35,971 nt of DNA. Source: Terriglobia bacterium (GTDB lineage Bacteria > Acidobacteriota > UBA6911). The notes below the pieces were generated by a model. That model was given only the letters and a program-made list of their open reading frames with translations, searched no databases and was not told where the DNA came from. Below are positions 1-35,971 of this stretch, in pieces; the stretch's first letter is position 1, and the number at the start of each line of letters is the position of its first letter. The DNA lies in assembly GCA_020072565.1 (NCBI GenBank), contig JAIQGI010000056.1:1-35971 (forward strand), written 5' to 3'. The position numbers were made by a program, and so were the translations under genes.

Positions 1-377
1 TGTTGTTTCTATCTCCAAGATTGTTTTTGATTGACGATGGTGGACACTTCAGTGAGGATGTCAACTGCCAGCGTCGCTTCGCTCCGACACTGTCCACGAT
101 CATTCGGAATCACTGTCCACGATCATCGGAATCCGCAGCCAAACGGCTAGGAATGACGGGATCACTCGTTTGCTGCCCACAGAGGTGCGGTGATTTTCGT
201 TCGTCTTGTCTCTGATCTACATAAAGGTTCAAGTTTTTTGAACGTTTATGTCAGAGTGCGCCTTACGGCCAGGAAATGTGCCCGCGTGAGGAATCATGAG
301 CGAAATATCCCTGCAACATTGAGGCGTGAAATATTTCGGCGCCTCCTTGCAGAGGGAGGACCGTTGCAGTCAGCATT
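1..377. other. Gene-free left edge with IS21-like end repeats and an inverted repeat
   Basis: No convincing gene. Two head-to-tail near-identical units lie at 88-110 and 111-132 (23 and 22 bases, differing by one inserted T); each contains TGTCCACGATCAT followed by CGGAAT. From memory, repeated TGTCCACGATCA-type units are typical of the ends of IS21-family elements, where they are transposase binding sites just outside istA. No istA or istB reading frame follows, so this would be only an end remnant. An 8-bp perfect inverted repeat (CGAAATAT at 301-308, ATATTTCG at 331-338, 22-base loop) lies just past the integrase remnant's stop; it lacks a T tract, so it is not a clear terminator. Confidence 0.35.
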
Positions 378-689
378 CTATGCCTCGTCGTTTTTCACCC
401 CGACCAATTCCAGGTCGCTTACAATTCGGGAGAGCCGGGCGCCCCAGGCATTGAGCGCCTCCTGTTTCTCCTTATCGTAGCTGTGCCGGTCGTAAACCCT
501 GGTAACTTCTGACTCGATGTGGTTCAGGATCTTGGCGACCACAAGCCGAAGAACTCCCATTCCTGCCATTATGCTGGCCGCCGTGCGTCGGAAATCGTGC
601 GCTCGGTAGGAGGCCTTCGAATTCCGGCGGACCCGCTGCGCGAGCTTCTGGACTTCGTAGATATGCCTGGTCCTGTCGGCGGTCCTACG
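378..689 (-). pseudogene. Tyrosine recombinase (phage-type integrase) C-terminal remnant
   Basis: The minus-strand frame ending at the TAG at 378-380 reads like the C-terminal catalytic part of a tyrosine recombinase. A segment reading AHDFRRTAASIMAGMGV carries the HxxR motif (histidine and second arginine of the active site). It is followed by KILNHIESEVTRVYDRHSYD, in which the H after LN and the Y of VYDRH fit the family's last active-site positions, including the nucleophilic tyrosine. The frame is open upstream to about 689, where an in-frame TAG stops it. The N-terminal arm, core-binding domain and first catalytic arginine are absent, so the gene is truncated and should be inactive. An ATG at 569 would give only 63 residues and would cut off the HxxR motif, so it is not a true start. 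It is the only recombinase trace in the window and may belong with the tRNA-Thr half gene at 8447-8491. Confidence 0.75.
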
Positions 690-785
690 GATATACCTAC
701 CCTAGACGCGCAGGCCGAATTATAATCACGACAAATTCAGGTGCTCCTAATTGCAGTGTGCGAATTGCCAGTGGAGGCATTCTCC

Positions 786-3767
786 ATGATCGGCCAGACC
801 ATCTCGCACTACATGATTCTAGAAAAGATCGGACAGGGCGGAATGGGTGAGGTATTTCTTGCCCATGATGCTTCTTTAAATCGAAAGGTAGCGATCAAAT
901 TCCTTTCCGAACCCCTCAGGCAGGACGAAACAGCCCGCAGGCGTTTTCTAAGAGAAGCGAGATTGGCCGCGGCTTTGGATCACCCCTACATTTGCAGCAT
1001 CCACGAAGTGGGTGAAGCCGAAGGCAAAAGCTTCATCGTCATGGAGTATGTGGAGGGTCAAACCCTAAAAGACCGTTTGGCGCAGGGACCGGTGCCATTG
1101 AAGGAGGGGATGGAGCGAGCGGTAGAAATCGCGGAGGCCCTGGCTGTCGCTCACGAAAAGGAAATTGTCCATCGGGACTTGAAACCATCAAACATCATGC
1201 TCCCTCGAACCGGCCACACAAAGGTGATGGATTTCGGTTTGGCCAAGCGTGTGGCTGGAACTGAGCAAATCGGCAGCCAGGAGACGACGCTTACCGGACT
1301 GACCAGGGAAGGCACGACAGTAGGGACTCTGCCCTATATGTCTCCGGAGCAGGTGCAGGGCAAGACGGTGGATCATCGCTCGGACCTGTTCTCATTTGGC
1401 ATCGTGATTTACGAGATGTTGACGAGTGTCAATCCTTTCAGGAAAGGCTCAGGGCTGGAGACCGCCAATGCGATCATCAAGGAGACTGCCGCGCCGGTAT
1501 CTCAACATCGCGATGAGGTGCCTCAGTCCCTCGTGGCGATCATCAGCAAATTGCTGGCCAAGGTGCCGGAAGAGCGATACCAGGGGGCGAGAGAGGTGGC
1601 GAGCGATCTGCAGAAAGTCGTTGACGAGACTTTCGGACAGCAGATTTTTATAACCAAGCCTGCATTTGCCAAGCTGAGAAAAGCCCTGACAAAACCAGCC
1701 TACTTGATTCCGCTGATTCTCGCGCTGGCGGCGGCTGCCTATTTCTCTGTGCAGGGCGTGCGCTCATATCAGAAAGCCAATTGGGCACGAGAAAAACTAT
1801 TGCCTGAGATCGAGCAACTTGCCCAGAACATTCCCTGGAACGGTGAAGGTCCGAGTGCGTGGGCGGCTTACGAGCTCGCCAACCAGGCCGAGCAATACAT
1901 TCCCGGTGATCCCCTGTTACAGCGCCTGGTACGGAGCATTTCCCGGCAGGTGAAGCTCTCCTCTGATCCAAATGGGGCGAAGGTCTATGCCAAACCCTAC
2001 GCCGGCGCCGATTCGCGTTGGCGGTATCTGGGACAGACACCGTCCGACAGCATTCGACTTCCTATTGGATTTTCGAGGATAAAACTTGAGAAAGAGGGTT
2101 ATCGAACTGTAAACGACATTGCTTGGGTTACTCCTTTTATCAGTGACAAGCTACCCTACACTCTTCCCGAAGCCGGGCGCATACCAGAGGATATGGAACT
2201 TCTGCCCGCGGCCGCGAACTGGTACCGGCTCAGCTTTGTGCCTGGAGAACTGCATTTTCCCGGTCTGCAGCATGTTGCAGGTGTACCTGTTGCCGATTTC
2301 CTGATGGACCGGCACGAGGTTACCAACAACGATTTCAAACGTTTCGTCGACAGCGGCGGATATCAGAATCCGCAGTACTGGAAGCAGCCCTTCGTGGGAA
2401 ACGGCCAGACTCTCTCGTGGAAAGATGCCATGGCGCTGTTCACGGACAAGACCGGCCGGCCCGGACCGGCGACCTGGGAAGTTGGAGATTATCCGGATGG
2501 ACAGGATGATTACCCGGTAACGGGCGTAAGCTGGTACGAAGCGGGGGCATACGCAGAGTTCGTCGGCAAACGCCTGCCGACGATTTACCACTGGGATCGC
2601 GCCGCCTTTACCTATGCCAGCGCGGAAATTGTTCCGCTGAGCAACATCAACGGGAATGGCCCCCGGCCGGTCGGGACTTCCCAGAGCATGAACCGCTTCG
2701 GGATTTACGATCTGGCCGGGAATGTGCGCGAGTGGTGCTTCAATGAAAGCACCCTTCACGGACAGCGCTTCATCCTCGGCGGCGGATGGAACGATCCCCC
2801 ATACGCTTTCAACCTTGCCTTTGCCCAAAATCCGCTCGATCGGTCCGAAACCAACGGATTCCGGTGCATGAAGTATTGGGGAGCTGAAAAAAACCAGGCA
2901 GGATTGGAAAAAAACATCGAGCTGCCTTTTCGCGATTTCTTGAGCGAGCCGAAGGTTTCCGGCGAAACCTTCGCTCTCTATCTGAAACAGTACGCTTATG
3001 ACAAAACGGCGCTCAATCCCATTGTCGAATCGGCGCAAGAGGAAAAGGATTGGATCAGGGAGAAGATCACATTTAACGCGGCCTACGGCAACGAGAGGAT
3101 GGCGGCCTATCTTTTTCTTCCAAAACAGGGCAAGCCTCCTTTTCAGACGGTGGTCTACTTTCCGGGAGCGGACGCCATACCCAGCCGTTCAAGCAAGTCC
3201 TTGGGACCAGGCTCGAGAGATTTTCTGCTGAAGAGTGGGCGCGCACTCATGTTTCCAATTTACAAGAGCACCTATGAGCGCGGCGATAACCTCGCTTACG
3301 TCAATCCAGATGAAACGATCTTCTACAAGGAACACATCATCATGTGGGGCAAGGATTTGAGTCGGTCTATCGACTATCTGGAGACCCGCAAGGAGATCAA
3401 CGCTGATAAGATCGCATACTATGGATTTAGTTGGGGCGGCGGCATAGCTGCCATCATGCTGGCAGTCGAGCCAAGGGTCAAAACCGGTGTGCTCGTTGTC
3501 GCCGGTCTCAGATTTGAGCGGTCGTTGCCGGAGGTGGATCCGCTGCATTATCTGCGCCGGATCAAGATACCGGTGCTGATGCTCACCGGGAAGTATGACT
3601 TCTTCTTTCCGTATGAGACTTCGCAGGTTCCCTTTTATCAGCTGCTCGGAACGCCAAAGGAGAATAAGAAGCTGATCGTACATGAAGGCAGCCACGTGGT
3701 ACCCAGGACAGAGCTCGTGAAAGAGACGCTTGCCTGGCTGGATCACTACCTGGGGACTGTGAAGTAA
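786..3767 (+). CDS. Membrane Ser/Thr protein kinase fused to PEGA, formylglycine-generating-enzyme-like and alpha/beta-hydrolase domains
   Basis: 993 residues. The ATG at 786 is chosen because GGAGG (773-777) sits 8 bases upstream and the protein then begins directly with the kinase; an upstream in-frame start at 741 adds 15 unrelated residues. Domain order: Hanks-type kinase (about 10-280) with glycine loop GQGGMGEV (16-23), VAIKF lysine, HRDLKPSN catalytic loop (from 129) and DFG (149-151), all intact; one membrane span about 306-325; a PEGA-like beta domain about 388-440; an FGE/SUMF1-type domain about 508-697 (DRHEVTN start, GVSWYEA, LAGNVREW, GGGWND, GFRC end); and a dienelactone-hydrolase/S9-like alpha/beta hydrolase about 750-993 with nucleophile motif GFSWGG (S882), D938 and H970. 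The kinase is expected in the cytoplasm and the other domains outside. Kinase-FGE fusions are known in Acidobacteria and Planctomycetes; substrate and trigger are unknown. FGE-fold domains often bind ligands rather than make formylglycine, so activity of this domain is not assured. Confidence 0.88.
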   Translation: MIGQTISHYMILEKIGQGGMGEVFLAHDASLNRKVAIKFLSEPLRQDETARRRFLREARLAAALDHPYICSIHEVGEAEGKSFIVMEYVEGQTLKDRLAQGPVPLKEGMERAVEIAEALAVAHEKEIVHRDLKPSNIMLPRTGHTKVMDFGLAKRVAGTEQIGSQETTLTGLTREGTTVGTLPYMSPEQVQGKTVDHRSDLFSFGIVIYEMLTSVNPFRKGSGLETANAIIKETAAPVSQHRDEVPQSLVAIISKLLAKVPEERYQGAREVASDLQKVVDETFGQQIFITKPAFAKLRKALTKPAYLIPLILALAAAAYFSVQGVRSYQKANWAREKLLPEIEQLAQNIPWNGEGPSAWAAYELANQAEQYIPGDPLLQRLVRSISRQVKLSSDPNGAKVYAKPYAGADSRWRYLGQTPSDSIRLPIGFSRIKLEKEGYRTVNDIAWVTPFISDKLPYTLPEAGRIPEDMELLPAAANWYRLSFVPGELHFPGLQHVAGVPVADFLMDRHEVTNNDFKRFVDSGGYQNPQYWKQPFVGNGQTLSWKDAMALFTDKTGRPGPATWEVGDYPDGQDDYPVTGVSWYEAGAYAEFVGKRLPTIYHWDRAAFTYASAEIVPLSNINGNGPRPVGTSQSMNRFGIYDLAGNVREWCFNESTLHGQRFILGGGWNDPPYAFNLAFAQNPLDRSETNGFRCMKYWGAEKNQAGLEKNIELPFRDFLSEPKVSGETFALYLKQYAYDKTALNPIVESAQEEKDWIREKITFNAAYGNERMAAYLFLPKQGKPPFQTVVYFPGADAIPSRSSKSLGPGSRDFLLKSGRALMFPIYKSTYERGDNLAYVNPDETIFYKEHIIMWGKDLSRSIDYLETRKEINADKIAYYGFSWGGGIAAIMLAVEPRVKTGVLVVAGLRFERSLPEVDPLHYLRRIKIPVLMLTGKYDFFFPYETSQVPFYQLLGTPKENKKLIVHEGSHVVPRTELVKETLAWLDHYLGTVK

Positions 3768-3998
3768 TCCATCACCGGCAGAGTGGCGCCGCCTCCATCA
3801 TGTGAGGCCGACGGTTTTCAAAATCCGGACCGATTCCTGAACATCGCAGGTACCTACACCCTCGTGTCGGCGTACGCCCGAAATGGGACTGCGGCATTTC
3901 TCTTCTATTACTGCGCCATATTTGACCCGCTTTGCGCTGGCCCCCAGACCCTGAGGCAGGTGCAATTGCGAAAATTCTCGATTTCCTCAAAATTCTGC
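3768..3998. other. Intergenic, no gene seen
   Basis: Between the kinase fusion stop and the promoter of the next operon. I see no supported gene, no strong hairpin with a T tract and no repeat. Base composition turns AT-rich toward 3990, where the promoter begins. Confidence 0.5.
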
Positions 3999-4027
3999 TT
4001 GACATGCGTTATATCTAACAATATAAT
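3999..4027 (+). promoter_or_regulatory. Perfect sigma70-type promoter
   Basis: TTGACA (3999-4004), 17-base spacer, TATAAT (4022-4027): both hexamers match the housekeeping consensus exactly with the ideal spacing. The start of transcription is expected near 4034, about 59 bases before the ATG at 4093. The promoter is overlaid by the operator-like repeats annotated separately, as would be expected for a strong promoter kept under repression. Confidence 0.85.
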
Positions 4028-4061
4028 CGTTTCGAATAACAATTTAATAGTTATATGTAAC
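4008..4061. promoter_or_regulatory. Three phased operator-like palindromes GTT-N6-AAC
   Basis: Three 12-base dyads lie at 4008-4019 (GTTATATCTAAC), 4029-4040 (GTTTCGAATAAC) and 4050-4061 (GTTATATGTAAC). Their centres are exactly 21 bases apart, i.e. two helical turns, so bound proteins would sit on one face of the DNA. The first lies in the spacer between -35 and -10, the second at the expected transcription start and the third in the leader. The XRE regulator encoded by the same operon is the obvious candidate ligand (inference). Confidence 0.65.
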
Positions 4062-4092
4062 CAAGCCTACTCTCCTGAAAGGAGCGGCATCG

Positions 4093-4467
4093 ATGCACGA
4101 GAGAATGATGTTAATCCTGTGGATAGGAATTGTCGGCGTGCTTGTGGGCGTCACCATGGCGCTCCTTGGATTCCATGGACCCGTCCCGGCTTTGATTACT
4201 TCAGTCAGCGGCGGGTGGATCGGGGTGGCCATTGCCGCAAAGCTCAGCAAAGGTGTCCGGGATGAAATGGTGGTGCGGGTGGAACACATCAGCGCATATT
4301 ACGCATTCAACGCGACACTTTACTTTATCTTCGTGCTGATAGGGGTGCGTACATTCTCAAATTTGACATTGGGCGTCGGTGATTTATTGCTTACCTTGGT
4401 GCTCTTCATGTGTATCTCTTACGTGCTCCTCAAGTACGTTCTCCTGAGACGGGGTAAGGCGGAATGA
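4093..4467 (+). CDS. Small four-helix membrane protein (DUF2178-like)
   Basis: 124 residues, strongly hydrophobic, with about four membrane spans: roughly 7-27, 33-50, 70-90 and 95-117. A short loop after span 2 ([15 protein letters not shown]) resembles the charged 'DER...' loop of DUF2178-type membrane proteins, which often sit beside small XRE regulators in bacteria and archaea. AAGGAG lies about 8 bases before the ATG. The stop overlaps the start of the next gene (ATGA at 4464-4467), which implies translational coupling. The promoter at 3999-4027 serves both genes. Function unknown; a partner or sensor for the regulator is a reasonable inference. The family match is from memory of sequence character only. 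Confidence 0.75.
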
Positions 4468-4694
4468 AAACTCGAATCAAGGAATTCCGCGCGCGCCACG
4501 ATCTCACCCAGGCACAACTCGCCGACCAACTCGGCGTCCGCCGGGAGACCATCTCCTTTATCGAGCAGGGGAAATACAATCCTTCGCTCCGGCTGGCGCA
4601 TCGGATCGCAGTGGCTCTGAAATCGTCGCTCGACGAGCTATATATTTTCGACGAAGAAGATAATGCCGGGGCAACCCGCGATGGAGGCCCGTAA
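4464..4694 (+). CDS. XRE/Cro-family transcriptional regulator
   Basis: 76 residues, essentially one helix-turn-helix domain of the compact COG1476 type: [19 protein letters not shown], then the recognition helix region [20 protein letters not shown], then the closing helices to LDELYIF. There is no sensor domain, so it probably acts as a simple dimeric repressor. Its start overlaps the stop of the membrane protein gene by four bases. The three GTT-N6-AAC dyads over the operon promoter suggest autoregulation (inference). Recognition of the family is firm; the regulated genes beyond its own operon are unknown. Confidence 0.9.
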
Positions 4695-4714
4695 GTCCCG
4701 TGATCCCTGTGTGT

Positions 4715-4760
4715 TGGCATTTTAAGCGGATTTTTCGCATCGCTCTACAGCTTAATGCCA
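4715..4760. terminator. Inverted repeat after the XRE operon
   Basis: TGGCATTTTAAGC (4715-4727) pairs with GCTTAATGCCA (4750-4760) with a 2-base bulge around a 22-base loop, starting 20 bases after the XRE stop. It is placed like a terminator, but no T tract follows, so intrinsic termination is doubtful; an RNA-stabilising or regulatory hairpin is equally possible. Confidence 0.35.
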
Positions 4761-4845
4761 TTGCAGCGGGCGTATCGCCTTTCCGGAGGCCACGATAATT
4801 CTGATCAGGTAGAGGGAATTCAGGCTGTATGCTGTAGGAAGAAGA

Positions 4846-5838
4846 ATGTCGATGATCCTCCGGGCCGTGATTTTTTATCTGCTGCTGGGTTCGGTCCAGG
4901 CTGTGCCCCGGCCGGAGGCGCAGGAGCCGGTTCCGGGAAAGATCGTTGAAAAAGTCAACTGCCGGCGCGATCCGGGGCAGAGTTACGCGCTCTATCTTCC
5001 ATCGGGCTACACGGCGGACAGGAAGTGGCCGATTCTCTATGCGCTCGACCCTGGGGCCCGCGGCTTGCTCCCCGTCCAGCGCTTCCAGAACGCCGCCGAA
5101 AAGTACGGCTACATCGTCGCCGGCTCGAACAACTCGAGGAACGGCCCCATCAGGATCGTCCAGGACGCAATGGATGCGCTCCTGGCCGATACTGACGCGC
5201 GCTTCGCGCTGGACTCGAAGCGGATCTATCTGGCCGGTTTTTCGGGTGGCGCGCGCGTCGCCGTGATGATCGGATTTGCGCTGAAGGGACGCGTGGCGGG
5301 TGTGATCGGGTGCGGAGCCGGCTTCCCGCCCTCCATTGCGCCGTCGACGTCGATTCCGTTCTCCTGGTCTGGCTCCACCGGCATCGAGGATTTCAATTTC
5401 CCCGAACTCAAGGAACTCGACCAGACCCTCGGGCGTTTGGCCATCCCTCACGAGCTGGAAATCTTCCCGGGGGGTCATGACTGGCCGCCTGCGACCGTGT
5501 GTACGCGCGCGCTCGAGTGGATGGAGCTCCAGGGGATGAAGTCGGGAATCCGCGCCCGGGACGACGCGATCATGGGGGAGATCTTCTCCAGAAGGCTCGC
5601 CGAAGCTCAGGCGCTGGAAAGCGGCCGGCAAGTCTACCAGGCTTTCCTGCGCTATGACGCTCTCGCGAAGGACTTCGCAGGTCTCAGGGATACAAACGAG
5701 TTCCAGATGAAATCCGCACACCTTGCCCAATCCGCGGAGGTCAGGAGAGCGCTCGCTCTGGAGAGGGATAGCGTCGACCGGCAGAGGCGCACCGATTTCA
5801 TAGAAATAGCTAGAGGCGGGCCACGCTCGGGCTTATAA
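4846..5838 (+). CDS. Secreted alpha/beta-hydrolase (esterase-like) with helical C-terminal extension
   Basis: 330 residues. The start has AGGAAG 4-9 bases upstream, and the first ~20 residues form a signal peptide (MSMILRAVIFYLLLGSVQAV). The hydrolase domain (about 35-225) has the nucleophile elbow GFSGGAR with S133 and the late histidine in FPGGHDW (H211), the pattern of feruloyl-esterase/PHB-depolymerase-like hydrolases. The acid residue is not certain; an ED before FNFPEL (about 180) is a candidate. From about 230 to the end the protein is charged and helical (LRYDALAKDFAGL, then RALALERDS), with no recognised domain. It probably acts in the periplasm or outside the cell. Substrate unknown. 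It is on the same strand as its neighbours but separated by about 150 bases upstream, so it may have its own promoter. Confidence 0.75.
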   Translation: MSMILRAVIFYLLLGSVQAVPRPEAQEPVPGKIVEKVNCRRDPGQSYALYLPSGYTADRKWPILYALDPGARGLLPVQRFQNAAEKYGYIVAGSNNSRNGPIRIVQDAMDALLADTDARFALDSKRIYLAGFSGGARVAVMIGFALKGRVAGVIGCGAGFPPSIAPSTSIPFSWSGSTGIEDFNFPELKELDQTLGRLAIPHELEIFPGGHDWPPATVCTRALEWMELQGMKSGIRARDDAIMGEIFSRRLAEAQALESGRQVYQAFLRYDALAKDFAGLRDTNEFQMKSAHLAQSAEVRRALALERDSVDRQRRTDFIEIARGGPRSGL

Positions 5839-5895
5839 TGACGGCAGCTGTTTCGTTGTTTCTTACAATATTCCAACCAGATGTGGAGTGCCGGC

Positions 5896-7125
5896 ATGAA
5901 TACCGCATTTTGTACAGTTCGGGTTGGACTCAAGCGCTTCTGCAACCGTTCCAACCTTTCCGCACACGCCATAACGGCTTTTGGGGTGGCGTTGGGATTG
6001 TGCCTCTGCGTCGCCCCGGCCTGCGCGCAAACCGCGGCGAGCGCGGGATCTCACACCTTCCCCATGAAATTCGTGGAAAAGAGCGGCACCTTGTCGCTCG
6101 ATATTGAACCGGGGAAGGGAGAGGTGAAGTTCCGCAAGGAGCCCGATTTCGGCAAAGACAAAGTTGTGCGCCACGCCATTGCCATCGGCCCCGGCAAAGA
6201 CGATTTTCTGGGGTTCGCTCTTGATTTCACCAAGAAGACGCTCTATTTCGACCTCAATCAAAACCTGGATTTGACGGATGATCCGCAAGGGGTCTTCCAG
6301 GCCGGGAATCAGAACGTGCCTACGTCCTACGCCATGTTTCGGAGCGTTCGCATCAACTTCAAGAAAAATGGGGTAGAGCGCACTGCGTTGTTTGAGCCCT
6401 TCTATTATTACGGTGACAACAGCGGCTATGCATACCTGCAGTCGTCCTATCAGGCGGAGATCGAGCTTGCAGGCCAGAAATGGCGGCTGGAGGTGATCGA
6501 TGACCTGAACGGCGTGATCAGCGATCAGGATCGGTTCATGATTGTCCCAATCTCCGACGGCAGCGGGGCCAAGCAGCCGGTCTTCAATGCCATGAAGGTT
6601 CCGGGGAATCTGTTCCTTGGCGGCCGCCTGTACCAGCTCAAATTCACTTTCGGCACCACACCTGAGGCTGCGCCGCTGACAGCGGATTTTACGGAGATCG
6701 GCGCGCCCATGGGTGAGCTTGCCTTTGACGGCCAGTTCGTCAGACGCGCTGTCCTGGAAGGAAACGGTCTTGCCGTGTTCGACGGCCCAGGCGAAACGGT
6801 TGCGGTTCCTGCCGGGAAATACAAAGTTCAAACGATCTACCTGCAGGCGGCCTCCGGAAGCCCCATGCTGGCGACCAGCAAAGTGGACGGCCTCCCGCAG
6901 ATAACCGTGGCCGCCGGCACACCCGCGCACGTGAAGATCGGCGCGCCGCTGGAGAGCAGTGTCCAGCCCTCGTCGCGCGGCAACGTGCTGACGCTGAACT
7001 ACATCCTCAAGGGATCGGGTGGCGAGGAATACTCGGCCGTCAACCCCGATTCCAAGAATCCGCCCAAGCTCACCATCTATAAGGGCGATCGGCAAGTGGG
7101 AGCGGGCAACTTCAGTTTTGGCTGA
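5896..7125 (+). CDS. Secreted protein of unknown function
   Basis: 409 residues from the ATG at 5896, chosen over an in-frame ATG at 5881 because GGAG (about 8 bases before 5896) gives a normal ribosome site and 5881 has none. A long signal peptide runs to about residue 45 (ALGLCLCVAPACAQT). The mature part looks all-beta: repeated short strands such as KTLYFDLNQNLDLTDD (a DxNxDxxDD-like loop that may bind calcium), VRINFKKNG and LTLNYILKGSGGEEY. No catalytic motif is recognised. The polytopic membrane protein gene follows 84 bases downstream on the same strand, so the two may be co-transcribed. Similar secreted proteins are common in Acidobacteria, but I cannot name a function. Confidence 0.7.
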   Translation: MNTAFCTVRVGLKRFCNRSNLSAHAITAFGVALGLCLCVAPACAQTAASAGSHTFPMKFVEKSGTLSLDIEPGKGEVKFRKEPDFGKDKVVRHAIAIGPGKDDFLGFALDFTKKTLYFDLNQNLDLTDDPQGVFQAGNQNVPTSYAMFRSVRINFKKNGVERTALFEPFYYYGDNSGYAYLQSSYQAEIELAGQKWRLEVIDDLNGVISDQDRFMIVPISDGSGAKQPVFNAMKVPGNLFLGGRLYQLKFTFGTTPEAAPLTADFTEIGAPMGELAFDGQFVRRAVLEGNGLAVFDGPGETVAVPAGKYKVQTIYLQAASGSPMLATSKVDGLPQITVAAGTPAHVKIGAPLESSVQPSSRGNVLTLNYILKGSGGEEYSAVNPDSKNPPKLTIYKGDRQVGAGNFSFG

Positions 7126-7209
7126 GGCGGCACCTGCTCGTACTCATGGCGAGTACCTCTGTTCACATCAGGCGATCTCAGAATCGTCACCTCGTACAAC
7201 CTGGGGAGC

Positions 7210-8061
7210 ATGACTCCCAATCAGCCCACGCCGGTCATTTATCGGTGGCCCCTGGCTAAGAGTCTGGCGCTCTTCCTGCCGGCAGTCGTGATCCTGCCTT
7301 TCCTCTTCGTAAAAGCCAACCGCCGCGCCGGGATCTGGCTCGTGTTGGTTCCTTTCGCCCTGGCCACGGCTGTCTCATTGGTGAATCAGGTAAGGCCGAT
7401 CAGCTGGATCTCCCGCCCGATCTCGTATATTGGTTCCTATTTCGTATATGCGAGTCAAATCGTTCCCGCGTTGCGGGCCAGTTTTACGGGAGAAACCTAT
7501 CTGTACATCATCATGCTGGCGAGTGGCTTATGCATGCTCTGCCTCATGGCCCATTGGCTGGCCCGCCTGTCCTTCTTCAAGAAGTTCCTCGCAGGGTTGG
7601 TCCTCCTGGCTCTGCCTGGAATGCTGACGATGGAACTCTATCAGTCTGCTGATGCGGTTTCCGCCTGGGGTGTCCCGATAGCGTTCCTCTTGGTGTCCCT
7701 GGTGGTGCTTGCCAGCCTGAGTCTGACGGCGAAGATGGTAAAGAAACACTGGAACATCCTGCTTTTCACGGTCCTGTTTTTCTGCTGGAATTTCATCTTC
7801 CTGTTCGTGCTGCGGATCGCATACTACGTGTCGTTCATCATCCGCCAGCCTTCGGTGCGCCCGCAATGGTGGAACGTGCTGATGCCGCGACTCGCCACGA
7901 TATGGCAGGGACCGACGACATTCTTCGTCCTGGTTCTTCTGTTCATCGTGACGGCCTTTCTGATCCCGGCATATCGCGAGCGGCTCAGAGCCGTCTTCAA
8001 AGTCGCTCCGGCGCCTCCGCCGGAACAGCCCCAGGCCGCGTCAGCCCAGGCCGGGGCTTAG
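7210..8061 (+). CDS. Polytopic membrane protein of unknown function
   Basis: 283 residues with about seven or eight membrane helices, starting near 14-31 and 37-55 and ending with a helix near 237-258. The C-terminal tail is cytoplasmic-looking, basic and then rich in Pro, Ala and Gln (APPPEQPQAA). GGGGAG lies only one base before the ATG, which is unusually close, so the start could be misplaced, but no better in-frame start was seen. No transporter or enzyme signature is recognised. A perfect 10-bp hairpin begins 6 bases after the stop. It lies downstream of the secreted protein gene and may share its transcript. Confidence 0.65.
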   Translation: MTPNQPTPVIYRWPLAKSLALFLPAVVILPFLFVKANRRAGIWLVLVPFALATAVSLVNQVRPISWISRPISYIGSYFVYASQIVPALRASFTGETYLYIIMLASGLCMLCLMAHWLARLSFFKKFLAGLVLLALPGMLTMELYQSADAVSAWGVPIAFLLVSLVVLASLSLTAKMVKKHWNILLFTVLFFCWNFIFLFVLRIAYYVSFIIRQPSVRPQWWNVLMPRLATIWQGPTTFFVLVLLFIVTAFLIPAYRERLRAVFKVAPAPPPEQPQAASAQAGA

Positions 8062-8067
8062 ATGCCC

Positions 8068-8096
8068 GTGGGTCGCGGCTGCCAGACGCGACCCAC
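8068..8096. terminator. Perfect GC-rich hairpin after the membrane protein gene
   Basis: GTGGGTCGCG (8068-8077) and CGCGACCCAC (8087-8096) form a perfect 10-bp stem with a 9-base loop, beginning 6 bases past the stop codon at 8061. No T run follows, so termination may need a factor, but the position fits a transcript end. Confidence 0.5.
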
Positions 8097-8100
8097 AGTT

Positions 8101-8446
8101 CCGGCATCGGAAACCTGCGGCTTGTGCCACTAGCCGCTGATTGAACCGTCTGGATTCGGGAGCCGTTGGGTCCTCGGCGCCCACCTCTTTATCATCCGAG
8201 TTTCTCTCGCAATGTGGCAGCATGGCCAGGGCGCCGCCGCTTGCCATCGGCTCGATCTCGGTGATGTGGGCGTTGCCGTGAGTCAGTCATATCTGATCTC
8301 CTAAATATGCGAAATAAGTCCGCTACCATGCTGCTACCACTACGTCCCGTATCAGGAATCACCACGGACATACGCACTCACTCCTTTTTCTTGTCTTTGC
8401 AGGGGCTTGGGTCTTCCTGTGGTGTCTCAGTTTGCTGCGGAGGGAA
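8101..8446. other. Region between the hairpin and the tRNA half gene
   Basis: Holds only the possible basic peptide on the minus strand. Around 8320-8340 the triplet-like string CTACCATGCTGCTACCA repeats CTACCA, and nothing else stands out. The last bases before 8447 do not pair with the anticodon stem of the tRNA fragment and do not contain a tRNA 5' half. Confidence 0.4.
8192..8290 (-). CDS. Possible 32-residue basic peptide
   Basis: The minus-strand ATG at 8290 has a textbook AGGAG ribosome site 7 bases upstream (AGGAGATCAGATATG), and the frame runs 32 codons to TGA at 8192-8194. The peptide is very basic (MTDSRQRPHHRDRADGKRRR at its start) with no hydrophobic core, and matches nothing I recognise. 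It lies on the island side of the putative attachment site, where excision-control genes are often found, but it is too short to call an excisionase. It may equally be the head of a broken gene. Confidence 0.25.
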   Translation of the reverse strand: MTDSRQRPHHRDRADGKRRRPGHAATLREKLG

Positions 8447-8491
8447 TTCGTAATCAGGAGGTCCCCGGTTCAAGTCCGGGCGCTGGCTCCA
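8447..8491 (+). tRNA. 3' half of tRNA-Thr(CGU), probable attR site
   Basis: The 45 bases fit tRNA positions 32-76 without a gap: anticodon loop TTCGTAA (anticodon CGT), stem 3' strand TCAGG, variable loop AGGTC, T stem CCCGG with loop TTCAAGT and CCGGG, acceptor 3' strand CGCTGGC, discriminator T and encoded CCA. The bases before the loop (GGGAA) cannot pair with TCAGG, and no GCCAGCG 5' acceptor strand is found upstream, so the 5' half is missing. A copy cut at the anticodon loop is the classic scar of tyrosine-integrase insertion into a tRNA gene. Because the 3' half is copied at the far end of the insert, the inserted DNA should lie to the left and the intact gene beyond the left edge of the window (inference). 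Confidence 0.85.
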
Positions 8492-8666
8492 TGAGGCATT
8501 CAAGATTGTCTCACCTCACCTTCAGCGAGCCATCGAGCGCATCATCGACCTTTACACCGGCAAGTAGTCCGCCACATGGCAAAAAGGAGACACTCCTATT
8601 TCCATCTGTTGTGTTTTTATGGCTCGTGACAGATGTTCATGCGCGTGCGAGCGGCACCAGGACACC
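8492..8666. other. Short stretch after the tRNA half; possible tail of a lost gene
   Basis: A plus-strand frame ending at the TAG near 8566 reads HLQRAIERIIDLYTGK, which resembles the C-terminal end of TPR-bearing kinases or adenylate-cyclase-like proteins. Nothing upstream of it in frame is coding, so at best it is a broken tail. Confidence 0.25.
8580..8602 (-). terminator. Intrinsic-terminator-like hairpin for the gene at 8667
   Basis: On the minus strand AGGAG-TGT-CTCCT is followed directly by TTTTT, about 70 bases past the stop of the secreted protein gene. The stem is only 5 bp, extendable by A-T pairs, so it would be a weak terminator. Confidence 0.45.
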
Positions 8667-9539
8667 TCAAATCTCCAGCTTTCCCTTATAGATCATCTTC
8701 CTGAGATCGAATTTCACCTTGACCTGCTTGCCATTGATGCAGGTTTCAAACTGGAGTTCCTTGTCCCCGGGCGTGACGAAAGGAGTTCCATCAGGCAGCT
8801 TCCGGGAAAACTGGAACTTGGCGCCAAGCGTGTCCATGGCGGGGGGATCATAGCGAGTGACCGGAACGCGCTTTCCGTTCTTTGTTGATAGAAAAGTACA
8901 GCTCGTCAGATCTGATGACCGGAGGCGCATCAAGATTTCGGGCCGGGCCACCTCCTGCCAGCCGGGCTTCCAGCGCGCGGGTTCTATGCTGTTCATCTGG
9001 GGATTCCTGTCGCTGCCCATGCCTGAATGTCGCTGAACCTCATACTGACCGGGCAGCCAGCCTTGCACAAACTGCGTCAGAGTGATCGTGACGATGATGT
9101 TCTCATCGTCCCCCTTTACCAGTATGTCGTTCGGGTTTCCATCCATCAACTCCTTCAACCGGGCTTGCCTTATCATTTCCACATTGCCAGGCTTTCTTTC
9201 CCCAACCTTGATCGTTGCTTCAGCACCAGGCTCGTACGCTGTACCGACGGCAAAGGAGATCATTGTCAGCAGAGCTTCCCTCACGGGCCGAGCCGTCAGC
9301 AGGCGAATGCGGTAATTCACGGGCCAGTTGGCTTGCAGGCCAGCTGCTGTCAGACTTTCATGTTCTGCTTTCTTTAATTGCATCACGCTGAGACCTACCC
9401 AGGGGGAATTGTTCAGGATCTGATCTGCCTGCTCCTCCGACCAGTCCGCATATGGCTTCCGTTCCCACCACTGCTGCGCCATCAAGATGCAGCTGAAAAA
9501 GAGGGCGAACAGAATCAGAAAAATGAGTTTTCGTGCCAT
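8667..9539 (-). CDS. Secreted protein with KPYxDWSEEQAxxIL N-terminal motif
   Basis: 290 residues. AAGGAG lies 8 bases before the ATG. A signal peptide covers about 1-21 (cleavage after LMA). The mature protein starts with a Trp-rich segment, QWWERKPYADWSEEQADQIL, followed by NNSPWVG. I remember this arrangement from a group of secreted acidobacterial proteins with no assigned function. The middle (about 70-130) is helical (RPVREALLTMISFAVG), and the C-terminal half has beta-type strands ending in KVKFDLRKMIYKGKLEI. No enzyme motif or metal site is evident. It is the first gene to the right of the tRNA-Thr fragment and may be the first gene of the original chromosome there. Confidence 0.7.
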   Translation of the reverse strand: MARKLIFLILFALFFSCILMAQQWWERKPYADWSEEQADQILNNSPWVGLSVMQLKKAEHESLTAAGLQANWPVNYRIRLLTARPVREALLTMISFAVGTAYEPGAEATIKVGERKPGNVEMIRQARLKELMDGNPNDILVKGDDENIIVTITLTQFVQGWLPGQYEVQRHSGMGSDRNPQMNSIEPARWKPGWQEVARPEILMRLRSSDLTSCTFLSTKNGKRVPVTRYDPPAMDTLGAKFQFSRKLPDGTPFVTPGDKELQFETCINGKQVKVKFDLRKMIYKGKLEI

Positions 9540-9835
9540 GGTGCCACTCCTTGTCTGAGGACTAATTGCTCAAACCACCACGCACTGAATCCACTTCATT
9601 AGATAGCGTTAGGATAACCAGGGTTCATGAGTAGTATAATGCATTTTAGGATCAGAGCCTGTCGCGTGCCAAGATCGGATACGGACCCAGCGAAAATTTT
9701 GTTGCGCGGATGGAAGGCGGGGTATGCCCGCTCAGGTGCCGGGAGGTGCTTCCGGGGCTGGGGGGCGTAGTTTCCGGTTATGCCGTCATACCCCCACAAT
9801 GCTGATGATACGTATGCCATCCTGAAGAACTCCGG
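9540..9835. other. Gene-free gap of about 300 bases
   Basis: No supported gene. A 73-codon minus frame (9599-9820) has no ribosome site and no protein-like character. Composition is lower in GC than the flanking genes. Confidence 0.45.
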
Positions 9836-10321
9836 TTACTTCCAAGGTATCCCAGAGGGAACCTCAGCAACCCGTAGGACACTCGTTACTGATATCATAT
9901 AATCGAAACTGCCCATATGGCCGTAGCGGGTATGGCCCTTTCGAAGCTTCTCCTGTATCCATGGCGGCAATTTGGAATCGATCTTATATGGTTCAGGGCC
10001 ATGAAAAAATCCTTCAAAGGTAACATTTGCCCGCCTATTCTTTTTAAGTATTGCATCCAGTTCCCTTGTTAGTCCGACGATGTGCGGGTCAAATTCGACA
10101 TCTATTAGATTCTCGTCAGGAATACCGGGATCGTAAAGCCATGCTTGTTCTCTGCCTACTGCGAAGATCGCATCAATTCGTATCTTTTGCCCGTTGTATT
10201 CTTGCCATTTGGCTACGCAACTGCGAATGCTTACTCTGTCCTGGCGATAGCCATGATTGGCGCAGGAGAACAACATAGCCGGTGAGGCGGCAAGCATCAA
10301 GAAATGCAGATAGTATCTCAT
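9836..10321 (-). CDS. Small lipoprotein with an OB-fold-like core
   Basis: 161 residues. The N-terminus has a signal peptide with a lipobox-like LFSC (Cys about residue 20), so it is probably a lipid-anchored envelope protein. The stretch WQEYNGQKIRIDAIFAVGRE, then AWLYDP and later ANVTFEGFFHG, resembles the strand pattern of small OB-fold (tRNA_anti-like) lipoproteins that pass on 'xGxxVxxxGxxxxG' motifs. No clear ribosome site precedes the ATG, and the gene is AT-rich compared with the neighbours, which could mean recent acquisition. Function unknown. Confidence 0.6.
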   Translation of the reverse strand: MRYYLHFLMLAASPAMLFSCANHGYRQDRVSIRSCVAKWQEYNGQKIRIDAIFAVGREQAWLYDPGIPDENLIDVEFDPHIVGLTRELDAILKKNRRANVTFEGFFHGPEPYKIDSKLPPWIQEKLRKGHTRYGHMGSFDYMISVTSVLRVAEVPSGIPWK

Positions 10322-10593
10322 CGGATTTCGTGAACTACGTTACGCGCGCTTACATGCCCTTAATATGTGGCGCGCTATGCCACCCCAAGCAGTCCCTAAG
10401 AGCTGCATTTTCGCGCCAACGATCGGATGCCATCATACTGCCGATTTCCCTTTATTTCACTCCCATTTACAGGAAAAGTCTGTGTCAATTGTGGTATAGT
10501 GACGTTATCGTACATCATCATTTCCACAGCACCCATTCATTTCTCATCCGAATTCTGATTTAAGCCGGGAGCGTTACCCAGCATGATCCGGGT

Positions 10594-11343
10594 TTACCAT
10601 TTTTGTTTCAGCTCGGTTATGCGTTTGGCGTAGCTTTCGGAGAGGCAATCCACCCACAATTTATAAATTGTGCAGCGTTTTTCACGCTCAATGCGCCATT
10701 GAAGCTGCTGTGCTTGGAGGATCCGCCGCTCATCCGATGATAGCCCTTGCATCCTTTCGCGGTATATTTGCCCAAGCTGAACGTCCATGGCAGCCAACGC
10801 AGGCGAGTAGCAGATCGCTCGATCCATTTCGGTTGTGGCCTTAGCACAGTCATAACTGGTCTGGAACGGTCCCTCGACCTTCAGATGGTCTACTAGGAAT
10901 CCTCTCCGACTCCAGTTGTACCAGACGACGAGAGGATTTTCGCGATCGGAAGTATCCTTCCATCGGGCTACGAGCTTCCGATCTTCCACGGTTAGGCTGT
11001 AGTTTCTATTGCCGAAAAGAGGAATCTTGTTGCTTCTAAACGGGAGATCTCTCAGCGGAAGCTCGGCTATCTTTCCATTCGCTGCGCGCGTATAGACTGA
11101 GTGAACGTCAGGTCCGCCAGTGCCAGCGGCGCAGGTTGATGCGACAGTCACTGCTTCGTCCTGGCCATCGCCATCAAAGTCGAAGTATTCAAGATGGTGA
11201 ATTACAGTTTTATCAATATCTTCGCAACCGAGAGGTGTGACAATACGCTTGAGTTCCGCTTCGGAAATGGTTGTCGCCAATCTTTGCTCTGCAAGGACCG
11301 GCACTAAAAAGAAAAGAAAAACAGGGATATTTAGAATCCACAT
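10594..11343 (-). CDS. Secreted protein with LprI (DUF1311) C-terminal domain
   Basis: 249 residues. Signal peptide about 1-19 (IPVFLFFLVPVLA). Middle part carries a D-x-D-G-D-G loop (FDFDGDGQDEA, about 54-64), the calcium-type loop found in FG-GAP/VCBS-like repeats, and a beta-rich domain to about 160. The C-terminal 164-248 fits LprI-type lysozyme-inhibitor domains: SYDCAKA, then DRAICYSPALAAMDVQLGQIYRERM, WRIEREKRC and CLSESYAKRI, with four cysteines (166, 178, 224, 233) placed for two disulphides. In Mycobacterium LprI inhibits lysozyme; here the fused N-terminal domain makes the role uncertain. The ribosome site is weak. The domain assignment is firm, the function inferred. Confidence 0.75.
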   Translation of the reverse strand: MWILNIPVFLFFLVPVLAEQRLATTISEAELKRIVTPLGCEDIDKTVIHHLEYFDFDGDGQDEAVTVASTCAAGTGGPDVHSVYTRAANGKIAELPLRDLPFRSNKIPLFGNRNYSLTVEDRKLVARWKDTSDRENPLVVWYNWSRRGFLVDHLKVEGPFQTSYDCAKATTEMDRAICYSPALAAMDVQLGQIYRERMQGLSSDERRILQAQQLQWRIEREKRCTIYKLWVDCLSESYAKRITELKQKW

Positions 11344-11409
11344 ATGAGCTCAGAGAAGGTTACTCCGGGGCCTCCCCGCGATAAATTGCGACACTCCCGA
11401 CGTGGCTCC

Positions 11410-11979
11410 CTATTTCTTCTTATACTTGAACGTCACTGGCGGCGCGCTTTCGATGTCGATGAGGGTCACGACCACGAGCTGCTTCTCCTCGATGGACAGC
11501 AACTGCGTAAACGTATGCAAACCCGTCGAACTGGTGATCTCGAGCGTGTCACCATTCCACTTTGCTGTCACGGGGATCTCTCGGCGCGGATTGGTGGGGC
11601 CGCCTTTAAAAGTGGCAGCGAATGAGTCGATCACCGACGTCTGACGGCCGTCCAGGTGCAGCGTTACAGCCGGAGCCGGTGTCGGGCGTGAGGCGAGGTG
11701 TGCCTTGTCAACCGTCAGCATCTGCCCCTTCTGGACGATCGTACATTCGGTCCCACAGTTGAAGGCGGCCCCGCTGACCGTGGTGCTCGTCGTATGAACT
11801 TCGCCGCTCGCTTGAGGCGTTCCAGGCCTTCCTGTCCCGCGGCCACCCGCAAAGGCTGTGGCCGTGACGAGCACCCAATGGCCTGAGAGATCCGGCGGAC
11901 GCTGTGCTGCCCCTGAAAGGGGCACGAGAACTGCCACGGCAACCAGGCTTGCTACGATCTCCCTGAACATCTTCGACAT
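11410..11979 (-). CDS. Small secreted protein of unknown function
   Basis: 189 residues from the ATG at 11979. An ATG 6 bases earlier (11985) abuts the AAAGGAG ribosome site and leaves no spacing, whereas 11979 has the normal 6 bases. Signal peptide about 1-25 (LVAVAVLVPLSGAAQ). The mature protein starts PPDLSGHWVL, a lipocalin/calycin-like opening shared by many secreted acidobacterial proteins, and continues as beta strands with a pair of Cys (NCGTEC). The repeated 'WNGDTLEITSSTG' and 'KQLVVVTLIDI' strands also fit an eight-stranded small-barrel fold. It lies just downstream of the ADOP permease gene on the same strand. Function unknown. Confidence 0.65.
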   Translation of the reverse strand: MSKMFREIVASLVAVAVLVPLSGAAQRPPDLSGHWVLVTATAFAGGRGTGRPGTPQASGEVHTTSTTVSGAAFNCGTECTIVQKGQMLTVDKAHLASRPTPAPAVTLHLDGRQTSVIDSFAATFKGGPTNPRREIPVTAKWNGDTLEITSSTGLHTFTQLLSIEEKQLVVVTLIDIESAPPVTFKYKKK

Positions 11980-12028
11980 GTTCATCTCCTTTCAATTTAA
12001 TCGTCAATCGCCTGCCCGCCCAAATGTC

Positions 12029-14695
12029 TCAGGTTGCGCGAAGCGCGTCGCAAGGATTCGTTCGCCGGAGGCGCCACGCGGCTGCCAGTGCCGCAATCGT
12101 GGCACAGCTCAGCATTGTCACCGCCACCAGCAGGTAGGTGACAGCGTCCAAAGCGCTGATTCCGGCAAGGAGAGCCGCAAACACCTGGGACACGATTCCA
12201 GCAAGAATGAGCCCGGCGGCAACGCCGGCCGATACGGGAGCCAATGCGGCGGCGAGTCCGCGGCGCACCAGGTGCGACATGTCCGCGCCCAAGGCAAGCC
12301 GTATACCGAATTCGCGTCGCCGGGACTCGGCGAGATAGGCCACGAGGCCAAACGCGCCGCCAACACCCAGAAGCAGCGCCGCCAGACCGAATCCGGAGAA
12401 GAACCACGCTCCCAGCCGCTGGCGGCCGATATCGCGAGCGATCACCTCTTTGCCTGTCGCCACTTGAACGACCTCTCCCTTGATCGTCCGGCGGACCATC
12501 CCCGCAACCATCTCGGGGTGGTCGGTCCGTATTACCAGGTTGGTAACAGGCAGCACGGGCCTGTATGGTTCAGCCGTCACGATGACACCGCTGCCAGGTT
12601 GCGCCAATGACCCGAACGCCAGGTCGGGAGCGATCCCAACGACGACATAGGCCCCGCCCCCTCTCCGCAGTGGCATCTGGAGCGTCCGGCCCAGTGCGCC
12701 TCCGTCCGGCCACAGCCGCTCGGCGAGCGACCGGGTGATCACGGCCGGACGAGGGGCCGATGTAATATCTGCCGCGTTCAACGGCCGGCCTGCGAGGATC
12801 GGGACGCCGAGGGTAGACAACAGATTTGGACTGCCGCCCAACGTACCAACCAGCAGTTGGTACTCGTGATCCTGCACCCTTACCGTCCTGGGATTGCTCC
12901 GACTCCTCAAGGAATCCGGACTTATCGGTGAAATACCCTCTGCCACCTCGCTCGCACCGGGCAATTCGCGAAGGGCTGAGGTCAATCGCGCCGCGCGTTC
13001 GGCAACGAGAGCGTCCACCCGATCAATGTCGAAGTCTCGCAGGCTGGCCTCCGGCAAGCGCTCTTGAACCGACACGAACACCGTTCGGTCAACGTCGAAG
13101 CCGGGCGCCCTCCCGAATCCATAGTTCACGGCCCTGACAAAGAGACCGGCAGCTACCATGACAATGATCGTCGCGCACACCTGAAGGGCGAGAAGTGTCT
13201 GGCGCACGCGGTGGGACGCCCGCGAAGTCGTGGAGGGACCCGATAGCACCTCACCTGCCAGGCGAAGGCGCGTCGAATGGACGACAGGCCGCGCTGCGGC
13301 CACGAGAAGGGTTAAGACCGTTGCAATGATCGCCACCGCACACACACGCCAGTCGATCGACAGGTCCAGCCTGCCGATGTCAACGCCTCCCGGCAAGCCC
13401 AGCGCAGGCACCACTCGCGATCCGAGAATGGCGACCAGGATTCCGCCTGCGCTTCCCGTTACGCCGATCCACGACAACTCTCGCACCAGCTCAAAGACGA
13501 GCCGCCAGCGCTCTGCGCCCAGCGTGACCTTGAGCGCGAGCTCGGGCCGGCGTCGCTCGTAGTGCACCAGAACCAGCGCCGCGAGCGTCGCACATCCGCC
13601 GAGGAGCACGAGCAGGGCCAGCCCGGAGACCACGAGGAAGGCGTTGCCCTCGTGGATCCTGAACGTCCGCGTATCCGGCGAGCCGTAGACCTCGCTCAGC
13701 GGAGTAACCGTTGGCAGAGAATCCTGAGGGAGCCTCGACAACACCCTCGCTAATTCTTCTCGCCCCCCCGGTACCTCCATCAGCTCGCGATACCGCCGTT
13801 GCACCATCGTCGCGGTCTGGCCGGGCCCGAGCCGGCCAAAGACCATAAGTCCCGGCGGATCCCCCTTCCATCGGCCAGGCGCGAGGCGACGTACGAGACT
13901 GGTCTGGATCCACAGGTCCGCCTGCTCCCCGCGGCGTGCGCCTCCGAAGCCCCGCGGCGCAACCCCGATGACCCTGATCTGGAGTGGCTTTGCGGGCAGG
14001 ACCGCACCGATCACGTCGGGGCGGCGTCCGAAGGAGCGCGACCAGAGACGGTCGCTGATAATCGCGACCGCTTCGGCGCCGTCCCGCTCGTCTTCGGGCG
14101 TGAAGTCCCTGCCGCGGATGGTCAGACCCAATACCCTGAAGTAGCCGGACGTGACACCAAGCGTTTCAGGGATCTGGCCCTCGATTTCGATCTGAGGGCG
14201 AAGCGCGGCGGAAAGGTCGGTGGTTTCTACTTGACCGGCAACACCACCCGTAAAAATCCTAAGCGTCGGTTGCTCGAGAGTCGTAGGGGTCCCGAATGGA
14301 TGCAGGATGGTCACGACGCGTTCGGGCTCAGGGAACGGTAAAGGGCGAATCCAGAGCGCGTTGACCACGGTGAACACCAGCAGGTTGATTCCGACCGCCA
14401 CCGCCAGCACAAAGGTCGACACAGCGGCGTACCCGCGGTGGGTGCTGAACAAGCGGGTCAAGCTTCGCATATGGCCTCCTTCCAATCCCCTGAACCCGGT
14501 CGCACAACAATTGAACTCGTCGCGAATCCCATGCGCAACCGCCGCGAGCAGCTCCCAGGCGTACCAAAACTGGGCCCCGAACCATCCGAGGGATGACTTC
14601 GGACGAGAACGGTACTCCTGCTCGAGGTCGCCGAGGATGGCCTCGCCATCGTCCCGGCGGATTGCCATAAGCAGCCAATTCAGGGGGTGACGCAC
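12029..14695 (-). CDS. ADOP-type FtsX/MacB permease
   Basis: 888 residues, GTG start at 14695 with GAGG 9 bases upstream overlapping the padR stop. The N-terminus has the small soluble prefix seen in these proteins (ILGDLEQEYRSR, about 20-31), then a first span (about 88-114), a MacB-like periplasmic domain, three spans with an FtsX core about 350-480, a second periplasmic domain (YQLLVGTLGG, then AGRPLNAADI), and three final spans about 770-880. This duplicated layout without an ATPase is the 'acidobacterial duplicated orphan permease' type (TIGR03434). Such genes usually follow a PadR regulator, as here. No ATPase gene is nearby. Role is probably export of, or response to, envelope-active compounds, but no substrate is known. 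Confidence 0.92.
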   Translation of the reverse strand: MRHPLNWLLMAIRRDDGEAILGDLEQEYRSRPKSSLGWFGAQFWYAWELLAAVAHGIRDEFNCCATGFRGLEGGHMRSLTRLFSTHRGYAAVSTFVLAVAVGINLLVFTVVNALWIRPLPFPEPERVVTILHPFGTPTTLEQPTLRIFTGGVAGQVETTDLSAALRPQIEIEGQIPETLGVTSGYFRVLGLTIRGRDFTPEDERDGAEAVAIISDRLWSRSFGRRPDVIGAVLPAKPLQIRVIGVAPRGFGGARRGEQADLWIQTSLVRRLAPGRWKGDPPGLMVFGRLGPGQTATMVQRRYRELMEVPGGREELARVLSRLPQDSLPTVTPLSEVYGSPDTRTFRIHEGNAFLVVSGLALLVLLGGCATLAALVLVHYERRRPELALKVTLGAERWRLVFELVRELSWIGVTGSAGGILVAILGSRVVPALGLPGGVDIGRLDLSIDWRVCAVAIIATVLTLLVAAARPVVHSTRLRLAGEVLSGPSTTSRASHRVRQTLLALQVCATIIVMVAAGLFVRAVNYGFGRAPGFDVDRTVFVSVQERLPEASLRDFDIDRVDALVAERAARLTSALRELPGASEVAEGISPISPDSLRSRSNPRTVRVQDHEYQLLVGTLGGSPNLLSTLGVPILAGRPLNAADITSAPRPAVITRSLAERLWPDGGALGRTLQMPLRRGGGAYVVVGIAPDLAFGSLAQPGSGVIVTAEPYRPVLPVTNLVIRTDHPEMVAGMVRRTIKGEVVQVATGKEVIARDIGRQRLGAWFFSGFGLAALLLGVGGAFGLVAYLAESRRREFGIRLALGADMSHLVRRGLAAALAPVSAGVAAGLILAGIVSQVFAALLAGISALDAVTYLLVAVTMLSCATIAALAAAWRLRRTNPCDALRAT

Positions 14696-14705
14696 AATTC
14701 GCGCC

Positions 14706-15026
14706 TCAGTAGTTGAGATCTCTGATGCCTTCGGCCATCCGGATGATCGCCGCGTGCGTGGCTTTCAGCGCGGCCCTGCCGCGCGCGGTGAGCGCGACGT
14801 GCTTCTTCGCGCGTCCTCCCCGCACGGCTTCCGGTTGGCCCTTGAAGGACCGCACCAGCCCCTTGGCTTCGAGCCGGCGAATCGTGCTGTAGATCGCGCC
14901 GAACGATGCGTTGCGCCCGGCGCGCTCCATAAGGATCTGCCGGATCGTCACGCCATAGGCATCCTCGCCCAGGCGCGCAAGCGCCAGCAGGACGAGCTGC
15001 TCGAATTCGCCGAGGTATTCAGCCAC
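14706..15026 (-). CDS. PadR-family transcriptional regulator, leaderless
   Basis: 106 residues from a GTG at 15026 (VAEYLGEFEQLVLLALARLG is the family's usual opening); an upstream in-frame ATG at 15065 would add 13 unrelated residues. It is a winged-helix protein: AYGVTIRQIL, FGAIYSTIRRLEAKGLV (recognition helix) and a wing with GGRAKKHVALTARGRAAL. The promoter at 15034-15062 would start transcription almost at the GTG, so the message is leaderless, which agrees with the lack of a ribosome site. The stop is 10 bases before the permease GTG; the two form one operon. PadR proteins usually repress their own operon until a small molecule binds. Confidence 0.9.
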   Translation of the reverse strand: MAEYLGEFEQLVLLALARLGEDAYGVTIRQILMERAGRNASFGAIYSTIRRLEAKGLVRSFKGQPEAVRGGRAKKHVALTARGRAALKATHAAIIRMAEGIRDLNY

Positions 15027-15033
15027 GCCACGT

Positions 15034-15062
15034 AATTTACTGTACAATGCACATAAAATCAA
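15034..15062 (-). promoter_or_regulatory. padR promoter with overlapping TGTACA dyad
   Basis: On the minus strand TTGATT (15062-15057), 17-base spacer, TAAATT (15039-15034), 7 bases before the GTG. The spacer includes ATTGTACAGT, a dyad around TGTACA like the half-sites of known PadR operators (ATGTACA-type), directly against the -10 box; probable site of autorepression (inference). Confidence 0.6.
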
Positions 15063-15088
15063 CATGATCTTCCTGAGGCGATCATTCT

Positions 15089-15520
15089 CTACGATATGGA
15101 GGGGACAAGCTCGGCAGCTGGCGTATCAGGCTGCAATGATGGAACCACGGACCGGCCGGCGGATCCTGAAGCTCGCTCTCTGCTTCTCGCGGCGGTTGAG
15201 GTCCGATTGAATCCCTGAATTGAGTTTCCCGGTGATAGGAGAGAAAGCCCTCGGCGAACTGCAGGGGGATATGGGAATCGGATTTCTGTCCAGGAGATAG
15301 AGCCGCTCGAATACGATTTGCTTCTCAATGTTTTGAATATTACTCGACCTCCAGGTCGCAGGACGCGATCGATTTTGGAAAGAGCGTCCTTCGGCCTGAA
15401 AAAGTGATGGAGGACTGCTACCAAAGTTATGGCGTCGTAGCTCCCGTCATCCCAAGGCAGGCAGTCTTCTGCATCCGCTGCGCGCAAATCTGCCATGGTT
15501 CCGGCTTTCGAAAATTAGGC
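15089..15520 (-). pseudogene. Broken SAM-dependent methyltransferase remnant
   Basis: The minus frame from about 15520 reads FSKAGTMADLRAADAEDCLP, then DGSYDAITLVAVLHHF and LSKIDRVLRPGGRVIF: the middle of a class I methyltransferase (motifs II and III). The SAM-binding glycine motif I is missing because an in-frame TAA lies just upstream, and after GGRVIF the coding character moves to other frames (VFERLYLLDRNPI in one, LQFAEGFLSYHRETQFRDS in another), which indicates at least two frameshifts. The first ATG at 15496 gives 135 residues that would not fold as a methyltransferase. It lies 30-odd bases after the glycosyltransferase stop on the same strand, so it once may have modified the same glycan or lipid. 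Confidence 0.65.
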
Positions 15521-15550
15521 AGGTCGACCATGATTGTGTGCCTCAAAATT

Positions 15551-16300
15551 CTATCGCGGCGGCTCTCTGTACCAGCCACCCCACGCTTCCCTGTTTCGCT
15601 TGAGCACGAAAAGTAAGGGCGGGAAGGTCCAGACGAGTGTGCGCCAGATGGGCCATTGGTCGAACCTTCGAGGGGAGGGTATCACCTGAAGCTCCCCGAT
15701 GAAGGACATACGCAGCCCACGCCGTCGCGCCAGCCGCTTCAATCGCCAGTAGAAATCGACGTCTTCGCCCATATACCACGTCTCATCATAGCCGCCGAGC
15801 TCTTTGAATATGCTTTTCCGGCAGAACTGGCAGGCTCCTTGCGCCATGCCGAAGACAAGCCCAAGAACCCGCCAAAAAACCAGGTAGGCCCGCAGTATGA
15901 GGCTGACAGGTCGATGCAATATATCCACAGAGCCGCCCGCGCACTGCGGGTCCGTCATTGCCCGGGCAATTCGGAGCAACAGTTCGGGAGGAACCAGGGT
16001 GTCCGCGTCGAGGAAGACCAGGATGTCGTGCCGGGCGACAGCCGCCCCACGGTTCCTCACCTTGGCGACGTTGTGCTCTGCTTCATAAACGACGGTAGCA
16101 CTGGCGCTCCGGGCAAGCTCGGCCGTTGAGTCCGTACTTGCATTGTCGACAACAAGGATCTCGATATCCGCAGCGGCGATACCTTTGAAGCGCTGTTCTG
16201 CAGCGCTGAGGCGTTTGAGAGTCTCGGAGATGTAGCCAGCCTCGTTAAAGGCCGGGATGATTACTGATATCGAAGGTGTCTCCGCAGGTTCAGTGTTCAT
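15551..16300 (-). CDS. GT2-family glycosyltransferase
   Basis: 249 residues from the ATG at 16300, where the protein begins immediately before the family's first strand; an open frame continues 49 residues upstream but is not glycosyltransferase-like. Motifs: VIIPAFNEAGYI (13-24), DNAST (52-56), FLDADT with the metal-binding DAD at 98-100, and the ED of MGEDVDFYWRLKRL (179-180) as the catalytic acid region. No transmembrane helix is obvious except a weak amphipathic stretch near 133-152. It transfers a sugar from a nucleotide or lipid donor; the acceptor is unknown. Ribosome site is weak. It lies 47 bases after a small membrane protein gene and is followed by the broken methyltransferase. Confidence 0.9.
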   Translation of the reverse strand: MNTEPAETPSISVIIPAFNEAGYISETLKRLSAAEQRFKGIAAADIEILVVDNASTDSTAELARSASATVVYEAEHNVAKVRNRGAAVARHDILVFLDADTLVPPELLLRIARAMTDPQCAGGSVDILHRPVSLILRAYLVFWRVLGLVFGMAQGACQFCRKSIFKELGGYDETWYMGEDVDFYWRLKRLARRRGLRMSFIGELQVIPSPRRFDQWPIWRTLVWTFPPLLFVLKRNREAWGGWYREPPR

Positions 16301-16347
16301 TAGATATTTTCTCGCCCAGTGCGATATGCGGACGTGCTCAGCACGGC

Positions 16348-16641
16348 TCAAAGATTGAAATAGAAGACGGGTGCAAGCGCTGCGAGCGCGGCGCCGGCTT
16401 GCACAGCCAGTATCTGCAGGGCCTGTCTTGGAAAACGCGGGAGCCACTTGATCGCGAAGAACGCCACGATCGGCACCTCGCCAACCATGAGCAGTTGAAA
16501 GATGTGTGCGGCTGCCCCCTCATCGGCCTCGCGGACGACGCCGAACATGACAATGTGACCAAGAACCATGGCAAGGGCGACGAACGACATTGCAGCCGGA
16601 AGGAAGGCGCTCGGCTGCCTGATCATTTTTGAAAAATTCAT
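16348..16641 (-). CDS. Small three-span membrane protein
   Basis: 97 residues from the ATG at 16641, which has GGAGG 7-8 bases upstream; earlier in-frame starts precede non-membrane sequence. Three hydrophobic segments: about 15-38 (AAMSFVALAMVLGHIVMFGV), 46-64 (HIFQLLMVGEVPIVAFFAIKW) and 71-95. The loop VREADEGAAAHIFQLLM is conserved in similar small proteins that I have seen in many soil bacteria without assigned function. It may be co-transcribed with the glycosyltransferase. Function unknown. Confidence 0.7.
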   Translation of the reverse strand: MNFSKMIRQPSAFLPAAMSFVALAMVLGHIVMFGVVREADEGAAAHIFQLLMVGEVPIVAFFAIKWLPRFPRQALQILAVQAGAALAALAPVFYFNL

Positions 16642-16783
16642 TCGGCATCCTCCAGAATCGCATTGTCTCTGATCCACAATGCGGGCTGTCGCTCGCGTTC
16701 GCCTGCAAGCGGCGTCTGCCAGCACCGCTTGCAGGGTGCTACGCGTTGTCGGGCGGCCACTGATTCGCTGATAGAAGGCGATT

Positions 16784-17098
16784 TCATCTGCTCATCGATC
16801 TGATTTCATAATGCTGCGATCGATCATCAAAGCGGGAGAGTACCGCTCTTGCCTTCTCCGGGACAACGGCTGCTTCATAATCTTTTCCCGCAAATTCGCG
16901 GACCGCATCTAACGAATCAAACAACATGATGGTAACAAACTCGACCTCATTTCCGACATTGCGGCGAAGCAATTGAATGCTCTTAAAGCCACGAATGTGG
17001 CGATTTTGAATGCCGACGAAGATTTCTTCTTTGAGCAACATCTCGTATGTATCTGCGTTGCTCGGGGCCGTCCAGCCATGCCAGATGCGACTGATCAT
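16784..17098 (-). CDS. Antibiotic biosynthesis monooxygenase (ABM)-fold protein
   Basis: 104 residues, a single ferredoxin-like alpha/beta domain: ISRIWHGWTA at the start, a long helix, GFKSIQLLRRNVGNEVEFVTIMLFDSLDAVREFAG, then a histidine-bearing end (SQHYEI). This resembles ABM/dimeric alpha-beta barrel proteins, which act as cofactor-free monooxygenases, haem-degrading enzymes or stress proteins. GGAG lies about 10 bases before the ATG. The next upstream gene on the strand begins far away, so it is probably a single-gene transcript. Substrate unknown. Confidence 0.75.
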   Translation of the reverse strand: MISRIWHGWTAPSNADTYEMLLKEEIFVGIQNRHIRGFKSIQLLRRNVGNEVEFVTIMLFDSLDAVREFAGKDYEAAVVPEKARAVLSRFDDRSQHYEIRSMSR

Positions 17099-17222
17099 CT
17101 TTCGTCCTCTCCTTTCCTCATTGAATCCTCTTCCTTGCTCAGCGGATTTCGGCCTGTATCAGGCGGGTGTTCGGGGAATCTCCGGCCGTGGTTCCTGGCA
17201 ACGGGAGGCGTGCGCAGTTGCC

Positions 17223-18488
17223 TCAGTAGCCGCCGAAACGCGGGTTTACGACGTTGCTGTAGATGGATCCGAAGGTATAGCTGAGCCCAATCGAGCCGTA
17301 GTAGTTATAGCTGGTCGCAAGCTGCGTCCGCCGCAGCAGCACTTCCTCCAAAGTCGCTCCGCCTTTGACCAACGACAATTGATCGTGAATCCGCGAAAAA
17401 CTACCGTAGAGATTAAAGGAGAGTCCTTTGAAGATTCGGAGGGAAAGCTCCGTATATGTCTGCAAGTGATTTTTGCGCAAGTCGCTGAAATAATGAAATG
17501 CCTCGAAGGAGTTGCTGATAGATCCCCACTTTTCCTTGAGCTCGAGCGTAGCCGAGAAGGACTCTCCCCAGAGTTTTTCCGAGGTCTTGTCATAAATGGT
17601 CTGCTCGCGATATCGATAGGCGCTGAAACCGGGCTTGTAAAGGAAACGGAGCTGCCGGCGGGTGGACTCGGAATAGGGAAACAGGTCGAATTCGATCGCG
17701 GGCGCCGGGTTTATCAAAGATTTGATGTTGCTGTAAGTTGATGAACTGGCCGACAATCCCGCTCCCACTGACCAGTGGTTGTTGATGCTTTTGACAGCCA
17801 GAGCGTTGAAATACCTGCTGTTCGAAGTACTGATGATGGTTTCGTTGTCTACGGAAAACCTGTCGGTGTTCTTGTTTCCTGAAAATGAAGTCCTGATTTT
17901 CAGCGCCGGCGTAACGCGATTGGCTGAAACTGAGCCGTAAAGGGAATAGGAACGCTGCGATTTTTCTCCGTTGAAGTAACCGCTGCCGCTGAGGCTGAAG
18001 ACCCAGAAATTCCACTTGTCTTCCACTGCAGTGGGGCTGGTCTTTTCCGCGAGCGCGATCGTGATGCGGTCGGCGATCGGGGTTTTGCCGACGTAGGAAA
18101 TCAGCCCTATCTTGAGTACCCTGACCAGCCCCCTTCTTCTTTCATCGGAAGTGTCCGTGCTGTTTGCGACGTACTTAAAGACATCGTCGTCGCCCGCAAA
18201 TTCTTTTTGCCCGCTGAAGGTCAAGGTGTATTCGGTCCCGCCGCTTCCTGTGGACTGGGTAGTGATCAGCACGTGAATCTGGGCTTCTTTCCTGTCCCTT
18301 ACATAGTTCACGAACGTTATTTCCGTCCTGATAAAGTCGAGATCGCAATAATCGCAATCGATGAAGACTTTGGGAGCCGTTTTTTTGAGAGTCTCGATGT
18401 CCGCCTGCTTACTTTGAGGGAAACACATGGCTGGGGAAAGACCCAACAGGACGATCCACCAGAGGATGAGGCTCATCAACCTTTTCAT
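17223..18488 (-). CDS. Outer-membrane beta-barrel protein with conserved periplasmic N-terminal domain
   Basis: 421 residues from the ATG at 18488 (GGAGGGG about 9 bases upstream); the frame extends 16 codons further without a ribosome site. Signal peptide about 1-25 (LILWWIVLLGLSPAMC). An N-terminal domain to about 140 starts PKVFIDCDYCDLDFIRTEIT, followed by FVNYVRDRKEAQIHVLITTQ, with a CxxC. From about 150 on, alternating strands such as NFWVFSLSGSGYFNGE, RYFNALAVKSINNHWSVGAGL and TSYNYYGSIGLSYTFG form a DUF481/OmpA-like outer-membrane barrel of perhaps 14-16 strands. The last residues (RFGGY) do not end in the usual Phe. Role unknown; possibly a channel or an envelope anchor. Confidence 0.75.
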   Translation of the reverse strand: MKRLMSLILWWIVLLGLSPAMCFPQSKQADIETLKKTAPKVFIDCDYCDLDFIRTEITFVNYVRDRKEAQIHVLITTQSTGSGGTEYTLTFSGQKEFAGDDDVFKYVANSTDTSDERRRGLVRVLKIGLISYVGKTPIADRITIALAEKTSPTAVEDKWNFWVFSLSGSGYFNGEKSQRSYSLYGSVSANRVTPALKIRTSFSGNKNTDRFSVDNETIISTSNSRYFNALAVKSINNHWSVGAGLSASSSTYSNIKSLINPAPAIEFDLFPYSESTRRQLRFLYKPGFSAYRYREQTIYDKTSEKLWGESFSATLELKEKWGSISNSFEAFHYFSDLRKNHLQTYTELSLRIFKGLSFNLYGSFSRIHDQLSLVKGGATLEEVLLRRTQLATSYNYYGSIGLSYTFGSIYSNVVNPRFGGY

Positions 18489-18557
18489 AATGTCAGGCCC
18501 CTCCGTTCCGGCCCGCATGCAAGCATGGAGAGTCAATCGCCGGCCTCTTGAGGATCA

Positions 18558-18703
18558 GAAATTATAGTGACGCGATTCCGAGAATAGATGTGTCGCCCCT
18601 TCGGGGCTCCTTCTTCACTTGCTCACAATCCCGGGCTCACGCCCGGGGCCAGGCTACTTCCGCCCCTTCGGGGCTGGGAATTTTATTTCTGTCACTATAT
18701 TTC
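18558..18703. repeat. MITE/REPIN-like palindromic element
   Basis: The element has terminal inverted repeats TATAGTGAC (18563-18571) and GTCACTATA (18691-18699), extendable by one indel to GAAAT(T)ATAGTGAC. Inside lie hairpins CGCCCCTTCGGGGCT (18594-18608), CCCGGGCTCACGCCCGGG (18630-18647) and CGCCCCTTCGGGGCT again (18661-18675). The core resembles the hairpin pairs at 28086-28270 and 35766-35836. It is noncoding and probably mobilised in trans (inference). Confidence 0.65.
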
Positions 18704-19370
18704 ATGATCATCAATAATCGGCAAGGAGTTATCGGCAAACCTTTTTCGGTTGAATTCTATCGATACGAAATAGCTCTGCAGCTCTTATACGGGGGGGGAG
18801 GCTGCTCGAGATCCTCACAAACCCGGTTTCAAGCAAGCGGATTCCGCCGAGTCAGAACCGCAAATATACCTCTTTATAGACACCAGAGCTGATTAAAAGG
18901 TTGAAAATTATTTTGAGGGTCGATCCGATCCGGTCCCATTCCCATCCTCACAGCCTGGTCACGGACGGACTGGTTGCGCCGGAAGGCTCGTTTCTCCTCA
19001 TCCCTCGGCTCGACCCGGTGCCGATCATGCTAACCTCGCGATCAGGCACGCCCTATGGATTGAGCGCCGTCCGACTCCACCCGACATCCATGACGGTCAG
19101 AACTTGAAACCGGTGGACCAGGAGACAACTCTGTTTCGGGTTGAGCCTCCCATCCGAGCAGCATCTCGAATGATTTGGATCCCTTGGGAGAATCTGAAAT
19201 CACGCCGTGTCCCCTTGTCAAGGAAAGGCAGCCCGATCCCACAAGGACTCAAGGCATTGGCCGCAGTTTCGCACGCCATTTTTCGCGATTTTTGGCAATC
19301 CCTTGGGACGCAGGCGCGGGCTTGGTGTAGTGAGGCGGCTTCCTGTCCCGCTCTCCGAAAATGCAGCTCT
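18704..19370. other. Long gene-free stretch
   Basis: No supported gene: several open frames of 60-115 codons on both strands lack ribosome sites and family character. The stretch holds a G-run at 18791-18798 and little else. It may be the remains of a lost gene or of a mobile sequence. Confidence 0.45.
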
Positions 19371-19478
19371 GGACGCGGGAGAACGCTGACAGACGCTGAC
19401 TGTTCGGTCTTGGTCGGCGCGCAGGAGCTTTTGCCGCGCCGCAAGTGGTAAAAGCTCTTGCCAGCGTTAATCCGCGCC
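19371..19478. other. Long multi-part stem-loop, candidate structured RNA
   Basis: Nested pairing: GGACGCGG (19371-19378) with CCGCGCC (19472-19478), one bulged A; a 3x3 internal loop; AACGCTG (19382-19388) with CAGCGTT (19462-19468); and an inner 15-bp hairpin GCAGGAGCTTTTGCC (19421-19435) with GGTAAAAGCTCTTGC (19447-19461), two G-U pairs and an 11-base loop. An ACGCTGAC tandem repeat at 19383 and 19393 offers an alternative pairing. The G-U pairs favour a plus-strand RNA. It lies past the 3' end of the YfhO-like gene. Confidence 0.45.
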
Positions 19479-19530
19479 CAATTTTGTTGCTTTTCACGGG
19501 CGTACGCTTCTGCTGCATGAATAATTCAGG

Positions 19531-22350
19531 CTAACGGCTTGTAACAGATGAATGGGAATCAACTTGCTTTTTCAGCTTCCTTCTCAAGCAGATGGCAGCA
19601 TACGCCATGAATAGAAGCGAAGTGAGCAAGGAAATGGCTGCCCCCAGCCGAAAGTTCCATGGGCGAAATATGAGTTTTATTTTATGCTCTCCGCCCTCGA
19701 GTATAAGTGCCCGGAAGATCCCATCGGTCTGATAGATTGGGGTTGGACTTCCATTCACGGATGCTTCCCAGCCTGGATAATTGACTTCATTCAGAAGAAT
19801 GAAACCCTTCTGAGGAAGTTGTGCGGTCAATGAGATGTGGTTCGAGGTGTAGAGAAAATCGCGAAACGAAAACTGTCCTGGTTCAACGGGCGGTGCATCA
19901 GGCAGACGCACGAGCCAGAGAGAGTAGAGATTCACCGGGTGCTTGCGCCGCAGTGTGAGCGTGATCTTGTTGGTGCCGGGGTCAAGATCGAACTCTCCCA
20001 ATTCCGTGGTGCGAACGCTGGCGCAGTTCCAATTTTGCGTGCGCGGCAGGATCACCGGGCCGTTGGTTTGCCGACGGCCGCCGTTTTCCACTATCGTTTC
20101 AACTGCGGGTGCCCTCTCTGATTCCCCCGCGGTATAGCGCATGAGAATCGTGTAGCGTCCCGGCACAACCGTCCCTGCGACATCGAAGCGTATCCAACTC
20201 CCCTCGCCGCCCCAATCTCTGTAGTACCTCTGCGGTTGGCTGCAAGCCGTGTCGGCAGCCGCGCGGCCGGCGGAGTGCCCCTCCACCTGATCGGGCAGGA
20301 GCTGCATGGACGGAAGGTCCTGGGTCAATTGTGCCGCCTCGTTCGTCAGAATATTCCTGTCAAACAGAAGTGTTCGCCTGGCTTGAAACCAACGCGATTT
20401 CATCAGGCCTGTCGCCAGCACTCCACCTTGAACCGTGTAGGCCCGGGGAAAGAACCACGCACGGGAGAGGTAGTCCCTGTTCTCATAGATGCGCCAATAT
20501 TCTGTATCCGTGAACACGTGCTTGAACTTGCCGGGCTGTTTGGAAAGGTTTTCCGTTTCGAACTCCGGCCCGGCGTACAGGAAATATTTTGTGCCCAGCA
20601 GATCCAACATGGGGGAGTCCAATTCGTGATCGCCGAATACGCGCGGCGTGGTATATTCAGCCGGCTGGGTGAACTCCTGGATGTAGTTCTGGTAATCCTG
20701 AAGAGTGATGGGATTCCAGCCGTATATTGCAGGAATACGCCAGATGTTCCAGCCGTTTGTGCTCAGGATATGTTCGGCAATGGCGCCGACGCGGAAATCC
20801 GATTTGGGATCTGAACGCAAAAATCGGAGACCCTTGGGGCTGCCGAGGGCGTATTCCCAGGTGGCGTAGGTTTGAGGATTGTTGGGCGACCAGTTAAACA
20901 CCTGGTTCATATTGTTGTAAATGATTTGAAAGATAACCAGGGCGAGAATCATGCCCAGGGCAACGGACCGGTGGAGCCGGTTCCGAAGAAAAGCAGCAGC
21001 CACAAGAAAAAACAGGGCCAGAACAGTAAGCATTTCGTACCAGCCGTGAATCTTCCCGCCAAGATGCCAAATCAGGCCCGAGAGTGCTGCGAAGACCAGC
21101 AAGGCCGCCAAAATCCAGGGCAAGTATTCTTTCAGACGACTCCATGGATCTTTCCCGAAGAGCGCATGAACTCCGAACGCCGTGACCAGACAGAGCAGGA
21201 AATTTGCGGGGTCAAAGAACATGCCGGGATTGCGGAACATGTTCAGCACCGGTATTGCATATAGCACTTTCCCCAAGGGTCCATGATGGCCGAAAGAAAA
21301 GAAGACAAGCAAGAGCAGGGTGCCTGAATAGTAGAAGTTGCGGCGGCGGATCGTTTCGACGAGCCCCAGGAACGCAAGCAACAGGCCCGGTATCGTAATG
21401 AATACGTAGACCAGGCTCAGGTCGTAAGTACGATTCATCGGGACGTCGTGCAGGCCGCCAAAGATGTTGGGAAGGATAAGCGTCCAGAGATAAGCAGGGG
21501 AATTGCCCGTGCTGATGTCCGAGTACGTCAGTTGGGAGCGAACCGATCGCAATCCCAGTTCGACACTGGGCAGAATTTGAACCAGGGCCAGCGCTGCCCC
21601 GATGGCTGCAATCCCAAGCAGTTGGAGGATCCATCGGGGCCATAGTTTCGATCGAATCGGACCGAAACACGCCCGGTATGCGAAATAGAGAAAAAGCAGG
21701 AACCCCATGTAGACGGAATGCTGCCAATGACCCGCCAACAGTTGAATCCCATAGATCACCCCGGCCGATACGGTCCAGAACAGATTGCCGCTCTTGAGCG
21801 CACGCCGCGCGACAAGAAAAATGAGGGGGTACCACGCCATCGAATTGACAATAGCGAAGTGCTGCGTATGAGCAACCATCGCACCGCTGGACATGAAGAT
21901 CAGCCCGCTGAGCAGCGCAGGAGCAATTCGGCCGGTCAAGTCACGGGCGAGGTAGAACATGAAGAGGCCGGCCAGGAAAAAATGAAAAACGAGCTGGATT
22001 TCGAACAGCCTGAAGGGCAGCGGAGAGGATGGGTTGAGGAGAACGAACAGCCAGTTGATGGGATAAAAGATCTGCGCTTCCATGTCACCGACAATGGGAT
22101 ACCCCGACATGACAAATGGATTCCACAGCGGCAGATGGAAATTCCGCAGCTCTTCATGAACGTAGCTCAAATAAGGATAGAAAAAATTCGCTGCATCAAA
22201 CGGGAAAGTGCCGCGATCGGTAAAAAGCACATTCCAGTAGCAAACCACTGCAAAAGCACCAAGGAATGCGGGGATCGCCCACCGGTAAGCGGTGTCAAAT
22301 GGGAAGGAGGAAGGCTTTTGCAAACGTGTCTCCCGCGGGTCAGAAGCCAA
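19531..22350 (-). CDS. YfhO-family large membrane protein
   Basis: 939 residues. A TTG at 22350 opens the frame; a second TTG at 22323 has the better ribosome site (GGGAG about 7 bases upstream) and may be the true start. The N-terminal half has about 11-13 membrane spans and the YfhO/GT-C-like signature FHLPLWNPFVMSGYPIVGD, followed by FYPINW. From about 540 the protein is mainly extracellular beta structure (YRDWGGEGSWIRFDVAGTV, then PGRYTILMRYTAGES), similar to carbohydrate-binding jelly-roll domains, and one final span precedes a basic tail. YfhO proteins glycosylate teichoic acids in Gram-positives and are of uncertain role in Acidobacteria. The gene is divergent from the radical SAM operon. 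Confidence 0.85.
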   Translation of the reverse strand: MASDPRETRLQKPSSFPFDTAYRWAIPAFLGAFAVVCYWNVLFTDRGTFPFDAANFFYPYLSYVHEELRNFHLPLWNPFVMSGYPIVGDMEAQIFYPINWLFVLLNPSSPLPFRLFEIQLVFHFFLAGLFMFYLARDLTGRIAPALLSGLIFMSSGAMVAHTQHFAIVNSMAWYPLIFLVARRALKSGNLFWTVSAGVIYGIQLLAGHWQHSVYMGFLLFLYFAYRACFGPIRSKLWPRWILQLLGIAAIGAALALVQILPSVELGLRSVRSQLTYSDISTGNSPAYLWTLILPNIFGGLHDVPMNRTYDLSLVYVFITIPGLLLAFLGLVETIRRRNFYYSGTLLLLVFFSFGHHGPLGKVLYAIPVLNMFRNPGMFFDPANFLLCLVTAFGVHALFGKDPWSRLKEYLPWILAALLVFAALSGLIWHLGGKIHGWYEMLTVLALFFLVAAAFLRNRLHRSVALGMILALVIFQIIYNNMNQVFNWSPNNPQTYATWEYALGSPKGLRFLRSDPKSDFRVGAIAEHILSTNGWNIWRIPAIYGWNPITLQDYQNYIQEFTQPAEYTTPRVFGDHELDSPMLDLLGTKYFLYAGPEFETENLSKQPGKFKHVFTDTEYWRIYENRDYLSRAWFFPRAYTVQGGVLATGLMKSRWFQARRTLLFDRNILTNEAAQLTQDLPSMQLLPDQVEGHSAGRAAADTACSQPQRYYRDWGGEGSWIRFDVAGTVVPGRYTILMRYTAGESERAPAVETIVENGGRRQTNGPVILPRTQNWNCASVRTTELGEFDLDPGTNKITLTLRRKHPVNLYSLWLVRLPDAPPVEPGQFSFRDFLYTSNHISLTAQLPQKGFILLNEVNYPGWEASVNGSPTPIYQTDGIFRALILEGGEHKIKLIFRPWNFRLGAAISLLTSLLFMAYAAICLRRKLKKQVDSHSSVTSR

Positions 22351-22794
22351 TCTCCGGTGGGGGTCCGAATTGAATGCGTTTCGGAACGCAGCCCTGGGTG
22401 CGGCCGCCGCTCAGGCTCTGAGACAAGGTCTTATGTTGGCCTCGGCGCGCCGCTGCGGGCTCCCCTATTTGCCTGAGGGGTGGGATTTTACACCACAAAC
22501 GGAGCTCGAGCTCGAGTTTTGTGTGCACCTCTTCCCTGGAGCGCCCGTGCGAAATGTTGCGATGCCCCTCGCTCAGGGAATTACACTTAAATGGCACGTG
22601 CAAACTCCGCGGCCGGTTTGCTGAGATTACAGGGGCGCGGTCCGCCTGGCCGCCCCACGGCTGAAGTGTGGCCTGCCTAAGGATTTTATTGCCAGTAGCG
22701 GCTGAGTCTTTTAAATTAGCAGCGGGCCGGAAATGCGGGCTCTGCACGACCAACGGACAAATGGATCCTGAATAGCTGATCCAATCAGGAAGAA
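22351..22794. other. Divergent intergenic region
   Basis: Between the YfhO-like gene (minus) and the radical SAM operon (plus). It holds a GAGCTCGAGCTC palindrome around 22502-22515 and the promoter annotated at 22689-22717. A frame of 137 codons crossing it on the minus strand shows no protein character. Confidence 0.5.
22689..22717 (+). promoter_or_regulatory. Candidate promoter of the radical SAM operon
   Basis: TTGCCA (22689-22694), 17-base spacer, TAAATT (22712-22717): 5/6 and 4/6 matches to consensus with ideal spacing, about 78 bases before the ATG at 22795. Confidence 0.4.
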
Positions 22795-24591
22795 ATGGAC
22801 ACTGACAGCAGGTCGAACGGAGCGGATGCCGTGCCTCCTCCAGGAAAGCTCCTGGTGTTGACGGCTCCGCTCACTGAGATCATTGACCACGCAGGCTTTT
22901 TCATTCAAATGGGGATGGCTTCCATGCCCATCTGGATGGAAGGGGTTCTGAACAGGAAATACCCTCGATGGCGCGAACTCGAGTGCAATGAAGACGGTTC
23001 AGCGCGCTACATGCCTGCGGGCGTCCGGATCCTGGAAGCATCGCTGCTGAGCAGGTTTTCTTCTGAGGAGGTGATCGCCTGCTATCCAGGGGAAATGCAC
23101 AAGTTCATCGGCCCCAAAACCCGTGTCGTCGCTGTTTCGACTCACAATCCGTTGGGTGTCACCTTCGCAGCCGGGATCTATGCGTCGGTCTTCGGTACGT
23201 CAAAACACCCGATCAACTCCCATTATTCCAGGCAGCTGTTCTCGAGCCTCAAGGAAAATCCCTGGCGCAGCGGTTTCAAAGTGATCGTGGGCGGCTCCGG
23301 CGCCTGGCAGATCGCGCAGACGCACAGCTATGAAGAACTGGGCGTGGACTGTGTGGTTGAGGGGAGAAGCGAATCTCCCGAAACACTGGAGCTGTTCCAG
23401 AAAGCGATTCGGGGGGAAGCCCTGCCGCAAAAGGCCAAAATCGGCCATCCAAAAAGCAGGGACAGCCTGTTGGTCCCGGAGAAACGCACTACCTTCGGGG
23501 TGGTGGAAATGACGACGGGCTGTGGTCGTGGGTGCCGCTTGTGCCTGCCCGACCTGAGCCCCCAGCTGGACATGCCGAAAGAAAAGATTCTGGCCGGGAT
23601 TCGCGCCAATGTCCTTCATGGCAACAAGCAAATTTCGCTTGCGACCGAAGACCTGTTCATCTGGGGCCAAGTGCATACGGACACACCTTTTTACTTCCCT
23701 AACCGCGAGGCGCTGCTGGACTTGTATTCGGAAATCATCAACACGCCGGGAGTCGAGCAGCACCTCCTGAGCCACTGCACCATGGCGCCGGCCGTGACGG
23801 ATCCCCTTCTGATCGAGAAGCTTTCCGATTCGCTGCTGGACAAAAGTCCGATACATCTGCCCGGCGTCAGTACCCATCCGAAAAAGAAAATACTCTCCCC
23901 GTTGATCGGTCTGGAGACGGGTTCAGTTCCACTGGCAAGAAATATGATGCCGGGCAAGGCGGCGCCGTTCCCGATCGAAGAGTGGCCAAGCGTGTTCATC
24001 CAGGGTTTGACAATCATGAACCGCAACAACTGGTTTCCCGTGGCAACATTGATGATCGGGAATCCGGGAGAGACCGACGACGATACCAGATCCACACTCG
24101 ATCTAATTTATGAAGCGGAGCGCAGGAATCTCTTCGCTTTTTTCATTCCCTCGATATTCACGCCGCTGCACGACACGCGCATGGCAGCGCAGAAGGGCGT
24201 GATAGCGACGCAGCAACTCACGGCATTGCAGTGGCAACTGATGATGAAGTGTTGGAAAATGAATGTGCGCGCCGCTCAATTCAGATGGTGGGCGCCGTTC
24301 GCCTGGCGGTTGGGCGCGCTCGGCCTCTGGATTTTCCGGTTGTGCAAGCTGAACGGACCGGATTTTACCTGGCCGCTGCTGCTGTTTTCCGGGATCCTGC
24401 CCGAAGGCATGATGGCCCGAATGGGGAAGATCTACATGGGGGAGCCCCTGAAGATCAAGAGCCGCAAAGAACTGCTGGCCACGATCCGGCCGCAGCTCTG
24501 GAAACACCTGCCCGACGACGCAGGGGACATCCCCGCGCCCGCCTGGGCCAGAACCGCGGGATCGGCCAAAGCCCCCCTCGTGGTCGGATGA
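22795..24591 (+). CDS. B12-binding-like radical SAM enzyme
   Basis: 598 residues; AGGA about 6 bases before the ATG. The first ~200 residues have a Rossmann-like fold of the type that binds cobalamin in many radical SAM enzymes (FKVIVGGSGAWQIAQ, VDCVVEGRSE), but the canonical DxHxxG is replaced by THNPLG (about 112-117), so cobalamin binding is uncertain. The radical SAM core has CxxxCxxC at C243, C247 and C250 (TTGCGRGCRLCLPD) for the 4Fe-4S cluster, followed by a strand-helix barrel with LIGLETGS and TLMIGNPGETDDD. The C-terminal ~120 residues are helical with a hydrophobic stretch (about 503-518 and 525-540), suggesting membrane association. The FAD reductase gene starts 12 bases after the stop. 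Product unknown; a membrane-lipid or isoprenoid substrate is inferred from the partner. Confidence 0.85.
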   Translation: MDTDSRSNGADAVPPPGKLLVLTAPLTEIIDHAGFFIQMGMASMPIWMEGVLNRKYPRWRELECNEDGSARYMPAGVRILEASLLSRFSSEEVIACYPGEMHKFIGPKTRVVAVSTHNPLGVTFAAGIYASVFGTSKHPINSHYSRQLFSSLKENPWRSGFKVIVGGSGAWQIAQTHSYEELGVDCVVEGRSESPETLELFQKAIRGEALPQKAKIGHPKSRDSLLVPEKRTTFGVVEMTTGCGRGCRLCLPDLSPQLDMPKEKILAGIRANVLHGNKQISLATEDLFIWGQVHTDTPFYFPNREALLDLYSEIINTPGVEQHLLSHCTMAPAVTDPLLIEKLSDSLLDKSPIHLPGVSTHPKKKILSPLIGLETGSVPLARNMMPGKAAPFPIEEWPSVFIQGLTIMNRNNWFPVATLMIGNPGETDDDTRSTLDLIYEAERRNLFAFFIPSIFTPLHDTRMAAQKGVIATQQLTALQWQLMMKCWKMNVRAAQFRWWAPFAWRLGALGLWIFRLCKLNGPDFTWPLLLFSGILPEGMMARMGKIYMGEPLKIKSRKELLATIRPQLWKHLPDDAGDIPAPAWARTAGSAKAPLVVG

Positions 24592-24603
24592 GGAAAGGCC
24601 TCA

Positions 24604-26655
24604 ATGTACGACCATCTCGGCCGGACGCGGCAACCCCTGGAGGAGAACGGGACCGTAGTTGTGATAGGTGGAGGGCCCGCAGGGGCTTTCTTCTCCATTC
24701 ATCTGCTCAGGCGCGCCCGCGAATTGCAGCGCGCGGTAAGAGTTGTGGTCATCGAGCGGCGCCGCCAGGGTGCCGGCCAGACTGGCGCCGGCTTCGTTGG
24801 AGGGTGGAGGGGCTGCAGTTATTGCGCAGGGGGACTGTCGCCCAAGCTGAATGACGTACTAAAGCGCCTCGACCTGCGGCTGCCCGAAGAGGTGATTCAG
24901 AGCCGGGTGCGCTCAATCACGGTTCAGGGCTACTGGAAGAACATCGAGCTCGAGGTGCCCGACGGCCGGGAAATGTTGTCGGTGTTCCGGGGTGTGCGTC
25001 CCGCCAAGCGTCTCGACCGGCAGCACAGTCTTGATTCGCTGCTGCTCGCTCGCGCGCTCGAGGAAGGGGCCGTGCTCCTGGGCGGCGAGGTGTATGACGC
25101 GGAGTATTCGGCGCGGGGCCGACCGGTCGTGAGCTACCGGGCTGAGGGAGCAGAGGCCAGGCTGGAAGCGGATTTCGCCGTCTTTGCCGGCGGAGTCAAT
25201 GAGTGCGCCGAGACCTGCCAGGATCGTGGGTCCTTGTTGCCGGCGCTGCAGCGGCTGGCGCCTCATTACCGGCCTCCGCGCCTGCGCCCGGCCTTGATTT
25301 TTGAATTGGAGGCGGCACCGGGCGTCGCGACGTACCTCGAGGGCCAGTTGCACTTTGTGGAATACGGTTCTGCGGCGTTGCGTCTGGAGATGTGTTCCTT
25401 ACTGCCAAAGCGGGGATACATCACGGTGGTCCTCGTGGGGCCGAGTGTCGACGCTTCCACCGGCCCGGCGGATAACGTCAAAATCATCAACGAATTCCTC
25501 CAGCTCCCTCATATCCGCAAGCTCGTGCCGCCCAGCATGCGGCTGCGCACGGCCTGCGCCTGCAATCCCCGGCTCGTGGTCGGCTCGGCCCGGCACGCGT
25601 TCGCAGACCGGGTTGCAGCGGTCGGTGACATGGTGACCTCCAGACTTTACAAGGACGGAATCCTGTCAGCCCACCACACCGCGAGCGCACTGGCGGAGAC
25701 TCTTCTGGTCCGGGGCGTGGACCGGAATAGTCTCCAGGAAGGATATGCACCTGTCATCCAGGGTTTTCGTCGGGACAATCGGTTTGCCGCGCTGGTCTTC
25801 CTCCTGCACCGGCTGGTGTTCGGTTCATCAGTACTCAGCCGTGTCCTCTACCAGGCAGTCATTACGGAACGGAAAAGGATTGCTGCATCGGCGCGCCGCC
25901 TCGAAAAGATCCTGTGGAAAATCGCCAGCGGCGATGATCAGTATGAGGCCACCTTTCTATCGATGATCCACCCTGCAACTCTTTGGCTGATCCTGAGCGG
26001 CGGATTATGGATCACGCTGCGCAACTATCTCACCGAACGCTTCTTCAATTTAAGCTGGGAGGGTTTTGGCCGCTTCACGACCGGAGTGGCGAAGGAACAC
26101 TTCGATACCAAACGCGTGGCCTTCAGGCGCGAACTGGGCGAGTACGATGCGACTGTCCCTGACCCGTTGGAGTTCGAGCGTATGTACACGATCCGAATCC
26201 GCGCCAGGTGCGCCCAGGTTCTGCACCAGCTCGGCCGTTTTGGAGAAAGCGACCGGGGCTATTTCCGCCCCCATTGGGTTCAGATCCAGAGGACCGAGGG
26301 TGTGCCGAACGAACCGGGCTGCCTGATCCGTTACGAAGTGCTCTGCCACAGGTTTTCGTTCTGTCTTCAGCTCGAACAGATTGTGCAAGGGCACCTGTTG
26401 GTGTACCGGGTTCGCGACGGCTTCGCAAGGGGCGGCGTGCTGCTATTCGAAGTCGAGCAGGATGCCGATGAGATCTGCAATCTGTCGATTTACGTGGCCT
26501 TCCAATTCGTGCGTGGAGAGACACCGATCACGCGGCTGCTCTGGTTGCTGTTTCGGCGCCTCTTTCCCTCCTTCGTGCATGACGTTCTCTGGAATCATTC
26601 GCTCTGCCAGCTTAAGAACCTGGCAGAAGCAGAAGAGCACTCTTCCGCGGGTTGA
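24604..26655 (+). CDS. Geranylgeranyl-reductase-like FAD oxidoreductase with extra C-terminal domain
   Basis: 683 residues; AGGAAAGG before the ATG. Residues 18-27 form the FAD dinucleotide site VVVIGGGPAG. C71 and C74 (GCSYCAGGLSP) fit the conserved 'C-x-GG-(L/V)SP' segment of the geranylgeranyl reductase family. FAD motif 2 is GDMVTSRLYKDGI (341-353). These enzymes saturate isoprenoid double bonds. About 400-480 is a linker with hydrophobic helices (FAALVFLLHRLVF, LWLILSGGLWITL). From about 520 a compact alpha/beta domain (FERMYTIRIRARCAQVLHQL, then VYRVRDGFARGGVLLFEVEQ, FHDVLWNHSL) resembles DUF1990/SRPBCC-like hydrophobic-ligand binders. The fusion is unusual for the family, whose members are about 400 residues. 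It is co-transcribed with the radical SAM gene, so both probably act on one hydrophobic substrate (inference). Confidence 0.82.
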   Translation: MYDHLGRTRQPLEENGTVVVIGGGPAGAFFSIHLLRRARELQRAVRVVVIERRRQGAGQTGAGFVGGWRGCSYCAGGLSPKLNDVLKRLDLRLPEEVIQSRVRSITVQGYWKNIELEVPDGREMLSVFRGVRPAKRLDRQHSLDSLLLARALEEGAVLLGGEVYDAEYSARGRPVVSYRAEGAEARLEADFAVFAGGVNECAETCQDRGSLLPALQRLAPHYRPPRLRPALIFELEAAPGVATYLEGQLHFVEYGSAALRLEMCSLLPKRGYITVVLVGPSVDASTGPADNVKIINEFLQLPHIRKLVPPSMRLRTACACNPRLVVGSARHAFADRVAAVGDMVTSRLYKDGILSAHHTASALAETLLVRGVDRNSLQEGYAPVIQGFRRDNRFAALVFLLHRLVFGSSVLSRVLYQAVITERKRIAASARRLEKILWKIASGDDQYEATFLSMIHPATLWLILSGGLWITLRNYLTERFFNLSWEGFGRFTTGVAKEHFDTKRVAFRRELGEYDATVPDPLEFERMYTIRIRARCAQVLHQLGRFGESDRGYFRPHWVQIQRTEGVPNEPGCLIRYEVLCHRFSFCLQLEQIVQGHLLVYRVRDGFARGGVLLFEVEQDADEICNLSIYVAFQFVRGETPITRLLWLLFRRLFPSFVHDVLWNHSLCQLKNLAEAEEHSSAG

Positions 26656-26667
26656 GAAGTGGGGCAG

Positions 26668-28008
26668 CTACTCTACGCGCTGCAGGTCCAGGGCGATGCG
26701 TACGCCGTTTACCAGGACGATGCCCTGGTTGATCAGGTCCTGATTGGTGATCTCGGCATCGGTGAATTTACGAAGGGACTGGAGCGGGAAGATGAACTCG
26801 AGAGCTTCCGGAGAGTCTTGGGAATTGATGCCGAACTGGTTTAGTACCGTGATGTCGAAACCGGCAATTTCTTCGGCCACGGGCGCCCGGTCGAGCAGCG
26901 ACTTGAGCAGGGGCGCCAGGAAGAGATCGAAACTCTGCGCCGCTCTCTTATAGATAGAGGTTGTGTTCTTATCAAATGGATTTGGATTTCGCAGCGTCAT
27001 CTGGAGATGGACGCGGTTCCGGAACACAACGAAGGACGGGGGTGCGTAGTCCACGAAATGGTAGCGGGCCATCCCTTCTTTGCCCAGGGCATCGAGCTCG
27101 GGCTGAAGCCTGTGCTGGAGCGCCTCGGCATCGACGTTCTTCAGCGGAGCAGCCAGTACTTCTGGACGGTTCCCGCCCGCCGTCGGGACGGCATCCCGTT
27201 GTCCGGCCGGCTTTCCGGATCCGGAGCGCGCGTCGGAACCGCCGCCAACCGTGGAAACAGACGCAGCAGAAATTGCCGGCACGAGTTCAGCCCGCGCCGC
27301 CGGTGCAGGTTCCTTTGCGCGGGCATCGCGAGCCAGTCGCAGCGCATCGAGTTCCTCCAGACCGAGCGGTTGAGCCGCATGAAGCGTCAGGCCGAACTCC
27401 TTGCCATTCACATAGATGTCCGAAGCATTCAAGATCTTCTGCCGCGCAGGCTCAGTTTGCGCGCTGAGATAGCCGAATGCATCCGCCTTATCCATGACAA
27501 CTGCGAGTATTTCCTTTCCTTCGTAATCGTAGCTGCTCGAGTGCGTCCGCACATGGTAGGAGATCTCAAAACCGAAACGATCGAAGTCTGCCTGGGTCGT
27601 GAAGCTGCCCGGAATGAGCCTGAGGATAGGTGCGACTACCTCCTCAAGGACCCGGCTCGCCCGCTGGTTTTGCGTGAGCAGTGCGGAGTCGAAGGCCGCG
27701 TTATAATTGCCCGAGGTCTTAAGAACCGTGCGATCGTGAAAGAGCACAAACTCCAATCCGCGGGCATCCGCTCCCGCCTGCTGCTTCGGATCCAGCCCGA
27801 CGTAGCGGCTTAAGAAGAGCGGGTAGGGGAACTGGAGTTTTGCGATCTCCTCCCTCATGGATACGAGCTGGGGCAGATAGGCGGCTTCCAGGGCCTTGAG
27901 TTGAGGATTTGTGATTTCGGCCGGGCCAACCTGGGCGCGGGTCCTGTCCAGCGGGATCAACAGCGACGCAAACATCAGCGCAAAGGAAATGAAGCGCCGC
28001 GGCGTCAC
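26668..28008 (-). CDS. Secreted protein of unknown function
   Basis: 446 residues from a GTG at 28008. The frame stays open to 28428, but that part crosses a dispersed hairpin repeat (28086-28270) and is not protein-like; the GTG is followed at once by a good signal peptide (TPRRFISFALMFASLLIPL), so it is the likely start. The mature protein is predicted helical-beta mixed, with a recurring block: SMREEIAKLQFPYPLFLSRY, LEFVLFHDRTVLKTSGNYNA and, later, MARYHFVDYAPPSFVVFRNR, then VHLQMTLRNPNPFDK. A low-complexity linker of Ala, Gly, Pro and Ser (about 245-300) separates two similar halves, suggesting duplication. Convergent with the FAD reductase, 12 bases between stops. Unknown; it follows the respiratory operon on the same strand, beyond the repeat, so a link is uncertain. 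Confidence 0.65.
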   Translation of the reverse strand: MTPRRFISFALMFASLLIPLDRTRAQVGPAEITNPQLKALEAAYLPQLVSMREEIAKLQFPYPLFLSRYVGLDPKQQAGADARGLEFVLFHDRTVLKTSGNYNAAFDSALLTQNQRASRVLEEVVAPILRLIPGSFTTQADFDRFGFEISYHVRTHSSSYDYEGKEILAVVMDKADAFGYLSAQTEPARQKILNASDIYVNGKEFGLTLHAAQPLGLEELDALRLARDARAKEPAPAARAELVPAISAASVSTVGGGSDARSGSGKPAGQRDAVPTAGGNRPEVLAAPLKNVDAEALQHRLQPELDALGKEGMARYHFVDYAPPSFVVFRNRVHLQMTLRNPNPFDKNTTSIYKRAAQSFDLFLAPLLKSLLDRAPVAEEIAGFDITVLNQFGINSQDSPEALEFIFPLQSLRKFTDAEITNQDLINQGIVLVNGVRIALDLQRVE

Positions 28009-28085
28009 GGGCGGCGATATCCTGGAGAGCCGTGACCGTGAGGAGTGAATAAAGAGCAGAATTGAAGGCTGTGCGAAAATTGCCG

Positions 28086-28270
28086 TGCCGCACCTTCGGC
28101 GCTCAACTATGCGCGACCTCTTAACCCCGGCCTCACGGCCGGGGCTACCATGGTGCCGTCTCTTTGAGGCTGGCTTGTAAGTCAGTGACCCGTCTCGAGC
28201 TTCGGCATGTCTCACCGCAGACTGAGGCGCGAAGCGCCGGCAGAGAGTAGCCCCGCGCGTAAGCGCGGGG
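28086..28270. repeat. Composite dispersed hairpin repeat, copy 2
   Basis: One unit has CCGCACCTTCGGCGCTC (from 28089) and CCCCGGCCTCACGGCCGGGG (28125-28144) followed by CTACC...TGCCG. A second unit, in inverted order, has GGCGCGAAGCGCC (28227-28239), CGGCAGAGAGTAG and CCCCGCGCGTAAGCGCGGGG (28251-28270). The two large stems share the pattern CCCCG-stem-CGGGGCTAC. No gene starts inside. It lies just past the 3' end of the respiratory operon. Confidence 0.65.
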
Positions 28271-28434
28271 TCAGGCGCAATATGGAAGTTCGAGGCCTGA
28301 GAGGCCGGCACATCTGGAAGGGAGTATTTTTTCACAGCTTCTAAGGGAGCGGATCGTGAGTCGCAAGAGCCCGTGAACATGAGGCGCAGGGGGATGCGCG
28401 CGGCTCGGCTTTCCTGGGATAGGGTCATTGGTTT
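28271..28434. other. Remainder of the gap downstream of the respiratory operon
   Basis: No gene or clear terminator is seen in these bases; only the extended 5' part of the open frame of the secreted protein gene runs through them. Confidence 0.4.
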
Positions 28435-28926
28435 TCACCTCACTGAATACTGGGGCTGCGGCCTGGCCGGAGCCTGATAGGGCGGCTGAGCTACTGCCCG
28501 CATGTATGTGATCAAAGCGCGGATCTCATCCTGCGTCAGAGTCTTGCCCCAGGGGGGCATCATGGCGGACTTTCCCAGAGCGCTCCCGCCGAGCGAGACG
28601 ATATTCCGCAGGTAATCGTCGCCCAGGGCATTCAAAACCGTGCCATCGTTGATGAGCGCGGGGGCCGGCGAGAGATTCGAGCGGTTCGAGGGTCCTGCGG
28701 GGGTTGAGTCCGCATGGCACCAGACGCACTTATCGAGAAAGAGGCGTTTTCCCTGCGCCTGCTGATAGCCGAGGGGAATCAGGTGACTGGGATCGTTCCA
28801 GTCTTGCTGCACGTCATAAGCGTTCAGCAGCGGGCTCGGCTTTGGGGGAGCAGGCTTGCGCCCGCAAGAGACATAGAACATGAGAGCCATGAAACCTGCC
28901 AGTGCAGCGGCAGCCTTGGTTTTCAT
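28435..28926 (-). CDS. Monoheme cytochrome c lipoprotein
   Basis: 163 residues from the ATG at 28926; the frame's 86 earlier codons lie inside the octaheme gene and are not used. The N-terminus (LAGFMALMFYVSC) is a lipoprotein signal with Cys 21 as the lipid anchor. One class I cytochrome c domain follows: CVWCH at 67-71 and the distal methionine in MMPPWG (122 or 123). The start overlaps the octaheme stop by four bases (ATGA), so the two are translationally coupled. It is probably the periplasmic electron acceptor or exit point of the Rieske/cytochrome b complex. The Pro-rich tail has no known role. Confidence 0.88.
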   Translation of the reverse strand: MKTKAAAALAGFMALMFYVSCGRKPAPPKPSPLLNAYDVQQDWNDPSHLIPLGYQQAQGKRLFLDKCVWCHADSTPAGPSNRSNLSPAPALINDGTVLNALGDDYLRNIVSLGGSALGKSAMMPPWGKTLTQDEIRALITYMRAVAQPPYQAPARPQPQYSVR

Positions 28927-31049
28927 CGGGTGCCTCCGGTTGCGCCTGCAGTGCGAGCTGTGCCTCCGGCCTGAGGATTCTGACGCAGGGTCAAAAGATA
29001 GGCTGTCAGGGCCTGCAGTTCCTGGTCCGTAAACTCGCGCTCCGGTTCGATGGTTCCGGGAACGAGCGCCTGAGGATCTTTCAGCCAGGCTGCGATCCAG
29101 GCGGCGTTCAGCCAGTTTCCGGCATTGTTCAGATTGGGTCCGACATATCCTCCGGTGGATCCGATGGTGTGGCAGGACTGGCACTGATATTTGACTTCAT
29201 AGAGCTGCTTGCCCAGGGTTGCCATCTGGGGCGTATACGACTTGAGGTCCACGCTTCCGATATCGACGGCAGGACTCTGCATGACCATTAGGAGATAATC
29301 GGCAATGGTAGCCGCCTCTTCCTCGGTGATGTTGAATTGCGGCATGCGGAAAGTAAGGGTGGGCCTTAGGGTCTGGGGGTTCCTCAGGAAAGAGATCAAC
29401 CACTTGCGTTGTGCGCGACTGCCTTCATCTGAAAGGTCGGGAGCGAGGGTGCTGCCGAACCCGTTGAAGCGATGGCAGACGTAACATTTATAGCGCTCGT
29501 ACAGTGCGGCGAATTCGCCTGCGGGCCGGAATTCCGTTCGGGCGGCCGGGACGACGAGGGCAGTGAGGCCCGGCGCCTCCAAACGGCCGGTCATGCTGAG
29601 CAAAGCGGTCGTCACGGCCTCCAGGTCTCCGGTCTCGAAGTGATACTGAGGCATTCGCGCCGAAGGATTGACCGATGTGGGTTCGCCGACTTTGGCCTGT
29701 ATATATGCCACCAGGGTGCGGGGGATCGAAGACGTGCCGAACTCGAGCTGCGAAACAGTCTTGCGTCCCACGTTGGTGAGATCCGGGCCGAAATCGGTCT
29801 GAGGCTTGGTGCCGGCAACGAGGTGGCAGCTCGAGCAGCCTTTCTCTACGAACAGCCGCTTGCCCAGTTGAATTTCCTGTGGGCCGGGTGCGCCGAGTTT
29901 GGGAACATCACTGAGGAGATCCGGATCCGTCAAGCTGGTCGTGATGTACCGCGTCACCACGTAAAGATCCTCGTCCGACCAGCGGTATCGCGGCATGAGG
30001 GCGTGAGGCAAATGGGCTTGAGGGTTCCGCAGCCAGGCCACCAGCCAGTCGGAGTCAACCTTGCTCCCGACTTTCGTCAACTCTGGTCCGATCTTGCCCC
30101 CGATCAACTGGGTTTCGCCCGCGCGGGTGACCGCAATGGAGTGGCAGGTAGTGCAGAACATCTGGCGGAATCGGATTTGCCCCTGATCCACCAGATCCGG
30201 TTTCTTTTCCAGAACTGCGACCACCTGGGGATTGAACTTGTAGGTCTCAATGGGCTTGCTCTTCAGAGAGATCAGATAGGCAGAGAGACCCCGGATCTCG
30301 TTTTCGCTGAGCCTGAACTGGGGCATTCTCGGTTCTTCTTCGTTCTCGTAGCCATCCGCCGTGACGTTGCCGTTGCTGTCCTTGGTGGTGCGCGGCTCTT
30401 TCAGCCACTTGTAGATCCACCGCCGCGTCACCTTGGTCCCGACGTCGGTCAGCTCCGGACCCAGCATTGTCGGGCGCTCGATGTCCTGCAGTCGGTGACA
30501 GCCGACGCAGTTGAGCTCTACCAGGAGATCGCGCCCTCGGTTCAGGCGCGGCGTTTCAGGGATGCCCGCGCGGTGACAGACGCCACACGAAGCCTGCATA
30601 TAGCTCACCGGCAGCAGCGGACGTTCCCAAGCTTTGGTGGTTTCGTGGGCTTCCCGCACTTCTGTGGCGAGACCCTGGCCGCGATGGCAGACGACACAGC
30701 CCCACTCCTTCGCCTGGTGCGGGATGAGTGCATGAGCCCGGAAGGGTTCCGGCACCGACGGGTCCAGGAGGCTCGGCTGCGTGATGCCCTGGTGGCATGT
30801 GATGCAGCGGTCCGTTACTCCGAGCTCGGGAATCCAGATCTGGTCGACCCCGGAATGAAAATCCGCCAGCAGGACCCTGGTGTCCGAGCGGCTTTCTGCA
30901 AAGCGTGCGTATTCGCTCCGGTACTGCTTCCATTCACGCAGCAGGTCTTTCAGCGGAGAAACGGCAAGGCCGGCCAAAAACAAAACGCTCCCGACTGCGA
31001 ATGCGAGACGCAGCCGTTTCGGCGCTGTTCCCATTTTCTCAGCAGTCAT
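28923..31049 (-). CDS. Membrane-anchored octaheme cytochrome c with five tandem class I modules
   Basis: 708 residues. One N-terminal membrane anchor about 14-32. Eight CxxCH sites at C82, C118, C155, C181, C299, C405, C522 and C623. The last five belong to repeated class I modules (CxxCH, then GPxLTxVG, a WL/WIxxWLK segment and RMPQF-like motif followed by an E), which supply a methionine ligand: RMPQFRLSE, LMPRYRWSD, RMPQYHFET and RMPQFNITE. The fifth reads EPEREFTDQE and lacks the methionine. The three N-terminal haems form another short domain. It starts one base after the cytochrome b C-terminal gene's stop and overlaps the monoheme gene. It probably collects electrons from the Rieske protein or carries them between complexes (inference). 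Confidence 0.9.
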   Translation of the reverse strand: MTAEKMGTAPKRLRLAFAVGSVLFLAGLAVSPLKDLLREWKQYRSEYARFAESRSDTRVLLADFHSGVDQIWIPELGVTDRCITCHQGITQPSLLDPSVPEPFRAHALIPHQAKEWGCVVCHRGQGLATEVREAHETTKAWERPLLPVSYMQASCGVCHRAGIPETPRLNRGRDLLVELNCVGCHRLQDIERPTMLGPELTDVGTKVTRRWIYKWLKEPRTTKDSNGNVTADGYENEEEPRMPQFRLSENEIRGLSAYLISLKSKPIETYKFNPQVVAVLEKKPDLVDQGQIRFRQMFCTTCHSIAVTRAGETQLIGGKIGPELTKVGSKVDSDWLVAWLRNPQAHLPHALMPRYRWSDEDLYVVTRYITTSLTDPDLLSDVPKLGAPGPQEIQLGKRLFVEKGCSSCHLVAGTKPQTDFGPDLTNVGRKTVSQLEFGTSSIPRTLVAYIQAKVGEPTSVNPSARMPQYHFETGDLEAVTTALLSMTGRLEAPGLTALVVPAARTEFRPAGEFAALYERYKCYVCHRFNGFGSTLAPDLSDEGSRAQRKWLISFLRNPQTLRPTLTFRMPQFNITEEEAATIADYLLMVMQSPAVDIGSVDLKSYTPQMATLGKQLYEVKYQCQSCHTIGSTGGYVGPNLNNAGNWLNAAWIAAWLKDPQALVPGTIEPEREFTDQELQALTAYLLTLRQNPQAGGTARTAGATGGTR

Positions 31050-31050
31050 G

Positions 31051-31749
31051 CTATCTCCAAGGCCATACCCAGGACCATCCGGGTCCCCGGAAGAAGGTGC
31101 CGACCCCCGTCAGGGTGATCGCGACGACAATGAACCAGGTCATGACCCACCAGGAGAGAGCCCGGGAGCGCAGGAAGTCCGGGAATCGCCCTCTGCCGGC
31201 ACGGATGAAAAAGGAGCGAACCGCCAGGCCTCCGATGGCTACGGTCGGGACGATGATCGTCCATGCCCGGTAAGTCACAAAGAATACGAGCGCCGCCAAC
31301 AGCACCACCGCGGAGATTGCCAGTCTCGGCCCGCGGATGTCGGCCCAGAGCGGCGCGCCGGCCACATTCACATTGAAATACGGAATGATCACAAGGGCGA
31401 TGATCACCAGAGTCGGGATGACTACGCCTGCCACCAGGGGAGGGAAGTAATGGAGCAGCTCCTGCAGCCCCAGAAAATACCACGGTGCCTTCGCCGGGTT
31501 CGGTGTCAGCAGAGGGTCGGCCAGCTGCTCGAGCGGCGCATCCCAGAGGAGCGAGATGAGCACCAGGATGATCGTCAGGAACTGGAAGGCGATCGCCTCG
31601 CGCAGAACGACGTGCGGGTAGGACATGAGCTGCCGTCCCGCTGCCCCCGTCACCTTTGCCGAGGTCTTCCTGGTGATGAAGACGATGCGCTGGGAGGCTT
31701 TCGTCGCATCCGATTCGAAGCCCGTCTCATAGCTGTTTTTCTCGTTCAT
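31051..31749 (-). CDS. petD-like: Cytochrome b C-terminal domain (subunit IV-like)
   Basis: 232 residues, separate from the N-terminal half as in b6f-type complexes. Three or more spans carry the quinol-oxidation motif as [13 protein letters not shown] (about 88-100), which replaces PEWY; this KAPWYF form is usual in Rieske/b complexes of acidobacteria, Nitrospira and deltaproteobacteria. Extra hydrophobic segments near 120-185 exceed plant-type subunit IV (three spans), suggesting five or six. A charged N-terminal tail lies before the first span. Its 5' end overlaps the b6-like gene by 23 bases and its stop is one base before the octaheme start. Confidence 0.88.
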
Positions 31750-32485
31750 ATTCCTCTCGCACGGTCAAGCCGCCATCCTTCTGAACTCGCCACAGATGGA
31801 CTGCAATCAGAATCACCGCCGCCGCCGGCAGGATCACGCAGTGCAGGACGTAGAAGCGCAGGAGAGCATTTTCCCCGATGACGTGTCCACCCAGGAGCAG
31901 GAAGCGCATCGGACTCCCAAGGATCGGAACATAAGAGATAATGTTGGTGCCCACGGTGATGGCCCAGTAGGCCAATTGGTCCCAGGGCAGCAAGTAGCCC
32001 GTATAACTCAGGAACAGAGTGACGAGCAGCAATCCCACGCCTATGATCCAATTGAATTCGTGCGGAGGCTTGTATCCGCCGCGATAAAAGACGTGAAACA
32101 TGTGCCAGAAGACCGTGACTACCATGAGGTGTGCGGCCAGGCGATGAAGGTTGCGCAGGAATACGCCGTTGGAGACGACAAAGCGCAGGTCCTTCATATC
32201 GCGATAGGCTTGCGGTACGGCGGGATGGTAGTAGAACATCAACAGGATGCCGGTGACGGTCAGAAGCAGGAACAGGAAGAGGGAGAAAGAACCGAGGTAA
32301 TAGGTGGCGCGCACGCGCAGGGACTTTTCGCGCACCTTGACCGGCACGACATGCAGGAACAGGTTGCCGAAGATGGCCAGGCTCCGCGTGCGGTTGGTGA
32401 ATGCCGGTCCGCGGCGAAAAACGGATTTCCAGACGCGGGTGCCTCGCATCTTCATGATCATGCTTTGAGTCCCGGTTGCAGCCAT
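31727..32485 (-). CDS. petB-like: Cytochrome b N-terminal domain (b6-like)
   Basis: 252 residues from the ATG at 32485 (GAAGGGG about 9 bases upstream; a GTG three codons earlier would leave no room). Haem-binding histidines in two helices: H114 and H128 (14 apart), and H215 and H230 (15 apart). The 15 spacing on the second helix is the b6-type signature. FYYHPAV and SYTGYLLPW are conserved. The b6 cysteine that binds the extra haem c_i (YCLGG in chloroplast b6) is aligned with Y63 (TYYLGS), so this protein probably lacks haem c_i. It sits in the membrane with the quinol-oxidation site shared with the next gene. Confidence 0.92.
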
Positions 32486-32600
32486 CAATCGCACCCCTTC
32501 AGAAGCTCAGAATGGCGACATTCCCATTTTCCACTCGACATGACCATCCTCTTCGCAACCACAGGAAAATCGGGATATCGCCTCATCGCCATCTGCCTTT

Positions 32601-33110
32601 TCATACTTTCAGAATCCGACTCTCCGGGACGGTCTCCAGCTTGTCGACCAGGAGATTTCCGTCAGGCATGAGTCTCATCGCAAAATGGGGAAGCGGACGC
32701 GGTGCGGGCCCGTTCGCTACCCTCCCATACTTATTGAATCTGCTGCCATGGCAAGGGCAGGCGATCAGATCTAGCTCCGGCTTCCACTGAGTGATGCATC
32801 CCAAGTGCGTGCAAATAGCCGACACTGCGGAAAAGCCCATGGCCGTGCTTACGATGTAGACCTGCTGGTCGGCAATGTAGGTCACCGAGTTCACGGCAAA
32901 GTTGTCCGGCGTTCCGATTCTGAAGCTGGTCGGAGGCTCGAAGAGCACATTGGGGGAGAGGTACCGGATCGTGACCACAACGCTGCCCACAGCAGCGATG
33001 CCGAGGGCAGCGGCCGCGATCTCGTTCAAGAAGTCCCGGCGGTCGATCCCCGTGCTGCTTTCCCCGGCCTGCGACCCCATCGTGGTCGAAGCTGCATCGT
33101 TCTCAGCCAT
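32601..33110 (-). CDS. petC-like: Rieske iron-sulphur protein
   Basis: 169 residues from the ATG at 33110, 17 bases after the upstream oxidoreductase stop; an earlier in-frame ATG overlaps that gene. Twin-arginine motif (DRRDFLN, about 23-29) followed by the single membrane anchor. The 2Fe-2S ligands are intact: CTHLGC (C100, H102, disulphide C105) and CPCHGS (C118, C120 disulphide, H121). The head passes electrons from quinol oxidation to a cytochrome c or cupredoxin. The ribosome site is weak; coupling to the preceding gene is possible. The 115-base gap to the cytochrome b gene holds no other feature. Confidence 0.93.
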   Translation of the reverse strand: MAENDAASTTMGSQAGESSTGIDRRDFLNEIAAAALGIAAVGSVVVTIRYLSPNVLFEPPTSFRIGTPDNFAVNSVTYIADQQVYIVSTAMGFSAVSAICTHLGCITQWKPELDLIACPCHGSRFNKYGRVANGPAPRPLPHFAMRLMPDGNLLVDKLETVPESRILKV

Positions 33111-33126
33111 AGAATCACCGTTTCCA

Positions 33127-35061
33127 TTAAGCCAATGCCTCTGCGGGCGGCCTTTCAAAAACCTCGAAGGCTTCCATGGTAATCGTGTGCGCAGGGCAGC
33201 GTTCGGCGCACAATCCGCACCGGATACAAATGGTCTCGTCCTTGACCATTACCGATCCTTCCTTGCATGGCAAATCCGACACGCCGAGATGCTGCAAGGT
33301 GGTCCCTTCAAAGAACGAAGCCTCTTCGGCGAGCCGTGCCCTGACATCCTGCGAAAACTTGAATTGACTGATAGGAACCAGGCTCAGACAGTTCTCCGGG
33401 CATACGTCCACGCAACCGCCGCAGAGGATGCACTCGCTCCCCTCGGCCTCATTGCCATCGAAGATGGTGTTGATCCAGCAGCGCAGGCACCGTGATGCCT
33501 CGCGCCGCGCCTGTTCTTCCGTATAGCCGGTCTCGACCTCGACGATTCCGGTCCGGCGGTCAGTGGGGAGAGTCGGTACCGGCAGACGGGAGTACTCGTC
33601 AAAGTCTGCTGCCATCTGGTGGTGAGCCAATACCGTGATCTGCACGTAGCGTGGCTTGGGCTTCCAGCCGGCCCCCTGCAGGTAGCGGTCAATCTGCTCG
33701 GCCGCTTTCCTGCCGTCGGCCGTTGCACTGATGATCAAGCGGGGCCCGAAGGCAATGTCGCCGGCGGCGAAGATCCCCGGGGCAGTGGTCATGAGGGTCT
33801 CCGGGTCGACTCTGATGGTACCCTGGCGCGTTGTTTCAATCCCGTCGGCGGGCGTCAGGAAAGAGAGATCTGAGGCCTGGCCGATTGCCAGGATGACTGT
33901 GTCGCAGGGCAGGATGCTTTCAGTGCCCGGCTCGAAGGTGGGGCTGAAGCGGTGCTGGGCATCGAAAACCGACGTGCAACGGATCGTTTCCAGGCCGGTC
34001 ACTTTGCCGTTTTCGCCGACGAATCGCTTGGGCCCGAGAGATGGATGGACCTTCAGGCCTTCGCGCAAAGCCTCTTCGATCTCCTCCTCGAAGGCCGGCA
34101 TTTCTTCGAGCGACTCGAGCGCCACCAAGTGGACTTCATGTGCGCCCAGGCGCAGAGCAGTCCGGGTGACGTCCAGGAACTCCTTCATGGCCACCTGGAG
34201 CTCGCTCTCGCTCAACCGGTCGGGCAGCAAGGATGAACGGAGAACCTCGAGTGTCTGCTGCTGTTGCCGCCGCAGGGCAGAGCGCGCTACATCGATGGCC
34301 ACGTTGCCGCCGCCGATCACTACCACCTTTTTCCCAATCGAGAAGCGATAGCCGAGGTTGACGTTTAACAGGAAATCGACCCCTTTGATCACACCGTCCA
34401 GGTCATGGCCGGGGATCTGGAGATCGCGGCTGCGATGCAATCCAAATGCGAGCAGTATGGCTTTGAATCCTTCGGTTCGGAGGTCGGCCAGAGAAAAGTC
34501 GCCGAGCCTGGAATTCAACCTCAGCTCAGGTCCCAGGTCCAGTATTTCCCGAACCTGGGCCTGAACCGCGTCCCGCGGCAGGCGATACTCGGGTATACCC
34601 AGGTAAAGCATTCCTCCTGGAACCGGTGCTGCCTCGAAAATCGTGACCCGGTATCCAAGGAGTGCCAGGTCATGAGCCGCGGAGAGCCCTGCGGGTCCAG
34701 CACCGATTACGGCGACGCGCTCGGGACGATGGCTCGAGGGTTTGTCGCGATAGACATCGACCGGACTGCGCGACTCGGGTCCGTAGCGCTCGGTGACAAA
34801 CCGCTTCAGCGCGCGGATGGAAATGGGCGCATCAAAATCTTTCCTTCGACAGGCCGTTTCGCAAGGGTGGCCGCAGACCCGGCCACAGATCGAAGCCATG
34901 GGATTCGGCTCGCGGGCGTAGCGGTAGGCTTCCTCGTAGCGCCCTTCCGCAATCAGCGTCACATAACGGCCGGCCTGAGTGTGGACAGGACAGGCCACCA
35001 TGCAGGGAAAAGTCGACTCCAGCCAATCGAGGTCGACGAGCTTTGTCCGCATTTTCAGCAC
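33127..35061 (-). CDS. GltD-like FAD/Fe-S NAD(P)H oxidoreductase with two extra ferredoxin clusters
   Basis: 644 residues (GTG at 35061, with an ATG at 35052 as an alternative; AGGAG about 10 bases before). The N-terminal cysteine set C20, C24, C59, C63, C67 and C71 fits the Fe-S domain of GltD/DPYD proteins. FAD site VIGAGPAG (118-125); NAD(P) site KVVVIGGGNVAIDVA (about 245-260); a second FAD motif in FAAGDIAFGPRLI. The C-terminal part has CLRCWINTI, then CILCGGCVDVCPENC and CIRCGLCAERCP, i.e. two or more 4Fe-4S clusters that GltD lacks. Such proteins exchange electrons between NAD(P)H and iron-sulphur partners. The stop is 17 bases before the Rieske start, so it is very probably part of the complex. 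Confidence 0.88.
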   Translation of the reverse strand: MLKMRTKLVDLDWLESTFPCMVACPVHTQAGRYVTLIAEGRYEEAYRYAREPNPMASICGRVCGHPCETACRRKDFDAPISIRALKRFVTERYGPESRSPVDVYRDKPSSHRPERVAVIGAGPAGLSAAHDLALLGYRVTIFEAAPVPGGMLYLGIPEYRLPRDAVQAQVREILDLGPELRLNSRLGDFSLADLRTEGFKAILLAFGLHRSRDLQIPGHDLDGVIKGVDFLLNVNLGYRFSIGKKVVVIGGGNVAIDVARSALRRQQQQTLEVLRSSLLPDRLSESELQVAMKEFLDVTRTALRLGAHEVHLVALESLEEMPAFEEEIEEALREGLKVHPSLGPKRFVGENGKVTGLETIRCTSVFDAQHRFSPTFEPGTESILPCDTVILAIGQASDLSFLTPADGIETTRQGTIRVDPETLMTTAPGIFAAGDIAFGPRLIISATADGRKAAEQIDRYLQGAGWKPKPRYVQITVLAHHQMAADFDEYSRLPVPTLPTDRRTGIVEVETGYTEEQARREASRCLRCWINTIFDGNEAEGSECILCGGCVDVCPENCLSLVPISQFKFSQDVRARLAEEASFFEGTTLQHLGVSDLPCKEGSVMVKDETICIRCGLCAERCPAHTITMEAFEVFERPPAEALA

Positions 35062-35078
35062 TCGGGTGCTTCTCCTGC

Positions 35079-35687
35079 CTAACGGCGAACCGTGAGGTCG
35101 ACAGTGACGCTGCCGGCGGCGACATCAACCGCCTGGCTGACGGGCTTTCCTTCCTCGCTCCAGGTCGTCAGCGTGTAGTGGCCGGCCGGGATGTCCTTGA
35201 TTTCAAAATCACCGTCCTTGTTGGTCACCGCAAAGTAAGGCGTGGCTATAACAACGACGTATCCGGACATTTCCGGGTGGACATTGCAGAGGAGCGACGC
35301 GACCCCGGGATCGTTGAAGGTGAACGACTTCACTTGACCCTGCGGCCAGGTGCCAAGATTGTGCGCGAGCTTCTTGTTGCCGCTGATGGAGGGCCAGAAA
35401 ACGTTGTGTCCCACCGGATCGCTGTTGAGGAAGTTAACCGTCGTTCCCACCAGGACCACCAGGACGTGAGGTACAAATTTCAAGTTCTTCTGGTCCATTA
35501 CTACCGGCTTCGAGGGCGCCGGGAAAGTCTTGCCGGGTATCGCCTCGATATAGACCGCGATATTCTCGGGCGAGCGCATGCCGGCGGCGGTCACTTTGCC
35601 CTTGATCTCTCCAGCCGAGCTGGATTGAGCGAAAATAGAGACAAACAGGAAAGCTGCGATTGCCGTACCATAACGAGCGGATCTCAT
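35079..35687 (-). CDS. Secreted blue-copper (cupredoxin) protein with carboxypeptidase-regulatory-like domain
   Basis: 202 residues; AAAGGAG about 8 bases before the ATG. Signal peptide about 1-25. The cupredoxin has the ligand set H94 (PVGHNVFW), C134, H137 and M140 (SLLCNVHPEMSGYV), which is type 1 copper. A small beta domain from about 150 (FAVTNKDGDFEIKDIPAGHY) is a carboxypeptidase-regulatory-like fold. It is the first gene of the respiratory operon, followed 17 bases later by the GltD-like gene, and can serve as the soluble electron carrier of the complex (inference). Confidence 0.88.
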   Translation of the reverse strand: MRSARYGTAIAAFLFVSIFAQSSSAGEIKGKVTAAGMRSPENIAVYIEAIPGKTFPAPSKPVVMDQKNLKFVPHVLVVLVGTTVNFLNSDPVGHNVFWPSISGNKKLAHNLGTWPQGQVKSFTFNDPGVASLLCNVHPEMSGYVVVIATPYFAVTNKDGDFEIKDIPAGHYTLTTWSEEGKPVSQAVDVAAGSVTVDLTVRR

Positions 35688-35971
35688 TGTCTAAGCTCCT
35701 TTGCGCGAAGCGCCTTGGAGTGCGGCGTCATGCCCTGAACCTCATACGCAAGTCGCTGTCTGTGTCGCACCTTCGGCGCTCAATTTTTCAAACTGCTTGA
35801 ATCCCGGCCTTACGGCCGGGCCTACTTACTGCCGGCCCTTATAGTTGGTCTGCACCCGATTTTGGGTGCAGAGCATTCCCCAGCATTGTCCAGAGCCGGG
35901 AGTGCAATTTTTCGAGATGGTTCCTTGTTCCGTTGTTGAAGGGCGGGCCGACCACGATTATGCTCAAACGA
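35688..35971. repeat. Intergenic region with dispersed hairpin repeat, copy 3
   Basis: CGCACCTTCGGCGCTCAA (35766-35783), an 18-20 base spacer, and CCCGGCCTTACGGCCGGGCC from 35803 followed by TACTTACTGCCGG: nearly the same order of parts as the first unit at 28086. The rest up to the right edge holds no supported gene and no clear promoter for the operon was seen. Confidence 0.65.

Follow-up and report, generated by a model that had tools for sequence, protein, structure and literature searches.

A consensus promoter overlaid by three 21-bp-phased dyads: a probable autoregulated CylR1/CylR2-like module in a Terriglobia genome

Why should a promoter that fits the consensus exactly be overlaid by three evenly spaced palindromes, and which protein would bind them? 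The question is raised by positions 3999 to 4061 of a 35,971-nucleotide stretch of DNA from a Terriglobia bacterium, which is called the window here. On the forward strand, a -35 element TTGACA (3999-4004) is followed by a spacer of 17 nt (4005-4021) and a -10 element TATAAT (4022-4027). This promoter matches the consensus at 12 of 12 positions, and it is the only one in the scanned stretch to do so. Three GTT-N6-AAC dyads, to which no strand is assigned, accompany it: operator 1 (GTTATATCTAAC, 4008-4019) in the -35/-10 spacer, operator 2 (GTTTCGAATAAC, 4029-4040) over the inferred transcription start, and operator 3 (GTTATATGTAAC, 4050-4061) downstream of the start. Their centres at 4013.5, 4034.5 and 4055.5 are spaced by exactly 21 bp, and all three sites fall between the -35 element and about +27. 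Outside the GTT and AAC arms the dyads are imperfect palindromes, with 5/6, 3/6 and 5/6 paired positions in operators 1, 2 and 3, respectively. An earlier note on this DNA had described both the exact consensus and the three dyads, and its coordinates proved correct to the base.

A chance origin of the array was rejected. A pair of GTT-N6-AAC sites at a distance of 21 bp is found a single time in the 7.46-Mb genome, namely in this array, and the reversed pattern, which served as a control, gave 0 matches in the same genome. When the 36-kb window was scanned for triples of any trimer dyad XYZ-Nk-rc(XYZ), with k from 0 to 15 and a period of 10 to 32, the array was again the sole hit. No comparable triple appeared in a total of 4,500 shuffles (0/3000 for positions 3981-4092 and 0/1500 for 3768-4092). 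Among the 396 genomes of the phylum the GTT-N6-AAC triple has one further occurrence (locus L110, around 1500-1555; G264:C9:17731-17784). There the 21-bp period comes from heptad repeats, seven codons being 21 bp, and we consider this triple coincidental because the repeat region looks coding. The case is a warning for pattern scans.

The array precedes a two-gene operon on the same strand. A Shine-Dalgarno sequence, AGGAG (4080-4084, +), lies 8 nt ahead of the ATG of a small membrane protein of 124 aa (4093-4467, +), which is followed by an XRE/HTH_3 regulator of 76 aa with a CylR2-like fold (4464-4694, +; HTH_3 score 58 bits). The two reading frames share a 4-nt ATGA stop/start overlap, in keeping with the previously claimed coupling to the regulator; such an overlap is common in homologous operons (26 of 76 scorable loci). 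The AlphaFold model of the membrane protein (pLDDT 92) has four helices, at residues 2-24, 30-51, 58-89 and 95-120. In an alignment of 43 relatives, the loop that follows helix 2 carries an invariant D57-E58, and beyond this DE pair the membrane proteins of the family have almost nothing in common. The description of the protein as DUF2178-like holds for part of the family, since 18 of the 43 relatives match DUF2178 at E<=0.01, but the window protein itself stays below the Pfam threshold (14.9 bits, gathering cut-off 22.8). A fold search with it returned neither a significant match nor a known receptor fold. The regulator, modelled with a pLDDT of 89, carries an HTH_3 domain only and no LytTR DNA-binding domain, and its recognition motif R26-R27-E28-T29 is invariant in 33 aligned regulators. 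The window operon thus shows the gene order of the RRET-type family, with the membrane gene immediately ahead of an XRE gene that encodes RRET, and it also shares the 21-bp-phased operators on the promoter. Its immediate neighbours are an esterase-like gene and, directly upstream of the promoter (741-3767, +), a 1008-aa fusion of Ser/Thr kinase, PEGA, FGE-sulfatase and alpha/beta hydrolase; neither is a lantibiotic operon.

A scan of species genomes for homologous operons gave 80 loci, mostly archaeal, with a few in Latescibacterota, Dehalococcoidia and others. In 68 of the 76 scorable loci a small ORF stands directly before the XRE gene, and mostly it encodes a clear membrane protein. For 70 operons we counted all trimer dyads with gaps of 0 to 18, 1216 in total, in 120 bp around the start, the start sites of the relatives being picked by a simple rule. 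The top dyad in this unbiased count was GTT-N10-AAC, present in 43 of the 70 loci where shuffles gave an expectation of 2.2. The dyads ranked next derive from this motif, either as fragments of it or through its repetition (AAC-N5-GTT reflects the 21-bp period), and the family operator has a consensus of about aTGTTAgAAATATaTAACA. It is found upstream in 30 of 51 archaeal loci (0-6 in control stretches) and in 13 of 19 bacterial loci (0-1 in control stretches). The spacing of the scored sites is dominated by 21 bp (41 pairs), followed by 42 bp (10), 16 bp (8) and 20 bp (6). Eight loci from Dehalococcoidia/Chloroflexota, most of them Dehalococcoidia (L022, L028, L038, L050, L064, L071, L074 and L078) have the same operator repeated at 16 bp rather than 21, which puts successive sites off one helix face. 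No site above 7 bits was found in 20 of the 70 loci, the window among them; in some of these the start may be wrong, the contig may end, or the operator may have diverged. The window and the loci L009, L010 and L109 were left out of the family matrix, and scores on the loci that did enter it are not independent, since one and the same pattern had picked out the sites from which it was made.

How the array of the window relates to this operator is best seen in its nearest relatives, L010 from an Acidobacterium and L109 from the Latescibacterota group, whose XRE proteins are 83% (over the alignment) and 82% identical to that of the window, respectively. From TTGACA up to and including the third site, the three sequences need no gap in their alignment. 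If the first T of TTGACA is position 1, all three score best as a triple in the register 6-21, 27-42 and 48-63; they have TAAC in common at 39-42 and 60-63, and AAC arms stand at the index of the window three times in L010 and twice in L109. Both relatives have a full GTT-N10-AAC at 27-42, the GTT of which is the end of their -10 element, TATGTT. The window has TATAAT in its place, which makes the -10 perfect and removes the N10 GTT arm, and its GTT lies four bases further in at all three sites. In the N10 register of the window (4004-4019, 4025-4040 and 4046-4061, the second of which overlaps the -10) the left arms are degenerate, reading ATG, AAT and AAT, so that the GTT-N10-AAC spacing itself is absent. 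TTGAC(A/G) and the 17-nt spacing also occur in L010, L109, L009 and L089; the latter two are more distant and retain TTGACA-N17-TAT..., their sites being located at 20-35 and 41-56.

The alignment of homologous operons that the earlier note had recommended therefore gave a divided answer. The 21-bp phasing, the overlap with the promoter and most AAC arms are kept, but not the N6 pairing. Orthologous operons without the dyads had been named as evidence against the proposal, and for the N6 spacing they do lack them, carrying GTT-N10-AAC instead. N6 dyads were accordingly discarded as a conserved family motif, as N6 matches in relatives often lie inside N10 sites. Judging from these comparisons, conservation extends to promoter strength, to the phasing and to the overlap with the -10, and the window alone has the N6 arm spacing in a phased array. 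The view of the dyads as candidate operators phased on the core promoter is supported.

Which bases are contacted is a separate matter. The functional unit may be the N10 operator of the family, of which the window would retain the AAC arms and the overlapping -35/-10 bases, the N6 pairing being a by-product of diverged 21-bp tandem units. We give this possibility slightly less than an even chance. It would account for the AAC arms found at the same index in L010 and L109, and the family matrix favours the N10 register. Under this matrix the window sites score only 0.5, -10 and 0.3 bits, and the middle sites of L010 and L109 24-26, which speaks against the explanation of the operon as an autoregulated module. 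With a matrix that excludes the window subgroup and a background of window composition, two of the three best matches in the 36 kb lie at 4046 and 4004, in favour of that explanation; if the background is made AT-rich, other positions of the 36 kb outscore these sites. Against a mere by-product, however, all three N6 GTT arms are perfect despite differing interiors, the second base of the arm is a T, which the family matrix rarely has at this position (4%), and not one shuffle produced a triple. This alternative concerns the contacted bases and can hold alongside the explanation of the operon as an autoregulated module.

The natural candidate for the binding protein is the regulator of the operon itself, as had been suggested before. 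It is likely the ligand of the array, because the operator tracks the membrane-protein/XRE pair across archaea and bacteria and because each of the 11 genomes chosen has a double operator at the operon, while all of them together have just two more such places. These genomes were chosen for strong double sites, and the test thus speaks to exclusivity, not to frequency. As the double site is nearly confined to the operon, the regulator appears to be dedicated to its own operon. In the genome of the window we found no second double site of either the N6 or the N10 type, and hence no regulon was seen. One N10 double in another genome of the same family (GTTA-N8-TAAC, 21 bp; L112, G013:C194:34379-34415) lies just upstream of an ECF-sigma-like gene with no XRE gene nearby, and it was set aside as an operator of the module on account of this neighbour. 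That some other HTH protein of the genome, which has two more XRE proteins with 41-45% identity, binds the sites in place of the regulator is highly improbable, given that the operator travels with the gene pair and has its double form at the operon.

Taken together, we propose, with a probability of roughly 80%, that the operon is an autoregulated CylR1/CylR2-like module, in which the repressor would act on three cooperative operators and the membrane protein would relay a signal. We regard it as all but certain that this is a small switch that regulates itself and is related to a sensor/repressor pair known from bacteria. A strong promoter of the sigma-70 type would drive the gene of the four-helix membrane protein together with that of the 76-aa CylR2-type repressor, whose translation would be coupled to it. 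Repressor dimers would sit on the same face of the DNA at all three operators, presumably cooperatively, because the centres are 21 bp, that is two turns, apart. With the -35/-10 spacer, the region of the -10 and the start, and the first transcribed bases all covered, RNA polymerase would be excluded and the operon would hold itself at a low level. It is the position of the sites that suggests autorepression by the XRE protein. By analogy with CylR1, the membrane protein would relay a signal from the membrane or envelope and free the promoter of the repressor, resulting in a burst of expression. Such a combination of a strong promoter with a tight repressor made by the operon itself lends itself naturally to switching.

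The closest described system consists of the repressor CylR2 and the membrane protein CylR1, which has three predicted helices and is required for induction of the CylR2-repressed promoter (PMC3709268). CylR2 of Enterococcus faecalis (1utx) has the same fold as the window regulator (phmmer E 3e-9, 39% identity, Foldseek TM 0.87), which is likewise a single-domain HTH of the CylR2 type, and in both systems a small HTH regulator is encoded with a small membrane protein. They differ in the number of helices (three predicted in CylR1, four modelled here), in the recognition motif (SRQT in CylR2, RRET here) and in their targets. CylR1/CylR2 control a divergent lantibiotic operon with overlapping promoters; no target operon was seen here, where the array overlies the module's own promoter. 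The closest solved structure is DR_2454 of Deinococcus radiodurans (PDB 9k3w; E 4e-13, TM 0.92-0.93), for which a literature search of limited reach found no functional paper. LytTR systems (HdrRM, BrsRM) are also autoregulated two-gene operons of membrane protein and regulator in bacteria and archaea, and their 9-bp repeats with 12 bp between them have a period of about 21 bp (PMC6193735). However, they employ a LytTR activator on direct repeats upstream of the -35, whereas the window has an HTH_3 protein and inverted repeats on the core promoter.

Instead of a sensor, the membrane protein could be an effector, for instance a toxin-like or stress protein, limited by the XRE protein as in toxin-antitoxin autoregulation. 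The order of the genes, membrane protein first and regulator second with translational coupling, would suit this role, as would the missing fold match to a known receptor. We nevertheless consider it unlikely, since CylR1 is reported to be necessary for induction by a peptide signal (PMC3709268) and LytTR systems couple a regulator with a membrane inhibitor (PMC6193735). Less probable still is an activator-repressor switch of the kind formed by the controller (C) proteins of restriction-modification systems, with stimulation through one of the sites at low dose, repression through the others at high dose, and bistability. C.AhdI, C.PvuII and C.BclI are, like the window regulator, small HTH_3 proteins; as dimers they use two cooperative tandem operators at their own promoter for both activation and repression (PMC3695507), and in Foldseek C.BclI and C.AhdI, too, come out close to the regulator. 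C proteins, however, activate and repress R-M genes, and no R-M gene was seen beside the operon. Moreover, an activator would contact RNA polymerase from beyond the upstream side of the -35, where no site lies, and the promoter of the window is already a full consensus.

Close relatives of the window module are rare. Besides its own genome, a membrane protein of this type was found in 1 of 149 searched genomes, and a similar XRE protein is present in 5 of the 396 genomes of the phylum, its own included. Viral contigs contained only weak relatives (42%). The patchy spread suggests horizontal transfer. One Latescibacterota genome (G407) has two paralogous copies of the module (L008 and L009), the regulators of which are 90% and 83% identical to that of the window. 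More broadly, and with somewhat less than even confidence, we suggest a cross-domain, mostly archaeal family of membrane-sensor/HTH-repressor switches that would be defined by 21-bp-phased GTT-N10-AAC arrays on the core promoter; the window would have re-registered to the 12-bp GTT-N6-AAC, freeing TATAAT and keeping the phasing. As the loci show, a small module of two genes, the best-studied relative of which governs a peptide-sensing circuit, is common in archaea and occurs scattered in bacteria. Its clear operator offers a way into the question of what the membrane proteins, unstudied so far, respond to, and the module would be a naturally occurring instance of a single type of operator at work on the core promoters of bacteria and archaea alike. 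Elsewhere in the window, an Acido-Lenti-1 RNA lies at 28225-28270 on the reverse strand (56 bits, cut-off 37).
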